Source: Candidatus Bipolaricaulota bacterium
GTDB taxonomy: Bacteria > Bipolaricaulota > Bipolaricaulia > M55B111
Length of the DNA: 64,000 nt
Direction of reading: 5' to 3'
Assembly: GCA_021735245.1 (NCBI GenBank)
Contig: JAIPHJ010000005.1
Location: 1 to 64,000, forward strand
Of this stretch, positions 1 to 64,000 are shown one piece after another. A model generated the notes under the pieces. That model did not search any database, was not told the DNA's origin, and saw only the letters and a list, made by a program, of their open reading frames with translations. Made by a program: the position numbers and the translations under genes. Position 1 is the stretch's first letter, and the number at the start of each line of letters is the position of its first letter.

Positions 1-40
1 AAAAAACCTCTTCTGTATACTGGTTTCATTTTTGAAGTCC

Positions 41-59
41 ATATTAAACTGGGTGCTGG
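41..59. repeat. Right arm of a CCAGCAC-type hairpin (left arm outside window)
   Basis: atattaaactgggtgctgg followed by accaact, as at 49116-49141. Confidence 0.75.
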
Positions 60-308
60 ACCAACTCCCGTTTATCAAATAAGTCCTTCGGTTAACTCTT
101 CCCTGTTAATTTAACAAATCAAAACCGCACAATTTTGGTTTATGAAGGTTGACTTCATTTTACTGCATGCTCTCTGCCACTTACCTGGCTGCCGGTTTAC
201 CTTTCCTGCTAAGTTTTAAAGGTTAAATCAGTTGCCAGACAAGTGGCAGAGGGTAGTTATTCGGGTCAGACTGATAAATCCGCCCCTGGTGAAAGAACTG
301 AGTTGGTG

Positions 309-1481
309 CTACTTTCTGAACTCTTCCCGGAACTTCTTAAGTTTTTCGAAAAATGACTCCCTTTCATCTGAATTGTCTCCCATTGGGTTGTCGAGGAGTT
401 CGTTCAGTCGTTCCATGAGTTCTCTTTCCTCGGGCCCGAGATCGGTCGGAGTTACTCCCTTTACCCTTATTATTTGGTCTCCCTGGCCACGACTATTTAA
501 ATGAGGAATCCCGTAGTCCCTTAGCCTGATCTTTTCTCCCGACTGAGTTCCCGGCTCTAGCTCGATTTCCTCGACCCCGTCGAGGGTGGGGACTTTTATA
601 GTGTCACCGAGAGTCAGCTGAGTAAACTGAACGGGAACCGTGGTTAGGATATCGTCTCCCTTTCGAATAAAGGTATCGTGTTTCTTTACGTCTACCGTTA
701 TAAACAAATCTCCCATCGGGGCGCCCTGTCGCCCGACGTTACCCTTTCTTTTAATTCTCAGCCTGGAACCGTCTTTGACTCCCGGAGGGACTTTTACGGA
801 AATCTCGGTCTTTTCCTTTGTCCGACCCTCGCCGCGACATTTCGTACATGGTTCGTCGATTACTTCTCCGCTTCCACCACACTTGGGGCAGACCTGAACA
901 TTGACGAAACTTCCCAGCATGGTCTGTTGTTTCTGCCTAATCTCGCCTCTGCCGTTACAGTGGGAGCAGGTTCGTTTTGACGAACCGGGCTTTACCCCAC
1001 TGCCGTTGCAGCGGTCACACTCGACAAACCTTGGAATAGAGAATTTTACCCGGGTCCCTTTAGCAGCGTCTTCCAGAGAAATTCGTAGCTTTCTCTGGAG
1101 GTCTTCACCTTTTTGGGCGGCCGTCTGGGACCTTCTTCGACCCCTGCCGCCGCCTCCTCCTCCAAAGAACATATCGAAAATGTCGTCGAACGAACTGTCG
1201 CTGAACGCGCTACGCGCCCGCTCGTAGTCCTGGTTGTTAAAGTCGAATCCCTGAGAAGGACCGGTATGGCCGAATTTGTCGTACTGGGCCCGTTTGTCGG
1301 GGTTCGAAAGGACCTCGTAGGCCTCCGTAACTTCTTTGAATTTTTCTTCCGCTTCTTCCTTATCCAGATCGGGATTCATGTCCGGATGGTACTTCTTTGC
1401 TTTTTTTCTGTAAGCTTTCTTTATCTCGTCCTCGGAGGCGTCCTCGTCTACGTCCAGTACGTCGTAATAGTCTTTTGGCAT
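309..1481 (-). CDS. dnaJ: Chaperone protein DnaJ
   Basis: J-domain ([31 protein letters not shown]), Gly-rich region, four CxxCxGxG-type Zn repeats; downstream of dnaK. Confidence 0.98.
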
Positions 1482-1527
1482 AAATACCGGCCCTCTTTAT
1501 TGATTGTTGGTGTCAAAGTTTCAGGTC

Positions 1528-3447
1528 TTACTCTTCGTCTTCTGGTTCTTCGTATTCGGCGTCAACGTAATTGTCGTCTTCACCGGTACTTCCACCCTGT
1601 GCCGGTCCTCCGGGACCACCGGGACCACCGGGTCCACCAGGACCGCCTGCTCCGGGACCTGCTGCACCTCCGGGACCTGCTCCGGGCCCGCCCTGATCGC
1701 CTTCGTAAGCGGCCTTACCTATTTCCTGGGCGGCTTCGTTTAGCTCCTCTATTCCCTCTTCGATCTCTTCTTTCGAGGCGTCTTCCTCTACGAGTTTCTC
1801 TAGGTTATCTATCTTTTCCTCGACTTTGGATTTCGTTTCCTCGTCTACCTGATCGCCAAGTTCTTCCAGGCTCTGCCTGGTCGAGTAGATGAGCTGGTCG
1901 GCCTTGTTCTTCGTCTCTATCCGTTCTGACTTGCGTTTGTCCTCTTCTTCGTGCTTCTCGGCTTCTTCTTTCATCTGTTCAATCTCTTCTTCCGAGAGCC
2001 TGGAAGGTTCCTCTATCGTTACGGATTCCGACTTGCCAGTTCCTTTGTCCTCGGCCGAGACGTGAAGTATGCCGTCCGCGTCGATGCTGAACGTCACGTC
2101 GATCTGGGGCGTTCCTCGTGGAGCCGGCGGTATGCCGGTAAGCTGGAATCGCCCGATACTCTTGTTGTCTTCGGCCATCTTGCGTTCTCCCTGGACTACG
2201 TGGATGTCTACGGTCGTCTGGTTGTCCTCTGCCGTTGAGAATGTCTTGGTCTTTTCAGTTGGGATAGTCGTGTTTTTCTCTATGAGGGGCGTTGTAACTC
2301 CACCCAGCGTCTCGATCCCCAGCGTCAGCGGAGTGACGTCCAGAAGTACGAGGTCGTCTACCTCTCCCGCGAGGACTCCACCCTGAATGGCGGCGCCTCT
2401 TGCCACTACTTCGTCGGGATTTATTTCCTTGTTAATTTTGCCCGGGATGTGTTGTTCTATTAGTTCCTGGACCTTGGGAATTCTCGTCGAACCTCCCACG
2501 AGGACGACCTGATCTATGTCGTCCTTGTCCATGCTCGCTTCCGATAGCGTGGACTCCAGGATATCCATGGTCCGGGAGAGCATATCGTCTACCATGCTCT
2601 CGAACTTGGCCCGCGTCAGCTTCTCGTCCAGGTGTTTCGGTCCACTCTGGTCGGCGGTAATGTAGGGTAGGTTGATCGTAGTCTCTTTCCTTGTAGAGAG
2701 TTCTTTTTTGGCCTCTTCCGCCGCCGTTTTGAGTCGCTGTAGCGCACTCGGGTCTTCGGAGAGGTCGATGCCCTCTTTGCTCTTAAATTGATCGACTAGC
2801 CAGTCGATTATCCTCTGGTCGAAGTCGTCACCGCCGAGCTTGGTATCTCCGTCAGTTGCTACGACTTCGAATACTCCGTCTCCCAGTTCGAGTATGGATA
2901 CGTCGAAAGTTCCTCCGCCCAGGTCGTAAACCAGTATCGTCTGATCCGATTCGTCCTTAAGCCCGTAGGCAAGCGACGCAGCAGTCGGTTCGTTAATGAT
3001 CCGCTCTACGTCCAGGTTCGCTAACTTACCCGCGTCCTTTGTCGCCTGGCGCTGACTGTCGTTGAAATAAGCAGGTACCGTAATGACCGCTTTCTTTACC
3101 TCGCGACCTATTCTTTCCTCAGCGTCTTCCTTGATCTTCCTCAGGATCATCGAGGAGATCTGCTCGGGCGTGTAAGACTTCTCCGTGCCGTCTTTGGATA
3201 TCTTGACTTCGTAGTCCTCGCCCATCCTCCGTTTTATAGACTTCACCGTCCGATTTGGGTTTGTGATCGCCTGTCGTTTGGCCGTTTCTCCGACCAGTCT
3301 TTCTCCTTCGTCCGTAAAGGCCACTACGGAAGGGGTCGTCCTGTTTCCGTCGGCGTTGGTAAGTACCTCGGGCTCTCCCCCCTCCAGTACGGCAACGCAT
3401 GAATTAGTAGTCCCTAGATCTATCCCGATAATTTTTTCTTTAGCCAT
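1528..3447 (-). CDS. dnaK: Chaperone protein DnaK (Hsp70)
   Basis: [18 protein letters not shown] start, [25 protein letters not shown]; Gly/Pro-rich C-terminal tail. Confidence 0.99.
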
Positions 3448-3474
3448 TATTTTCTACCTCCCATATTTTCTGGG

Positions 3475-4104
3475 TTAATTATCTCCGTTGCCCTCGGAAT
3501 CCGAGGGTTTGATATTTACCTTTACTTTACTGGGTTTTAGCACCTTGTCCTTGTAAGTGTAGCCCCGTTCGAACTCTTCAGTTATCTCGTTATGCTTGTG
3601 GTCATCCGACTCAACCTTCATTAAAGCCTCGTGCTTTTTTGGATCGAACTTTTCACCTTCTGCCTTTATCGGTTCGATATCTCTTTTTTCAAGAAACTCG
3701 GCGAACTGAGCGTATATTTTCTCCACCCCTTCTACGAAAGAGTCCTTGTCGTCGTTCTTCTCGAAGCTCTTGAAGGCTCTATCAAGGTTATCGTAAAGTG
3801 GTACGAGGTCCTTTATGAGTTCGCCTTTTTCCCTGGTAACCTTTTCGTCCTTCTTGCTCGTCTGCCTTTTCCTATAGTTGTCGAAGTCTGCTTTTAGATG
3901 CCTGATTCTGTCCTTCAGTTCCTGAATCGTTTCCTCTTTCTCCTTCAATTCTTCCTCCAGTTCTTCTAATCTGGCCGATTCGTCCTCAGTTTCTGACTCC
4001 CGGTCTGGCTGATCTTCCCGGTCTTCTTCAGTACTCTCGAGGTCAAGGTATTCTTCGTCAGTTTTATCCGTTTTTTCCTCGGTACTTTTGGCCACTTCTA
4101 TCAC
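3475..4104 (-). CDS. grpE: Nucleotide exchange factor GrpE
   Basis: Coiled-coil N-terminus, ADFDNYRKRQ motif, C-terminal GYTYKDKVLKPSKVKV; between hrcA and dnaK. Confidence 0.96.
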   Translation of the reverse strand: MIEVAKSTEEKTDKTDEEYLDLESTEEDREDQPDRESETEDESARLEELEEELKEKEETIQELKDRIRHLKADFDNYRKRQTSKKDEKVTREKGELIKDLVPLYDNLDRAFKSFEKNDDKDSFVEGVEKIYAQFAEFLEKRDIEPIKAEGEKFDPKKHEALMKVESDDHKHNEITEEFERGYTYKDKVLKPSKVKVNIKPSDSEGNGDN

Positions 4105-4114
4105 CCCTTTCCAT

Positions 4115-5146
4115 TTAGTTCTTATTTCCGGCTGTGAGCAAAGTGTCCAGCCTGCTGCCGATGTACTGCACTGTCGAGAATGACTTGCTGTAATCCATGT
4201 TGATTGGCCCCACGATCCCCAGAGAACTCGAGCAGTTTACCAGTCTCTTGATTATCAGGCTGTAAGGCAATAAGTCTGACTCGTCCGATCCGTCGTTGAG
4301 CCCTACTATAGCAGTTATTTGGTTATCTTTGTCTTTGCAGGACTCCGTTATCCTGGCCAGGCTATTTTCATTTAAAAAACCGAAAACCTTTCTGAGTTTT
4401 TCCGGGTCCTGTTCTTCCCCGGCTCCGTTTCCCAGGATGTTGAGCGTACCTTCCAGATATAGTCTCCTCTCGCTCCGTTCCCGCAGGAAGCTCCTTATCA
4501 ACAGGAATGAATCCCTGGTCAATTTGTCGTACCATCCTTCTTCGTTCAGGTTTATATCTTTTAGTTCTTTCAGGTGTTTCAACTGGGTTCCTTCTAACCT
4601 ATCCGAAAGCATTGGATTGATCCTGTCCAGTTCTTCCTGGCTAATTTTTCTATCCGACTCAATTACCCTGTTTTCAACCAGCCCTATATCCGTAACAAGT
4701 ATTGCCATCAGGTGGGTTTCGTCGAGCCGGGTTAAGGTAAAGTATTTTACTTCCCGTTCTTCCAGATCGGGACCCAGAACGAACCCGGTATACCCGGTAA
4801 TGTTTGCCAGCAGAGTCGCCGTATTCCGAAGCAGCCGTTCAGTATTTTGTTGTTCGAACTCGTATGCCTCTACTACTGCTCTCTGTTCTTCCCCCGAAAG
4901 TTCTGAAAGTTCGATAAGCCAGCTTACAAAGTAACGGTAACCCTCGATCGTTGGGACTCTTCCTCCGGAGGTGTAGGGCTTTTTAAGGTAGCCCTCTTCC
5001 TCCAGTTCGTGCATGTCGTTTCTTACCGTGGCCGAGGAATAGTCCAGATCGTATTCTTCCAGAATCATCTTCGAAGAAATTGGCTCCCCGGTTTCAATAT
5101 ATCCGTCGACGATTTCTTTTAATATAAGTTCCTTTCGGTTTTTCAT
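4115..5146 (-). CDS. hrcA: Heat-inducible transcription repressor HrcA
   Basis: N-terminal wHTH (LILKEIVDGYIETGEPISSKMI, SSATVRNDMHELEEEGYL); first gene of hrcA-grpE-dnaK-dnaJ. Confidence 0.97.
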   Translation of the reverse strand: MKNRKELILKEIVDGYIETGEPISSKMILEEYDLDYSSATVRNDMHELEEEGYLKKPYTSGGRVPTIEGYRYFVSWLIELSELSGEEQRAVVEAYEFEQQNTERLLRNTATLLANITGYTGFVLGPDLEEREVKYFTLTRLDETHLMAILVTDIGLVENRVIESDRKISQEELDRINPMLSDRLEGTQLKHLKELKDINLNEEGWYDKLTRDSFLLIRSFLRERSERRLYLEGTLNILGNGAGEEQDPEKLRKVFGFLNENSLARITESCKDKDNQITAIVGLNDGSDESDLLPYSLIIKRLVNCSSSLGIVGPINMDYSKSFSTVQYIGSRLDTLLTAGNKN

Positions 5147-5149
5147 GAA

Positions 5150-5176
5150 TTAGCACTCACACCACCAGACTGCTAA
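5150..5176 (-). promoter_or_regulatory. CIRCE operator (HrcA binding site)
   Basis: ttagcactc-N9-gactgctaa, one mismatch from consensus TTAGCACTC-N9-GAGTGCTAA, just upstream of hrcA. Confidence 0.92.
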
Positions 5177-5417
5177 ATCTTAACTAGGCGTCGCTCTTTT
5201 TTCAACCAGGACGTCGAATCAGCGTAGTTTGGTAGGAAGATCTCTTTACCCGTCCGGGGAGGAATTTGCAAAACGCTTACTATGTTAATAAGATAAATTG
5301 CACAGAACTATAAATTTTATCGGAGGGGTGATAGTTGGTACAAAAGGCGGTAAAGGTTGAGATTTTGGAAAAGAAGAAGTTGCTTTCATCCAATATCGAA
5401 CTTTAGGAGGTATTTTT

Positions 5418-7022
5418 ATGAAGAAATTGTCCGTTTTAGCTCTGGTTGTTGTCTTCGCGCTGGGATTCGGTCTGATGGCGGGAGCCCAGGAAGCGGAAAA
5501 AGGCGGTACACTGACCATTGCCTCGGGACAGAACTTTAAAGACCTGAACCCGATGGTGATGAACGCGGTTTACGACAATTACGTAACGAATCAGGTTTTT
5601 GACGAACTGTTGGCTCTGGATCCCGAGACCATGGAACCGAAACCGTACATAGCAAAGGACTGGGAATATTCCGAAGATATGTCCGAGATCGTGTTCCATC
5701 TAAACAAAGGGGTTGAATTTCACAACGGAGAGAAGCTTACTGCTGAGGACGTTGCGTTTACCTTTAACTGGATAATAAACCCTGAAAACGGATCCCCTAA
5801 CGCCTCGGAATTTTCCTGGTTGAGGGAAGTTCAGATTGTCGACGAGTATACAGTAAAATTTGTAGTAAAAGAAGACTCGGCTCCGTATGCGCCAGGACTC
5901 GTCGCGGAGACGTTCGCGATTGTGCCCAAAGACACCTTTTTGGAAATGGGCAGGGAAGAATTTAACCAAAATCCCGTAGGTAGCGGACCTTTCGAGTTTG
6001 TAGAGTGGAAGAAAGGTGACCACATTACCTTGGAAAAGAACGATGATTACTGGCTTAAGGACGTCAACGTCGACAAGATTATATTCCGACCCATACCGAA
6101 GGTTTCAACGATGATGCTGGAACTTCAGAAAGGCGGGGTCGATATTACGGATACCATGGAACCGGTCCAGGTACCTAAGTTCCGAGATATGGAAGACGTT
6201 AACGTCATGCAGACACCTGGCCTGAATTACTTCTACGTGGCGTTTAACATGAGTCGTGAACCTTACAAGAACAAACAGTTCCGGAAAGCGGTCTACATGA
6301 GCTTTAGTATGACCGACGCAATAAATTCCATATTTAACTCCACGGCGAAAACCGCCGAGAGAGCCTATGGAGCCATCCCGCCTACCCTCTGGGCAAACGA
6401 TAGAGAACACCTTAAAAACAACGTCGCTCTCGAGGAGAACGACGAAAGGGCTGCTGAGCTCTTTGATACACTTGAAAAGCAAGGCGTGCTTGACGAGGAC
6501 AAGACCGTTACCGTCTACTCTCCTCCAGATGACAACAGAAAGAGACTGGCGACCATTATGGTTACGAACCTCAGGGATCACGGTTTGAAGGCAGAAACAC
6601 AGCCTCTGGAGTGGGGTGCTTACCTGGATCTCCTTTACCGTGGAGACGACGATCCGCTGGGATCTGAGGTCGACATATTCATCCTCGGTTGGTCAGGATC
6701 TCCCGATCCGAATGCATTTACCTACTACATGTTTGAAACCAGGGACAACGCAATTCTGGGAGCCGCGAATAACATGTCGTTCTACTATGACCCACTGGTA
6801 CAGGATAGAACCATGAAGGCCCAGACAACAATGGATCAGGAAGAAAGGGAAGAACTCTACGTGGAGCTTCAGCGCCGGGTAATGTCCGAGTACGTCCACA
6901 TCCCGGCCTATCATCAGATCGAGACGCGAGGCGTGAATAGCAGAGTACGCGACTATAAACCGGATCCGCTGAGCACCATGCCTCTGGTTAATCCGTTCAG
7001 GAACGTATGGATAGAACAATAA
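5418..7022 (+). CDS. ABC transporter substrate-binding protein, family 5 (oligopeptide/dipeptide type)
   Basis: Signal peptide, GGTLTIASGQNFKDLNPM, AKDWEYSEDMSEIVFHLNKGVEFHNGEKLTAEDVAFTFNW. Confidence 0.95.
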   Translation: MKKLSVLALVVVFALGFGLMAGAQEAEKGGTLTIASGQNFKDLNPMVMNAVYDNYVTNQVFDELLALDPETMEPKPYIAKDWEYSEDMSEIVFHLNKGVEFHNGEKLTAEDVAFTFNWIINPENGSPNASEFSWLREVQIVDEYTVKFVVKEDSAPYAPGLVAETFAIVPKDTFLEMGREEFNQNPVGSGPFEFVEWKKGDHITLEKNDDYWLKDVNVDKIIFRPIPKVSTMMLELQKGGVDITDTMEPVQVPKFRDMEDVNVMQTPGLNYFYVAFNMSREPYKNKQFRKAVYMSFSMTDAINSIFNSTAKTAERAYGAIPPTLWANDREHLKNNVALEENDERAAELFDTLEKQGVLDEDKTVTVYSPPDDNRKRLATIMVTNLRDHGLKAETQPLEWGAYLDLLYRGDDDPLGSEVDIFILGWSGSPDPNAFTYYMFETRDNAILGAANNMSFYYDPLVQDRTMKAQTTMDQEEREELYVELQRRVMSEYVHIPAYHQIETRGVNSRVRDYKPDPLSTMPLVNPFRNVWIEQ

Positions 7023-7071
7023 GAATTCAGTGTTAATTGGATTTTTATAAGTTCAAAATTAAGGATCAGTA

Positions 7072-7104
7072 AACCAAGGGGGCTGGTTACCGGCCTCCTT
7101 GGTT
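7072..7104 (+). terminator. Hairpin between binding-protein and permease genes (attenuator/terminator-like)
   Basis: aaccaagggggctggttaccggcctccttggtt followed by atattttga. Confidence 0.6.
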
Positions 7105-7164
7105 ATATTTTGATTTAGCTGGCACGAACTTACCGAATAAAAAGACAAGGTGAGAGAGGGATTT

Positions 7165-8118
7165 ATGACTTCTTATATTATTAGACGGATAGGCCAGATA
7201 GTCCTGGTCCTTTTTGTCGTGAGCGTGCTGATATTTAGTTTGCTACAGCTCGCCCCCGGTGACCCCGCTACCGTTCTAGCCGGTCCGGGTACCAGCTTGG
7301 AGGAGCTTGAAGCTATTCGCCAGGACCTGGGTCTTAATAAACCAATACATATGCAGTACCTTACGTTTGTGAAGAAATTGTTCAACGGTACACTAAAGTC
7401 TTACGCCTATAAACAGCCCGTTATATCGATAATTGCCGAAAGGTTCCCCGCGTCCCTGGAGCTGGGACTTTTCGCAGTCATACTTGCGACGATTGTCTCA
7501 ATCCCGGCCGGGATAATTTCGGCGATCTGGCAGGACTCTCCCGCTGACTATACGGTTACCACAGTTGCACTTCTTGGCATTTCAACTCCAGTGTTTTGGA
7601 CGGCGCTTATGCTTATGCTGTTGTTGAGCATTCAGCTGGATGCTTTGCCGGTTTCCGGGAGGGGAGCAACCTTGTGGGGGTTTTCGATATTTACTTTGGA
7701 TGGGCTGAGACACATCGTTATTCCGATGCTTGCATTATCGTCTGTCCAGATGGCGATGAACACGAGGCTCACCCGATCCAGCATGCTCGAAGTCCTGAGA
7801 GAGGACTATATAACCACGGCCCGTTCTAAGGGATTGAAGGAGAGCGTTGTTATCCTTGGCCATGCATTCCGGAACGCGGTGTTGCCCGTGATGACGAACG
7901 TGGGCATGATGGTCGGGACTATTGTTGCCGGAGCAGTACTGACAGAGACGACCACGGCATGGCCCGGTTTGGGTAGGTTGATGATTAGTTCCATTAACAG
8001 GAGGGATTTTGCCGTCATATTTGCTCTGACGCTGTTGATGTCTTTTGGTTACGTGTTGTCTTATCTGATAGTCGACATTCTTTATGCTTACGCCGATCCG
8101 AGGATAACTTATGACTGA
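7165..8118 (+). CDS. Peptide ABC transporter permease (DppB-like)
   Basis: MTSYIIRRIGQIVLVLFVVSVLIFSLLQLAPGDP; EAA loop. ORF track start 7150; ATG at 7165 is likelier. Confidence 0.94.
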   Translation: MTSYIIRRIGQIVLVLFVVSVLIFSLLQLAPGDPATVLAGPGTSLEELEAIRQDLGLNKPIHMQYLTFVKKLFNGTLKSYAYKQPVISIIAERFPASLELGLFAVILATIVSIPAGIISAIWQDSPADYTVTTVALLGISTPVFWTALMLMLLLSIQLDALPVSGRGATLWGFSIFTLDGLRHIVIPMLALSSVQMAMNTRLTRSSMLEVLREDYITTARSKGLKESVVILGHAFRNAVLPVMTNVGMMVGTIVAGAVLTETTTAWPGLGRLMISSINRRDFAVIFALTLLMSFGYVLSYLIVDILYAYADPRITYD

Positions 8119-9265
8119 AGAAGCAAAACTACAGCGGAAACGAAAGAAACTCTCCAGGTTGACCTTTATACTGTCATTAATATTTCCAGGATTGGGTCAT
8201 TTTAACGAGAGGAAAGTGAAGGCGGGAATTTTGCTGTCTTCTTTTGCAACGGTGCAGATCGTTGTCCTGATTGTGGGTCTGTTTAACAATAGAATGGCCT
8301 GGTTTGGAGGCGCTTTAGACCACGTTATTGCTACCTGGGCTTCAGTCCTATTTATTCTGAGTTTCTGGGTCCTAAGTTATGTCGGGATACGGAGATCCTT
8401 CCTGAAGCAAGAATCGGGGGGGTACTGGACCAGGGCGGCCCGGGGATTTATGCGCCATAAGAAAGGACTGGTGGGGGCGTTCATAGTTGTGTTAGTGGTC
8501 TGGGGTGCCTTATTTGCACCTATTGTTGCTCCTTATAAGCCACTGAAGATGGATCTAATGCATACGGTTACCGGCCCGGGCGGAGGGGGGCATCCTCTGG
8601 GGACGGACAATTTCGGCCGAGATATCTTAAGCAGGATTATTTACGGCTCCAGGGTTGCTCTGGGAGTGGGGGGCGGCGCTACCCTTCTTAACATGGTATT
8701 TGGGGGTCTACTGGGACTGCTGGGAGGATATTACAAGGGTATAATTGACTCTAGCCTTATGCGGTTTTTGGAAGTCCTAAATTCCATCCCCTATATCATT
8801 TTTGCCCTTCTTATCCTTAGCGTCTTTGGAGCCGGTGTGATGCAGATAATAATTGTTCTAGGGATATACGGCCTTCAGGCTGCCAGGATTATTCGTAGCG
8901 AGGTCCTTTCCGTGAGGGAGGAGGATTACATTATGGCCTGTGAGGCGACAGGAGCAGGGGACTTCCGAAAACTATTTAATCATATCTTTCCGAATTCCAT
9001 GGCGTCCCTTTTGGTAGTAACTACTATGAGAATTGGAATCAACATCATCGTAGTTGCAGGGTTGAGTTTTCTAGGATTTGGGGTGAAGCCCCCGACTCCC
9101 AGCTGGGGTGCAATGCTTCAGTCCGCACAGTCTTATATGACGGTAGCGTGGTGGATGGCAGTGTTTCCCGGTCTGGCGATTGTCCTAACGGTGTTCGGGT
9201 TTAACTTACTTGGCGATAGCTTGAGAGACGTGCTTGACCCGAAGATGTCCGCGAGCGGGCGATGA
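8111..9265 (+). CDS. Peptide ABC transporter permease (DppC-like) with extra N-terminal membrane domain
   Basis: DppC signature HPLGTDNFGRDILSRIIYGSRVALGVG; about 110 aa extra N-terminal region containing SLIFPGLGHFNERKVKAGILL. Confidence 0.92.
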   Translation: MTEEAKLQRKRKKLSRLTFILSLIFPGLGHFNERKVKAGILLSSFATVQIVVLIVGLFNNRMAWFGGALDHVIATWASVLFILSFWVLSYVGIRRSFLKQESGGYWTRAARGFMRHKKGLVGAFIVVLVVWGALFAPIVAPYKPLKMDLMHTVTGPGGGGHPLGTDNFGRDILSRIIYGSRVALGVGGGATLLNMVFGGLLGLLGGYYKGIIDSSLMRFLEVLNSIPYIIFALLILSVFGAGVMQIIIVLGIYGLQAARIIRSEVLSVREEDYIMACEATGAGDFRKLFNHIFPNSMASLLVVTTMRIGINIIVVAGLSFLGFGVKPPTPSWGAMLQSAQSYMTVAWWMAVFPGLAIVLTVFGFNLLGDSLRDVLDPKMSASGR

Positions 9266-9403
9266 TCCTTCTGCAGAGTTTTTCTGGATTATCTTCCTCT
9301 TGCACGGTTTTTTCGACTCTGCTATACTCCTTTGAACTTTGTTTTCGATAGCATTTTAGTTTCGAGAAGATAAATAATAAAGGCACGTTGAGGTGGTAGT
9401 TTC

Positions 9404-11338
9404 ATGGCTAATTCTAAATCCTTGAGTTTACTTGGGCACTCCAGTACGGGAAAGTCAAAACTGGCGGAAAGATTCTTGAGAATAAGTGGAATTGACGGCG
9501 ATATTACTTTTGATCCGTCGCAGGAGGAGAAGGACCACGGCCACTCGATAGACCTCGGGGTCGGGTCGTTTAAATACAAAGGACAAAACTGGAACTTGCT
9601 TGATACTCCAGGAGCAGAGGAGTTCGTGGAAGAAGTATACAAGGGAGTTTTTGCCTCCGAGGCCTCCTTGATGTTGCTGGATTCCGAAAAGGGAGTTCAG
9701 GCACATACGGAGAAGGTCTGGAACGTATCTCAGAATCACGAAAAGCCCACCGGTATACTCGTTAACAAGATGGACAAGGAGGAAGCCGATTTCGAGGGAG
9801 TAATAGCGGACCTAAGAGAGCAATTCGACAAGAACTTCGTCGTCCTCCAGATTCCGATCCAAAAAGAAGGGGAGTTCGTCGGGTTCGTCGACGTGTTAGA
9901 GGAAAAGGCGGTTTACTTCGAGGGGAAGGAAGAAGAAATACCCGATCAACTGGAAGACGAACTGGAAGAGGAAAGAGAGAACCTGCTGGAGTCCCTTGCG
10001 GAAGTCGACGACGAGCTTATGATGAAGTACCTGGAGGAAGAGGAAATAACAGAAGAAGATATGGATAGGGCGCTGGTTTCCGGGTTTAAGGACGACGAGT
10101 TCGCACCCGTTTTCGTTTCTTCCGTTGAAAAAGGGAAAGGTGTTGATGTGCTTCTAGAGAAGATGACCGAGATAGTCCCCGAATTCACGCCCGACTCGGG
10201 CGGGAGATCGGATCTGCTCGTATTCAACAAGCTCTCCGACCCTTACCTCGGTAAGTTAGCCTTCGTAAAAGTCTATGGAGAAGAACTACAGGAAGGAGCG
10301 TCTCTTAGAAATCTTCGAACCGGCCAGGACGTGGACGTTACAGATATGTATAGATATCTCGGTGGCGATCAGGAGAGCGTTCACGAGGCCCTGCAGGGGG
10401 ACGTGGTTGCACTTGGCAAGCTGGATGATATTGCCCTCGGGGACACACTCACTGATACGGGTGAAGAAGAAATTGAGTTCGTTGACTTTCCCGGTCCCGT
10501 ATACGATAGAGCCGTAAAGCCAAAGAGCAGGGAAGACGAGAGTAAAATGAGTACGGCACTGAAGGAGCTGGTGGCTAACAAAGCGACGATTACCTATCAC
10601 AGGGATGACGTTACGGAAGAGATGATCCTTTCCGGAATGGGCGCCAACCACCTCGAGATTTTCAAGGAAAGGCTCAAGAACGGATTTAACGTCGAGATAG
10701 ATATGACCGAACCCAAGGTTCCCTACAAGCAAAGCATTGCCAGGGAAGCCGATACCAAATACCGACACAAGAAACAGTCAGGTGGCCGAGGACAGTACGG
10801 GGAGGTCTATTTAAGGTTGTCTCCGCTGCCCAGGGGGTCGGGTTTCGAATTCGTCAACGAAATAAAAGGCGGCAACATCCCGACTCAATTTATTCCCGGA
10901 GTGGAGAAAGGAATTAAGGAAGCTCTGGACGAGGAATATCCGATAACGGACGTCAAGGCAACTGTCTACGACGGAGATCATCACCCGGTTGATTCTTCTG
11001 AGATGGCCTTCAAGATAGCCGGGCGAGAGGCGTGCAACAAAGCTGTGGAACAGGCGGGTGCTATTCTTCTGGAGCCGATAATGAAGGTAAAGGTTACTAC
11101 TCCCGGCGACTTTACCGGGGACATTATTAGTGACCTCAACGGAAGGCGAGGCAGGATAATGGGTTCAAATACTTCCGAAGGCTACACGGTGATAGAAGCC
11201 GAGGTACCACAGGCGGAAGTAATGAACTACGCTACGAGGGTGAAGTCGTTGACCCAGGCAAAGGCTTCTTTCCAGATGGAGTTTGTCAGGTATAAGAAAG
11301 TTCCGAGCAATATAGCCTCGGATATACTTGATCGGTGA
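9404..11338 (+). CDS. Elongation factor G-like GTPase
   Basis: G1 GHSSTGKS, DTPG, NKMDK; EF-G domains IV/V (KQSGGRGQYGEVYLRLSP). Divergent G1 suggests an EF-G paralogue rather than canonical FusA. Confidence 0.9.
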   Translation: MANSKSLSLLGHSSTGKSKLAERFLRISGIDGDITFDPSQEEKDHGHSIDLGVGSFKYKGQNWNLLDTPGAEEFVEEVYKGVFASEASLMLLDSEKGVQAHTEKVWNVSQNHEKPTGILVNKMDKEEADFEGVIADLREQFDKNFVVLQIPIQKEGEFVGFVDVLEEKAVYFEGKEEEIPDQLEDELEEERENLLESLAEVDDELMMKYLEEEEITEEDMDRALVSGFKDDEFAPVFVSSVEKGKGVDVLLEKMTEIVPEFTPDSGGRSDLLVFNKLSDPYLGKLAFVKVYGEELQEGASLRNLRTGQDVDVTDMYRYLGGDQESVHEALQGDVVALGKLDDIALGDTLTDTGEEEIEFVDFPGPVYDRAVKPKSREDESKMSTALKELVANKATITYHRDDVTEEMILSGMGANHLEIFKERLKNGFNVEIDMTEPKVPYKQSIAREADTKYRHKKQSGGRGQYGEVYLRLSPLPRGSGFEFVNEIKGGNIPTQFIPGVEKGIKEALDEEYPITDVKATVYDGDHHPVDSSEMAFKIAGREACNKAVEQAGAILLEPIMKVKVTTPGDFTGDIISDLNGRRGRIMGSNTSEGYTVIEAEVPQAEVMNYATRVKSLTQAKASFQMEFVRYKKVPSNIASDILDR

Positions 11339-11343
11339 ATAAG

Positions 11344-11910
11344 ATGCTAGTTAGAGAATTTCTCAAGGAAGATCCTGCGTCGGCCCGGGAAGGGAAGTCA
11401 GTCGCCGAAACGCGGGAGCTAATGGAAGAGAACAACTTTCGTATAATCTTCGTCGTGGACGACGAGGAGAAGCTGGTGGGTTTCCTGACCTACGATTCTA
11501 TCAAGGATCAACCCGGAGAAAAGTCAATCGATAGCTACCTTTCTCGATCGACCCTCCACGCAGAAGAAACGGATACGATAGACAAGGCGGTAAGCACTAT
11601 TAGGGAATATAGCCTTATGGTGCTGCCGGTGGTCGATTCCGAGCGGAAACTTGTGGGGGTTCTCACTCCCGGCAGGCTATTTGAGAAATTTTCGGACTTG
11701 CTTAACTTCGGTCAGGGGGGTTTCTGGATAACGCTACCCTGTCACGAACCGGGTGACGTAGAGAAAGTAATTTCAGTTTTGAATGATCAGGAGGTCAAGC
11801 TGCTCAGCCTGCTCAGTGCCGGGGAGGCGGACGAACAAAAGATGATCGTTAAAGTTGGTAAGGTTGAGGATGGCGAGGCCCTCAGGGAGTCTCTGGCGGA
11901 GGTGGTTTAA
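11344..11910 (+). CDS. CBS-domain protein
   Basis: Two CBS-like repeats; ATG at 11344 preferred over GTG at 11335. Confidence 0.85.
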   Translation: MLVREFLKEDPASAREGKSVAETRELMEENNFRIIFVVDDEEKLVGFLTYDSIKDQPGEKSIDSYLSRSTLHAEETDTIDKAVSTIREYSLMVLPVVDSERKLVGVLTPGRLFEKFSDLLNFGQGGFWITLPCHEPGDVEKVISVLNDQEVKLLSLLSAGEADEQKMIVKVGKVEDGEALRESLAEVV

Positions 11911-11911
11911 C

Positions 11912-12301
11912 GTGAGAGAAGTAAAAGTAAGTACATCTTCCCGGGAGGAACTGAAGGATATAACATCGAAGGTAAAAAAAGCGGTGAACGAAATTGGACT
12001 TGAGGACGGGACCTGTGTCCTTTACGTGCCTCATACTACGGCTGGGATAACTGTAAACGAATCGGCCGATCCCGATGTGGCAAAAGATATAGAAAGTCAG
12101 CTGAAGGAGATTGCTCCTCGAGGAAAAGGATATCGCCACAGGGAAGGAAATGCTGACGCCCATATAAAGTCGAGTTTGATTGGCAATACCTCCCGGATTT
12201 TCGTCGAGAACGGAAGTCTCCAGCTGGGTACCTGGCAGGGAATATTTTTCGCAGAATTCGACGGGCCGAGGTCGAGGAACGTCTGGATAAAAGCCAGCTG
12301 A
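11912..12301 (+). CDS. YjbQ/UPF0047 family protein
   Basis: HTTAGITVNESADPDV, GNADAHIKSSLIG, GTWQGIFFAEFDGPRSR; GTG start at 11912. Confidence 0.9.
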   Translation: MREVKVSTSSREELKDITSKVKKAVNEIGLEDGTCVLYVPHTTAGITVNESADPDVAKDIESQLKEIAPRGKGYRHREGNADAHIKSSLIGNTSRIFVENGSLQLGTWQGIFFAEFDGPRSRNVWIKAS

Positions 12302-12354
12302 CCCTTTTGCCGTTGACATATAGAAACCATTTCAGTAAAATTCTTCTGCTCTTA

Positions 12355-12430
12355 GCCGGTGTAGCTCAATCGGCAGAGCAGTCGACTTGTAATCGACAGG
12401 TTGCCAGTTCGAGTCTGGCCGCCGGCTCCA
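12355..12430 (+). tRNA. tRNA-Thr (anticodon TGT)
   Basis: Cloverleaf; loop CTTGTAA; acceptor GCCGGTG/CGCCGGC; encoded CCA. Confidence 0.96.
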
Positions 12431-12488
12431 AGGGTGAAGTAGAGTCGTATCCGCCGATAGTTAGGTTTGGGAACTTAATCTGAATCAT

Positions 12489-12574
12489 GGAGGGGTACCG
12501 AAGTGGCCAAACGGAGCGGACTGTAAATCCGTTGGCAGGTGCCTTCGGGGGTTCAAATCCCTCCCCCTCCACCA
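12489..12574 (+). tRNA. tRNA-Tyr (anticodon GTA)
   Basis: Class II tRNA with long variable arm; loop CTGTAAA; encoded CCA. Confidence 0.96.
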
Positions 12575-12652
12575 GTTCTTGCATCTTGCTTTAGCCGTTT
12601 CCGTCGGTTGAGACGGTGGAAGTTTTGCAATACCATTTTATAATTCAGAGGT

Positions 12653-12728
12653 GCCCGTGTAGTTCAGGCGGTAGAACATCCCGTTGGTAATGGGAAGGTC
12701 GCCGGTTCGAATCCGGCCGCGGGCTCCA
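12653..12728 (+). tRNA. tRNA-Thr (anticodon GGT)
   Basis: Cloverleaf; loop TTGGTAA; encoded CCA. Confidence 0.95.
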
Positions 12729-12804
12729 GGACGAATATTTGTTCATCTGGTTAACCGTCTGGAAATAAAGTTTAGATATTATTCCAAATTTTAGGAGGTA
12801 CACG

Positions 12805-14004
12805 ATGGCAAAAGAACATTTTGAGCGGGATAAACCGCACCTGAATATTGGGACGATTGGACATATTGACCATGGAAAGACGACTCTTACTTCTGCTATG
12901 ACCAAGGTACTGGCCAATCAGGGTCTGGCAGAAAATAAAGAGTTCACCGACATCGATAATGCGCCTGAGGAGCAGGAGAGAGGAATCACCATTGCCGTCA
13001 GACACGTGGAATACGAGACCGAAAATAGACACTATGCCCACATAGATGCTCCCGGTCACGCGGATTACGTTAAAAACATGATCACCGGTGCGGCCCAGAT
13101 GGATGGGGCTATTTTGGTGGTCTCGGCTACGGACGGACCCATGCCTCAAACCCGCGAACACGTCTTGCTGGCTCGCCAGGTTGGCGTACCTGCTATGTTG
13201 GTTTTCCTCAACAAGACGGACATGGTTGACGATCCCGAGTTAATCGATTTGGTGGAAATGGAAGTAAGGGAACTACTCAACGAATACGAATTTCCGGGAG
13301 ACGAAGTGCCGATTATCCGGGGATCCGCTCTGGAATCTATGGAGAGCGACGGGGATCCGGAATCAGAGGTAAACAAGCCTATAATGGAACTGGTCAATAA
13401 GCTGGACGAATACGTACCGCTTCCTGACCGTGACGAGGATAAACCATTCCTGATGCCGGTTGAGGACGTCTTTTCCATCAAAGGGAGAGGTACAGTTGCT
13501 ACCGGTCGTGTTGAGCGGGGTAAGATTACTCCCCAGTCCGAAATAGAGATCGTCGGACTTCACGGCGATATAGTTCAGACTGTGGCTACAAGTCTCGAGA
13601 TGTTCAACAAGACTATGGACGAAGCTATTGCCGGTGACAACGTAGGTGTACTGCTTCGGGGAATAGACAAGGAAGATATCGAACGAGGACAGGTTCTGGC
13701 AGAGCCCGGCAGCATTACACCCCATACCAAGTTCAAAGCGGAAGTTTACGTTTTGAGCAAGGACGAGGGGGGAAGGCACACACCTTTCTTTGACGGGTAC
13801 AAGCCCCAGTTCTACTTTAGAACGACCGACGTAACCGGTACTATTGAGTTGCCGGATGAAGTGGAAATGGTTATGCCCGGAGATAACGTGACTCTCGAGG
13901 GAAGCCTGATCGATCATATCGCCATGGAAGAAGGGCTAAGGTTTGCCATTCGTGAAGGTGGAAAGACAGTAGGTGCGGGAGTAGTTACCGAAATTCTTGA
14001 ATAA
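12805..14004 (+). CDS. tuf: Translation elongation factor Tu
   Basis: [41 protein letters not shown]-terminal [19 protein letters not shown]. Confidence 0.99.
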
Positions 14005-14033
14005 CCAGGTTTTAGACAAGAGGAACGGTTTTG

Positions 14034-14183
14034 ATGCATAAAGAACAGGTCATTTTGGTTTGTAGTGAATGCGGAAGGCATAATTACCATACAGTCAAAA
14101 ATCCTCGCAACGATAGCGACAAAATCGAGCTGAAAAAGCACTGTAAATGGTGTGATGCCCATACCGTTCACAAGGAGAAATAG
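14034..14183 (+). CDS. rpmG: 50S ribosomal protein L33 (Zn-ribbon form)
   Basis: 49-aa ORF read directly (below ORF-track cutoff): MHKEQVILVCSECGRHNYHTVKNPRNDSDKIELKKHCKWCDAHTVHKEK; CxxC...CxxC; between tuf and tRNA-Trp. Confidence 0.96.
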   Translation: MHKEQVILVCSECGRHNYHTVKNPRNDSDKIELKKHCKWCDAHTVHKEK

Positions 14184-14202
14184 GTAGAGTAGATAGGATT
14201 AC

Positions 14203-14278
14203 AGGCCTGTAGCTCAATTGGCAGAGCGCCGGACTCCAAATCCGAAGGTTGGGGGTTCAAGTCCTCCCGGGCCTGCCA
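14203..14278 (+). tRNA. tRNA-Trp (anticodon CCA)
   Basis: Cloverleaf; loop CTCCAAA; acceptor AGGCCTG/CGGGCCT; encoded CCA; upstream of secE. Confidence 0.97.
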
Positions 14279-14304
14279 GAAGGATATCGAGGTGTTTCAA
14301 TAAG

Positions 14305-14499
14305 TTGAAGTGGTTAGATACTTTAGTTGGATTTTTACGGAACGTTAGGTCGGAAATAAAAAAGGTAAGCTGGCCTTCCCAAACCGAAGTAGTAACGATG
14401 ACCGTTCTTATTCTCGGGATGGTCATTTTGTTATCAGCTTATATCGGTGGTATCGACTTGGTTTACAAGAACATCATCCAGCAGATCTTATCCTTGTAA
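14305..14499 (+). CDS. secE: Preprotein translocase subunit SecE
   Basis: FLRNVRSEIKKVSWPSQTEVVTMTVLIL; likely TTG start at 14305 (the ORF-track start lies inside tRNA-Trp). Confidence 0.95.
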   Translation: MKWLDTLVGFLRNVRSEIKKVSWPSQTEVVTMTVLILGMVILLSAYIGGIDLVYKNIIQQILSL

Positions 14500-14571
14500 C
14501 AGCCGCTTGAACTTTCTCAGTCGGTATTGCGACAAAATTTCTCTCGTTAAACGGGGAGCAAGTGGTTAATT

Positions 14572-15663
14572 ATGAAAAAATGGTACGCCATCCAGACCTA
14601 CGCGGGATCGGAACTCAAGGTAAAAGAGGAAATAGAGCGTCGGATAGAAAACCGCGGGTTGGAGGGCAACGTAGAAAGCTTTAAACAGAACGGAAAGCGC
14701 CAGTATTGCGTCGTTCCTATTGAAGAAGTTATTACTTCCAGGAGCAGGCGAGGAAAGTCCAACGAATACCGGATTCCCTATAGCTACGATCTTCTGGTTG
14801 AACCAAACCAGAGGCTGTCAAGGGGAGAACCAATAGCCCGAAAGCCGCCCAAACACCTCGACTGGGATTGCATGGTCTCCGAGGTCGAGACGCTTCAGAG
14901 AGTCATAGTGGAAATGACAAACAGGACTGAAGAGACGTACCTGATTCCCACGGAGAAAAGGATTCGAAGGGATATTCGGAAGGGTGAAAAGATTAGATCG
15001 GGGGTGCCATTGACCTCCGACAAGGAAGAAAAGTTTGTCGTAAACGTAAAAGGGAAGATAGCGCTTCGGGACCGAGTCAAGCGAATAGAATTCATTCTGG
15101 AAGACGGATCGGAAGAAGAAAAGATAATCCCTGAACGTTACCTGGTAAAGGTAAAGGAAGGAGACGAGTTCGAGGAAGGCGACAGGATGGAAAACGAGGA
15201 CGTGATCGATTCTCGTTCGTCCGGAATGGTAAAGGTAAAGGAGTACAAAGATAAGCGGGTCGTGACAGTACAACCCGTGGAGAAACGAAGACTCTTCCCC
15301 GGTTATGTCTTTATGAAAATGGATCTACCGGAAGAGAAGATGATCGATCTCGTCGATGATATAAGAGGAGCTGTGAGGTTTGTAGGGTCTCGCTATCACC
15401 CGATCCCCATCCGGGGCAAGGAAATGAAAGTAGTGAAAAGGCTTGCCGGACTTATAGAGGCCCCTACGGCGCCCAGTACTCCGCGAATAGAGGTCGACTT
15501 TGACGTTGGCGAGGTGGTTGAAATAGTTGAAGGACCGTTCGCCGACTTTACCGGCGAGATCACCGCAATCGACAAAGAAGCGGAAGAAGTTACGGTAAAC
15601 GTGAAGATCTTTGGTCGAGAGACGCCTGTAGATATAGGTTTTGAAGGAATCGAAAAGATATAA
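14572..15663 (+). CDS. nusG: Transcription termination/antitermination factor NusG with large internal insertion
   Basis: KKWYAIQTYAGSELKVKEEIE, RRLFPGYVFMKMDL, KOW GPFADFTGEITAIDKEAEEVTVNVKIFGRETPV; 363 aa. Confidence 0.98.
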   Translation: MKKWYAIQTYAGSELKVKEEIERRIENRGLEGNVESFKQNGKRQYCVVPIEEVITSRSRRGKSNEYRIPYSYDLLVEPNQRLSRGEPIARKPPKHLDWDCMVSEVETLQRVIVEMTNRTEETYLIPTEKRIRRDIRKGEKIRSGVPLTSDKEEKFVVNVKGKIALRDRVKRIEFILEDGSEEEKIIPERYLVKVKEGDEFEEGDRMENEDVIDSRSSGMVKVKEYKDKRVVTVQPVEKRRLFPGYVFMKMDLPEEKMIDLVDDIRGAVRFVGSRYHPIPIRGKEMKVVKRLAGLIEAPTAPSTPRIEVDFDVGEVVEIVEGPFADFTGEITAIDKEAEEVTVNVKIFGRETPVDIGFEGIEKI

Positions 15664-15844
15664 GGGCTAGGATAAGCGGCTACCTGGAGAGTTAGTGAAT
15701 CGAAGTTAAATAGTGAGGTTTTTCAACCTTTATCGCGTCCAGAGTTAAAATTTAAGCGAATCAAACTATAATTAAACAAAGGTTAATTTCCGTTTATACC
15801 TCAATAAGGATTGAGGAAAATGAATAAGTTTAGGAGGGAGGAAT

Positions 15845-16276
15845 ATGGCTAAGCGTGTAGAAACTACCCTGAAGCTTCAGATACCCGCCGGTCAGGCCGA
15901 CCCGTCTCCACCGGTCGGTCCAGCTCTTGGTGAGCACAAGGTAAATATCATGGATTTCTGTAACCAGTTCAACTCCGCCACGAGCGACAAGGAACCAGGG
16001 GTTTTGATCCCTGTAGATATTACTATCTACACGGACAAAAGCTTTGATTTTGAAGTAAAGGAACCCCCTGCATCGGAGTTAATTAAAAAGGCAGCCGGCA
16101 TCGATAGCGGTTCAGGTGAGCCCAACATGAATAAAGTCGGCAAAATTACGGAGGAACAGCTGGAGCGGGTAGCCAAGAAAAAGCTTCCCGATTTAAATAC
16201 TTACAAGCTGGAATCCGCAAAGAAAGTTATCAAGGGGACCGCGGAAAGCATGGGAGTAGAGGTGGTAGAATCGTGA
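15845..16276 (+). CDS. rplK: 50S ribosomal protein L11
   Basis: [35 protein letters not shown]. Confidence 0.99.
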
Positions 16277-16977
16277 ACAGGAGATACGAGGCAGTAGCGG
16301 ATAAGGTAGACTTCGAGAATATTTATTCCCTGGACGAGGGACTGGAACTCGTAAAGGAAACGGCCACTGCCGATTTTGACGAGACCGTCGAGGTCGCGTT
16401 TAACATGGGTGTAGACCCTTCAAAAAATATGATTCGAGGAAGTACGGTTCTCCCGAACGGAATGGGTAAAGAAGTTAAGGTTCTTGCTTTTGCCAAAGGG
16501 GAAGCGAGACGGGAAGCCGAAGAAGCGGGTGCCGATTACCTGGGTGACGAGGAGACCGTAGAGAGGATCGAGGACGGGTGGCTGGAGTTCGACGAAGTCG
16601 TTTCTACGCCGGAAATGATGAGTGTGATAGGTCGACTGGGACGGATTCTCGGTCCCAGAGGTATGATGCCTTCGCCCAAATCGAACACGGTTTCCGAGGA
16701 TATCGGAGAGGCGGTTTCGAGGTTGAAGAAGGGCCAGGTAGAATTCAGGGCGGACAAGCACGGAGTAATTCACGTACCGATTGGAAAGTCTTCATTTTCG
16801 ACGCCGGACTTACGGGAAAACTTGCTAGAGCTGGCTAAATCCATCTACGACCAGAGACCCGAGGACGGGGTACAGGATAGGTACGTCCAGAAAGTAACGG
16901 CTTCTCCGACTATGGGTCCCGGATTAAAGCTATCCGTTGACGAGTTGAGGGACAAGGTTTACGAGCGAAAGGTCTGA
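16273..16977 (+). CDS. rplA: 50S ribosomal protein L1
   Basis: [52 protein letters not shown]. Confidence 0.99.
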
Positions 16978-17039
16978 ATTAAACCTGGATTATAGCGAAG
17001 ATACGATTCTATCGGTATTTCAGTTTTAAGGAGTGAAAA

Positions 17040-17558
17040 ATGGTTACGGAAGCTAAAGAAGCAGAAGTAGAAGAACTGAAAGACAAATTTGAAAGAGCCG
17101 AAGGCGTAGTATTGTCTGATTACCGGGGTATATCGGCAAACGATATGGTTAAACTCCGGGAATCTTTTACCAAGGAAGGAATTGAGTACAGGGTCGTTAA
17201 GAATACCCTGGCCTCGATTGCCGCAGAAGAAGCGGGACTGGAGGAATTACCAGAATTGCTGGATGGACCGATCGCCGTGGCCGTTGGTTACGACGACCCG
17301 GTTTTACCGTTCAAGATTACTTCGGACACAGAGAAAAAGTATGACGCTTTTTCCACTAAAGGCGGCGTGATTGAGGGGGATATGGTTGCTCCTGACGAAG
17401 TTGAAGCCATATCCAAGCTGTCTTCGAAAGAAGAACTGATGGCAAGTTTTGCCACTGGTTTGAAATCTCCCGTCAGGAAACTGGCTTTTGTCTTAAAGGC
17501 CAGGGTAAAAGATCTAACAGTCGTTTTGGATCAAGTGCTTGAGGCAAAGGAAGAGTAG
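17040..17558 (+). CDS. rplJ: 50S ribosomal protein L10
   Basis: VVLSDYRGISANDMVKLRESFTKEGIEYRVVKNTLA. Confidence 0.98.
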   Translation: MVTEAKEAEVEELKDKFERAEGVVLSDYRGISANDMVKLRESFTKEGIEYRVVKNTLASIAAEEAGLEELPELLDGPIAVAVGYDDPVLPFKITSDTEKKYDAFSTKGGVIEGDMVAPDEVEAISKLSSKEELMASFATGLKSPVRKLAFVLKARVKDLTVVLDQVLEAKEE

Positions 17559-17613
17559 TTTCACCAAGTTATAGCTTTATTGAATTTTCTACAAGTTACA
17601 TAGGAGGTCTATT

Positions 17614-17994
17614 ATGGACACTGAAGAAATAGTTGAGTCAGTTGGAAATATGACGATCAAGGAATTGACGGAGTTAGTTGAAGCGATCGAGGAAGAATTT
17701 GACGTTTCGGCCGAAGCGGCAGCTCCAGTAGCAGCTGCTCCCCAGGGCGAAGCAGGGGGAAATGGAGAGGAATCCGGAGAACCGGAAACCATAGATTTGG
17801 TCCTTACGAGTACCGGACAGAAGAAGATAAAAGTTATCAAAGAACTCAAGGATATCACCGGCAAAGGCCTGAAGGAATGTAAGGCCCTGGTGGACGATCT
17901 GCCCAATCCTGTTCAGGAAGGACTGGACGAGGAAGAAGCGCAGGAACTGAAGGAAAGGTTAGAAGAACTAGGCGCGGAAGTAGAGCTTAGATAA
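17614..17994 (+). CDS. rplL: 50S ribosomal protein L7/L12
   Basis: LTSTGQKKIKVIKELKDITGKGLKECKALVDDLP. Confidence 0.99.
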   Translation: MDTEEIVESVGNMTIKELTELVEAIEEEFDVSAEAAAPVAAAPQGEAGGNGEESGEPETIDLVLTSTGQKKIKVIKELKDITGKGLKECKALVDDLPNPVQEGLDEEEAQELKERLEELGAEVELR

Positions 17995-18061
17995 TTAAGG
18001 ATAGCCAGGAAGGGTAAGAATTGGTTGTTCTTTGCTTGTCATGTCCTAGGAGGGATACAGG

Positions 18062-21000
18062 GTGAGGGAAAGAAAGGATTATAGTTCGTATGGTGAAGCT
18101 ATTGAGCCTCCTTATTTGTTAAAAGACCAAAAAGAGTCTTACGAAAAATTTCTAAACGAAGGCCTGGAAGAGGTCTTCGAGGAGATCTCCCCGGTTAAAG
18201 CCAGCAGCCGGACTGATTTTAAACTTGAATTTACATCTCCCAAACTGGGCGAGGTCAGGGGCTCCGTGGAGGACTGTGCTGACAAGGATCTGACGTACGA
18301 TAGACCCTTACGGATTACTGCTCGTTTGTTTGACGGGGACGATAATCCCGTAATGGAGAACGAACTATACGTAGCCGATATCCCTGTTATGACCCCGAAA
18401 GGGACGTTTTTGGTAAACGGGTCGGAAAACGTTTTGGTCAACGAACTGGCCAGGGCCCCCGGGGTCTACATAACGGAAGAAAGGAACAATCAATTTCGCG
18501 CTCATATTCTCCCGGATTACGGGGCATGGTTGGAATTGATTCTGGACGACAATCGTCAGAGGCTCTACGCCAACCTGGATCGCGAGGCTAAAGTGCCGAT
18601 AACCGTATTCCTCAGGGTTCTGGGAATGGACCGCGAGGACATATATTCGGCTTATAGCTTCGACCTGAATCCAGTTACGGAGACGAATCTAAGAAAATAC
18701 GCCGGTTACAAATTAGCCGAGGACGTTACCAGGGATTCTGAGGTCCTGTTTGAAGCGGGCGAAACCCTGCGGGAAAAGGACGTAGAGGTTGTCCTTAACG
18801 AGGCTACGAACGAATCGCTGAGTTTCCTCAACGCTTACATAGGTAACACTCTCGAGAGGGACGATTTCGAGACGAAAGAGGAAGCAGTAAGGTTTATATA
18901 CGGGAAGTTAAGACCCACCGGTCGGGTTTCCACGACCAAGATGGAGAACTACATAAAGGGCCTTTTCTTCGACGAAGAGAACTATCTTCTCTCGGAAGTT
19001 GGCAGGTTTAAGGCAAATAGCAAACTCGGGCTGGACAAGGAAACACTGGCTTTAACCAGCGACGATATTTTGAACTCGCTGGATTTATTGTTGCAGGTCC
19101 CCGGGAACCACGAGTTACTGGACGAAAAGGACCATCTGGCGAACAAGGTCGTTAATTTGCCGGGCCAGGCCGCTCGATCGGCGTTCGAACGAGGATTAAA
19201 CAGGGTAGTAAGGACCACCGAAGACAAGCTTTCAAAGTTCAGCCTGGACGACGAAGATACGTTACGCGATCTTGTTCCGACCAGGCCGATTCAGTCCTCA
19301 GTGAACCAGTTCTTCTATACCGGTCGGTTTTCCCAGTTTCTGGAAGAGACGAACGCTCTGGCAGAACTGACTCACAAGCGCCGGCTAAACGCTCTTGGTG
19401 GGGGATTAAGCCAGAGAAGAGCCAAGCTAGAAGTCCGTGACGTTCACCCCTCTCATTATTCGAGGATCTGTCCGATAGAAACGCCGGAAGGGCAGAACAT
19501 TGGTTTGATTACCTCGCTGGCAAATTACGCCAGAGTTAACGAGTACGGTTTCCTCGAGGCCCCTTATCGTGTAGTAGAGGATGGAAAGGTCACGGGTGAA
19601 ATAGAATATATAATGGCGGGCGAGGAAGAGCAGTATAAGATCGCTCCGTCAACCACGAAGATCGATGAAGACGGTAACCTTGTCGAAGAGAGGGTAGAAA
19701 TAAGGACGGGTAAAGAGAACTTGAGAATGGGACGACCCGAGGAAGTCGATTACGTAGGGGTCTCTCCGAAAGCGATCGTAGGAGCGTCAGCTTCGCTAAT
19801 CCCTTTCCTCGAACACGACGACGCAAACAGAGCTTTGATGGGAGCAAACATGCAGCGCCAGGCCGTTCCCATTGTCAACCCGGAATCGCCCAGAGTGGGA
19901 ACCGGTATGGAGGAGAAAGCTGCTAAGGATTCGGGTATGCTCGTTCTGGCCGACGAACCCGGCGAGGTTACTTATGTTGACGCGGATAAAATAAAAGTCG
20001 AAGACGATAACGGGTCCGAGAAATCGTATAAACTGAAAACCTTTACTCGATCGAACCAGGACACTCTGGTGCACCAGCGACCTCTGGTTTCTCCGGGTGA
20101 CGATGTGGATGCGGAAGACGTACTGGCCGATGGATCTACCAGCGAGCAGGGAGAACTGGCTTTGGGCCGGAATCTCCGCGTCGCGTTCATGCCGTTCGAG
20201 GGATACAACTACGAGGACGCTATCGTAGTCTCGGAGCGGCTAGTAAAAGAGGACTTGCTGGATTCGATTCATATAGAGGAATTTGAGGTAAAAGCCGAGG
20301 AGACCAAGCTCGGACCGGAGGAAATTACGGCTGATATCCCCAACATATCCAAAGAAGATCTGAAAAACCTGGACTCGCGGGGAATTATCAGAGAAGGTAC
20401 GGAGGTAGAAACCGGTGACGTTCTGGTCGGTAAGATTACACCCAAAGGGGAATCGGAACCGAGCCCGGAAGAGAAGATATTTAGATCTATTTTTGGCGAA
20501 CAGGCCAGAAACGTGAAGGATTCTTCTTTAAAGCTTCCCCCGACTGCCGGAAAGGGAAAAGTTATCAGGGTAAAGAAGTTCTCTCGCGAGAGGGGGCACG
20601 AACTCGATACGGGAGTCAACGAACTTGTAAAGGTTTACGTCGCAACGAGAAAGAAGATATCGATCGGAGATAAGCTGGCCGGACGTCACGGCAACAAGGG
20701 TGTCATTGCGAAAATATTACCAGAAGAAGACATGCCCTTTATGCCTGACGGTACGCCGATAGACGTCCTGTTAAATCCTCTGGGAGTTCCTTCCAGAATG
20801 AACCTCGGTCAGGTCTTCGAGACTCACCTGGGCTGGCTCTCTTCCCTAAAAGAAGAACACGCCAGTACGCCTGTATTTGACGGAGCAAAAGAGGACGAGA
20901 TCCTCCAGAAACTCGACGAGGAACAGACCGAACACGGACTGGACGAGGGATCCAACAGCGATGGAAAGGTAGTTCTGAGGGACGGAAGAACTGGAGAGCC

Positions 21001-21394
21001 GTTCGATAAGCCAATTACCGTCGGTTACATGTATCTACTCAAACTGGAGCATATAGCAGACGAAAAGCTCCACGCCAGGTCAACCGGACCGTACGCCCTG
21101 ATAACCCAGCAACCGCTTGGGGGTAAGGCCCAGTTTGGTGGCCAGAGGTTTGGAGAAATGGAAGTCTGGGCACTTGAGGCTTACGGAGCTGCGAGCACCC
21201 TGCAGGAGATGCTTACACTGAAGTCCGACGACATTCAGGGAAGAACCAAGCTCTACAAAGCAATCCTCAAGAACGAGGAAATGCCCAAACCGGGAATTCC
21301 CGAGTCGTTCAAGGTTCTGGTCCGAGAGTTGAGGAGTTTAGGTTTAAGCCCCAAAGCACTGGATGCCGAGGGCAATGAACTCAACCTCTCCTGA
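18062..21394 (+). CDS. rpoB: DNA-directed RNA polymerase subunit beta
   Basis: Rif region FSQFLEETNALAELTHKRRLNALGGGLSQRRAKLEVRDVHPSHYSRICPIETPEGQNIGLI; C-terminal GGQRFGEMEVWALEAYGAASTLQEMLTLKSDDIQGR; GTG start. Confidence 0.99.
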   Translation: MRERKDYSSYGEAIEPPYLLKDQKESYEKFLNEGLEEVFEEISPVKASSRTDFKLEFTSPKLGEVRGSVEDCADKDLTYDRPLRITARLFDGDDNPVMENELYVADIPVMTPKGTFLVNGSENVLVNELARAPGVYITEERNNQFRAHILPDYGAWLELILDDNRQRLYANLDREAKVPITVFLRVLGMDREDIYSAYSFDLNPVTETNLRKYAGYKLAEDVTRDSEVLFEAGETLREKDVEVVLNEATNESLSFLNAYIGNTLERDDFETKEEAVRFIYGKLRPTGRVSTTKMENYIKGLFFDEENYLLSEVGRFKANSKLGLDKETLALTSDDILNSLDLLLQVPGNHELLDEKDHLANKVVNLPGQAARSAFERGLNRVVRTTEDKLSKFSLDDEDTLRDLVPTRPIQSSVNQFFYTGRFSQFLEETNALAELTHKRRLNALGGGLSQRRAKLEVRDVHPSHYSRICPIETPEGQNIGLITSLANYARVNEYGFLEAPYRVVEDGKVTGEIEYIMAGEEEQYKIAPSTTKIDEDGNLVEERVEIRTGKENLRMGRPEEVDYVGVSPKAIVGASASLIPFLEHDDANRALMGANMQRQAVPIVNPESPRVGTGMEEKAAKDSGMLVLADEPGEVTYVDADKIKVEDDNGSEKSYKLKTFTRSNQDTLVHQRPLVSPGDDVDAEDVLADGSTSEQGELALGRNLRVAFMPFEGYNYEDAIVVSERLVKEDLLDSIHIEEFEVKAEETKLGPEEITADIPNISKEDLKNLDSRGIIREGTEVETGDVLVGKITPKGESEPSPEEKIFRSIFGEQARNVKDSSLKLPPTAGKGKVIRVKKFSRERGHELDTGVNELVKVYVATRKKISIGDKLAGRHGNKGVIAKILPEEDMPFMPDGTPIDVLLNPLGVPSRMNLGQVFETHLGWLSSLKEEHASTPVFDGAKEDEILQKLDEEQTEHGLDEGSNSDGKVVLRDGRTGEPFDKPITVGYMYLLKLEHIADEKLHARSTGPYALITQQPLGGKAQFGGQRFGEMEVWALEAYGAASTLQEMLTLKSDDIQGRTKLYKAILKNEEMPKPGIPESFKVLVRELRSLGLSPKALDAEGNELNLS

Positions 21395-21833
21395 GACCGA
21401 AGGAGCTGAAAAAGAAGTTTCCGCCGGAATAATCACGAGCAGGAGGGACCCCGAAGGTTACCGGGACTACCTCCTGCTAAAACACGCAAACGGCGGGCAC
21501 TGGAGTTTTCCCAAGGGTCATGTCGAAGAGGGCGAGGAACCGAAAGAAACGGCACTCAGAGAACTTGGTGAAGAGACGGATTTAGCCGTTCGGGAGTTCG
21601 TTTCAGAGTTTAGCCTGGAAACAAGCTATACCTTCGAGAGGGCGGGACGAAAGGTTTTTAAGACAGTTATCTACTTCCTCGGGGTTGTTTCTCCGGAAAG
21701 TCAGGTAGAACTTTCACAGGAGCACCTGGATTATTCCTGGTTACCTTACGGTGAAGCCCAAAGCAAGCTGACCTACGAAGACGATAAGGATCTCCTGGAT
21801 CGGGCAGAGAATAAACTCGACCAGTTGGAGTAG
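21375..21833 (+). CDS. NUDIX hydrolase (Ap4A hydrolase-like)
   Basis: Nudix box GHVEEGEEPKETALRELGEETDL; start overlaps the end of rpoB (ATG 21375; ORF track 21363). Confidence 0.93.
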   Translation: MNSTSPETEGAEKEVSAGIITSRRDPEGYRDYLLLKHANGGHWSFPKGHVEEGEEPKETALRELGEETDLAVREFVSEFSLETSYTFERAGRKVFKTVIYFLGVVSPESQVELSQEHLDYSWLPYGEAQSKLTYEDDKDLLDRAENKLDQLE

Positions 21834-21838
21834 CTACC

Positions 21839-22714
21839 ATGAGAGAACCTTCCCCCCCCGATATTAACCTCATCCCAAATGGCGCGTTTGGTCAGGAAGA
21901 TTACGGAGCAACTTATCTGATCGAGGGAGAAGAATTTGCTCTGGTCGATCCGGGTACATCGGATTCGGTCCCCCGGCTTCTCGACTGGTTTAAGGAGAAT
22001 TCTCTTTCGCCTTCCCGGCTGAGCAGTATACTCCTGACACATATTCACCTTGATCACGTGGGTGCAACGGGAGGTCTCGTCGACGAACTATCCGATTTGA
22101 AAGTTTACGTCCACGATAGAGGCGCCCCTCACCTCGTCGATCCCTCGGATCTTCTGGCCAGCGTAAAGGACGTTACCGGTACTCGGTTCTCCGAGTACGG
22201 CACCCTGAAGCCGATACCTGAAGACAGGGTAGTTTCCCTCGACGAGAGGTCTACGATAAATCTCGGTTCGAGGGAATTGGTGGCCCTGCCGACCCCCGGT
22301 CATGCCCCTCATCACGTGGCCTACAAGGATTTAGCCACGGGAGCTGTTTTTACGGGGGATAGTGCCGGTTTGTACCTTGGTGAAGAGTTAATTCCTACCA
22401 CTACACCACCTTCTTTTGACCTCGAAAAGAGTCTGGCCAGTCTCAGAAAAATTGCGAAACTTTCCCCATCCGTGCTCCTTTATTCGCACTTCGGTCCCGG
22501 GCCGGAACCAATTAAATTGCTTGACGAGTACGAGTTGATCCTCCGGGAATGGGTGGAGTTGATATCCGACCTTAACCGGAGTTACGAAGAAGAAGAGTTG
22601 GTGAACGAAGTTTTGAACCGCAAGAGGGACTGGCTTGGAAACGGATTTACTGAGGAAGAACTGGCCATGAACGTCAGAGGTGTCCAGCGCTACCTCTCGT
22701 GGAAAGGGAACTGA
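21839..22714 (+). CDS. MBL-fold metallo-hydrolase
   Basis: LTHIHLDHVG, TPGHAPHH, FTGDSAG, YSHFG. Confidence 0.92.
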   Translation: MREPSPPDINLIPNGAFGQEDYGATYLIEGEEFALVDPGTSDSVPRLLDWFKENSLSPSRLSSILLTHIHLDHVGATGGLVDELSDLKVYVHDRGAPHLVDPSDLLASVKDVTGTRFSEYGTLKPIPEDRVVSLDERSTINLGSRELVALPTPGHAPHHVAYKDLATGAVFTGDSAGLYLGEELIPTTTPPSFDLEKSLASLRKIAKLSPSVLLYSHFGPGPEPIKLLDEYELILREWVELISDLNRSYEEEELVNEVLNRKRDWLGNGFTEEELAMNVRGVQRYLSWKGN

Positions 22715-22720
22715 GCCCTC

Positions 22721-24868
22721 GTGAATACTAGTTCCAGAAACTACGCCAGGGTCGCAGTTTTCCGACCGATCGACTCGACTTTCGAATATTCCATTACTTC
22801 CCACCTGAAGGAAGAGGTTACCCCGGGCTCCATATGTCGGTTGCCCTTCAGAGGTGAGATCGTCCGCGGGGTAGTGCTCGAGGTACGGGGAGAACCGGAG
22901 TACGAGGGCAAACAGAAGCAGATTAAAGAATTAATTTCCGGGGATCCGCTACCCGCCCCGCTTATAGAGCTGGCCCGGTGGCTCTCTTATTCGACACTTA
23001 CTCCGATTGGACAGGTGTTGAACCGCTTCGTACCTCGGGACCTATCCGTACGACCAAGAACTAAAGAGAAAGTGGAATTGAATACCTCTTTTGAGGACGT
23101 AAAGAGTTTTGTCGAACGGAACGAAAAGAAGTGCCCAAAGCAGGTCGAATTGCTGGAATTACTGCTCGCCCTGGACGAACCCATTGAGAAGAACGAGTTC
23201 CTGCGTAAGGCGAATAGTTCACGTTCACCCCTCGAAGCTTTAGGGGAAAAAGATATGGTCAAAATAGCCTCTTCACCGGAGATAGAAGGTAAAGGGGTCA
23301 GATCTTCGGGTGTACTTTCCTCCCCCGGGGGACTGGATCGAGAATCACAGGATGTACCGGAGCTGAAACCAGGGGTTTACTCTCAGTACGCGGTTAACGG
23401 AACGGGTGACCGGAGGCTGGCCGCCTATTTGGAACTAATTCGGAACCAGGCGGAAAAAGGCACTGTTCTGGTCCTTGCTCCAAACGTTATAAGGGCCGAA
23501 GAGCTGGCAGAAATTGTCCGAGAAGAGTCCAGCCTTATTGCTCTGTCCTACCATAGCGAACTTACGGTTGGAAAAATATCCTCCAGATGGAACCTCGCCA
23601 TGTCGGACGAGGTCGACGTTTTTGTCGGAGTTCTAAGTGCAGTTTATCTTCCCGTATCTGACTTGAGGATTATTATCGTCGAAGGAGACGGGGAGAGAAA
23701 CTACGAGTTAACTGAACAGGACCCGAAAGGTAATTTGATCGAAACGGCCCGCAAACGAGCCAGGCTCGAAAAGGTGCCACTGATCCTCGGGGGGTCGGGC
23801 CCGTCCGTTCGATCGTATTACGGGATCGCCACCGGGAAGATCGAGTCGATTACCGGTAACTTCCCTGAAGGATTCGAGGGGTCGGTGAATCTGGCCCTCG
23901 AAGGAAAAAATTCCGACGCCAGTGCCCTGAGTCCGGGGCTAAAGCGGGCGCTGGAGTGGAGTTATGATAGGGAAGGACCGGCCTTAATTGTCGGGAGCAA
24001 GAGAGGGACATCCAGCGCAGCGATTTGTGACGAGTGCGGGGAAGTGGTTCGTTGCGCTGAGTGTGAAGTACCGCTAACTTTCACTGGATCGGGTAATTAC
24101 GGAATATGCCCTTACTGTGGCTCGAAGGTCAATTTACTCGTTTGTGACGGTTGTGGTAGCGACGAACTCAAGTTTATCGGATCCGGCCTCGAAAAGGCAG
24201 AGGCTGAAGTACGGTCCCTCCTGCCCGAAGCCGAAGTTTGGAGGTTTGACTTTCAGGAGGAAACGGGGGCGGATTTTTTAAAACTGGCTGGCGAGGTTCT
24301 AAGTGGGGAAGTGGACGTTCTACTCGGGACCTCGATAGTGGAAAGCCTTTACTTTCAGGGTCGAAGTTCTCTTATCGGGCTGCTCGATCTGGATCTCGTG
24401 AATAACAGACCGAGTTACCGGTCCACGGAATTTCTTCTCCAGAGGGTTCTGGCAGGCCTGGACCTGGCGAGAAAAGGGGGAAAGGTATACCTTCAGACCC
24501 GGGGGGACCGTGGAGGAGCGTTCGATTATATTTCGACCCGGAACTGGAAAGAGCTTTACGAGAGCGAGTTGAGGTCCAGACGCCGAATGGGTTATCCTCC
24601 TTTCAGGAGATTGATCAAGGTAGAGGTCGAGAGAGAGGAAGAGAAAGAAGCCAGGGACGTGGCCTTAAAACTTAAAGAGGAGCTGGGCTCCACTAAGGGT
24701 GATTACCGGTTACTGGGCCCAACCAGTAATCCTTTCGAAAAAAGAAAAGGCCGATACCGTTCCGACCTGATTGTGAAAGCAGAGGAGGCGGAGGGCTTGC
24801 CGGAGCTGGTTCGTTCCATCGTCTCTGAGAAGGGGTACGAAGGGGTCAGATTAAATCCGTTCGCTTAG
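22721..24868 (+). CDS. priA: Primosomal protein PriA, helicase motifs degenerate
   Basis: CDECGEVVRCAECEVPLTFTGSGNYGICPYCGSKVNLLVCDGCGSDEL Zn domain; N-terminal IGQVLNRFVPRDLSVRP; C-terminal RRRMGYPPFRRLIKVEVE; Walker A/B not recognisable. Confidence 0.88.
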   Translation: MNTSSRNYARVAVFRPIDSTFEYSITSHLKEEVTPGSICRLPFRGEIVRGVVLEVRGEPEYEGKQKQIKELISGDPLPAPLIELARWLSYSTLTPIGQVLNRFVPRDLSVRPRTKEKVELNTSFEDVKSFVERNEKKCPKQVELLELLLALDEPIEKNEFLRKANSSRSPLEALGEKDMVKIASSPEIEGKGVRSSGVLSSPGGLDRESQDVPELKPGVYSQYAVNGTGDRRLAAYLELIRNQAEKGTVLVLAPNVIRAEELAEIVREESSLIALSYHSELTVGKISSRWNLAMSDEVDVFVGVLSAVYLPVSDLRIIIVEGDGERNYELTEQDPKGNLIETARKRARLEKVPLILGGSGPSVRSYYGIATGKIESITGNFPEGFEGSVNLALEGKNSDASALSPGLKRALEWSYDREGPALIVGSKRGTSSAAICDECGEVVRCAECEVPLTFTGSGNYGICPYCGSKVNLLVCDGCGSDELKFIGSGLEKAEAEVRSLLPEAEVWRFDFQEETGADFLKLAGEVLSGEVDVLLGTSIVESLYFQGRSSLIGLLDLDLVNNRPSYRSTEFLLQRVLAGLDLARKGGKVYLQTRGDRGGAFDYISTRNWKELYESELRSRRRMGYPPFRRLIKVEVEREEEKEARDVALKLKEELGSTKGDYRLLGPTSNPFEKRKGRYRSDLIVKAEEAEGLPELVRSIVSEKGYEGVRLNPFA

Positions 24869-25028
24869 ACCTTAGTTGCACGGTCGACGATGAATTGATT
24901 AGCATTAACCTGTTTTGCCGTTCCCCACTTAATGTCCTGGGATCTCTGAGAACTTTATGGTCCGGAGCGTAAGAAATACCTCCGGACTACCAAGACCTAG
25001 ACCTGCTCTAATGGAGAGTCAATTGAGT

Positions 25029-27335
25029 ATGTTCAGACGTAAAAAATGGGTTGCGCTTGTAGTTTTATTTGTTCTCTTCTCCACCGTTATCGTTTCTCCC
25101 TTTGGTTATTCCGGGGAACAATATTCTCGTTCCGAAGGAGTGGATCCGTTACTGGGTTACCTGATTGAACGGGACCGGCAGTTAAAACGGAAGGGTAAGG
25201 AAGGAGTCGATCTCAGCGCGTTTTCGGGGTCCCTGGAGGTCTACCGTGGAGAGAGCACTTCAGGTAGATCGGTCGGGGTTGAAGGATCGAAAAGAGGGGA
25301 GGTCCCGAGAAAGACGGTCGGGCTGGACTACCGCCGCGAGGATAAACTGGGAATATTGGTCAAGTTTCGAGAACCCACGTCTTTCGTAAATAAGCCCGGT
25401 TTAACCTTGATTTCGCGAACTGGAACCATTGCCACCGGACTGGGGGATCTGGAGGCGATTTCGGCTCTGGCAGAGAACCCGGAAGTGAAGTACGTAGCTC
25501 CGTCCAAGCCGGTAAGGCCTCTGCTCGACGAGAGCTTACCCCTGGTCGGGGCCGACACTTTACACTCTACGCAGCCGGTAAATAGAGGTGACGGCCTTCT
25601 TATCGGAGTGGTTGATACAGGAATCGATTACGACCATCTCGATTTCAGGGTTGATCGAGAGGAATCAGTGGCCGGGGAAGAGACCTCGAGGATTACGTTT
25701 ATCTGGGACCAGACTGACGGTTTTTCCAGTTCACCTGCCGGTTATGCCTATGGATCCGAATACGACAACAACGACATCGAAGAAGATATAAGAGACGCTG
25801 AGGGTCCGTCTTCGGGTAACGTTCGCGAAAAGGACGTAGTTGGACACGGAACGCACGTGACGGGTATAGCTGCCGGCGATGGTTCTTCGTCGAGCACCGG
25901 ATACGTCGGTATGGCACCCGCCGCGTCCATAGTTGCGGTGAAGACCAACTTTTCCACCAGTTCGATAATCGACGGGGTAAGCTATATTGCCGAGAGGGCT
26001 GATGATCTCGGGAAGGCGGGGGTAGTTACAAGTCTATCCCTGGGTACGCAGTTCGGCCCTCACGACGGTACGTCTCTGTTCGAATCCGCTCTAAACGATT
26101 TAGCCACGAAAGATCACTTGATCGCGGTTTCGGCCGGGAATTCGGGGAATAAGAAAATCCATCACGGCCACGATGTAGCTCGTGGTGAAGAGTTAACCTT
26201 CGAGGTCTCCCTCCCCGGCTACTCTCCCCGAGGGGACGCCGCCGACTATTTCACGCTTGACGGTTTCTACGATCCGCTGGGAAACCTGTCCGTTCAGGTC
26301 CGGGGTCCGAACGGTGACGTTACTGATCCAATAAGCAGCGGCGAGGCGGCCTCTTTCGATCTTGCAGGGGGGTCGGTCCTGATCTCCAACGGCTCGTCCG
26401 ATTTGAACGGAGACAATGAGATATACGTCAGGGTGGGCGATCTGGACGGGAACAGTCCCCCCGATCCCGGCGATTGGGATATCTGGGTGACGGGGATATC
26501 CGGGGCGAGGCTGGATATCTGGGTTGCGGACAATCTGCTTGGCGGTGAAAACCGAAACCTCGAATTTTCCAACGGGGACACGAAGATGACCATCGCCGAG
26601 CCCGGAAACGCGGAAGATCTGGTAACCGTAGGTTCGTTTAACAGCAGAAACAGCTGGGGAAATTATTCGATCGGGGGATTCCCGATAGGAGAACTATCGT
26701 CCTTCAGCAGCACCGGACCAACCAGGGACGGCAGGATCAAGCCCGACCTGGTCGCTCCCGGAGCCTGGGTCGTTTCCACGCTTGCCGAATCCGCGTCCGT
26801 CCAGGACTACCTCAAAGTTCCCGACGGGAAACACTGGGCGCTAGCCGGTACGAGTATGTCAGCTCCCCACGTGGCAGGAGCCGCTGCTCTGATCTGGCGT
26901 GCCTCTTCCGAACTAACGGCGTCGGAGGTTTCCGAATTATTAATTAAAACGACGAATGACTCGGGTTATTTAACTCCCGGCGATAGCTGGGGCTGGGGAA
27001 AGCTGGACGCCAAAGCGGGAGTATACGGTTCCGGGATGCCGGTCGGGGATATTGAGGAGGAGCTTTGGGTCCGGGCGACCCCCAATCCCGCCGGGGATCA
27101 CGTTGATTTCTTCTTTAGCCATCCGGATAATCCCGATGAATTGAAAATTCAGGTCTATAACGTTCTGGGTAAGCTGGTTAAGACTATAGAAGGAGAACAA
27201 TTGACCGGGAAGCTAAAGTACAGGTGGGACTTGAAGGATGACAGAGGAGTTTCTCTGGCGAACGGGCTGTACATCTACCTGATCAGAACCGGTAGTTCCA
27301 GGTCGGATTTAAGTCGTCTCGTGATAAGGAGATGA
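25029..27335 (+). CDS. Secreted S8 (subtilisin-like) peptidase with C-terminal FlgD/T9SS-type sorting-like domain
   Basis: Triad blocks GVVDTGIDYDHLDF, GHGTHVTGIAAG, GTSMSAPHVAGAAAL; C-terminal ATPNPAGDHVDFFFS...YNVLGKLVKTI...WDLKDDRGVSLANGLYIYLIRTG; ORF track start 24957. Confidence 0.93.
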   Translation: MFRRKKWVALVVLFVLFSTVIVSPFGYSGEQYSRSEGVDPLLGYLIERDRQLKRKGKEGVDLSAFSGSLEVYRGESTSGRSVGVEGSKRGEVPRKTVGLDYRREDKLGILVKFREPTSFVNKPGLTLISRTGTIATGLGDLEAISALAENPEVKYVAPSKPVRPLLDESLPLVGADTLHSTQPVNRGDGLLIGVVDTGIDYDHLDFRVDREESVAGEETSRITFIWDQTDGFSSSPAGYAYGSEYDNNDIEEDIRDAEGPSSGNVREKDVVGHGTHVTGIAAGDGSSSSTGYVGMAPAASIVAVKTNFSTSSIIDGVSYIAERADDLGKAGVVTSLSLGTQFGPHDGTSLFESALNDLATKDHLIAVSAGNSGNKKIHHGHDVARGEELTFEVSLPGYSPRGDAADYFTLDGFYDPLGNLSVQVRGPNGDVTDPISSGEAASFDLAGGSVLISNGSSDLNGDNEIYVRVGDLDGNSPPDPGDWDIWVTGISGARLDIWVADNLLGGENRNLEFSNGDTKMTIAEPGNAEDLVTVGSFNSRNSWGNYSIGGFPIGELSSFSSTGPTRDGRIKPDLVAPGAWVVSTLAESASVQDYLKVPDGKHWALAGTSMSAPHVAGAAALIWRASSELTASEVSELLIKTTNDSGYLTPGDSWGWGKLDAKAGVYGSGMPVGDIEEELWVRATPNPAGDHVDFFFSHPDNPDELKIQVYNVLGKLVKTIEGEQLTGKLKYRWDLKDDRGVSLANGLYIYLIRTGSSRSDLSRLVIRR

Positions 27336-28279
27336 ACGGGAGAGGAGGAATGGAGATGAAACCGAAAAATTGGCCGCTACTGGTTACCTTTTTACTGGTA
27401 ATAATCCCACTGATGGCCGGTACCGCCAGCGGTCAGGACGAGTATAGCAATCCCGGTGTGCTGTTGGACCTTGGGCAGGGAGCGAGACCGATGGGAATGG
27501 GGGGAGCCTTTATCGGTCTGGCCGACGACGAAAACGCGGTTTACTATAACCCCGCGGCTCTTGGTTTTCTCGATGAATTAGGGGTTACTACCCTCTGGAG
27601 TCCTCAGTTTGGTTTACTGGATTACGGGGGAGTCGGGTTTGCCCGAAAGTACGTCGGTCTGAGTACTTCCGCTCTTTATTCGGGATCGATAGCCGTGCCG
27701 AACGAGTTCGGCGTCGAAACGGGGACCAGTTTTAGCTACTTGAGTGGGAGCGGCGTTCTCGGGTTTGGTTTTCCGGTACTTTCACAGCTGTCCCTGGGGG
27801 GGAAAGCCAGATATTACTACTCCCATCTTACCCTTGATTCCTCGGACGACGGTTATGGTTGGTCGGTTGATCCGGCAATTATAGCGAAAGTGGGAAACTT
27901 CGGACTTGGGATCGTAGTTGAAAACGCCCTTACCGGGGGTCTCGTTTACGGTTCGAGTCACAGGGAGGAGCTGGAAAAGAAATTGCGAGCCGGTATCTCT
28001 TTCAGTTCCAGGATCTATAGAAGGATGAAATTGAACGTTCTTGCCGATCTGGAAGCCCCGCTCGATTCCGTAGCGGAGGCCAATTACGAACTGATGACGC
28101 CACATCTGGGGATCGAACTATGGCTAGCGAGCGTCGGTGTGAGAGCAGGTTATAGCGGGAGGGCCCTGACGGTGGGGTCCAGTCTGAAGATAACGAATCT
28201 GAGACTTGACTGGGCACTTTCCGCTTACCAGTCGGGTATAACAGAGACTCACAGGGTCTCTTTAATTTACAGGTTTTAA
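27332..28279 (+). CDS. PorV/PorQ-family outer-membrane protein
   Basis: LDLGQGARPMGMGGAFIGLADDENAVYYNPAALGFL; beta-barrel-like remainder ending in aromatic residue (RVSLIYRF). Confidence 0.8.
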   Translation: MNGRGGMEMKPKNWPLLVTFLLVIIPLMAGTASGQDEYSNPGVLLDLGQGARPMGMGGAFIGLADDENAVYYNPAALGFLDELGVTTLWSPQFGLLDYGGVGFARKYVGLSTSALYSGSIAVPNEFGVETGTSFSYLSGSGVLGFGFPVLSQLSLGGKARYYYSHLTLDSSDDGYGWSVDPAIIAKVGNFGLGIVVENALTGGLVYGSSHREELEKKLRAGISFSSRIYRRMKLNVLADLEAPLDSVAEANYELMTPHLGIELWLASVGVRAGYSGRALTVGSSLKITNLRLDWALSAYQSGITETHRVSLIYRF

Positions 28280-28296
28280 CCCATGGCGGATTATTT

Positions 28297-31200
28297 GTGA
28301 AACGGTATAGTCGATCCAGCCGGATAGTTCTGGTTTTACTGGTAGGTCTTTTTATTTTACTCGCGCTATCACTTCAGTCCGTGGCGCTGACGGTTCAGAC
28401 AGGGTCGTTCAGGATTGATTTACAGGGAAAAAAGACCTGGACCGTAAAGCTTGGCTTTGGCGACGGAAAGAGCCTCTCCCGGGTTGGTTACCCGAAAGAC
28501 TCCTACTCGCTGGCCCAGACGTTAAAAGTTAATACGACAGGTCAGCTGGGGAAGTATTTTTCGTTAAGCGCGAACCTGGACGACACCAAGCCCGGCTACC
28601 TCCAGAAATTCGAGTTAAAGATGGACACCGACAACTGGGACGGTCGGCTGGGTGATTTGAGCACCGGGGAGGACAATTTTACCGTCTACAACAAGAAGCT
28701 ACTCGGGCTCGAGTTAACCGGAAAACTCGGCGAATCCGAACTTAGCGCCGTTGCAGGACGCCTTCAGGGTATCTCGGAGACCAAAGTATTTTACGGAAAT
28801 ACCGGAGAGTCCGAGGTAGAATATTCGCTCTACAGGAGCGAGGCCAGGCTGGAGGAATCGGGTTATACGAATAATATCCGGGGCCTGCAGTATTACAAAC
28901 TGGCGATAGACTACGTGGAAGGTTTTACCGACCCGGAACTGGGGTTCCAGGCTGACGACGACCTGTGGAATTTTCTTGACCAGTGGGAGTTCGGCTGTCT
29001 GAAAGGGGAAATTGAGGCAAAGCCGTCCAGTGAACTCTCTTCCGGCCAGTTCGACGTAGTGTCGAGGGAAATTGACTATTTAATACTCCTCGAAGACTGG
29101 CGCAGTTTGATTCGAAAACGGATCAAAAGCTATATAACGCGGTACAACCAGGACCTGCCGGAAGAGGAAAAGAAGGAGTACCCGTTTAACCCCGGGACGG
29201 ATTACGAGGAAAATTTTCTCGGGGAACTTAGCAAGTACGTAAATCTTACCCTTGGCGAATCCCAGCTTCAGCTAAACCAGTACAAACAGACCAGGTTTTA
29301 CTACCTTGGTAGGACGGAAATTAAGGAAGAAGGGTTTCAGCTGGAAATTCTCCGGAACGGCGAGTGGGAGAAGGTGAGAGATATTCCGGGCTATGACTTC
29401 AATCTCTATCCCGAGAAGGGCCTTGTCGGCCTGGCGTTTCCCGAGGAGTTTTTTGCGGATTTGGCAAATAAAAGGATTCGCGCCCGGTTTCAATACGAGA
29501 TTTCGGGGAAGATGTACTCCCTGGGGCTCTCCGTGGCCCCGAACAGCGAGAGGGTATATTTGAATGGTAACCTGCTGAAGCGAAACACGGATTACTCGAT
29601 CGATTACGAAACCGGCTCGCTGCTGATTTTCAAGGACGTCGGGGCCGATGACAAGCTCAAGGTCGACTTCGAGCGGGCCCGGGGTGGGCTTGGAGGTTTT
29701 GCCCAGTTTGCCCGCACCATGTACGGATTTAGCACGAGGATGAAGTCGGATTACGGGCTGGTAATGGACGTCAGTCTGTTTCAGGCGCGGGATAACGCTT
29801 CCGAAGAATTGCCGCCGGAAATACCGACCATGCCCAACCTTCACACCGTTGGTGGGGTTAGCGCCCGGTACGAAGAAAACGGATGGACCGCTTCCGTAAA
29901 GTTTGCCGGAAACGTGAATAGGTTCCCCTCCGACGATAATTCGCGGGTCAATCTACCTAACCGGATAGTAGAGATACTTTCACTGACAGAAGCCGGGTAC
30001 GAGAAGACCCTCTTTGCCCACAAGAACGGATTTACGATTAAGGGTCCGGAGGGCTGGGAAAGTTACGGGCCGGAAGACGGCCTTGCCGGTAATAACGTGA
30101 ACGACGGGTTGATCGTGGGGAACCAGCTTTTCCTGGGCACGAACGCGGGCCTGACGAAGGTCGAACTAACGGGACCCGCCCCGTTAGCAAGGGCGCCAAA
30201 CTGGGAAAGCTATTACGAAACCGATGGACTTCCGAAAGGGGAAGTCGTCGGTCTGGCCAGCGACGGGGATAGAGTCTGGGCGGCTAGCCAAACGAATATT
30301 TCCGAAACCACAATTACCGCTCTTGCCGAAGACGGGGGCTGGGATGAAGTTCCTTCCGAATTTGATAAAGATTTTTCGTTGTTATCGATAGCCTACGTTG
30401 ATGGTCACCTATGGCTGGGTACGGATCAGGGATTGTACCTCTATGATATCTCCCGGGGCGAACTTACCGGGACGGAGCCAGCAGTAGCCGGAAGGGTTAA
30501 CGATATGGAAGTCGTCGAAAAGGACCTGTACGTCGCTACGCCGGATGGAATTACGAAGATTGGGCTGGGCAAGGATAAAGAGGAACTGGTAAAGGATCGA
30601 TCGGTGAAGGGTCTTTCGGTCGAGGGTGGAGAAGTATGGTTTGGGACCGATCGGGGTTTTGCGAAAGTTGGCTCTCCCGTTCGTTACGGGAGGAAATCAG
30701 TTACTGCCATACTGGCAACCGGTTCTAAGGTTCGGGCGGGAAGTAAAGGGTATCGTTCGGATGAGACGAGCGAGATCGTGGTTTACGAGTTGGAAAACGG
30801 CCTGGAGAAGTTCTATACCGATCAAACGAAAATAAAAGGAATTGACGACGATCAGTTCAGGAGTATCGACCCGGAGGCCCACACGGATAAAGGAGTGTAT
30901 CTCGCAGCAGAAGTAGGAAAGACGCTGGATTTATGGTCTCGAAACCTTTCTCTTTCAACGAATTTCGAGTACGTTCAGCCGAGTTATACTCCCATCGGGA
31001 AACTGGAAAGGCGAGACGTTATAGCCACCGGGATGAGTCTGGACGCAAACGTTACCGAGTCCTTTTCTCTCGGGTTCAGCAGCGATTATTCGATCTCTTC
31101 TTTTTCCACGGAAGACGGGAGCTGGTCGTTATCCAATCAGCTGTCAGTCGACTGGCAGACGGTGGTCGATACCACCGCGGCTGCTACCTGGACTACGAAG

Positions 31201-32232
31201 GAGGGCGGGATAACCGTACTTGGGCTGGATCTCGGCCTGGCAAAGAAATTCATGGGGGAAACCCTGACCGCGGCCCTGGACTTCTCGACGGCTCGGGAAA
31301 TCAAATCCTCCGGGAGCCCCGGTAATTACGCCAGTGTTTCGGCCAGTCTTGGTTTTACTCCGGGCGAGTCTACTGCTCTGAGCTTAAATTACTCTTACCC
31401 GTTCACCTTTGGTCCTCTGGAAGGCAGAGCGGACGAAAAACTCGGATGGGAACTGGATTATTCCCGGGATGTGCCATTTAGCGACGACTATGGAGGTAAG
31501 CTAAAACTCAGTGGAAAAGGTAACGCGCAGGACCTGGTGGGCGGAGGCTACCGGAGGTTTAAGAACCAATCCGAGGTAAGGATGGACTTCGATCAGGTGA
31601 GCCTGGGTCGACTTGGTCTTACTCCTTATATTTCTCTGTCCTGGAAGGGCAGCAATTCCTCCCACGAAATAACGGGCGAGATTTCCGGGAGGACCACAGT
31701 TTTAAGTTTTTCCAGCCGAACTACGCTGAGTCGAACCGTGGGATTCTCTCCGGGCAGTAATCTGGTAGAGTACAAGGATCAACTTCGGGGAAAGGTCAGC
31801 TACGAAACCGATAGAGTAACTCCCGAGGTGAGCTATTCGATAAGTCGAAATCTATTAACTCACCCGAATTTCGGTCGCAGGTCCGAGTATAGTGGAGACC
31901 TTACCCTGGGGGCGAAGTGGAGACCGTTAAGTAACGTTTCTCACGAGTTGAGAGGTGGGGTTAAATACAGATCCGAAAAGGGGTTCACCTATAACCTGAA
32001 AGACGTTCTCAACTGGAAGTTGACGTCCAAATTAACTCCGGAAGTGGCCGTGGATCTAAAGTTCCTCCCGGGGACGGACGAGTGGGACTTCTCGGTAGAA
32101 TCCGGGTTCTCTTATCCCATAAGAGAACTATGGGGAATATCGTTTACCTCCGGGTTTAACTGGGGAATAGAAGAAACCGGTGATACTTACAACAGCTTCT
32201 ACGGTTCGGCCGGGTTGCAGGTGAAGTTTTAG
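28297..32232 (+). CDS. Large SprA-like outer-membrane beta-barrel protein with inserted beta-propeller repeats
   Basis: Signal peptide; SERVYLNGNLLKRNTDYSIDYETGSLLIFKDVGADDKLKVDFERARG motif; propeller-like repeats near residues 580-830 (LFLGTNAGLTKV, LWLGTDQGLYLYD, VWFGTDRGFAKV); alternating-polarity C-terminal strands. Confidence 0.7.
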   Translation: MKRYSRSSRIVLVLLVGLFILLALSLQSVALTVQTGSFRIDLQGKKTWTVKLGFGDGKSLSRVGYPKDSYSLAQTLKVNTTGQLGKYFSLSANLDDTKPGYLQKFELKMDTDNWDGRLGDLSTGEDNFTVYNKKLLGLELTGKLGESELSAVAGRLQGISETKVFYGNTGESEVEYSLYRSEARLEESGYTNNIRGLQYYKLAIDYVEGFTDPELGFQADDDLWNFLDQWEFGCLKGEIEAKPSSELSSGQFDVVSREIDYLILLEDWRSLIRKRIKSYITRYNQDLPEEEKKEYPFNPGTDYEENFLGELSKYVNLTLGESQLQLNQYKQTRFYYLGRTEIKEEGFQLEILRNGEWEKVRDIPGYDFNLYPEKGLVGLAFPEEFFADLANKRIRARFQYEISGKMYSLGLSVAPNSERVYLNGNLLKRNTDYSIDYETGSLLIFKDVGADDKLKVDFERARGGLGGFAQFARTMYGFSTRMKSDYGLVMDVSLFQARDNASEELPPEIPTMPNLHTVGGVSARYEENGWTASVKFAGNVNRFPSDDNSRVNLPNRIVEILSLTEAGYEKTLFAHKNGFTIKGPEGWESYGPEDGLAGNNVNDGLIVGNQLFLGTNAGLTKVELTGPAPLARAPNWESYYETDGLPKGEVVGLASDGDRVWAASQTNISETTITALAEDGGWDEVPSEFDKDFSLLSIAYVDGHLWLGTDQGLYLYDISRGELTGTEPAVAGRVNDMEVVEKDLYVATPDGITKIGLGKDKEELVKDRSVKGLSVEGGEVWFGTDRGFAKVGSPVRYGRKSVTAILATGSKVRAGSKGYRSDETSEIVVYELENGLEKFYTDQTKIKGIDDDQFRSIDPEAHTDKGVYLAAEVGKTLDLWSRNLSLSTNFEYVQPSYTPIGKLERRDVIATGMSLDANVTESFSLGFSSDYSISSFSTEDGSWSLSNQLSVDWQTVVDTTAAATWTTKEGGITVLGLDLGLAKKFMGETLTAALDFSTAREIKSSGSPGNYASVSASLGFTPGESTALSLNYSYPFTFGPLEGRADEKLGWELDYSRDVPFSDDYGGKLKLSGKGNAQDLVGGGYRRFKNQSEVRMDFDQVSLGRLGLTPYISLSWKGSNSSHEITGEISGRTTVLSFSSRTTLSRTVGFSPGSNLVEYKDQLRGKVSYETDRVTPEVSYSISRNLLTHPNFGRRSEYSGDLTLGAKWRPLSNVSHELRGGVKYRSEKGFTYNLKDVLNWKLTSKLTPEVAVDLKFLPGTDEWDFSVESGFSYPIRELWGISFTSGFNWGIEETGDTYNSFYGSAGLQVKF

Positions 32233-32287
32233 GTCGCTCTCCCTTTCGGCGGTGTAGGTTTAACGAGCGGTTGTAGGACGAAACGAG

Positions 32288-33376
32288 GTGGTTAGAGTGA
32301 GTAGTTTTTCGACTTACGCGGTTATTATGGCTGGAGGAAGGGGCCGGCGACTCTGGCCGTTGAGCACCCCCTCCAGACCCAAGCAATTCATAGAAGTCGA
32401 CGGGAAGTCCCTGCTGGCCAGAACCTTCGACAGAATAAGTCCGCTGATTGAACCGGCAAACGTGATAGTAGTTACTAATAAGGGGAAAGGAAACCTGGTG
32501 GAAGAAGATCTACCCGAACTGCCGAAGAAGAACATTATCGAAGAGCCTTTGGGAAAGAACACCGCTCCCTGTATAGGTCTGTCTGCGGTCTATTCCCGGG
32601 AAGTCCTGGATCTGGACGAGAACAATTCAGTAATGGTGGTCCTCCCGGCGGATCATCTGGTGGGGAGAGAAAAGAGGTTTAGGGAGTTATTACAGATGGC
32701 TTCTGACGTTGCATTTAATAGAGAAAAGCTGGTTACGCTGGGGATCATGCCTACGAGGCCGGCCACGGGCTATGGGTATGTAGAAGCAGGAGACGTACTC
32801 GCCGGAACGGAAGTGCCGAGGGAGGTCGTTAGCTTCACTGAAAAGCCGGATTCCGATACAGCGGAGAAATTTCTTGATGCGGGGAATTATTACTGGAACA
32901 GCGGGACTTTCATCTGGCGGACGGACCAGTTGCTCAATAATTTGAACGAGTATATGCCCGGGTTGTCGCGAGGGCTGGAGAGTATAGCCGAGGCTCTGGG
33001 AGGTTCCCGGGCGGACAAGGTTTTGAAAGAGGAATACGAGAAGTTTTCCCCCGTGTCCATCGATTACGGCTTGATGGAGAAAGCCGAAGAGCGTGCAGTA
33101 ATACCGGCTTCGGTTGAGTGGTCGGACCTCGGTGATTGGCCAAGCTTCGAGCAATTGCTGGAAAGTGACGATCAGGGTAATAGCTTCCAGGGGGAGGTAA
33201 TTTGTGAGAAGTCGAAAGATAATATAGTCTTTAACGATACCCAGAAACCTGTAGTGGCCCTGGGTCTGTCCGATACGGTGGTAGTTAATACGGCGGAACA
33301 CTTGCTGGTTATGAACAAGGACAGGGCACAGGAAGTTAAGCGTTTGGCTCAAGAAATGGAGGAACAGGAGGAATAA
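32288..33376 (+). CDS. manC: Mannose-1-phosphate guanylyltransferase
   Basis: VIMAGGRGRRLWPLSTPSRPKQFI, EPLGKNTAPCIG, FTEKPD, YYWNSGTFIWR. Confidence 0.94.
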   Translation: MVRVSSFSTYAVIMAGGRGRRLWPLSTPSRPKQFIEVDGKSLLARTFDRISPLIEPANVIVVTNKGKGNLVEEDLPELPKKNIIEEPLGKNTAPCIGLSAVYSREVLDLDENNSVMVVLPADHLVGREKRFRELLQMASDVAFNREKLVTLGIMPTRPATGYGYVEAGDVLAGTEVPREVVSFTEKPDSDTAEKFLDAGNYYWNSGTFIWRTDQLLNNLNEYMPGLSRGLESIAEALGGSRADKVLKEEYEKFSPVSIDYGLMEKAEERAVIPASVEWSDLGDWPSFEQLLESDDQGNSFQGEVICEKSKDNIVFNDTQKPVVALGLSDTVVVNTAEHLLVMNKDRAQEVKRLAQEMEEQEE

Positions 33377-33379
33377 AAA

Positions 33380-34426
33380 ATGAATCTCGATAATTCGGAA
33401 CAAATTGAAGAGATGGATCCTCAGGGAATGGTGGAAGACCTGGATACGTTTCCCGATCAATGCAGAGAAGCGGTTTCCATCGGAGAGGAGATTCGGCTAC
33501 CGTTCGACCTTGAGAAGTTCGACCGGGCCCTGGTAACGGGCATGGGAGGTTCGGCGATCGTGGGTGACCTGTTATCTCGACTTCTGGACTTTCCGGTTGA
33601 GACGAACAGGGGTTACCACCTTCCGAAGACAGCTCGTCCTGACGATTTACTGATAGCAGTTAGCTATTCTGGCAATACGGAGGAAACGCTTTCGGCTCTT
33701 AGGGACGGGCAGCGCAGGGGTATGAGGTCTCTTTGCCTGTCGACCGGAGGCAAGATGGAAAGTTACTGCTCCCGGAGATCGGTTTCTCTGGTGAAGATCC
33801 CGACCGGCCATCAGCCCCGGGCTTCTACCGGATACATGCTTTTTCCTCTGCTTAAGCTATTTGACGAGGCGGGACTTGCGGGAACGATCGATTTCCCGCG
33901 GTTGCTGGATGAGATAGAAGGCATGACCGATTCCTGGAATAGTTCCGTTCCGACCGAAAGAAACGAGCCGAAGAAGCTGGCAGAGGCGTTTGCGGGTAAA
34001 GTTCCGATTATATACGGAACCAAAGGTAACACCCGTGTAGTAGCCTATCGCTGGAAAACCCAGATAAACGAGAACGCAAAACAGCCGGCATTCTGGAACG
34101 TTTTCCCCGAATTGAACCATAACGAGACGGTGGGTTATCAACTGGGCAGCGAACTGATGGATAACGGCAAGGTGGTCATGCTTAAGAACGGGCTGGACCT
34201 GGAGAAGAACGAGCTCCGGATGGAGATCATGGAGGATATCTTCAGGGACGAGGGAATCGACTACGGGCTGGCTCGGGCCCCGAAGGGAGACAAGTTTTCG
34301 AAGGTCATCGGCCAGGTATACTTTGGGGATTATTTTTCAGTTTACCTTGCCCTGTTAAACGAAGTAGACCCCTCTCCGGTGAAATTGATCGAGAACTTCA
34401 AATCCCGGTTGAAGAAAAAGGGTTAG
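33380..34426 (+). CDS. Bifunctional phosphoglucose/phosphomannose isomerase
   Basis: TGMGGSAIVGDLLSRLL, AVSYSGNTEETLSAL, WKTQINENAKQPAFWNVFPELNHNETVGY. Confidence 0.95.
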   Translation: MNLDNSEQIEEMDPQGMVEDLDTFPDQCREAVSIGEEIRLPFDLEKFDRALVTGMGGSAIVGDLLSRLLDFPVETNRGYHLPKTARPDDLLIAVSYSGNTEETLSALRDGQRRGMRSLCLSTGGKMESYCSRRSVSLVKIPTGHQPRASTGYMLFPLLKLFDEAGLAGTIDFPRLLDEIEGMTDSWNSSVPTERNEPKKLAEAFAGKVPIIYGTKGNTRVVAYRWKTQINENAKQPAFWNVFPELNHNETVGYQLGSELMDNGKVVMLKNGLDLEKNELRMEIMEDIFRDEGIDYGLARAPKGDKFSKVIGQVYFGDYFSVYLALLNEVDPSPVKLIENFKSRLKKKG

Positions 34427-34506
34427 AGGAGCACTATTCCGAAGTTTGTCTGCCGGCCGGATTAAAAGAGTTACGCCACGCTGGATTCAGGACGAGAGGT
34501 GGATAA

Positions 34507-34983
34507 ATGGAAAAATCGGCTATTTTTTCACGTTTAAAGAAAGAGGTTAAAAAAACCGTTGGAAAATACGCACCGGATTCTCGGGTTCTTGAAGAAGCGG
34601 CGGGAATCTTACACGACGAAGTTGAGTACTATGACTGGGTCGGGTTTTACATCGCCGAACCCGGCGAGGACGAATTGGTCCTGGGACCTTTCGTCGGTGA
34701 GGAAACCGAACACACGAGAATTGATTACGGGGAAGGGATATGCGGTCAAGCAGCCGAAACGGAAGAAACTTTTACCGTCCAAAACGTCGATGAAGAAGAA
34801 AACTACCTTTCCTGCAGTCCGGAGGTAAAGTCCGAGATCGTAGTTCCTGTATTTGATGGGAGTGAATTTCGGGGGGAAATCGACGTAGACTCTCACGAAC
34901 TTGCGCCGTTCGACCGGTCAGACAAAGAATTTCTCAAATCGCTGGCTGAAGAACTGGCACCGTTTTTCCGATCTTTCTCCTGA
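34507..34983 (+). CDS. GAF-domain protein, likely free methionine-R-sulfoxide reductase
   Basis: YDWVGFYIAEPGEDELVLGPFVGEETEHTRIDYGEGICGQAAE...YLSCSPEVKSEIVVPVFD matches the fRMsr pattern. Confidence 0.8.
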   Translation: MEKSAIFSRLKKEVKKTVGKYAPDSRVLEEAAGILHDEVEYYDWVGFYIAEPGEDELVLGPFVGEETEHTRIDYGEGICGQAAETEETFTVQNVDEEENYLSCSPEVKSEIVVPVFDGSEFRGEIDVDSHELAPFDRSDKEFLKSLAEELAPFFRSFS

Positions 34984-35080
34984 GTTATTCCGGTTTTAAC
35001 CTAGAACCACTGTAACTGTCCGGTTACAATAGGTTTGTAATTTCCTTATCCAGACGAATAACTTCAAGCGAGGTTTAAGC

Positions 35081-35611
35081 ATGAACCGAAGAGAGGTAAG
35101 CAAGCAGATGGCTTATTTGCTCCGCCACGATCCATCCGGAATATCGATGGACGAAGAGGGTTTCGTCGACCTGGAGGAATTGCTGTCTGCCTTACAGGAG
35201 CGCTGGACGAATTTGACCGACCCCGAACTCCGAGGGATAGTCGAGGAGGACCCAAAGGGCCGGTACGAGATTTCGGGCGACAGGATTAGAGCTCTTTACG
35301 GACATTCAGTCGACGTCGATCCTGATTTGCCGGAAGTCGAAGTCAAAGTCCTTTATCACGGGACTTCCCCGAAAGCCGCCGAACGTATCGACCGGGAGGG
35401 ACTGAGGAGTCAGGGCAGGAGAAAAGTCCACCTCTCGGCCCGACAGGAGGACGCGATCGAAGTAGGGAAACGTCATACCCCGGAACCGGTACTGCTTGAA
35501 ATCGAGGCTGACAAAGCGATCGACTCGGGGGTCCCCTTTCAGAAGGCAAGCGACAAGGTGTACGTGACGGACTACGTTCCGCCCAAATTTATCAAACCTA
35601 TCGATCGATAG
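35081..35611 (+). CDS. kptA: RNA 2'-phosphotransferase (Tpt1/KptA family)
   Basis: SKQMAYLLRHDPSGISMDEEGFVDLEELL, RYEISGDRIRALYGHSVDVD, LYHGTSPKAAERIDREGL, HLSAR. Confidence 0.93.
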   Translation: MNRREVSKQMAYLLRHDPSGISMDEEGFVDLEELLSALQERWTNLTDPELRGIVEEDPKGRYEISGDRIRALYGHSVDVDPDLPEVEVKVLYHGTSPKAAERIDREGLRSQGRRKVHLSARQEDAIEVGKRHTPEPVLLEIEADKAIDSGVPFQKASDKVYVTDYVPPKFIKPIDR

Positions 35612-35717
35612 CGTTAGATTCGGGACCACTATCTTCCATTCTCTAGAAATCACGAAATAGGCACCCGTCTTCTGGACGGGTGTAGCGTAATTTGAGAGTT
35701 TTTCGGAGGAGGTAACG

Positions 35718-37319
35718 GTGGATTTTGATCCATTGTCCTATAAGTATCCTTCCAGGCGAAACCTGGTGTGTTCGTCAAGGGGGATGGTCGCCACGTCTCA
35801 ACCACTGGCGGCTCAGGCGGGAATGAGAATACTTAGAAAAGGTGGAAATGCAGTAGACGCGGCCGTTGCGACGGCGGCAGGCCTCACGGTTCTGGAACCG
35901 ACCTCCAACGGAATTGGCGGTGACGCTTTTGCCCAGGTCTGGATTAACGGTGAACTGTACGGGATTAACGGGAGCGGTCCGGCACCGGAAGATATATCAA
36001 GGGACGCGCTTAAAGAGCGAGGATTGGAAGAGGTGCCACGGTTTGGCTGGGAACCCGTGACCGTTCCCGGAGCGCCGGCGACCTGGAGAGAGCTTACCCG
36101 GAGATTTGGGAAACTGTCCCTGGAGGAGAGCTTGAAGCCCGCGGTCGAATACGCAGAGACGGGATACCCGATTCAGCCGACCCTTGGTAAGTACTGGAGA
36201 AATGCTTACGAAGTCTTTTCCGAACTGGACGGCGAGGAGTTCGAAAGCTGGGCGGAGACGTTTGCTCCGGATGGTCATGCTCCAGAGGTGGGAGAAATCT
36301 GGTCCTCTTCGGATCACGCCGAAACCCTGAAAAGTATTGCAATGACGGGCGCAGAGTCTTTTTACGAGGGTAAGCTTGCAGAAAGGATAGACAGGTTTTC
36401 GAGAAATACAGGAGGATATATTCGAAAACGGGACCTGGCTTCTTACTCTCCCGAGTGGGTTGAACCTATGAAGGTCGACTATCAGGATTACGAAGTCTGG
36501 GAGTTGCCTCCGAACGGTCAGGGTCTGGTCGCTTTAATTGCTCTGAACATTCTTCGGGAATTGGATTGCCGGAAGAGTAAAGAGGTAGAGGCCTATCACG
36601 AGGAGATCGAGGCGCTGAAACTGGCGTTTGTGGATGGAAAGAAGTATATTACAGATCCCGATTACATGGGGGAGGACCCGGCTGACTTTCTCACATCTCA
36701 GTACGGCCGGTCCCGGGGGGGACAAATAGGTTCTCGTGCCGGAGAATTCGCTCCCGGCAGTCCGGGGGAGGAAGGAACGGTATATCTGGCCACAGCGGAC
36801 GGAGACGGTAACATGGTTTCGTTCATCCAGAGCAACTACGCCGGATTCGGGTCGGGAATAGTCATCCCCGAAACGGGGATTGCACTTCAGAACAGGGGTA
36901 ATCTCTTCTCGCTGGACGAAGAAGATTATAACCAACTGGAGGGCGGTAAGAGACCTTATCACACTATAATTCCCGGTTTCCTTACCAGGGAAGGTTCTCC
37001 TGTTGGTCCTTTTGGCGTAATGGGAGGTTATATGCAGCCCCAGGGACACCTTCAGGTCCTGACTGATATCATCGAACGGGGTCTAAACCCTCAGGCGGCG
37101 CTGGACGCTCCGCGATGGCGGTGGGTAGAGGGTAAGAAGCTGGAGGTTGAAAGTAGCTTTCCCGATCATATGATCGGTGAACTGAAGCGAAAGGGCCACG
37201 AAATTACCGTAGCGGCGGATTCCGGTAAATTTGGGCGGGGGCAGTTTATCTGGAAGGATGGCGATACATTCTTTGGAGCTACCGAACCCAGGACCGACGG
37301 CCACGTAGCCCCCTGGTGA
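35718..37319 (+). CDS. Gamma-glutamyltransferase family protein
   Basis: GGNAVDAAVATAAGLTVLEPTSNGIGGDAFAQVW; nucleophile region EEGTVYLATADGDGNMVSFIQSNYAGFGSGIV. Confidence 0.95.
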   Translation: MDFDPLSYKYPSRRNLVCSSRGMVATSQPLAAQAGMRILRKGGNAVDAAVATAAGLTVLEPTSNGIGGDAFAQVWINGELYGINGSGPAPEDISRDALKERGLEEVPRFGWEPVTVPGAPATWRELTRRFGKLSLEESLKPAVEYAETGYPIQPTLGKYWRNAYEVFSELDGEEFESWAETFAPDGHAPEVGEIWSSSDHAETLKSIAMTGAESFYEGKLAERIDRFSRNTGGYIRKRDLASYSPEWVEPMKVDYQDYEVWELPPNGQGLVALIALNILRELDCRKSKEVEAYHEEIEALKLAFVDGKKYITDPDYMGEDPADFLTSQYGRSRGGQIGSRAGEFAPGSPGEEGTVYLATADGDGNMVSFIQSNYAGFGSGIVIPETGIALQNRGNLFSLDEEDYNQLEGGKRPYHTIIPGFLTREGSPVGPFGVMGGYMQPQGHLQVLTDIIERGLNPQAALDAPRWRWVEGKKLEVESSFPDHMIGELKRKGHEITVAADSGKFGRGQFIWKDGDTFFGATEPRTDGHVAPW

Positions 37320-37344
37320 CTATTGGCCAGAACTCTGCTGAGAA

Positions 37345-37364
37345 CCCCCAGGGTACCCTGGGGC
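37345..37364 (+). terminator. Hairpin downstream of GGT gene
   Basis: ccccagggtaccctgggg palindrome. Confidence 0.5.
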
Positions 37365-37528
37365 TGAATCAGCCATTTTATACGGTCTCTCGATCGATAA
37401 AAGAAACTGGTCTTAACAATTGATGTGATAAGGGATCGAAAGCTTCGTCTTCTCTGGTAATTGTTCGATAAAACCGCAGGCGATTTCCCCAGCGTGGAAA
37501 TCGCTGCTTCCGATCTCGGCCTCGCTCT

Positions 37529-37636
37529 CCAGCACCTAGTTTGCTATAGATAAACAGGATGTTAAGAGAACCCTCAAACTACACCTTAGTTGTAAATCAA
37601 CACCAATTTCGACCCAAATAGCAAACTAGGTGCTGG
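37529..37636. repeat. CCAGCAC-type hairpin (stem variant CCAGCACCTAGTTTGCTAT)
   Basis: ccagcacctagtttgctat ... atagcaaactaggtgctgg, 19-bp perfect stem. Confidence 0.93.
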
Positions 37637-37779
37637 AACCGTGCCCGCTTGGCCTCCGATAGGATTTTCCTGAACAATCACCAGAGAATCTGAAGACGGG
37701 CATTTAATATATTGCCTCCCCTTCTTGAGGGCTCCGGGCCGGGAAAATTCCAGCGACGCGGCGCATATGTCTGACCGAA

Positions 37780-37890
37780 CCAGTACCCAGTTGAGTTTTT
37801 TCCTAGTAAAGGCCAACAACTAAGATGTGGCAGCTTTGATGCATTTCTTCCGGAAATTAAACCAGGTATGATCACTCAACTGGGTGCTGG
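37780..37890. repeat. CCAGCAC-type hairpin (stem variant CCAG[T/C]ACCCAGTTGAGT)
   Basis: ccagtacccagttgag ... ctcaactgggtgctgg. Confidence 0.92.
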
Positions 37891-38418
37891 TGAGGGATAT
37901 TCCCGTAACCGAGTAAGTTTAACTGTTTAAGAGTGTTACCTCCTATAAGTGAGTACCACTAGCATGAAGGCACCAGTTTGAGCACGCGAGTCGGAAATTT
38001 CCCGGCCCGGGAAGCCCGGAGGTCCTATCTTTGATCTTTTGCCAAAAGGATTCAGCTGGTTCAACCCCAATACAAATCCTGTGGGGTTCTCAGCTAGTTC
38101 GGGTGAGATCCTGGGAACTAGAGCAGATAAGTCCAGAGGTTTTGACCTGGCGGAATAATTTAGTTGTGAGGACCCATCTGCTTTGGTATTATTTTTCTGG
38201 AGGTCGATGGACTTGGGAATGTGTCATTAGTTTTATTAGATTGTTCTAACATCATTGCTATTTCGGGTTCCCTTTTCTCTAATCTACTTTCATACCCCGA
38301 AGTTTCCCTTCCAGCAGTCTTCATGCGGGCCTGATGCCCGCCTTCCTACTTTTGTATCTAGATAAGTATTTTGTTGGTATATAGTTTTGGCTTTTGCTAA
38401 TACAGGAGGAGATTTATT

Positions 38419-39714
38419 GTGAACGATTTCAGAGAGGAAACAAATAGGTTTGCTACATCGGCTGTACACGCCGGAAAAGAAGCTGTCGAGTCGGAAGTTA
38501 GGTCCTGCGCGGTACCGATTCACCAGACCGCTTCTTACTTGCTAGGCGATACTCAGCGGGCTCAGAGGCTCTTTGCTCTGGAAGAAGAAGGTGACATATA
38601 TTCCAGGATATCCAACCCGACGAACGCCGTGTTCGAGGAGAGGCTTTCGGCGCTCGAAGGGGGAGTTGGGTCAGTAGTGACCAGTTCCGGGATGAGTGCG
38701 CTGAACCTGATTGTCTTTACTTTAATGGAAAGTGAAGAAAACCTGGTAACTTCTGCCAACATCTACGGAGGAACGCATACTTACTTTGCCCATAGCCTCC
38801 CCAAATTCGGAATGGAAGCGAAGTTTGCGGAAGAAGTCTCGCCCGGGAGCTTTGCCAAAAAAATAGACGACCAAACCCGGTTCCTTCACCTGGAGACGAT
38901 CGGGAATCCTTCGCTGGACGTCCCGGACATAGAGGCAATTGCGGAAGTCGCTCACGAGGCTAACGTTCCCCTGGTGGTGGATAATACTTTTGCAACTCCC
39001 TATCTCTGTAAACCGTTCGAACACGGAGCGGATATCGTCTGGCACTCTACCACTAAATGGCTAAACGGAGGAGGTACGACCATTGGAGGAGCGGTTGTGG
39101 ATTCCGGGGACTTCCCCTGGGAGTCGGGTAATTTCCCGGGATTAACCGAGGACGATCCGAGCTACCACGGCGTCAACTTTCGGGATCGGTTCGGGGACGC
39201 GGCATTTATCACGAACCTAAGGGCGAGAGGACTAAGGGACCTGGGCTCGGCTCAGAGTCCATTCGATACGTTCTTGAACCTCAAAGGGCTGGAAACTCTT
39301 CCCCTCAGGATGGAAAAACACTGCGACAACGCCAGCACGCTTGCCGAATTTCTGAAAGACCACCCCGGGGTTAGCTGGGTTAACTATCCCGGGCTCGAGT
39401 CCCACGAGACGCACCAGCTGGCCTCGCGCTACCTGGAGGGCGGCTACGGCGGAGTAATAACTTTTGGAATAGAAGGTGGTTACGAGGCTGGAGTCGAGTT
39501 TATGGAAACTGTCGAGCTAATATCATTTCTGGCGAACGTGGGAGACGCGAAGTCCCTGATAATCCATCCTTCGAGCACAACTCACCAGCAGCTGAGCGAG
39601 GAGGAGAAGAAATCCGCCGGAATTACCGACGATCTGCTCAGGTTCAGTGTAGGTATTGAGGACCCGGAAGATATCGAGGAGGACCTGGATCGAGCCCTGA
39701 AAAAGGTAACCTAG
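38419..39714 (+). CDS. O-acetylhomoserine/O-acetylserine sulfhydrylase (PLP Cys/Met metabolism family)
   Basis: FATSAVHAGKE, RISNPTNAVFEERLSALEGG, VDNTFATPYLCKPFEHGADIVWHSTTKWLNGGGTTIGG, HPSSTTHQQL. Confidence 0.95.
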   Translation: MNDFREETNRFATSAVHAGKEAVESEVRSCAVPIHQTASYLLGDTQRAQRLFALEEEGDIYSRISNPTNAVFEERLSALEGGVGSVVTSSGMSALNLIVFTLMESEENLVTSANIYGGTHTYFAHSLPKFGMEAKFAEEVSPGSFAKKIDDQTRFLHLETIGNPSLDVPDIEAIAEVAHEANVPLVVDNTFATPYLCKPFEHGADIVWHSTTKWLNGGGTTIGGAVVDSGDFPWESGNFPGLTEDDPSYHGVNFRDRFGDAAFITNLRARGLRDLGSAQSPFDTFLNLKGLETLPLRMEKHCDNASTLAEFLKDHPGVSWVNYPGLESHETHQLASRYLEGGYGGVITFGIEGGYEAGVEFMETVELISFLANVGDAKSLIIHPSSTTHQQLSEEEKKSAGITDDLLRFSVGIEDPEDIEEDLDRALKKVT

Positions 39715-39913
39715 AGACGCCTATTTAATGGAAAAGTAAGAGATACGGGGCAGGCCCGGGACCGAGCTAATTCGAGCGGCCGGAAGGCGAGAGCAATTAC
39801 CCGGCGTCCCCGGCCGCCCTTACAATTTAAAGAGTACGTACCGATAATTAATTGGTAGTTGAATTCAATCGATGTTAGTCAGGTGATGTAACCTAAGTTA
39901 GGAGGTAATAACC

Positions 39914-40252
39914 ATGGCCGAAAATCTAACGGAGAAACAGTGCGTGCCCTGCGAAGGTGGGGTTCCACCTCTGGAGAGCGACGAGGTAGAAGAGCTGTTG
40001 ACCGAAGTAAGGGGCTGGAAGCTAATGGAAGGTACCCCTCCCAAAATTGAGAAAGAATTCAGGTTCGGGGATTTCGAGGGGGCGATGAAATTCGTTAACG
40101 ATCTGGCTGAAGTGGCGGAGAACGAAGGTCACCATCCTGATATAGAGATATCATACAACGTAGTTACCCTTCAGCTCTACACTCACGCGATCGACGGATT
40201 GCACGAAAACGACTTTATTCTCGCCGCCAAGATCGACGACCTCGTGGAATAG
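39914..40252 (+). CDS. Pterin-4-alpha-carbinolamine dehydratase family protein
   Basis: WKLMEGTPPKIEKEFRFGDFEGAMKFVNDLAEVAENEGHHPDIEISYNVVTLQLYTHAIDGLHENDF. Confidence 0.93.
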   Translation: MAENLTEKQCVPCEGGVPPLESDEVEELLTEVRGWKLMEGTPPKIEKEFRFGDFEGAMKFVNDLAEVAENEGHHPDIEISYNVVTLQLYTHAIDGLHENDFILAAKIDDLVE

Positions 40253-40257
40253 TCAAT

Positions 40258-40285
40258 AACCCTCGCACCAGGAGGTGCGGGGGTT
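40258..40285. terminator. Bidirectional-looking terminator between convergent genes
   Basis: aaccctcgcaccaggaggtgcgggggtt. Confidence 0.75.
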
Positions 40286-40289
40286 GTGA

Positions 40290-41474
40290 CTAGTCCTCTA
40301 TAGCTTCCGCGACCTTCCTTCCGAGTTCGAAACCGTTCTCCAGTTGATCTTTGCTGGGTTGTCCGTTGAATTCAACGGGAGACGATACTAGATCCCAGTC
40401 CAGGGTCTCCGCGGTCTCCTCTATCTCTCTGGCGGAGCCGCCACCCCATCCGTAGGACCCGAATATTCCCGCAATCCTTTCCTTTAGTTTCTTCTTTTCC
40501 GCCACCTCGAGAAAGTTGCTTATCGGGGGAAAGGCCCGCGACTCGTACGTGGGGGAACCGACGATTAACCCCCTTCTCTTCCAGGCTGCCGATAGAAGGT
40601 AGCTGGGGTGCCACCGGGAGGCATCAAGGACTTTCAGGTCCTGGAGTCCGGTCGACCTGGCCCCCCGGGCTACTTGCTCGGTAACCTTTTCGGTAAAGCC
40701 GTACATTGATCCGTGGACTATCGTAATTCCCGGGACGGCTCCTCCACTGCTGTACTTATCGTAGAGTTCGACGATTTCTTCCGGATTTTCCCGCCAGATT
40801 GGCCCGTGAGTGGGTGCAATAATTTCGGTATTCAGCTCCTGCAGTTTTGCTAAAGCCCCCTGCAGAGTTGCGCTATAGGCTCCGACTATGTTCGAAAGGT
40901 AACGGACTGCCTCGTCGTAATACTTTTCCACGTCAAGCTGGTCGTCGAAAAGTCCTCCGTCGAGGGCTCCGTAGGTCCCGAATCCGTCTCCCGAAAACAG
41001 TATTTCTTCTTCCGGGAGATAAGTCATCATGGTTTCCGGCCAGTGGACGAAAGGAGTTTCCACGAACTCGAGAGTATGCGAACCCAGGTCGAGGGCGTCG
41101 TTTGATTCGACCACCTCGATTCCCTGAGTTATGCCGTAGAAACTTTCCAGTAATTCCCTGGTTTTCTCCGTCCCTACGAATGTAAGGTCGGGGTTTATCC
41201 TCCTGAGCTCCGGAAATACGCCTGTATGGTCGGGCTCCATGTGGTTTACGATGACGTAGTCCAACTCTTCGACCTCCGTTAAGGACTCGACTTTTCCCAG
41301 GAATTCCTCCGTGAATCCTCCTTTTGCCCCATCTATCAAAGTCGTCTTCTCGTCCTTAATGAGGTAGGAGTTGTAGCTTATACCGTCGGGAATCGGCCAG
41401 TAGCTTTCGAACAGGTCGTTTCTCCGGTCGTTTACTCCCACCCAGTAAATGCCGTCTTTTATCTCTTGGCCCAT
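40290..41474 (-). CDS. FprA-type flavodiiron protein
   Basis: VNHMEPDHTGVFPEL (HxExD), LFSGDGFG, APTHGPIWR; C-terminal flavodoxin domain ITIVHGSMYGFTEKVTEQVARG. Confidence 0.96.
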   Translation of the reverse strand: MGQEIKDGIYWVGVNDRRNDLFESYWPIPDGISYNSYLIKDEKTTLIDGAKGGFTEEFLGKVESLTEVEELDYVIVNHMEPDHTGVFPELRRINPDLTFVGTEKTRELLESFYGITQGIEVVESNDALDLGSHTLEFVETPFVHWPETMMTYLPEEEILFSGDGFGTYGALDGGLFDDQLDVEKYYDEAVRYLSNIVGAYSATLQGALAKLQELNTEIIAPTHGPIWRENPEEIVELYDKYSSGGAVPGITIVHGSMYGFTEKVTEQVARGARSTGLQDLKVLDASRWHPSYLLSAAWKRRGLIVGSPTYESRAFPPISNFLEVAEKKKLKERIAGIFGSYGWGGGSAREIEETAETLDWDLVSSPVEFNGQPSKDQLENGFELGRKVAEAIED

Positions 41475-41715
41475 ATTACCACCTAGCCTTTTGGAAAAAA
41501 TAAGTGATTAAAGTTTACGGATAATTCTATGGTAAAATAGGCGAAATTAGAAGCCGCGGAGCCCTGGGAGCGTACTGCAACTAATGATACAGGCGTAATC
41601 CCCATCTCATCTTAATTCTGGACTGCTTGTTTGCAAAGGCAGAGGAGACTTCCCTATAATCATGATTAAGTGAAAGTGATTTTCGATTTCATCACATTCA
41701 ACGGAGGAGATCAGA

Positions 41716-41970
41716 ATGGCGAAGTACAAATTAAAGTACGACAAGGACGCCTGTCAGAGCAACTTCGTATGTACGGCCGTGGACCCGGAACATTTCAAAG
41801 AGGGTGAAGACGGTAAGGCCGAATTGATCGGTGGAAGTACTGAGGACGGTCTCTTTGTTCTCGGAGTCGACGAAGACGGCAAGTCGGCTGCGGAACAAGC
41901 TGCCAACGGTTGCCCGATGATGGCAATTGAGCTGGTCGACAGCGAGGCCGGAGAGACGATCGCTCCGTAG
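41716..41970 (+). CDS. Three-cysteine ferredoxin, probable [3Fe-4S]
   Basis: DACQSNFVCTAVDPEHFKEGEDGKAEL...AANGCPMMAIEL: C-x5-C ... CP, only three cysteines. Confidence 0.85.
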   Translation: MAKYKLKYDKDACQSNFVCTAVDPEHFKEGEDGKAELIGGSTEDGLFVLGVDEDGKSAAEQAANGCPMMAIELVDSEAGETIAP

Positions 41971-42018
41971 AAATATCTGTACGTCGTTCAACCTAAATAC
42001 TATATGCAGGAGGTAAAG

Positions 42019-42402
42019 ATGTCCGAAAAAACCTGTGAAGAAGACCTGTTTTGTGGTGTGAATAAGGCCGAGACAGACGAACCCGGCGAAATGACTGCAC
42101 TGGAGAAGAAGCACACGGTAGTAATAGACGCACCTAAGTCCGTACAAGAGGACGAAGAATTCGAGGTCACGCTAAGGGTCGGAGAGTACAAAGAACATCC
42201 CAACGAAGTAGGTCATTTTATCGAATGGATGGAACTCTACTCCGGCGACACCTTTCTGGCAAGGCTGGATTTGAGTCCTGAGAAATCGCATTACGTAATG
42301 AAAACGACGGTCAAGCTCGATCACGCTCATCCCCTCAGGGGCCGGGCGAAGTGTAACCTGCACGGTCTGTGGGAGAGCGAGAAAAAGATAGAGGTGGTCT
42401 AA
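42019..42402 (+). CDS. Superoxide reductase (desulfoferrodoxin/neelaredoxin family)
   Basis: KKHTVVIDAPKSVQ, EHPNEVGHFIEWMELYSGD, RGRAKCNLHGLWES; SD aggagg at 42008 makes ATG 42019 the start. Confidence 0.92.
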   Translation: MSEKTCEEDLFCGVNKAETDEPGEMTALEKKHTVVIDAPKSVQEDEEFEVTLRVGEYKEHPNEVGHFIEWMELYSGDTFLARLDLSPEKSHYVMKTTVKLDHAHPLRGRAKCNLHGLWESEKKIEVV

Positions 42403-42430
42403 CCGCCGGGTTCCTAAACCGATATAATCG

Positions 42431-42461
42431 GGCGATATATCTTAACCCGGGATATATCGCC
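42431..42461. terminator. Hairpin after superoxide reductase gene
   Basis: ggcgatatatc ttaacccgg gatatatcgcc. Confidence 0.6.
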
Positions 42462-42537
42462 TTCCCTGTTTAGCTTATTAATCAGGGTGGAGCGACGAGA
42501 CGACAAATCGGTCCAGATACTACGAGAGGTGAGGACC

Positions 42538-42825
42538 ATGAAATTTCAATGTCCCGACTGCGGGGAAATTATTTACAGCCAGGAGGAGGTCGCCAGTTGC
42601 CCTGGCTGTAGTTCTCGTCTTGAAGACAGAACTCCTGAAGCTAAAGAGTTAGAGTGTACTGTAAGCGGAGGTTCAGTAAGACAGGTCAACGGAATACCCG
42701 ATTGCAACCACTTTAAGTTGACCAATTCCGTAGGTTCGCGATGTACCTTTGGCGAACTCCCCGCCAGGTGTCAGTCCTGCGGGTTGCCCTTCTACAATCC
42801 CAGGGTCGGTCTCTCCGCGGGCTAA
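42538..42825 (+). CDS. Small multi-Cys (zinc-ribbon/rubredoxin-like) protein, unknown function
   Basis: MKFQCPDCGEIIYSQEEVASCPGCSSRL ... RCQSCGLPFYNP; gaggtgag SD before ATG 42538. Confidence 0.75.
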   Translation: MKFQCPDCGEIIYSQEEVASCPGCSSRLEDRTPEAKELECTVSGGSVRQVNGIPDCNHFKLTNSVGSRCTFGELPARCQSCGLPFYNPRVGLSAG

Positions 42826-42866
42826 CCACGCGAGACCGGCAGTGGTTTTAATTTCAGGGAGGTTAT

Positions 42867-44621
42867 ATGATTAAAAACGATATGACGATACTCATTGGCG
42901 GAGACGCCGGTCAGGGGATTCAGTCAACCGGTAATGGTTTCATCCAGTCTCTGACGAGAGCAGGATTGTTTCCCTTTGGAAGACAGGACTACCGGTCCCG
43001 TATCAGGGGTGGCCACAATTTTTTCGAGATAAGAGTTTCTGGCGAGCAAATCTATACCCACACGGACGGTGTCGATCTGCTGGTTGCTCTGACCGAGGAT
43101 TCTGTCGGGAAACACCTGGACGAAATTGTTCCCGGAGGGGGGGTTCTTTACGACGAGAATTTTGATCTGGATTCCGGCACCTTCGAGGGCCGGGACGTCC
43201 AGCCCTTTCCGGTGCCCTTCACTTCGATAGCCACGGACGAAGGTGGGGCGAAAGTCATGGCAAATACCGCTGCAATAGGTGCCGTAGCAGGCTTGACCGG
43301 TTTTGATATTTCTTACATAAACCGGATAGTCGAGGAGAATTTTGCAGTAAAAGGCGACTCGGTAGTCGAAAACAACGTTCAGGTTGCCGAAGCGGGCAAG
43401 AAATACGCCGAATCGAAAGGATACGAATTTGATTACGATCTTTCTCCCCTCCCTGGAAAACCGGATCGGATGGTTATTGACGGAAATCAGGCTTTTGCTC
43501 TGGGCGCTCTGACCGGAGGGTGTAATTTCATCTCGGCTTATCCGATGACCCCCTCCACTTCGATTCTGGAGTGGCTGACGAAGCATTCGGCCGAGCTCGA
43601 TATCGTTATTAAGCAACCGGAAAGCGAACTGGCAGCGATAAATATGGCAATAGGGGCCGGACACGTCGGGGCACGATCGCTGGTTACCACTTCCGGGGGC
43701 GGGTTTTCTCTAATGGTAGAGTCGCTGGGACTCGCCGGCATGACGGAAACTCCGATCGTTATTGCGGAGGTTCAGCGTCCTGGACCCAGTACAGGCCTGC
43801 CCACCAGAACAGGACAGGGCGATCTTTCTTCCGTCGTATTCGCTTCTCAGGGAGATTCTCCGAGACTGGTCCTGGCACCGGCAACTATAGAAGAAGCATT
43901 TCAGGCTGGAAAACGTGCTTTCGATCTGGCGGAGAAATACCAGCTGCCCGTGGTAGTGCTGAGCGACCAGCACCTTGCCGATTCGATCCGGGCCGTACCT
44001 CCCGAGGAATTCGATACGTCAGTAGATATCGATAGAGGAGAGCTTTTATCGGCGGAAGATCTGGAAGACCTCGAGGGCGATTACCTGCGGCACGAGTTTA
44101 CCGAGTCCGGGGTTTCCCCCCGAGCGGTTCCCGGCAATAAGAAAGCTGTTTACAAGACGACCGGCAACGAGCACGACGAACGCGGGGATATAACGGAAGA
44201 CCCGGATCTAAGGACGAGGATGATGGACAAACGGATGAAGAAGGTCGATAAGGCGTTAGAATCGGAATTCTCAGGGCCATTACTTTACGGTCCGGAGACC
44301 GCCGATATCACTTTTATCGGCTGGGGCTCGACGTACGGAGCGGTCAGAGAAGCCGTCGATAGACTGAACGAAGGCGGTACGAAAGCGAGCTTCTATCACT
44401 TCGACGAAATTTGGCCGCTGGAAGCCGGCGAAATAAAAGATCTCCTGGAATCTTCTCGGCGAACCCTGTTAGTGGAAAACAACTATTCCGGGCAGCTGGC
44501 GAGTTTGATTACGAGAGAGACCGGGGCCGAGACGCCGGACAGGATACTCAAATACGACGGGCGGCCGTTTACGCCGGAAATGATCCTCGCGGAAGTTCGA
44601 GACCTGGAGGAGGTGGAATGA
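42867..44621 (+). CDS. 2-oxoacid:ferredoxin oxidoreductase, fused gamma-alpha subunit
   Basis: IGGDAGQGIQSTGNGFIQSLTRAG (gamma), GNQAFALGALTGGCNFISAYPMTPSTSI, VTTSGGGFSLMVESLGLAGMTETPIVIAEVQRPGPSTGLPTRTGQGDL. Confidence 0.96.
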   Translation: MIKNDMTILIGGDAGQGIQSTGNGFIQSLTRAGLFPFGRQDYRSRIRGGHNFFEIRVSGEQIYTHTDGVDLLVALTEDSVGKHLDEIVPGGGVLYDENFDLDSGTFEGRDVQPFPVPFTSIATDEGGAKVMANTAAIGAVAGLTGFDISYINRIVEENFAVKGDSVVENNVQVAEAGKKYAESKGYEFDYDLSPLPGKPDRMVIDGNQAFALGALTGGCNFISAYPMTPSTSILEWLTKHSAELDIVIKQPESELAAINMAIGAGHVGARSLVTTSGGGFSLMVESLGLAGMTETPIVIAEVQRPGPSTGLPTRTGQGDLSSVVFASQGDSPRLVLAPATIEEAFQAGKRAFDLAEKYQLPVVVLSDQHLADSIRAVPPEEFDTSVDIDRGELLSAEDLEDLEGDYLRHEFTESGVSPRAVPGNKKAVYKTTGNEHDERGDITEDPDLRTRMMDKRMKKVDKALESEFSGPLLYGPETADITFIGWGSTYGAVREAVDRLNEGGTKASFYHFDEIWPLEAGEIKDLLESSRRTLLVENNYSGQLASLITRETGAETPDRILKYDGRPFTPEMILAEVRDLEEVE

Positions 44622-44622
44622 G

Positions 44623-45501
44623 ATGAGTGAAGAAGTTTCACTATCCGACTATCAATATCCCACTGAACCGACCTGGTGTCCTGGCTGTGGCGACTTCGCA
44701 ATTTTGCGGAGCGTGAAGGCCTCGCTGACCGATTTGGGGTTAGCGCCTCACGAAAGCCTGATTGTCTCCGGCATCGGTTGTGGTAGCAAACTGCCGCATT
44801 ACATGAACGTAAATGGCTTTCATTCCGTCCACGGGAGACCGGTCGCGGTAGCTACAGGGGCAAAGATGGCAAACCCGGATATGAACGTCGTCGTAACTGC
44901 GGGTGACGGGGATAGCTACGGTATCGGCGGCAACCACTTTCTGCACGCCTGTAGGAGAAATATCGGAATTACCCAGATCGTCGAGGATAACAGAGTCTAC
45001 GGTCTGACCAAGGGTCAGTATTCTCCTACCAGCCATCAGGGTTTCGTCACGAAGACCAGCCCGGAGGGGGCGATCGAGCCTCCGGTCAGACCCGTTCCGA
45101 CCGCACTGACCAGCGGCGCGACGTTTATCGCCAGAACGTTTTCGGGTAGCGTGAAGGAAATGACGAAGATACTTGCTAAAGCCATGGACCACGAGGGTTA
45201 CGCTCTGGTGGACGTGCTTCAGCCCTGTGTAACATTCAATCCCGGTAGGTCCTACGACTTTTACAACGACCTCGTTTACGAACTGGATGACGATTACGAT
45301 CCGACGGACAGGAAAGCTGCCGAGGAGAAGGCGAAAGAGTGGGGAGACAGGATACCGCTGGGTGTAATTTACGAAGAAGATAGACCGACCTACGAGGAAC
45401 AGGTGCCGGCACTCTCCGAAGGACCGATAGTGAACAGGAGCCTCGATCCCGAGGAACGGAGCGGAGTGGATCTCGAGGAATTAAAGCGGGAATTTATCTG
45501 A
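44623..45501 (+). CDS. 2-oxoacid:ferredoxin oxidoreductase, beta subunit (TPP)
   Basis: TWCPGCGDFAILRSV, VSGIGCGSKLPHYMNVNGFHSVHGRPVAVATGAK, GDGDSYGIGGNHFLHACRRN. Confidence 0.97.
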   Translation: MSEEVSLSDYQYPTEPTWCPGCGDFAILRSVKASLTDLGLAPHESLIVSGIGCGSKLPHYMNVNGFHSVHGRPVAVATGAKMANPDMNVVVTAGDGDSYGIGGNHFLHACRRNIGITQIVEDNRVYGLTKGQYSPTSHQGFVTKTSPEGAIEPPVRPVPTALTSGATFIARTFSGSVKEMTKILAKAMDHEGYALVDVLQPCVTFNPGRSYDFYNDLVYELDDDYDPTDRKAAEEKAKEWGDRIPLGVIYEEDRPTYEEQVPALSEGPIVNRSLDPEERSGVDLEELKREFI

Positions 45502-45527
45502 GCACAGTTATTCTAATGGAGGTAGCT

Positions 45528-45557
45528 AGCCCCGCCTGACCGGGTGGGGCTTCTTTA
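45528..45557 (+). terminator. Rho-independent terminator after the oxidoreductase operon
   Basis: agccccgcctgaccgggtggggcttcttt. Confidence 0.8.
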
Positions 45558-45665
45558 TTAGTTGTTTTTGAGGCCAGCCGGTACGGGGTTTTGGTATTGA
45601 AAATCCCGGACCTGAGTGCTATATTAAACTTGCGTTAATTCGTTTTTCAAAAATCATAAACTTTT

Positions 45666-45742
45666 CGGGACGTGGCGCAGCTTGGTAGCGCGCGCGCATG
45701 GGGCGCGCGAGGTCGCTGGTTCAAATCCAGTCGTCCCGACCA
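45666..45742 (+). tRNA. tRNA-Pro (anticodon GGG)
   Basis: Acceptor CGGGACG/CGTCCCG, anticodon arm CGCGC-ATGGGGC-GCGCG, encoded CCA. Confidence 0.93.
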
Positions 45743-45745
45743 ACT

Positions 45746-46327
45746 ATGGCTGGTAGATTAGAAGTTATAACCGGTTGCATGTTTTCCGGAAAGAGCGAAG
45801 AGTTGATCCGTCGCGTCGACCGGGCGAACATCGCCGGACAAACGACACTCCTTTTTAAACCCCGTCTCGACGACCGGTATAGCAAGAACGCGGTCGTAAC
45901 TCACTACGGTAGAGAGTTCGAAGCCAAGCTGTTAAAGACCGGGGAAGAATCTATTTCCACCCTGGGCGAAGTAGCGGGGCCCGGGCAACTGGAAGACTCG
46001 GACATCGTTGCTTTTGACGAAGGAAATTTCTTCGGCGAGGACCTCTCTTCGCTGGTTCTGAAATTAATGGGGAGAGATAAAAGAGTCATAGTGGCCGGTC
46101 TCGACCTTACTTTCGCGGGCGACCCGTTCCACCCCATGCCCAGGTTGATGGCCGAAGCGGACAGGCTGGATAAGCTACACGCGGTCTGTACCGAATGTGG
46201 TGACGCGGCGACTAGGACTCAGAGGCTGATCGACGGGGAACCGGCCCCGGCCGACGACCAGGTCATAAAGGTCGGCGGTAAGGGAGCCTACGAAGCTCGT
46301 TGCCGGGATTGCTGGGAGCTTGGTTAA
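45746..46327 (+). CDS. tdk: Thymidine kinase
   Basis: MAGRLEVITGCMFSGKSEELIRRVDRANIAGQ, VVAGLDLTFAGDPFHPMPRL; ORF-track start 45698 lies inside tRNA-Pro. Confidence 0.95.
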   Translation: MAGRLEVITGCMFSGKSEELIRRVDRANIAGQTTLLFKPRLDDRYSKNAVVTHYGREFEAKLLKTGEESISTLGEVAGPGQLEDSDIVAFDEGNFFGEDLSSLVLKLMGRDKRVIVAGLDLTFAGDPFHPMPRLMAEADRLDKLHAVCTECGDAATRTQRLIDGEPAPADDQVIKVGGKGAYEARCRDCWELG

Positions 46328-46480
46328 CTCCGGCCTCCGGGCATTAAGGCCTAGAAATATCCCCCTTGTGTAAAAACTTTCTTGTTCATCCCCGTTTTCC
46401 ACCCTACAGGTAAATAAGCGCAATTGTTTGCTCGCTATGAAAACCGCCGGTTGATGGAGTCTGCTCCTTTGTAAAAACAA

Positions 46481-46556
46481 AGCAGACCGGGTCCCCGTGC
46501 CAGTCCGATAGCCCTAATAAAGAACATCCGTGCGGACAATAGGAGCTCGTGCTGCT
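46481..46556. repeat. REPIN-like palindrome pair (degenerate)
   Basis: agcagaccgggtccccgtgccagtccg ... cgtgcggacaataggagctcgtgctgct. Confidence 0.65.
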
Positions 46557-46592
46557 TCTTACGGCTAAATCATTTTATAGTTTAGCTCCCCT

Positions 46593-46684
46593 AGCAGGTC
46601 GGGCTCCCATGCCCGACCGATACGTTAGGTTGAACCACCAGGCTTACCGGGCCAAGAAGCAGCTGGAGCTCCCACGCTCCAGCG
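46593..46684. repeat. Two REP-like palindromes
   Basis: agcaggtcgggctcccatgcccgaccg (46593) and agcagctggagctcccacgctccagcg (46658). Confidence 0.8.
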
Positions 46685-46757
46685 ATTGGTGAAAGTTAAT
46701 GCAATCAAGGGCTCCCATGCTTGTATGGAGAAACCATATCCAAAGTATCTAACGCTG

Positions 46758-47261
46758 TTCTCTGGTAATTGTTCGATAAAACCGCAGGCGATTTCCCCGG
46801 CGCGGAAATCGCTGCTTCCGATCTCGGCCTCGCTCCCCATGCTTTCAGAGAAAGCATGGAACCGTGCCCGCTCGGCCTCCGATAGTATTTTCCTGAACAA
46901 TTACCAGAGAACCTGAAGACCTACGTTTAATACATTACCTTACCTTTCTTACGTCTAGGGCTCCGGGCCGAGAAAATTCCAGCGACGCGGCGCATATGTC
47001 TGACCGAACCAGCACCCAGTTGAGTTTTGTTACATGGTCAAGGTCAATGACCAAGGATATATAGTGGCTACCTTTAATGCATTTCCTATAGGAATCAAAC
47101 CAGGAACGATTACTCAACTGGGTGCTGGTGAGGGATATTTCCGTAACCAGATAAGTTTAACTGTTTAAGAGTGATATTACCTATAAGCGGGACCCATTAT
47201 CCTGAACAGGACAGTTTGAGCACGCGAGTCGGAAATTTCCCGGCCCGGGAAGCCCGGAGGT
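46758..47261 (+). repeat. Composite structured repeat, copy B
   Basis: Colinear with 37450-38023, but module 1 carries ccatgctttcagagaaagcatgg where copy A has a 108-nt CCAGCAC hairpin. Confidence 0.88.
47009..47128. repeat. CCAGCAC-type hairpin (TTGAGT variant)
   Basis: ccagcacccagttgagt ... actcaactgggtgctgg. Confidence 0.93.
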
Positions 47262-47273
47262 ACTATCGGACGT

Positions 47274-47301
47274 GCCGGCCGGGCGCGGGGGTCCGGCCGG
47301 C
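47274..47301. terminator. Strong GC hairpin followed by T-rich tract
   Basis: gccggccgggcgcgggggtccggccggc then tatgttttcttt. Confidence 0.55.
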
Positions 47302-47459
47302 TATGTTTTCTTTAGGGGATCCGGTCTGCAGGTGCTAGTGAAACTGTGAAACTATGTTCGCATAACTTTAAAGTAAGCTTCCACTGGTAGGCTTTTTATC
47401 CAACAATTACCAGAGAAGGGAGTTTAAGTCAGCCAGAAAAATTCAACCAAATTCTTACC

Positions 47460-48854
47460 CTAAAGCTTCTCCTTCAGAATCTCCCTTGCCTTATTTGGGT
47501 CCGCCTGCCCTTCCGTTTTACTCATTAGCTGGCCGATAAGATACCCCAGGACCTTTTCGTTACCCGACCGAAAGTCCTCGACGGCGTCGGGGTTCTCCTC
47601 GATTACCGCCTCGATTTTCTCCGTTAGCGCACCCTCGTCGGAGATTCGTTTGAGCCCTTCTTCCTCGACTATCTCTTTTGGACTTTTGCTTTCAGTAAAC
47701 GCTCGTTCGAGCACGTCTTTTGCAGTATTGTCGTTTATTTCTCCCTCGCCGACCAGTTCCACGAGGTAGGCGAAGTCTCCCGGCTCTACGTCGCTCAGCT
47801 CTGTCTCCGGAAGTTTCAGCACCCGGAAGAGTTCGGACATGATCCAGTTGCTTATTTCCTTGGGAGAATCGTATTCATCAACAGCCTGCTCGAAGTAGCC
47901 CGCGATCTCTTTGTCCTCGGTAAGCACCCCGACGTCGTAATCGGGTAGGTCGTACTCCTTTTTCCAGCGTCGCTCTTTTTCCCGGGGCAGTTCGGGTAGG
48001 TTTTCCTCTATCCTTTCCTTCCAGTCCTCGTCGATTACAAGCGGAACGAGGTCGGGTTCGGGGAAGTACCTGTAGTCGTGGGCTTCTTCCTTGGATCTCA
48101 TTGGCCTGGCTTCTTCGGCGTCCGCGTCCCAGCCCAGCGTAACCTGGTCGATTTTTCCCCCCGATTCGAGGGTTTCTTTTTGCCTGTTTTCCTCGAACCT
48201 GAGCGCACTTTCTACGGCCCGGAAAGAGTTCATGTTTTTTACTTCCGTTTTCGTCCCCATCTCTTCGTTATCAGACAGTGAAATGTTTGCGTCACACCGG
48301 AGAGAACCCTTCTCCATATCTCCGCTGCAGACTTCTACGTAGCGAAGAATTTGCCGGAGCTTCTCCATAAAATCTCGAGCATCCTTAGGTGAGTTGAGGT
48401 CGGGTTCGGTAACTATCTCTATGAGCGGGACGCCAACCCGGTTCAAATCTACCGAACTGGTCCCCCCGGACTGGTGAATAAGCTTTCCCGCGTCCTCTTC
48501 CAGGTGGACTCTCCTTATTCTTATTTTTTCTCCGTTCAGTTTTAGGTAACCGTTTACCGCAAGCGGTTCGTCGAACTGAGATATCTGATAACCCTTGGGC
48601 AGGTCGGGGTAAAAGTAGTTCTTCCGGTCAAACTTCGACCTTTCCGGTATTTCACAGTTAAGAGCCAGTGCCGCGCGGAGTCCGTAGTCCACGGCTCTTT
48701 TGTTGATTACGGGCAGGGTCCCGGGCATTCCGAGACATACGGGACAGGTATTGCTGTTTGGTTCCTTGCCGAAATAGTCGGCGGAGCAGCCACAGAACAG
48801 CTTCGTTTCCGTCTGGAGCTGGGCGTGTATTTCGAGACCGATTACCGTTTGCAT
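47460..48854 (-). CDS. gatB: Aspartyl/glutamyl-tRNA(Asn/Gln) amidotransferase subunit B
   Basis: TVIGLEIHAQLQTETKLFCGCSADYFGKEPNSNTCPVCLGMPGTLPVIN, RKNYFYPDLPKGYQISQFDEP. Confidence 0.98.
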   Translation of the reverse strand: MQTVIGLEIHAQLQTETKLFCGCSADYFGKEPNSNTCPVCLGMPGTLPVINKRAVDYGLRAALALNCEIPERSKFDRKNYFYPDLPKGYQISQFDEPLAVNGYLKLNGEKIRIRRVHLEEDAGKLIHQSGGTSSVDLNRVGVPLIEIVTEPDLNSPKDARDFMEKLRQILRYVEVCSGDMEKGSLRCDANISLSDNEEMGTKTEVKNMNSFRAVESALRFEENRQKETLESGGKIDQVTLGWDADAEEARPMRSKEEAHDYRYFPEPDLVPLVIDEDWKERIEENLPELPREKERRWKKEYDLPDYDVGVLTEDKEIAGYFEQAVDEYDSPKEISNWIMSELFRVLKLPETELSDVEPGDFAYLVELVGEGEINDNTAKDVLERAFTESKSPKEIVEEEGLKRISDEGALTEKIEAVIEENPDAVEDFRSGNEKVLGYLIGQLMSKTEGQADPNKAREILKEKL

Positions 48855-49024
48855 GGTAAAATTCCTCCTCTAGCTGGTACAGCCTAAGTCAAGCAATTCT
48901 CTTCCTTTCGGTCAAGGTCCGACTAAGAGACCAGAACAAATTGTCTTTCATTCTTTCACCGGATCCTTTTACCCAGGGGGTTTAGTTTAACTGCGTAAAA
49001 GAAGTTCCTTTCCCGACCCTAAAA

Positions 49025-49134
49025 CCAGCACCCAGTTTAATATAGAGAATCGAATATAATCCAATAACTTGCAGTTAATTCTACGTCCGTAAGGCTTGTT
49101 CAGAATTCACCAAGAATATTAAACTGGGTGCTGG
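49025..49134. repeat. CCAGCAC-type hairpin (TTTAATAT variant), stand-alone
   Basis: ccagcacccagtttaatat ... atattaaactgggtgctgg, 19-bp perfect stem. Confidence 0.93.
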
Positions 49135-49235
49135 ACCAACTTGCTGTTCCAGAACTAACTGCTCGATTAGTCTGGTTCATCTAATCGGTATATGTAAATC
49201 GATCAATTTTGGTACAACAAAAGATAGCGGAAATA

Positions 49236-49685
49236 CTATCCCCATTCAAAACGAATTGGCTTGCCCTCCGGTGCTAGCCGGTCGAGTTTCTTTATTAATC
49301 TCTCTTTACTTTCCGGATTGTAGCTGAACAGGTGTGAGAAACAGTCGCAGTCCGACGATCCGAAACCCTCGACGGGCTGGTCGAACAGCTCTGCCAGGTC
49401 CGAAACCAGTTCGCATTCCAGGTCCCTTTCGGTGGGGATCAGCCATGTTTCCCGAATTTCTCCCGGACCGGTCAGGTAATCGACGTGCCAGTGATCGCTT
49501 CCGGAGGATCCGGTCGAGACCTTCATGTGTCGGGTAACGCGCTGGAGACCTCCCGGTCCATGGGCAGACCCGACGTAGAGGTATTTTCCCCGGAACTCTT
49601 CCCGGGCCAGATTCCCGATCTCGAGCTCCTGGGTCTTTTCTATCTTGATAATTAACGCGTAGATTCCTTCCGGATATTGGGACAT
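49236..49685 (-). CDS. GIY-YIG-like (DUF123) protein
   Basis: GIYALIIKIE...GKYLYVGSAHGPGGLQRVTRHM...HWHVDYLTGPGEI...CELVSDL. Confidence 0.85.
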   Translation of the reverse strand: MSQYPEGIYALIIKIEKTQELEIGNLAREEFRGKYLYVGSAHGPGGLQRVTRHMKVSTGSSGSDHWHVDYLTGPGEIRETWLIPTERDLECELVSDLAELFDQPVEGFGSSDCDCFSHLFSYNPESKERLIKKLDRLAPEGKPIRFEWG

Positions 49686-49701
49686 ATAATAGTTTTGAAG
49701 T

Positions 49702-50697
49702 TTAGTTTATACCGTAGCGTTTCTTTATCCAGTTCCAGCTGGTTTCCACTATTGGTGTCAGGTCGGTGATTTCCGGCTTCCAGTTTAACCCTTGGAAGCC
49801 TTTTTGGGGATCCGCTACTAGTTTCGGCGGATCACCGGGCCTTCTTTCCCCTTCTCTAACAGGTATATCTATTTCCGTTACCTCTTTACAGGTTTCGATT
49901 ACTTCCTTTACTGAATGGCCCTGGCCCGTGCCCAGGTTGTAAGCGAGGTAGTTCTCGCTTTCCCCCCTTAGGGCATCCAGTGCGGCTACGTGAGCCCTCG
50001 CCAGGTCGTTGACGTGAATGAAATCCCTTATCGCCGTTCCGTCGGGCGTGTCGTAGTCCGTGCCAAATATCTCGATGTAATCTCTTTCCCCGGCTGCCGC
50101 CTCAAGGACGACGGGAATAAGGTGCGTCTCCGGGTCGTGGATCTCTCCGAGTTCACCCTCCGGGTCCGTGCCGGCGGCATTGAAATAGCGAAGCGAGCAT
50201 GCTGATACCGGGTAGGCTCCGGTATAATCCTCAAGTATCCGTTCGAAAGCTAATTTCGTTTGCCCGTACGGGTTCTCGGGTTCTTTGGGTGCGTCCTCCT
50301 TTATCGGTACCTTCTCCGGGTCGCCGTAAATAGCGGCACTGGAAGAGAAGATGAATTTATCGATTCCAGAGTCCCTGGCTGCGTTCAGGAGCGTTAACCC
50401 CTTTACTACGTTGTTCTCGTAGTACTTCGCCGGATCCCGCACCGATTCTCCTACCCGGCAGTGGGCCGCAAAGTGCATGACGGCTTCCGGTTCGTATTTA
50501 CGAAAGGTCTCGTCCAGAAGCTCCCTGTTCCCTATATCTCCCTCTACGAAATGCTCTGTTAGAACGAACTCCTCGTGACCCGAGACCAGACTATCCAGGA
50601 CTACCACTTCGTAGTTCTTTCCAAGCAACTGTTTGACGGTGTGGCTCCCGATATACCCGGCGCCTCCGGTTACTAATACTGTCTCCTTTTTTGACAT
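49702..50697 (-). CDS. galE: UDP-glucose 4-epimerase
   Basis: VLVTGGAGYIGSHTVKQLL, SSSAAIYGDPEKVPIKED, NPYGQTKLAFE; ATG at 50697 likely (ORF track to 50757). Confidence 0.95.
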   Translation of the reverse strand: MSKKETVLVTGGAGYIGSHTVKQLLGKNYEVVVLDSLVSGHEEFVLTEHFVEGDIGNRELLDETFRKYEPEAVMHFAAHCRVGESVRDPAKYYENNVVKGLTLLNAARDSGIDKFIFSSSAAIYGDPEKVPIKEDAPKEPENPYGQTKLAFERILEDYTGAYPVSACSLRYFNAAGTDPEGELGEIHDPETHLIPVVLEAAAGERDYIEIFGTDYDTPDGTAIRDFIHVNDLARAHVAALDALRGESENYLAYNLGTGQGHSVKEVIETCKEVTEIDIPVREGERRPGDPPKLVADPQKGFQGLNWKPEITDLTPIVETSWNWIKKRYGIN

Positions 50698-50816
50698 AAA
50701 GCCCCCCAATTTGGCGATCGGTAACTCTTTTCCAAATATTAACGGCATCGATTGCAATTGACAAACGTTACTTCTATTACTTGCAAAGACGGGAATATAC
50801 CCGAAAATATCCCATT

Positions 50817-51911
50817 ATGAATAAAAGAATAGAAAAGCTCAGAGGACAATTGGCCGAATCCGAAGAACGAGTGGATGGTTATCTTAGCATCAACGTTGAA
50901 GCATCGGACAGAACCAATCAGCGATACTTAACCGGCTTTAGCTCGACGCTGGGCTGTACGCTCGTGCTCGAGGACAGTGTAATCTTTCTAACCGACTCCC
51001 GGTATATAGACGACGCAGAGGAGAATCTTCCGGAAGTCGAGCTGAAAAAGATAGACTCCAAAGCCGTTGAGACGGTCGCGGAGTTAATTAACGAACTGGG
51101 TCTCGAGGCGGTTGCAATAGATCAGAACGACGTAAGCCTGAAATTCTATAACAAACTGAAAAAACTTCTGGACGGAGTTGAACTGCTGGAATTGGACGGT
51201 GTTCTGGGAGAAATTCGCAGGACGAAGGAGGAGGAAGAAATCCGGCTTCAGGATAAAGCCGCGGATATTGCCGACAGCGCTTTCTCTCACCTGCTGGATT
51301 TCGTAGAGCCCGGACTGACCGAGCGTGACGTGGCGCTCGAGCTGGAATTTTTCATGAGGAAGAACGGGGCGGAGTCCGTATCGTTTCCCCCGATAGTGGC
51401 TCATGGAGCCCAGAGTGCCAAGCCTCACGCTAACCCCGGTAAGTCTGAGCTGGAACCGGGAAACCTGTTGCTCGTCGATATGGGGGCTCGATGCGACGGT
51501 TACTGTTCTGACCTTACCAGGACGATTCACCTGGGAGAACCTTCGGCGAAGGTCAAAGAGATATACCGAATTGTGCTGGAGGCTCAGCTGAGCGGACTGG
51601 AGGCGCTTGGCCCGGGAGAAAGTGCCAGGAAGGTTCACAAAGCCACGAGCGAGGTAATAGAAGAGGCGGGCTACGGCGATTCGTACGATCACGGGGCGGG
51701 ACACGGTGTCGGGCTGGACGTTCACGAAGGTCCGAAGCTGGACGATACGAGCGATGATACTCTTGAACCAGGAATGGTCGTAACCATGGAACCTGGGATT
51801 TACCTGCCGGGGTGGGGCGGGATAAGAATAGAAGACATGGTCAGAATTACCGAGGACGGATACGCTCGCTTCTCCCACGCTCCGAAAGACCGGGTAATTA
51901 ATCCGCTTTGA
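50817..51911 (+). CDS. M24 family Xaa-Pro aminopeptidase/dipeptidase
   Basis: LLVDMGARCDGYCSDLTRTIHLG, DHGAGHGVGLDVHEGPKL, GMVVTMEPGIYLPGWGGIRIED; ORF track start 50781. Confidence 0.95.
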   Translation: MNKRIEKLRGQLAESEERVDGYLSINVEASDRTNQRYLTGFSSTLGCTLVLEDSVIFLTDSRYIDDAEENLPEVELKKIDSKAVETVAELINELGLEAVAIDQNDVSLKFYNKLKKLLDGVELLELDGVLGEIRRTKEEEEIRLQDKAADIADSAFSHLLDFVEPGLTERDVALELEFFMRKNGAESVSFPPIVAHGAQSAKPHANPGKSELEPGNLLLVDMGARCDGYCSDLTRTIHLGEPSAKVKEIYRIVLEAQLSGLEALGPGESARKVHKATSEVIEEAGYGDSYDHGAGHGVGLDVHEGPKLDDTSDDTLEPGMVVTMEPGIYLPGWGGIRIEDMVRITEDGYARFSHAPKDRVINPL

Positions 51912-52131
51912 ATCTCACAATAGATTGTTAGTTGTTTAAGGGGTCTGTTCCTGTGACCATATTTCGAACAGAACTCCCTAATGGTTTTGTAGTGGAGGTC
52001 TTCGGGCCTCCATGCATAAGATAAGTGTTTTTAATTTTCAATTAACTATAAATTGGAAAAATTTGATCAATTTTCAACGTTCCGCTTTATCCAGATAACG
52101 CTGGAGGATCAGTAGTCCCGGTACCGAAAAT

Positions 52132-52204
52132 CCGCGCGGGCAATGGGAGCCCGCGCTGCTATGGTTCGCGAACTAAGCAGGTCCGGCTCCCACTGCCGGA
52201 CCGG
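52132..52204. repeat. REP-like palindrome pair (tail-to-tail)
   Basis: ccgcgcgggcaatgggagcccgcgctgct and agcaggtccggctcccactgccggaccgg. Confidence 0.88.
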
Positions 52205-52220
52205 TAGGTTCTTTTCCTGA

Positions 52221-52257
52221 AAATCGCCTGCGGTTTTATCGAACAATTACCAGAGAA
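52221..52257 (-). repeat. Fragment of composite repeat module 1 (left end)
   Basis: aaatcgcctgcggttttatcgaacaattaccagagaa is the reverse complement of the start of copies A/B. Confidence 0.88.
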
Positions 52258-52262
52258 ATAGG

Positions 52263-52679
52263 TTACGCTTTATCCAGATAACGCTGGAGGATCAGCGTTG
52301 CCGCCAGCTTGTCCCTGTGCTGCTTCCGATCTTTCCGGGAGAGGTCCGACTCCAGCATGACTCTCTCCGCCTCCGAGCTCGTAAGACGCTCGTCCACAGT
52401 CTCCACAGGGACCGACGTTTCCGCCTCCAGAGCTTCTTTGAAGTCCTTCACCGCTTCAGCCAGCTCTCCCTCTCCTCCATCCAAATGGTAGGGCATACCG
52501 AGGACGATCAAGCCGACCCCTTCTTTCGAAGCCAGTTCCTTGATATACCGGACGTCGTCTTCGAGGTCCTCCCTCGGGTAGGTCTCCCTTCCGAGGGCGA
52601 CAGTTCTATCCCCGTCGCTGATTGCTATCCCTATTCTCTTGCTGCCCCAATCTAGTCCGAGTACCTTGTCTTCAGTCAT
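52263..52679 (-). CDS. ruvX: YqgF/RuvX family Holliday-junction resolvase-like protein
   Basis: VLGLDWGSKRIGIAISDGDRTVALG, VLGMPYHLDGGEGELAE, VETVDERLTSSEAER. Confidence 0.94.
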   Translation of the reverse strand: MTEDKVLGLDWGSKRIGIAISDGDRTVALGRETYPREDLEDDVRYIKELASKEGVGLIVLGMPYHLDGGEGELAEAVKDFKEALEAETSVPVETVDERLTSSEAERVMLESDLSRKDRKQHRDKLAATLILQRYLDKA

Positions 52680-52705
52680 TGTAGTGAGTTTTTTCTATTC
52701 CGACT

Positions 52706-52775
52706 CCGGCCGGGCACGGAGACCCGGCCTGCTCGGCTTTAGATAATAGCAGCTGGAGCTCCCTTGCTCCAGCGG
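52706..52775. repeat. REP-like palindrome pair
   Basis: ccggccgggcacggagacccggcctgct and agcagctggagctcccttgctccagcgg. Confidence 0.8.
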
Positions 52776-52792
52776 TTGGTTGGAAAGCTCAA

Positions 52793-54013
52793 TTAATCTC
52801 CTCTCACCGATATTGTTCGCCCCTTCCATTTGCTGCCCTCCCTTCTCCACCAGGTCAACCCGGAGTCTATCGTCATCAGAGTGTAGAGGAAACCGCCGAC
52901 CGGGGCGAGCACCCCGTAAGCCGGGGAAAGTCCGTACCAGTTCAGAATCGGGAAAAAGCTCGCTCCCATGCCAAGCCAGGTTAACCCGCCGATAAAAATT
53001 AACGCGGAGGATAGTACCGGGTGCATTTCCACAGTCAGGCCAACCAACCCGATTATACCGAGGGCAACTGATCCGGGTGGAACGAGGAATAGAACTATCA
53101 TTCCCACGACGGTACCGAGAAGGATAAGATTCGAGTACCCCAGTTGACTGAACGCCGATCGGGAAACGGTACTCCATACTCCGCTTAGGCTCCCGTAGTT
53201 TCGGACGCTGGTTACCATGTGCGACAGGCCCAGCCACAATCCCTCGCCTTCCGGGTTGCTACAACCCCTGGCCAGGGCACAATCGTCTATAACCGCGCCT
53301 GAAATTGCTTCGAAACCGCCGGAGTTCTCCAGAGTCGATCTTCGGGCCAGCACGCAACCTCCCGCTGCTGCCGCAGTGTCTTTTTCCGGATCGTTGACCC
53401 AGCTGAACGGGTAGACCATGCTGAAATAATAGACGAAATTCGGGATCAACAACTTTTCCCAGAAGCTATCCGTCCGGAGATCGGCCATAATCGAGGCGAG
53501 GTTTAGTCCTTCGTCCTCGAGCTTGTGGGTGAGGGTCCTCAGCGTTTCGGGGTCGTGGACGATGTCCGCGTCAGTCAACCAGATAAGGTCCGGGTCCAGT
53601 TTCTTTGCCCGCTGGAACCCGTGATGGAGCGCCCAGACCTTCCCCGCCCAGCCTTCCGGAGTTGGTGGTGGTACAATGACCTGGAAATTGGCATCCGCGG
53701 CTGACTTTTCCGCTATTTCTTCTGCCAGTTCGCCCGTATTGTCCTCGCTGTTATCGTTAACGAGAATTACGTTCAGGTCCCCGGGATATTCCTGACCCAG
53801 CACGGAAGGTAGCGACTCCGGCAACGCCTCGCTCTCGTTTCGAGCCGGAATTATCGCGCATACGGAGGGCCAGGGGTGATCGACTTCCGTCTCTTCCAGG
53901 GGATAGAGCCTTTGATTCATCCTCCAGAATTTGCCTCGACCGAACAGCAGGCCCAGCCAGATAAGCAGAGAAAGGCTCGCAACTATCAGGATAATCGGGA
54001 AGATAATTTTCAC
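52793..54013 (-). CDS. Family 2 glycosyltransferase, HpnB-like
   Basis: CAIIPARNESEALPESLPSVLGQ, LIWLTDADIVHDPETL, AAAGGCVLARRSTLENSGGF, TM helices. Confidence 0.85.
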   Translation of the reverse strand: MKIIFPIILIVASLSLLIWLGLLFGRGKFWRMNQRLYPLEETEVDHPWPSVCAIIPARNESEALPESLPSVLGQEYPGDLNVILVNDNSEDNTGELAEEIAEKSAADANFQVIVPPPTPEGWAGKVWALHHGFQRAKKLDPDLIWLTDADIVHDPETLRTLTHKLEDEGLNLASIMADLRTDSFWEKLLIPNFVYYFSMVYPFSWVNDPEKDTAAAAGGCVLARRSTLENSGGFEAISGAVIDDCALARGCSNPEGEGLWLGLSHMVTSVRNYGSLSGVWSTVSRSAFSQLGYSNLILLGTVVGMIVLFLVPPGSVALGIIGLVGLTVEMHPVLSSALIFIGGLTWLGMGASFFPILNWYGLSPAYGVLAPVGGFLYTLMTIDSGLTWWRREGSKWKGRTISVRGD

Positions 54014-54091
54014 CTGACTTGACGTATTTCCCCTTCAATAATTACTTCGACTTTCACAATTTCAGATCTATTGTAAATGAGATCAGCGAAT

Positions 54092-56008
54092 TTATTCTCG
54101 ACCGACACCGACTTCCTTAGCGGGATCGGGAAGATCAAGTTCCCTCAGAGTATTCTTCAGCGGAGTTCCCTCCTCGTTCCAGCCTCGAACCGTGTAGTAA
54201 CGGTCTAGTTCCCGCTGGAACTCTTCGGCCGAAATTCTTTCTCCCTTTGAAGGTCCGTCCGGAATCTCTTCCTGGATGACTCGCTCCGGTAGCTGGTCGT
54301 CTTCCCGGGAGAAACCTTCTCTGGTGTTAAACGCCTTCGACAGGTTGTAGACCCGCTCTCCGGCGGCCAGGAGTTCGGAATTTGACAGGTCGAACCCAGT
54401 GACGGCGTTTACCAGCTCTTTTACTCCTTCGTCGTACATTATCCCCCGGGTAAATTTACACATACCGGTCATGTCGTATATGGTCATCAGGTCTTCCATT
54501 GCTTTAAGGGCCACGGCCTTGCCGGCCATTTTCGTTCGATCGTAGTTCTCGAAGTCCCAGAAACTACCGCTCATCTCCAGGGCGTAGAAACAGGAAGTCA
54601 GGTGATCGGCTCCTCTCGGAGCGACCGCGAAGGCCAGCGCCATTCCCTTTATCCCCCGGACCTCGAACCCGGCGGGAACCATTCCCTTTACGTGGATTGT
54701 AAACTTTTCCGAGCCTTTGCCGAGCTTTCGGGCCGCTTCCACCGGGCCGTCGGCCAATAGTTCCCCGAGTTCTCCTTCCTTTGCCGCTATTCGTCTCGTC
54801 GCTTCAAGCATTGCTTCGGCGTTTCCGAACTCCAGGTCCAGGTCGGTCTCGAGCAGGCCCTTTTCGTACGCCTCCATGGCCCAGGCTATGGTCATTCCCG
54901 TCGTCATGGTGTCCAGGCCCGTTCTGTCGCAGATCTCGTTTGCCTTGGCTACCGCTTCGATGTCGTCCACTTCCGTTGCTCCACCCAGGGAATACTGGGT
55001 TTCGTACTCGGGACCGTCGACGGCTATGTCCCCGTAAGGAGTATCCTCGGCGACGAAGTACTGGCTACAGGGTTTGGTACAGTGAGGGCAGGGTCTCCTC
55101 CCCTGGCGGTAGATATCGACCCACTTTCTCGGATCCAGATCTATTCTCTCCGTCTCCGGGTCGTCCAGTTTGTCGTAGGCCTTTTTGAAGTAGCTCGATT
55201 GCCAGTTTCTGGTCGGAAACATCCCGATCTCCCTGTTCTTTACGTGGAGGGCCTCCCCGGTGCCGTACTGCATGTCCACGGTTGCCGAACCGGTCCCGGA
55301 TACTTCGGTCTCTCCTCGTCCGGTGGTTTCCTTTCTCCACTTGTCGTTCAACTCGTCGAGCAGTTCTTCGTCATGAACCGGGGGCAGTTCGCTTCCCTTC
55401 GCGGCGATTGCTTTCAGGTTCTTTGCTCCCATGACGGTTCCTCCGCCTCCCTTGCCTGCCTGACGATCCTCGCATTCTATCATTGCCAGCCTGGAAAGGT
55501 TCTCCCCGGCGGGTCCGATCGCTGCGGTCGAATAACCTTCGTAAGTTTCCTTGATTTCCTCGTCCGTTTCCCGGGTATCCAGGCCCCAGAGGTCGGTGGC
55601 GTCTTCTAACTTCACTTCTTCGTCCTCTATTACTACCACGGTGGGAGAATCCGCTTCGCCCTCGACCACCAGAAGATCGTAGCCAGCACGTTTGAGCTGA
55701 TCTCCCAGCTTCGCTCCGACTATGGACTTTCCGTATCCTCCCGTTACCGGAGACTTGAACCCTATAGTGGTCTTGGAGGCGGTCGGAACGTTAGGCCCGA
55801 CCAGCAGGCCGGGTGCGATAATTAAAACATTGTCCGGCCCGAGTGGATCGGTATTGTCGTCCACCTCGTCGTAGAGAACCTTAGTCGTAAAACCCGTCCC
55901 TCCCAGATATTTTTTCAGAAATTCTTTTGAAAGATCTTCTTTTTTCACTTCCCCCGACGATAGGTCAATGCGTAGCTTCTTACCCCAATATCCTGGGTGT
56001 TTTGGCAT
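54092..56008 (-). CDS. Aldehyde ferredoxin oxidoreductase family (tungstoenzyme)
   Basis: LRIDLSSGEVKKEDL...KYLGGTGF, GPAGENLSRLAMI, GGGGTVMGAKNLKAIA, CPHCTKPCSQYF, AFAVAPRGADHL, DMTGMCKFTRG. Confidence 0.97.
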   Translation of the reverse strand: MPKHPGYWGKKLRIDLSSGEVKKEDLSKEFLKKYLGGTGFTTKVLYDEVDDNTDPLGPDNVLIIAPGLLVGPNVPTASKTTIGFKSPVTGGYGKSIVGAKLGDQLKRAGYDLLVVEGEADSPTVVVIEDEEVKLEDATDLWGLDTRETDEEIKETYEGYSTAAIGPAGENLSRLAMIECEDRQAGKGGGGTVMGAKNLKAIAAKGSELPPVHDEELLDELNDKWRKETTGRGETEVSGTGSATVDMQYGTGEALHVKNREIGMFPTRNWQSSYFKKAYDKLDDPETERIDLDPRKWVDIYRQGRRPCPHCTKPCSQYFVAEDTPYGDIAVDGPEYETQYSLGGATEVDDIEAVAKANEICDRTGLDTMTTGMTIAWAMEAYEKGLLETDLDLEFGNAEAMLEATRRIAAKEGELGELLADGPVEAARKLGKGSEKFTIHVKGMVPAGFEVRGIKGMALAFAVAPRGADHLTSCFYALEMSGSFWDFENYDRTKMAGKAVALKAMEDLMTIYDMTGMCKFTRGIMYDEGVKELVNAVTGFDLSNSELLAAGERVYNLSKAFNTREGFSREDDQLPERVIQEEIPDGPSKGERISAEEFQRELDRYYTVRGWNEEGTPLKNTLRELDLPDPAKEVGVGRE

Positions 56009-56172
56009 AATTACCTCCTGTTAAATTTCATATATTTCAGGTTCCCGATTGATCCTAATTAATTTTCAGACGGTTAGCAAATTCGGGAAAAGGGTAACCG
56101 CTTTGGAATCCGTTCGGTAAAACCGGAGGCGCTTTTCCGACCCGAACCCCTGTTTGAAAAATTAGCCGAAGT

Positions 56173-56277
56173 CCAGCACACAACAGAGATGAATAGTTTA
56201 GTTGGGTGATTACCGAAAAAAGATTTTTCAAACTTTTCAGTGCCTTTGTAGTACTTTAGGCTCTGTTGAGTGCTTGG
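56173..56277. repeat. CCAGCAC-type hairpin (CAACAGAG variant), copy 1
   Basis: ccagcacacaacagag ... ctctgttgagtgcttgg. Confidence 0.88.
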
Positions 56278-56335
56278 CTGGTTCGGTCAGACATACCCGC
56301 CGCTTCGCTGGAATTTTCTTGGCCCGGAGCCCTTC
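56278..56335 (-). repeat. Truncated composite repeat module 2, copy D
   Basis: ttcggtcagacatacccgccgcttcgctggaattttcttggcccggagccctt, as at the right end of copy C. Confidence 0.85.
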
Positions 56336-56350
56336 ACTTGCACTTCAGAA

Positions 56351-56426
56351 AGCAGGCCGGGCTCCCACGCCCGGCCGAAACTTTCGATACCGACGACCCG
56401 CGCGGGCAATGGGAGCCCGCGCTGCT
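56351..56426. repeat. REPIN-like palindrome pair
   Basis: agcaggccgggctcccacgcccggccg ... cccgcgcgggcaatgggagcccgcgctgct. Confidence 0.92.
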
Positions 56427-56470
56427 TTAACAAACTCCCCAGCAGGCCGGGCACATTACGCCTTAATTTT

Positions 56471-56546
56471 AGCAGGTCGGGCTCCCACGCCCGGCCGGTA
56501 GTTCTGGTACCAACAATCCGTGCGGGCAACGGAAACCCGTGCTGCT
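56471..56546. repeat. REPIN-like palindrome pair
   Basis: agcaggtcgggctcccacgcccggccgg ... tccgtgcgggcaacggaaacccgtgctgct. Confidence 0.9.
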
Positions 56547-56721
56547 ATTGTTTATCGTGGAAGGCTAAAGCCTTCCGCTACACAAGACGACCCGTATTTA
56601 ATTTGTAGCGGAGGTTTTTAAACCTCCACGGTTACCATGACGTTGCAAAACCGAACCAGTCGCAGCCAGCTGCTATTGATTATCGCCAATACACAAGCAG
56701 GTCGAGCCCCTTCTTAATTTT

Positions 56722-56798
56722 AGTAGGTCGGGCTCCCATGCCCGACCGGAAGGTGGGATTCGGCAACCTACCGCCCGAGCGTGGGAGCTCGGGCTGCT
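56722..56798. repeat. REPIN-like palindrome pair (CCCGAGC variant right arm)
   Basis: agtaggtcgggctcccatgcccgaccgg ... ccgcccgagcgtgggagctcgggctgct. Confidence 0.9.
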
Positions 56799-56904
56799 TA
56801 GGTTTTTCTGATATTCTCGATACCGACCACCTGCGAGGACGATGAATGAAAGCCTGTACTGTTTTTTACAAATTCCCCAGCAGGTCTAGCCCCTTCTTAA
56901 TTTT

Positions 56905-57022
56905 AGCAGGTCGGGCTCCCATGCCCGACCGATATTCCCGCTACCGACCACCCGCGCGGGCAATGGGAACCCGCGCTGCTTTAACAAACTCCCCAGCAGG
57001 CCGGGTCCCCGTGCCCGGCCGA
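56905..57022. repeat. REPIN-like pair (56905-56980) plus single REP (56995-57022)
   Basis: agcaggtcgggctcccatgcccgaccg ... cccgcgcgggcaatgggaacccgcgctgct; agcaggccgggtccccgtgcccggccg. Confidence 0.9.
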
Positions 57023-57139
57023 TAGTCTCGACACCAACCAACCTTTGATGTTTTGGTTAATTACCCAAGTTGAAAACGCGTTCCCCTCTGGTTTACCCTA
57101 ATTACGGAAAAAGGACCCGAATACAGGAGGTGTACGAAA

Positions 57140-57589
57140 ATGAGACTGACGAGCCCGGAATTCGATAATGGAGAGATGATGCCTGAAAAATACGGATACA
57201 CCAAGGAGAACGTCAACCCACCACTTAAGCTCGAGGACGTGCCCGAGGAAGCAGAATCGCTGGTTTTGATAATGGACGACCCGGACGCCATGGAGCCCGC
57301 CGGAAAGGTCTGGGATCACTGGGTGGTCTGGAATATGGACCCCGGCATTCGGGATATTCCAGAAGATTGGGACATGGAAGGCGGAAAAGGCGGAAAGACG
57401 GACTACGGAGAAACGAAGTACGGTGGACCCAATCCCCCGGACGGCGTCCATACCTACCAGTTCCGTGTTTACGCACTGGATACTCGTATGGACTTTTCTC
57501 GGGCGCCAACTAAGGCGGACCTGGAAAAAGAAATGGAAGGCCACGTGCTGGACCGGGCGAAGCTGGTGGGAAATTACGCGCCACAGTAG
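57140..57589 (+). CDS. YbhB/YbcL family (PEBP-like) protein
   Basis: NVNPPLKLEDVPEEAESLVLIMDDPDAMEPAGKVWDHWVVWNM, GPNPPDGVHTYQFRVYALDT. Confidence 0.94.
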   Translation: MRLTSPEFDNGEMMPEKYGYTKENVNPPLKLEDVPEEAESLVLIMDDPDAMEPAGKVWDHWVVWNMDPGIRDIPEDWDMEGGKGGKTDYGETKYGGPNPPDGVHTYQFRVYALDTRMDFSRAPTKADLEKEMEGHVLDRAKLVGNYAPQ

Positions 57590-57621
57590 TTCCTAACTAT
57601 AACAGTTAAAAGGAGGATCAC

Positions 57622-58599
57622 GTGTCGGAAGTATTTATCACGAGGAGAGTATTTCCAGAGGCAAAGGACCGGCTGAAAGAAGCGGGGATCGAATTCGAGA
57701 TAAACGATACGGGCGAAGTTCTGGATAAGAGCGAGTTAATCGGGAACCTGGAAGGTAAGGAGGTGCTGATCCCTCTCCTGAACGACGAGGTGGACGCTGA
57801 AGTCCTCGACGCCGGGGACGAGCTGAAGATCGTGGCTAATCTCGGAGTGGGATACGACAACATAGACGTCGAAGCCGCGACGGAGAGGGGGATCATGGTC
57901 ACTAATACGCCGGGCGTGCTGACCGAAACTACAGCGGACCTTTCCTTTGGGCTGTTGCTTGCCGCGGCCCGCCGGATTCCCGAGGCGGACCGGTTCGTTC
58001 GGAAGGGAGAATGGGACGGCTGGGAGCTGATTCAGCCCCAGCAGGGAGTCGACGTCCACGGGAAGACCCTGGGAATCGTCGGGATGGGCCGGATAGGTAC
58101 GGCTGTAGCCCGGCGGGGCCGATTGGGCTTCGATATGGACGTTCTCTATTACAGCAGGACCAGAAAGGAAGACGTGGAGGAAGAGCTTGGTGCCCGATAC
58201 GTCGAGCTCGACGAGTTACTGGAAGAAAGCGATTTCGTTTCCCTCCATACCCCGCTGACGGAGGAAACTGAAGGAATGATTTCCGAGTCGGAATTTTCGA
58301 CGATGAAGGAAGACGCCATTCTGGTGAACGTGGCCCGGGGACCCGTAGTGGACGAAGAGGCTCTGATTAAAGCCCTCGAGTCCGGCGAGATCAGGGGAGC
58401 GGGACTGGACGTATTCGAAAAAGAACCCGAGGTTCACCCGGGGTTGAAGGAACTGACCGAAAGCGTCGTGCTCGCGCCACACATCGGTTCCGCCTCGCGG
58501 GAAACCAGGTTGAAGATAGCGGAAATCGGAGTCGAAAATGCTATTGCCGGGCTCAGAGGAGAGAGGCCGCCCAATCTGGTTAATCCGGAAGTTTTGTAG
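57622..58599 (+). CDS. D-isomer-specific 2-hydroxyacid dehydrogenase (glyoxylate/hydroxypyruvate reductase-like)
   Basis: NLGVGYDNIDVEAATERGIMVTNTPGVLTETTADL, LGIVGMGRIGTAVARRG, LVNVARGPVVDEEAL, LAPHIGSAS; GTG start. Confidence 0.95.
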   Translation: MSEVFITRRVFPEAKDRLKEAGIEFEINDTGEVLDKSELIGNLEGKEVLIPLLNDEVDAEVLDAGDELKIVANLGVGYDNIDVEAATERGIMVTNTPGVLTETTADLSFGLLLAAARRIPEADRFVRKGEWDGWELIQPQQGVDVHGKTLGIVGMGRIGTAVARRGRLGFDMDVLYYSRTRKEDVEEELGARYVELDELLEESDFVSLHTPLTEETEGMISESEFSTMKEDAILVNVARGPVVDEEALIKALESGEIRGAGLDVFEKEPEVHPGLKELTESVVLAPHIGSASRETRLKIAEIGVENAIAGLRGERPPNLVNPEVL

Positions 58600-58733
58600 C
58601 GGGGCTTTAAATTTCGTAATGATAATTGGTACTGGTATTGCGAGTCGACTAAATCAAAGACTTTTTGGGTCACCGTTCAGAAAAATGGAATCGTAGGCCG
58701 AGCGGACATGTCTCTATCCTTTAATCAATAAAA

Positions 58734-58761
58734 AGCAGGCCGGGCTCCCACGCCCGGCCGG
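58734..58761. repeat. Single REP-like palindrome
   Basis: agcaggccgggctcccacgcccggccgg. Confidence 0.85.
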
Positions 58762-58770
58762 TACGTCGAA

Positions 58771-59076
58771 TAGTACCTTCGGGCTTCCCGCGCCGAGAAA
58801 TTTCCGACTCGCGTGCTCAAACTGTTCTCTTCGTGACAGTGGGCCTTTTGTATAGGAAGCATCACTCTTAAACAGTTAAACTTACTCGGTTATGGAAATA
58901 TCCCTCACCAGCACCCAGTTGAGTAATCATACCTTGTTTGATTTCCGGAAGAAATGCATAAAGTAGCCACTATTTATCTTGGTTGTTGACCTTTGCAGGG
59001 AATAAAACTCAACTGGGTACTGGTTCGGTCAGACATACCCGCCGCGTCGCTGGAATTTTCCCGGCCCGGAGCCCTT
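58771..59076 (-). repeat. Composite repeat module 2, copy C (inverted)
   Basis: tagtaccttcgggcttcccgcgccgagaaatttccgactcgcgtgctcaaact...ccggcccggagccctt, reverse complement of module 2 in copies A/B. Confidence 0.88.
58908..59023. repeat. CCAGCAC-type hairpin (TTGAGT variant) within copy C
   Basis: ccagcacccagttgagt ... actcaactgggtactgg. Confidence 0.92.
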
Positions 59077-59122
59077 CTCTTGCATTTGAAAAAGCAGGGT
59101 GGGCTCCAAGTGCCTTAATTTT

Positions 59123-59199
59123 AGCAGGTCGGGCTCCCATGCCCGACCGAAAGGTGCGATCCGTCGACCATCCGCCCGAGCGTGGGAGCTCGGGCTGCT
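59123..59199. repeat. REPIN-like palindrome pair
   Basis: agcaggtcgggctcccatgcccgaccg ... ccgcccgagcgtgggagctcgggctgct. Confidence 0.92.
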
Positions 59200-59280
59200 T
59201 TGGTTTTTCTGATATTCTCTATACCGCCCACCCGCGCGGGCGATGAATGGGAGCCTGTGCTGTTTTTTTACAAATTCCCC

Positions 59281-59487
59281 GGCAGGTCGAGCCCCCGTGC
59301 TCGACCGATAGTCCCGATACCGAAAATCCGCGCGGGCAATGGGAGCCCGCGCTGCTATTGTTCGCAAACTAAGCAGGTCGGGCTCCCACGCCCGACCGGT
59401 AGGTAGGTGGTCTCGATAAAGACCTTCGCTTAACATTCTATAAAGAGGGAAGACAATAATAGCAGCCGGGGCTCCCACGGCCCGGCG
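59281..59487. repeat. REPIN-like pair (59281-59356) plus two single REPs (59372-59399, 59461-59487)
   Basis: ggcaggtcgagcccccgtgctcgaccg...ccgcgcgggcaatgggagcccgcgctgct; agcaggtcgggctcccacgcccgaccgg; agcagccggggctcccacggcccggcg. Confidence 0.88.
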
Positions 59488-59575
59488 ATTTGAGAGATAT
59501 CGATCCTGCAGCTTTAGGGTTTTCTGGACGATCCAGAAGATCTTTAGAGAAGAGTCCCTGGAAGGGAGGTTTACA

Positions 59576-60157
59576 ATTCGAATAAATCCGCGAGATTGGC
59601 TGGTTGTCTTGGACTATCAGAACGATTTCCTGCCCCCGGATGGAGCTCTGGCCGTCCCCGGCGGGGACGAGTTGGTTGATAGGATCAACGAATTAATCGA
59701 ATTGTTTCCCCATTCCCTCGCGACGAGGGACTGGCACCCCGAGAACCACTATTCGTTCGAGGAAAACGGGGGAAAGTGGCCCAAACACTGCCTCCAGGAA
59801 ACCCGGGGAGCCGAGTTTCACCCGCACCTCTACCAGGAGAAGCTTGACTTCAAGCTGAAAAAAGGCTTCGACCCCGAGGACCGCTCGGATTACAGCGGGT
59901 TCAGCGCTGAGACCGAGGGTGGCAAGGAACTTGCCAAAGTACTCCGGGAAGCAGGGGCGGAAAGATTGTTCGTGGCGGGACTCGCTCTGGATTACTGTGT
60001 TCGGGCGACTGCCCTTTCCGGACTGGAAGAGGGCTTCCAGGTGGTCCTGCTTGAGGATTGCACGGAGCCGGTGAACGGGGACGACGGCGAAAGGGCGATT
60101 GAGGAGATCAGGTCCGGGGGCGGGGAGATCGCCCGGAGCACGGACCTGGAATTTTGA
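59576..60157 (+). CDS. Nicotinamidase / isochorismatase-family cysteine hydrolase
   Basis: WLVVLDYQNDFLPPDGALAVPGGDELVDRIN, ATRDWHPENHYSFEENGGKWPKHCLQETRGAEFHP, AGLALDYCVRATAL; start is a proposed ATT (ORF track begins at TTG 59609, inside strand beta-1). Confidence 0.88.
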   Translation: MRINPRDWLVVLDYQNDFLPPDGALAVPGGDELVDRINELIELFPHSLATRDWHPENHYSFEENGGKWPKHCLQETRGAEFHPHLYQEKLDFKLKKGFDPEDRSDYSGFSAETEGGKELAKVLREAGAERLFVAGLALDYCVRATALSGLEEGFQVVLLEDCTEPVNGDDGERAIEEIRSGGGEIARSTDLEF

Positions 60158-61077
60158 TTTCTCCGGAGTCCGGGACGGACGAGATCGTTCCCGTAGTTCT
60201 AGGTCCCACCGCCGTTGGAAAGACCGAGCTGGTTCATAGCGTAGCCCGGGAGATAGACGGAGAAATTATTTCAGCTGATTCCCGGGCGATTTACGAGGGA
60301 ATGGATATCGGGACCGCGACGCCCCCGCCGGCCCACCGAAAAGAGATCCCCTACCACCTGGTTAATTTCCTTCATCCCCGGGAGAGGTACAGCGCCGCCG
60401 ACTTCCGCCGGGACGTCGAGGAGAAGATAGAGGAGATAAGGGGCCGGGATCGGAGACCTCTGATCGAAGGAGGAAGCCGGCTGTACATAATTGCTCTGAC
60501 CCGGGGGATCTTCGAGGGACCCGAGGCCGACGAACAGCTGCGGGAGGAATTACGAGAGGTCCCGAACGATCGACTCCACGAGAGGTTGAGCGAAGTCGAT
60601 CCCCGGACGGCGGAAAAGGTCCATCCGAACGACACGAAGAGGCTCGTCCGGGCGCTGGAAGTATACGAGTTGACCGGGGAACCGATAAGCAAGCTGAAGC
60701 GCGAAGCCGAGCCGCTCCCGGTCGAATTCCTGAAGGTCGGGCTGGACCGGCCGCGCCAGCAGCTTTACGAACGGGCAAACGACCGGGTAGAGCAAATGCT
60801 GGAGAGGGGTTTGATGGACGAGGTTAAGGCCCTGGTGGAAGAGGGCTTCGGCCCGGATTGGGGTGCCTGGGAGACTATCGGTTACAAAGAGCTTGCCCTT
60901 CATATTAAAGGCGAATACGAGTACGAGGAGGCGGTCGAGGAGATCAAGAAGAACACCCGCCACCTCGCCAAGTACCAGCAGAACTGGATGAAAAAGATCG
61001 AGGGGATAACCCGGTTCGATCTCCAGGAAGACCGGGAGGTCAAAAGTTCACTCCTGGATTTAATCCGGGGATGCTGA
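60154..61077 (+). CDS. miaA: tRNA dimethylallyltransferase
   Basis: VVLGPTAVGKTELVHSVAREIDGEIISADSRAIYEGMDIGTATP, HLVNFLHPRERYSAADFR; TTG start. Confidence 0.96.
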   Translation: MISPESGTDEIVPVVLGPTAVGKTELVHSVAREIDGEIISADSRAIYEGMDIGTATPPPAHRKEIPYHLVNFLHPRERYSAADFRRDVEEKIEEIRGRDRRPLIEGGSRLYIIALTRGIFEGPEADEQLREELREVPNDRLHERLSEVDPRTAEKVHPNDTKRLVRALEVYELTGEPISKLKREAEPLPVEFLKVGLDRPRQQLYERANDRVEQMLERGLMDEVKALVEEGFGPDWGAWETIGYKELALHIKGEYEYEEAVEEIKKNTRHLAKYQQNWMKKIEGITRFDLQEDREVKSSLLDLIRGC

Positions 61078-61157
61078 GTGAGGCTTTTGTTTTCACCAAC
61101 TGCTGGAGCGCGGGAACATAAGCTGATATTGTTTATGAACTAAGTATTAGCCGAAGT

Positions 61158-61261
61158 CCAGCACACAACAGAGATGAATAGTTTAGTTGGGTGATTACCG
61201 AAAAAAGATTTTTCAAACTTTTCAGTGCCCTTGTAGGACTTTAGGCTCTGTTGAGTGCTGG
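61158..61261. repeat. CCAGCAC-type hairpin (CAACAGAG variant), copy 2
   Basis: ccagcacacaacagag ... ctctgttgagtgctgg; near-identical to 56173-56277. Confidence 0.92.
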
Positions 61262-61262
61262 A

Positions 61263-61336
61263 AGGTCGGGTTCCCATGCCCGACCGGAAGGTGCGATCCG
61301 TCGACCATCCGCCCGAGCGTGGGAGCTCGGGCTGCT
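61263..61336. repeat. REPIN-like palindrome pair
   Basis: aggtcgggttcccatgcccgaccgg ... ccgcccgagcgtgggagctcgggctgct. Confidence 0.88.
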
Positions 61337-61443
61337 TGGATTTTTCTGATATTCTCGATACCGATCACCCGCGCGGACGATGAATGGGAGTCTGTGCTGT
61401 TTTTTTACAAATTCCCCAGCAGGTCGAGCCCCTTCTTAATTTT

Positions 61444-61519
61444 AGCAGGCCGGGCTCCCACGCCCGGCCGATAGTCCCGATACCGACCTCCCGCGCGGGC
61501 AATGGGAGCCCGCGCTGCT
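61444..61519. repeat. REPIN-like palindrome pair
   Basis: agcaggccgggctcccacgcccggccg ... cccgcgcgggcaatgggagcccgcgctgct. Confidence 0.92.
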
Positions 61520-61565
61520 CGTTACGAATTTCCCCAGCATGTCGGGCACATTACGCCTTAATTTT

Positions 61566-61732
61566 AGCAGGTCGGGCTCCCATGCCCGACCGGTAGTATC
61601 GATTCGTCAACCAACCGCCCGAGTGTGGGAGCTCGGGCTGCTATTGTTCGCGAACTAAGCAGGTCCGGCTCCCACTGCCGGTCCGGTACTCTCGCTACCG
61701 ACCACCCGCGCGGGCAATGGGAGCCCGCGCTG
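61566..61732. repeat. Two REPIN-like palindrome pairs (61566-61642, 61658-61732)
   Basis: agcaggtcgggctcccatgcccgaccgg...cgcccgagtgtgggagctcgggctgct; agcaggtccggctcccactgccggtccgg...cccgcgcgggcaatgggagcccgcgctg. Confidence 0.9.
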
Positions 61733-61786
61733 ATTTTACAAATTCCCCGGACCGGGAGGTCGGACGCGAGCCCTATAATTCAACCG

Positions 61787-64000
61787 TTAAAAATCTACGA
61801 GCTCCACGTCGAACCAAAACCCCGATTTACTTCCCGTAATTCCGACCTTTAGACAGTTCTGCAGTGTGTTGTGGAGAGAATAGGAAAGACTCGATAGATT
61901 CCCCGCCTGAACGTCGTACTCCCCGGTTAAGCTGAGCGACCAGGTGTCGAGAAACTCCAGCTGGAGTTCTCCGGACACCTTCTTCAGCCAGGTCTCGAAG
62001 GGAGTGCTCTTTAGTTTAATTCCCCCGGATGTTCCCTCTGAGGAGAATTTTAACCCAAAGGTCGTCCCCGAGATCGATCCTCCATCGACGTCGTAGCCGG
62101 AAGATAGGTTCAGCTTGATTTTCCCCCGGGAATAAGTGGACTCAGTCTTTATCGACGACAGGGATGCTTCCAAAATATCGTAGCTCACCGTGAACTTCTG
62201 ATCGAGCGAATATCTACTGAAGCCGATACTGTATTTGGCGTTCGAAAACCCGTCGGCGGGCACGAAGTCGTAGTGGAAGGACAGGCTCTGGTTGATATCC
62301 CCCGTACTGCTGTACTTCAAACTTAGCCGATCTTGACTCTTTATCGAGTCGAATTCGAACGGTGACTCTCCGAACCCCTCCCTATGGACGAACTGGAGGT
62401 TCAAAGTTCCGGGCCCTTCGATCTTCAGCTCCGGTTCCAGATTCGTCCAGGCTCGCGCAGTTACCTCTTCTCCCCGCCCGAGGTAGTAAGGATTGAGCCA
62501 GCCCTCTCCTTTGAGCGAAGGATTAAAAGGGCCCATCGCGGGAGCTTTAACCCGGAAATTTCCGCCTATCTCCCCCCTTCCTCCGGAGCGAACTCTGGAC
62601 CAGTCGCGCTTAATCTCTCGATAGTAACCCAGACGTGTTCTTAATCCGTAACTCAAGGGAAAGTCCTGGAGGGACCGCTCCCGAGATAGCGAAATTTCCG
62701 GGAGTCTTTCGATCGCGTGATCCGTTTTCTCTTCGTCATCGGACTTTTCAGTCCGGGAAACGAGCGCCTTCCAGTTCAGGCCGTAATCTTGCCCGTCCAG
62801 GCTAAGGCTCCACTCGTTGTGGTCGTAATTCGACCCTCTAAATTCTCCCTGCTCGACGGTTATGTCAGTGCTTATCTCGATCCAGTCCGCCGGATTCAGG
62901 TCGAAGGCTCCATCCAGTTTGTAGAAATTGTCGCCGAAGGCTCTGTAGATTCCGTAAATTTCCCCTACTCCCGCTACCGTATTTCCACCCGAGTAATAAT
63001 CCAGACCGAGTCCCAGACCCTGGTGGCGGGAAAAATAGTCCATAACGACGTTGCCGAAGTGGTTTTTGTCGTGAAAAACGGGAAATGCTCCGCTAACGGA
63101 TAACCCGTCTTCCGAGGAGTAGCCGATCTCGGGAAAGTACGGGCGTTTAGGAAGACCCACGTCTTTTAGCGTTAGGAAGTAGAGCGGGGACCAGCCCACC
63201 GGGACCCCGAAGGACTTCAGCCTCGCGGACCTTGCTAGGACGAAGTCCCCCTCGATCAGGGATGTCCGATCAGCTGAAATGGAGTAAGCGCAGCCGCCAT
63301 CGCATCTACACCCTTCGCAGGTGCTGAACGAGCTGCTCTCGAAGTCAGCCCGGCTCAAACCGGAAGGACTATCGAACTCAAAAGCGGCGGACTTCCCGAG
63401 CATCTGAACTTTTCTCTGTTCACCCTTGCTGCCCTCCAGGACTATCTGGCCTGAGATCCCTTCGGCGGTAAGGTCCGATATCTTTACAGCGTCTTTGGGG
63501 TCGGTTGACAGGGTTCCCGATATTCTATCGGCTCGCAAGTTCGTGGTTTTTCTTGTTAGTTCAGCATTTTCGGATAGTTCAAACTTCCAGGCGTCTTCGA
63601 TCTTCTTGATGGAAGCTTTGTCTCCCGAAAGGTAAGAGTTTTCTCCGAGAGTAACCCTCATGGCTCCCTCCGCCGATAGCTCCTGCGTGCCATCCTCTCC
63701 TTTCAGCTCCAGGTAGTCGGAGGTCAAGGACCAATCGGGTCGGGATAACCGAACGTTCCCTTCGGCGGTGGCCCTTCGAGAAGCTGAATCGCTGTCCTGA
63801 CCGGGGCTTGCCGTTCCCGTAATCTTATCGGCCCGGAGCGTCGTGGGCCCGCTTTCGTATTTCGGATTTCCGGTTACTTCGAAGTCCCAGCCTGCTTCGA
63901 CTTTCTTTGCCCGGATTTCGCCCCCCGCGAGGGACGAGTTCCCGGCGAGAGAGAGTTCGGCCCCCGGCGCGATCCTCAGGGAATCCAGCTTGGCTCCCTC
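61787..64000 (-). CDS. LptD/OstA-like outer-membrane protein, 5' end beyond the window (partial)
   Basis: Frame open from 63727 to 64000 (EGAKLDSLRIAPGAELSLAGNSSLAGGEIRAKKVEAGWDFEVTGNPKYESGPTTLRADKITGTAS...); RLKSFGVPVGWSPLYFLTLKDVGLPKRPYFPEIGYSSEDGLSVSGAFPVF; beta-strand-rich C-terminus. Confidence 0.8.
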   Translation of the reverse strand, partial: EGAKLDSLRIAPGAELSLAGNSSLAGGEIRAKKVEAGWDFEVTGNPKYESGPTTLRADKITGTASPGQDSDSASRRATAEGNVRLSRPDWSLTSDYLELKGEDGTQELSAEGAMRVTLGENSYLSGDKASIKKIEDAWKFELSENAELTRKTTNLRADRISGTLSTDPKDAVKISDLTAEGISGQIVLEGSKGEQRKVQMLGKSAAFEFDSPSGLSRADFESSSFSTCEGCRCDGGCAYSISADRTSLIEGDFVLARSARLKSFGVPVGWSPLYFLTLKDVGLPKRPYFPEIGYSSEDGLSVSGAFPVFHDKNHFGNVVMDYFSRHQGLGLGLDYYSGGNTVAGVGEIYGIYRAFGDNFYKLDGAFDLNPADWIEISTDITVEQGEFRGSNYDHNEWSLSLDGQDYGLNWKALVSRTEKSDDEEKTDHAIERLPEISLSRERSLQDFPLSYGLRTRLGYYREIKRDWSRVRSGGRGEIGGNFRVKAPAMGPFNPSLKGEGWLNPYYLGRGEEVTARAWTNLEPELKIEGPGTLNLQFVHREGFGESPFEFDSIKSQDRLSLKYSSTGDINQSLSFHYDFVPADGFSNAKYSIGFSRYSLDQKFTVSYDILEASLSSIKTESTYSRGKIKLNLSSGYDVDGGSISGTTFGLKFSSEGTSGGIKLKSTPFETWLKKVSGELQLEFLDTWSLSLTGEYDVQAGNLSSLSYSLHNTLQNCLKVGITGSKSGFWFDVELVDF

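Follow-up and report, generated by a model that had tools for sequence, protein, structure and literature searches.

A probable PriA pseudohelicase with an eroded motor in a clade of Bipolaricaulota

The locus described here raises the question of what a PriA protein could still do in replication restart once its helicase motor has been dismantled, and whether such a protein stands alone. The window (the whole stretch of 64 000 nucleotides that was analysed) belongs to a Bipolaricaulota metagenome-assembled genome that is about 85% complete (G000 in our comparison), and its closest named contigs are those of Candidatus Bipolaricaulota MAGs, isolates GSL_ and Tobar18m, names from which the group is apparently of hypersaline origin. 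An earlier note had described the gene product as a PriA with replaced motor motifs and intact zinc and terminal regions, and had taken it for an independent case of a structural-only restart protein. The features of the locus are summarized in Table 1.

Table 1. Features of the priA locus, with positions in the window
Feature	Position	Strand	Details
rpoB, syntenic anchor	18062..21394	+	
NUDIX-type gene, between rpoB and priA	21363..21833	+	Family read from sequence
Metallo-beta-lactamase-fold (MBL) gene	21839..22714	+	Family read from HxHxDH motif
priA, putative pseudohelicase gene	22721..24868	+	715 aa, GTG start; Pfam, NCBIfam, phmmer
3' DNA-binding domain (3'BD, PF17764), kept	22748..23035	+	E 1.4e-17 in genome search
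Former Walker A / motif I	23396..23428	+	Residues 226-236, NGTGDRRLAAY; lysine position = Arg232
Former Walker B / motif II	23672..23710	+	Residues 318-330, IIVEGDGERNYEL replacing DEEH
Former motif III	23783..23806	+	Residues 355-362, ILGGSGPS replacing LGSATPS
Cysteine-rich zinc region	24026..24154	+	8/8 Cys kept, C436 to C478
Former motif VI segment	24443..24487	+	Residues 575-589, RVLAGLDLARKGGKV replacing QxxGRAGR
PriA C-terminal domain (CTD, PF18074), kept	24599..24832	+	Residues 627-704, Pfam

All significant NCBIfam matches of the protein are PriA models. The N- and C-terminal PriA regions are retained, as had been claimed, with Pfam scores above the cut-offs for both PriA_3primeBD (PF17764; E 3.1e-16, 59.4 bits, cut-off 22.7) and PriA_C (PF18074; E 2.5e-13, 51.1 bits, cut-off 26.9), and Klebsiella PriA (4nl4) aligns to residues 6-688 in a phmmer search (E 3.8e-37). 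The match to TIGR00595, the helicase PriA equivalog model, scores 218.8 bits, just below its cut-off of 230.35; judged by this score and by the loss of motifs described below, the protein would be a PriA by descent that is not classed as a helicase. The eight-cysteine zinc region, which lies inside the second helicase lobe, is present with every cysteine in place (C436, 439, 445, 448, 463, 466, 475 and 478), again as the earlier note had it. When an AlphaFold model built from 21 sequences (pLDDT 82, pTM 0.83) was compared with the PDB, the nine best matches were all PriA structures, led by 6dgd and 4nl4 (E about 1e-41). The fold is thus predicted to persist as a whole, both helicase lobes included, and r.m.s.d. 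values of 8-12 Å mean that the domain arrangement is imprecisely predicted.

The motor was examined by aligning the protein with 40 intact PriAs gathered from a survey of 60 relatives (35 from the class and five outgroups). In this alignment GxxxSGKT is replaced by AVNGTGDRRLAAY, DEEH of motif II by EGDG, GSATPS of motif III by GGSGPS and the motif VI segment by RVLAGLDLARKGG, so that all of the replacements quoted from the sequence alone are borne out. Anchoring on the invariant Tyr236, four residues downstream, places an arginine at the Walker A lysine position, and the alignment recovers neither this lysine nor the motif II Asp-Glu-Glu. Among the 124 columns that are at least 90% conserved in the 40 intact PriAs, the window protein retains 29 of the 34 that lie outside the helicase lobes and only 38 of the 90 that lie within them (Fisher p 1.5e-5). 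The Lys-Thr pair of Walker A, the motif II Asp-Glu-Glu, the motif V Gly and the motif VI Gly-Arg are among the columns lost; on this alignment every catalytic helicase motif is gone. Outside the lobes, the protein keeps 10/10 columns of the zinc region, 9/9 of the CTD and 5/5 of the winged helix. Only 5/10 are kept in the 3'BD, and some DNA contacts may therefore differ.

The window priA evolves under purifying selection, with a dN/dS of 0.166 against relative G001 and 0.175 against G003; these are simple Nei-Gojobori counts with dS near 1 and hence approximate. The corresponding values are 0.14-0.23 for the adjacent NUDIX and MBL genes and 0.03 for rpoB. Within the window's family (f1), no PriA domain is as constrained as the zinc region. 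The MBL gene immediately precedes priA in f1 (genus g1), f4 and f5, and the order rpoB-NUDIX-MBL-priA is common to f1 and to f4 and f5, families with an intact PriA, which makes the window gene the orthologue and neither a second copy nor an import. A search of G000 for a second, intact PriA with TIGR00595 found none; the model otherwise matched RecG, whose identity is borne out by TIGR00643 (E 3.4e-191), and, weakly, a UvrB-like frame (about 1e-7). The absence of a second PriA is probable, the completeness of about 85% leaving room for one in a gap, and no second PriA was found in the other f1 genomes either. Since no second PriA was found and the gene order is conserved, a paralogous or transferred copy accompanying a normal PriA was rejected, and an assembly or frameshift artefact is ruled out by the intact frame and by the same losses in several independent assemblies.

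Some further features of the neighbourhood were observed. The NUDIX-type gene overlaps the end of rpoB and is followed by no rpoC-sized ORF (window 18062-21833), and rpoB and rpoC apparently lie apart in the window; f1, f2, f4 and f5 all show the rpoB-NUDIX order. Directly downstream of priA lie genes for a subtilase-like protein whose C-terminal tail is of the sorting type (24957-27335) and for an outer-membrane-like protein (27332-28279), an arrangement conserved in G001 and G005.

The erosion extends well beyond the window. PriA motifs are intact in six families of the class (f3, f4, f5, f6, f8 and f9), whose proteins have the same domains as the window PriA and keep GKT, DEE and, generally, GRAGR. 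Motor-degenerate PriAs occur in three families, f1, f2 and f7: 15 of their 16 proteins have arginine in place of the Walker A lysine (5/5 in f1 and 10/11 in f2/f7, the remaining f2/f7 protein having Gln), and 40/40 others have the lysine. In f1, motifs II, III, V and VI are lost in addition to the lysine, and the same erosion is seen in all f1 relatives with readable sequence (G001, G003, G004 and G005), which also turn up among the named Bipolaricaulota contigs. The motif II site is EG[DE]G in 5/5 f1 proteins, within a conserved EG[DE]GxRN[YF] segment followed by QDPKG. In f2 and f7 the P-loop and motif VI are lost and DEEQ is mostly kept. This DEEQ is nearly invariant despite the missing P-loop, a hint that the acidic residues of motif II may serve the structure of the protein independently of ATP hydrolysis. 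A restriction of the erosion to the window's own lineage was accordingly discarded in favour of a clade-wide pattern across f1, f2 and f7, and the description of the window protein as a lone independent case falls with it: the motor loss spans three families and probably goes back to one event marked by the Walker A Lys-to-Arg change.

Whether the motor was lost once or twice was assessed from trees of RpoB and of PriA, the latter without the motif columns. The RpoB tree places f1 as sister to f2+f7 (support 93/86). Together with the Lys-to-Arg change at one Walker A position common to nearly all of the degenerate proteins, this grouping favours a single loss in the common ancestor of f1, f2 and f7, which we consider the probable history; an ancestral Lys-to-Arg change would have been followed by further erosion in f1 and by gene loss in some f2 genera. 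Separate losses in f1 and in f2+f7, which would leave the proposed function of the protein as it is, are the less likely history. They would fit the unconstrained PriA tree, where f1 stands on a long branch apart from f2+f7, and the different nature of the changes, f2/f7 having lost the glycine-rich loop and kept DEE and f1 having kept the loop length and lost DEE; moreover, the AU test does not reject an RpoB topology in which f1 falls outside f2+f7+f4 (p 0.205). Against them, the long branch makes the placement of f1 in the PriA tree unreliable, and joining f1 with f2+f7 in that tree is not rejected either (p 0.317). An RpoB tree with f1 beside f4 is nearly rejected (p 0.070).

We consider it very probable that the window protein, the only PriA detected in this cell, descends vertically from an ordinary PriA helicase and is now a pseudohelicase that helps to reload DnaB at forks without unwinding. 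The core of the earlier reading, that the protein is retained for a structural and DNA-binding role after loss of its motor, is upheld by the motifs, selection, relatives, predicted fold and lack of a detected second PriA; the idea of an isolated case is not. DciA, the DnaB loader of most bacteria, was found in G000, and DnaB in the congeners G001, G003 and G004; no intact DnaB was found in the approximately 85% complete assembly of G000, which is most likely an assembly gap. At an abandoned fork, the protein would contact the arms with its 3'BD, its winged helix and its zinc and C-terminal domains, helped by the DNA-facing surfaces of the dead helicase lobes, and would thereby recruit the DnaB/DciA machinery. 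It could presumably neither hydrolyse ATP nor unwind a double-stranded lagging arm, so that restart would take place at forks with a lagging strand that is single-stranded already, or another helicase, for example the RecG present in G000, would unwind that arm instead. We infer these elements (fork binding, DnaB/DciA recruitment, absent ATPase and a compensating helicase). In E. coli, fork binding swings the PriA zinc region, forming a pore for lagging-strand ssDNA and exposing a partner-docking surface, and the motor-dead K230A variant has been used in DnaB-loading assays (PMC10175261); PriA and DciA have been suggested as possible partners (PMC9825169). The parts of PriA needed for the fork and DnaB role are those kept in the window protein.

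Two other fates for such a gene deserve weighing. A decaying pseudogene, in which the motif losses are neutral and the protein has no function, would agree with the absence of PriA from some f2 genera, where it must be dispensable, and with the much faster evolution of f1 PriA compared with rpoB. Complete copies nevertheless have an intact ORF with a dN/dS of about 0.17, like the neighbouring genes, the zinc cysteines and CTD motifs are kept, and the new segment conserved at the motif II site and its QDPKG extension argue that f1 PriA is not under free drift; we regard decay as very improbable. The chance that ATP is still used, via a reshaped and non-canonical site, is scarcely greater. A glycine-containing loop is found in about the right place and at about the right length in most f1 proteins (NGTG, NGRG or HGTG), and an acidic motif replaces motif II in all of them, but the loop is not conserved within f1, the Walker A Lys and Thr, the motif II acidic triad, the motif V Gly and the motif VI Arg are all replaced, and Lys to Arg alone abolishes the ATPase of E. 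coli PriA (PMC4504706).

Actinobacterial PriA proteins are reported to lack detectable helicase motifs, and the earlier note had offered them as the parallel. The window protein scores at best 140 bits against the actinobacterial-type PRK14873 models and at best 298 bits against PRK05580 models (a comparison of scores only). The nearest parallel with experimental proof is the PriA of Deinococcus radiodurans. That protein carries the same Lys-to-Arg change, which is reported in Deinococcus-Thermus PriA, and has no ATPase or unwinding activity, yet binds forks near-normally and binds DnaB (PMC4504706). The window protein shares its pseudohelicase traits, namely a replaced Walker A lysine, a degenerate motif II and a gene under selection, and like it is retained without PriB or DnaT. 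It differs in having lost motifs III, V and VI as well, in belonging to a class that holds a series from intact to absent PriA, and in being known from sequence and predicted fold, whereas the Deinococcus protein has been characterized biochemically. The phylum is a different one, and gene order and intact sister families indicate that the change would have arisen independently. In the literature searched on PriA pseudohelicases, Deinococcus was the sole case met with, and none of the papers listed in a search on Bipolaricaulota dealt with its PriA. The kind is thus already established experimentally in Deinococcus, and the window protein is a further, more deeply eroded case.

At the far end of the series, six f2 genomes from genera g7, g19 and g30 (G012, G015, G030, G045, G054 and G084; 88-92% complete, 1.7-2.9 Mb) gave no match to the PriA 3'BD or to DciA. 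Five of the six were rechecked with TIGR00595 and with tblastn, using the PriA and DciA of a close relative as queries, and both remained absent; DnaB is present in these five. Across 79 genomes, both proteins are absent in six, PriA only in four and DciA only in six (Fisher p 5e-4, which is only a guide for related genomes). The related genus g13 keeps a motorless PriA. The pattern in g7, g19 and g30 suggests joint loss of a restart/loading module. It is possible, and we propose this tentatively, that restart has been dismantled stepwise in one clade, beginning with the ancestral Lys-to-Arg change: f1 would then have seen all its motor motifs erode, f2 and f7 would have shed the P-loop and motif VI but retained DEE, and PriA and DciA would finally have disappeared together in g7, g19 and g30. 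If so, PriA and DciA would work as one module, and some bacteria would restart replication with neither.

The window protein is therefore one end of a wider clade series and not a lone event, and the series probably has a single origin. Loss of the PriA motor occurs outside Deinococcus-Thermus, apparently through the same substitution that kills the E. coli enzyme, and the predicted fork-binding shell survives under selection after the motor is gone. The six genomes that lack both PriA and DciA are a starting point for learning how DnaB is reloaded, and the purpose of the PriA motor becomes open to test in a single class whose members have an intact PriA, a motorless one or none.

Follow-up and report, generated by a model that had tools for sequence, protein, structure and literature searches.

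In this work, we address the question of whether three adjacent genes of a Candidatus Bipolaricaulota bacterium, located in a 64,000-nucleotide stretch of its DNA (the window; GenBank assembly GCA_021735245.1, contig JAIPHJ010000005.1), belong to a type IX secretion system (T9SS). Published work places this system in Bacteroidota and possibly in other phyla of the FCB group, with none elsewhere (PMC4793230, PMC7463736, PMC11285876), and attributes its power to a proton-driven motor (PMC12635249). The source phylum, Bipolaricaulota, is outside the FCB group; it appears among the candidate phyla in the NCBI listing. Among named organisms, the nearest relatives are Candidatus Bipolaricaulota of Great Salt Lake. 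We favor, with moderate confidence, the reading that the locus encodes the core parts of an outer-membrane exporter of type 9 style, without the rotary motor or PorU sortase of Bacteroidota. Secretion itself is inferred, and GldK, SprE/PorW, PorE and SprT were outside the models searched.

The three genes, coding for an S8 protease, a PorV-like barrel and a SprA-like barrel, follow one another on the + strand, with the first two open reading frames (ORFs) overlapping by 4 bp and the last two spaced by 17 bp (Table 1). The first-pass annotation, made from the letters of the sequence alone, had described this adjacency and co-orientation with the same overlap and gap, and ORF coordinates confirm it. 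It had started the protease at 25029, which is an in-frame ATG located 24 codons downstream of the beginning of the ORF (24957-27335); the start is likely either 25011 or 25029. Identical gene order was seen repeatedly across Bipolaricaulota and, because profile and structure comparisons moreover put SprA and PorV at the top of matches in PDB, we regard the locus as more than a chance arrangement. LptD, LptF/G and LptB-like genes are present on the same contig, therefore an outer membrane (diderm envelope) is likely.

Table 1. Positions of the features of the locus within the window, with the basis of each assignment
Feature	Positions	Strand	Basis
Protease of family S8 (subtilase); N-terminus signal-like, T9SS-type CTD at the C-terminus	24957..27335	+	ORF, domain models, active-site motifs
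CTD of the S8 protease, type A-like (export/sorting signal with Ig fold)	27057..27332	+	Profile matches
PorV-like carrier barrel, FadL superfamily, about 14 strands	27332..28279	+	Profile and predicted fold
Predicted translocon, a giant SprA/Sov-like barrel of 1311 aa	28297..32232	+	Profile and homologue model
Segment homologous to SprA residues 147-281	~28474..28866	+	Profile positions 28-156; boundaries approximate
Second SprA-homologous segment (SprA residues ~695-785 / TIGR04189 positions 584-685)	29473..29784	+	Profile
Inserted 7-bladed beta-propeller, two-component-sensor/PorZ type	~29962..30900	+	Profile, homologue model; boundaries approximate
Barrel region at the C-terminus of the SprA-like protein, ending in Phe	30901..32229	+	About 25 strands predicted by analogy with the L037 model

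The S8 protease matches Peptidase_S8 at 4e-42 (Pfam/NCBIfam) and has all of the active-site motifs DTG, HGTH and GTSM. Its C-terminus scored 31.7 bits with TIGR04183 (Por_Secre_tail), above the cut-off of 23, and 28.4 bits with FlgD_ig. The top PDB match of the profile of this C-terminal domain (CTD) was the CTD of PorU (E 4.3e-10), accompanied by PorZ, by 8glj/8glk, the CTDs of substrates bound to SprA in solved SprA-PorV complexes, and additionally by FlgD, which has the same Ig fold. With the TIGR04183 score above cut-off, these PDB matches and further cargos in the genome, the T9SS requirement for a cargo with a C-terminal signal is met, and homology of the signal is shown. Cargo types in the phylum include PKD, cohesin, dockerin-like, lamin-tail, FG-GAP and S8, and from these domain types we infer that the cargo is extracellular. 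An S8-type CTD protein was present in the locus of 25 out of 30 sampled SprA-like ORFs, and several of the remaining five adjoin CTD cargo built from different domains (cohesin-PKD in L059, for example).

The middle protein, with a signal-like N-terminus and a C-terminal Phe, was matched by the PorV_fam model NF033709 at 2e-21 and 77 bits, under the 90-bit cut-off. The sole PDB match of its family profile was PorV from the complex with SprA (E 4.1e-18). Its AlphaFold2 (AF2) model (pLDDT 93.4) had PorV as the best Foldseek match (8.8e-14), and VIA-align also placed PorV first, with Z of 31.2 versus 27.9 for FadL. A closer relationship to FadL than to PorV is thus not supported, PorV being first in the sequence profile, in Foldseek and in VIA-align Z. 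The requirement for a PorV-type carrier is met by homology and fold, though under the NF033709 cut-off. Such off-type relatives are not wholly new, as a putative divergent 'PorV2' already has its NCBI model (NF052325), which was matched by 35 of the 46 PorV-like members (E up to 1e-3).

The SprA-like protein scored 28 bits (2.7e-7) with the SprA model TIGR04189, only over amino acids 393-493 and against a cut-off of 200 bits; this local match was repeated in 44 of its 50 relatives. A profile of amino acids 37-556 found F. johnsoniae SprA (6h3i/6h3j) in PDB with E of 1.3e-8, the match being collinear in two segments, 147-281 and 695-785 of SprA, and the full-length profile gave 1.6e-5. Profiles alone achieved this, single-sequence phmmer against PDB having found neither SprA nor PorV. 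The AlphaFold2 model used for fold comparison is that of a homologue, L037 (1200 residues, the last 32 omitted; pLDDT 87.9, pTM 0.69), and not of the window's own protein. Its four top Foldseek matches were the SprA structures 8gl8, 8gl6, 6h3i and 6h3j (E 2.7e-19 to 4.1e-12; TM 0.41-0.48 by query length), and it resembles LptD and SlpA too, more weakly than SprA. Chance barrel resemblance was excluded, as SprA and PorV rank first by both sequence and fold. The requirement for a SprA/Sov translocon is met by homology and fold, the protein being a divergent relative under the TIGR04189 equivalog cut-off, while transport through it is inferred.

The translocon-like protein had been noted to be about half the length of SprA, which holds as length; fewer strands need not follow. 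The L037 model contains about 36 barrel-type strands (counted from the DSSP string, coordinates not read) plus a propeller, a rough count like the 36 reported for SprA (PMC10994853), and the idea that half the length means half the barrel was dropped, given these strands in a shorter protein. The 7-bladed propeller sits between barrel parts (residues 514-785 of the L037 model), and its profile finds sensor propellers and, as a weak match, PorZ (5m11, E 0.0017). VIA-align of the SprA-like model was swamped by propellers and uninformative on the barrel. The insert was seen in none of the SprA relatives at the 20 inspected loci outside Bipolaricaulota. At one non-phylum locus (L145) a separate propeller-plus-CTD protein of PorZ-like architecture was observed near SprA.

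Co-occurrence of the three parts is shown across the phylum: the SprA-like protein was found in 89 out of 100 genomes (37 of 38 good ones), as a rule in one copy, the PorV family in 86 and CTD proteins in 96, at 1-52 per genome. The genome of the window has three PorV-like genes, each beside a CTD or CTD-like protein, and one further cargo. Small near-complete genomes have nearly equal counts of CTD and PorV genes (3/3 in G004, 4/4 in G005), and G047 has 52 CTDs versus 4 PorVs; some cargo must do without a carrier of its own, since CTD proteins far outnumber PorV genes in some genomes. Pairing is likewise shown at the sampled loci, where a same-strand CTD ORF is located directly upstream of 56 of the 60 PorV ORFs. 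As for the four unpaired ones, that of L078 belongs to an interrupted ORF, as its second piece, that of L054 comes, in reverse order, before a protein of 1212 aa whose end is CTD-like, and those of L057 and L074 are at or near the edges of the examined stretches. Among the 43 pairs with a placeable start, the carrier begins before the cargo stop codon is complete in 19, and in ten of these 19 the overlap is 4 bp. Tree distances of carriers and CTDs were correlated (Spearman 0.67), with a mean of 0.42 after within-locus partner swaps and only 1 of 999 swaps reaching the observed value; this agreement may possibly come from linkage alone.

Searches for the motor and sortase gave a different picture. 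GldM (PorM) was found in none of 100 phylum genomes, a negative that is informative because the same model detects GldM in the positive control G302 (4.8e-118), and GldN (PorN) in none of 41 Bipolaricaulota genomes (9.6e-53 in G302). GldL (PorL) had sub-threshold matches only, in 7 of 100 genomes, with no positive control for the model; the match in the window's genome (L097) was rejected because this protein, with matches to 63 Pfam families, is a generic coiled coil. MotA, ExbB and TolQ are other proton-motive-force motors of this general class; they were found in just one of the 100 phylum genomes, with 8 of 14 controls positive. No C25 (PorU-type) peptidase was found in the window's genome, which is 85% complete, and such peptidases occur in 4 of 100 phylum genomes. 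Beyond the phylum, a profile search gave SprA-like proteins for about 110 genomes, most of these proteins having lengths between 1500 and 2400 aa, and only one (G302) of the 80 genomes that were searched had a GldM match. What is shown is the lack of matches to motor models; the absence of a motor is inferred, and it remains possible that diverged GldL or GldM escape the profiles. Because the motor and sortase tests are unmet, we do not class the locus as a T9SS despite its core-like function, in which transport is inferred without a secretion experiment.

The remaining claims of the first-pass annotation can be judged on these results. Its description of cargo, shuttle-like and translocon-like proteins side by side held, the two barrels matching PorV and SprA by profile and predicted fold. 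It had proposed profile comparison with PorV and SprA, and both matched; of the genes it would have sought in the genome, PorU, GldM and GldN were not found and GldL gave only sub-threshold matches. The outcome it named as refuting, unrelated barrels with no other CTD cargo or motor genes, was not met, the barrels being related and other CTD cargo being present in the genome. Its suggestion of a reduced or diverged system is supported, 'reduced' applying chiefly to the surrounding machine (GldM, GldN and PorU not found).

We propose the following mechanism. The cargo would reach the periplasm by its signal peptide, as inferred from the N-termini, and its CTD would enter the SprA-like barrel, for which homology and fold are shown and transport is inferred. 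The PorV-like barrel, docked in a manner that is also inferred, would capture the CTD at the lateral gate, and the complex of cargo and carrier may then exit the gate into the membrane. Carriers would be dedicated, made in step with cargo and retained as its surface anchor, with no recycling by motor or sortase; this is inferred because most examined PorV genes immediately follow the gene of their own cargo, in many cases with an overlap. A carrier leaving with its cargo would presumably need less recycling, which agrees with the observed pairing. The inserted propeller may cover part of the job of PorZ, its function being only inferred. A bolder reading, which we find attractive but would not yet back, is that type 9 transport runs motorless: a dedicated, possibly single-use PorV carrier would capture the CTD, draw cargo through the SprA-like gate and anchor it. 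This would hold in Bipolaricaulota and perhaps in other SprA lineages without detectable GldM, and the Bacteroidota motor and sortase would have been added later, letting one PorV serve many cargos.

The most serious alternative, which remains possible, is a full T9SS that does have a GldL/M/K/N-like energy chain and a sortase, both too diverged for profiles. SprA and PorV are themselves under curated cut-offs and motor proteins could be likewise, and there is one weak sub-threshold GldL match in the window's genome. That match, however, is the generic coiled coil; GldM is missing from 100 of 100 and GldN from 41 of 41 genomes with strong scores in G302, and the MotA/ExbB/TolQ family is missing from 99 of 100 genomes with 8 of 14 controls positive.

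It is conceivable, and in our opinion very unlikely, that both barrels transport lipids, glycans or hydrophobic molecules and that the S8 CTD protease is a mere neighbor. The FadL-type fold of PorV-like proteins and the weaker likeness of the giant barrel to LptD and SlpA speak for it, but PorV and SprA outrank FadL, LptD and SlpA in sequence and fold, and CTD-PorV adjacency (56/60) and CTDs in 96 of 100 genomes are also against it. Compatible with a motorless exporter is the proposal that the S8 protease replaces the PorU sortase, being exported first, held at the surface and trimming or attaching other CTD cargo. It has its own CTD, like PorU, S8-type CTD cargo accompanies 25 of the 30 sampled SprA-like ORFs, and the phylum is nearly without C25 peptidases. 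Five sampled SprA loci, however, have no nearby S8 cargo, subtilases are common secreted enzymes and there are no data on CTD cleavage, so this role seems unlikely.

If the preferred reading of a motorless exporter core is right, the locus is a candidate for a simpler form of type IX secretion, and Bipolaricaulota gain a candidate route for placing proteins on the cell surface. A phylum-wide, non-FCB version without a detected motor makes the purpose of the motor and the origin of the system directly testable.

Among known systems, possible T9SSs of other FCB phyla (PMC11285876) and 'PorV2' (NF052325) are similar as divergent PorV/CTD systems outside Bacteroidota; unlike them, Bipolaricaulota is a non-FCB phylum, and the same review calls T9SS genes absent from phyla outside the group (PMC11285876). 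The PorZ/PorU attachment complex of Porphyromonas gingivalis shares a propeller of the PorZ kind and CTDs resembling those of PorU and PorZ, but here the propeller is inside the translocon rather than in a separate CTD protein, and no C25 sortase was found. The closest counterpart is the F. johnsoniae SprA-PorV translocon (6h3i, 8gl6, 8gl8), with its giant SprA-family barrel, PorV-type carrier and Ig-fold CTD cargo, a likeness seen in all three parts by profile and in two by predicted fold. The Bipolaricaulota SprA-like protein differs in having 1311 aa versus about 2400 and an inserted propeller, and its setting in having no detected GldM, GldN or PorU, paired cargo and carrier genes and a non-FCB host. 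Unlike the proposed module, the F. johnsoniae system is motor-driven, and loaded carriers are described as being expelled from its translocon by the energy chain (PMC12635249). For type B CTD cargo, as in SprB-SprF, anchoring by cognate PorP-like carriers has been proposed (PMC9143113); that pair combines a type B CTD with a PorP-like carrier and the Bipolaricaulota pair a type A-like CTD with a PorV-like one, and in both a dedicated FadL-family carrier, encoded beside its cargo, is proposed as the anchor.

MotA/ExbB/TolQ-family proteins were not found in 99 of the 100 Bipolaricaulota genomes covered by the phylum search, although the same search matched 8 of 14 control genomes, and therefore most members of the phylum may be devoid of Tol, Exb and Mot motors altogether. 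Beyond the phylum, SprA-like proteins are encoded by about 110 genomes (among G100-G385), while GldM, a PMF motor subunit of T9SS, was matched in only 1 of the 80 such SprA-bearing genomes searched; thus, SprA without a detectable motor could be common among lineages. In one non-Bipolaricaulota locus (L145) a separate PorZ-like protein is encoded approximately 3 kb away from the SprA-like gene. C25 (gingipain/PorU-type) peptidases are present in four Bipolaricaulota genomes (G024, G070, G072 and G089).

Cohesin and PKD domains were noticed on CTD cargo in three loci (L059, L063 and L068), and an FG-GAP protein in L059 gave a weak dockerin match. Together, these proteins hint that the SprA/PorV-like system exports a surface assembly of the cohesin-dockerin type. 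On the window's own contig (L054), a further cargo-carrier pair is arranged in reversed order, with the carrier gene first.

Coordinates of the additional features
Feature	Locus coordinates	Position
LptD-like, LptF/G, LptB and OstA-like genes, consecutive	L054:6788-12588	window ~61790-64000, continuing to contig ~67590
PorV-like gene, then 1212-aa protein with CTD-like end	L054:15012-19586	contig 70.0-74.6 kb
PorZ-like protein, propeller and CTD	L145:17077-18636	

The row of Lpt/OstA-like genes contrasts with what a paper described for the related Ran1 genome, in which lipopolysaccharide-associated genes were reported absent (PMC6092417).
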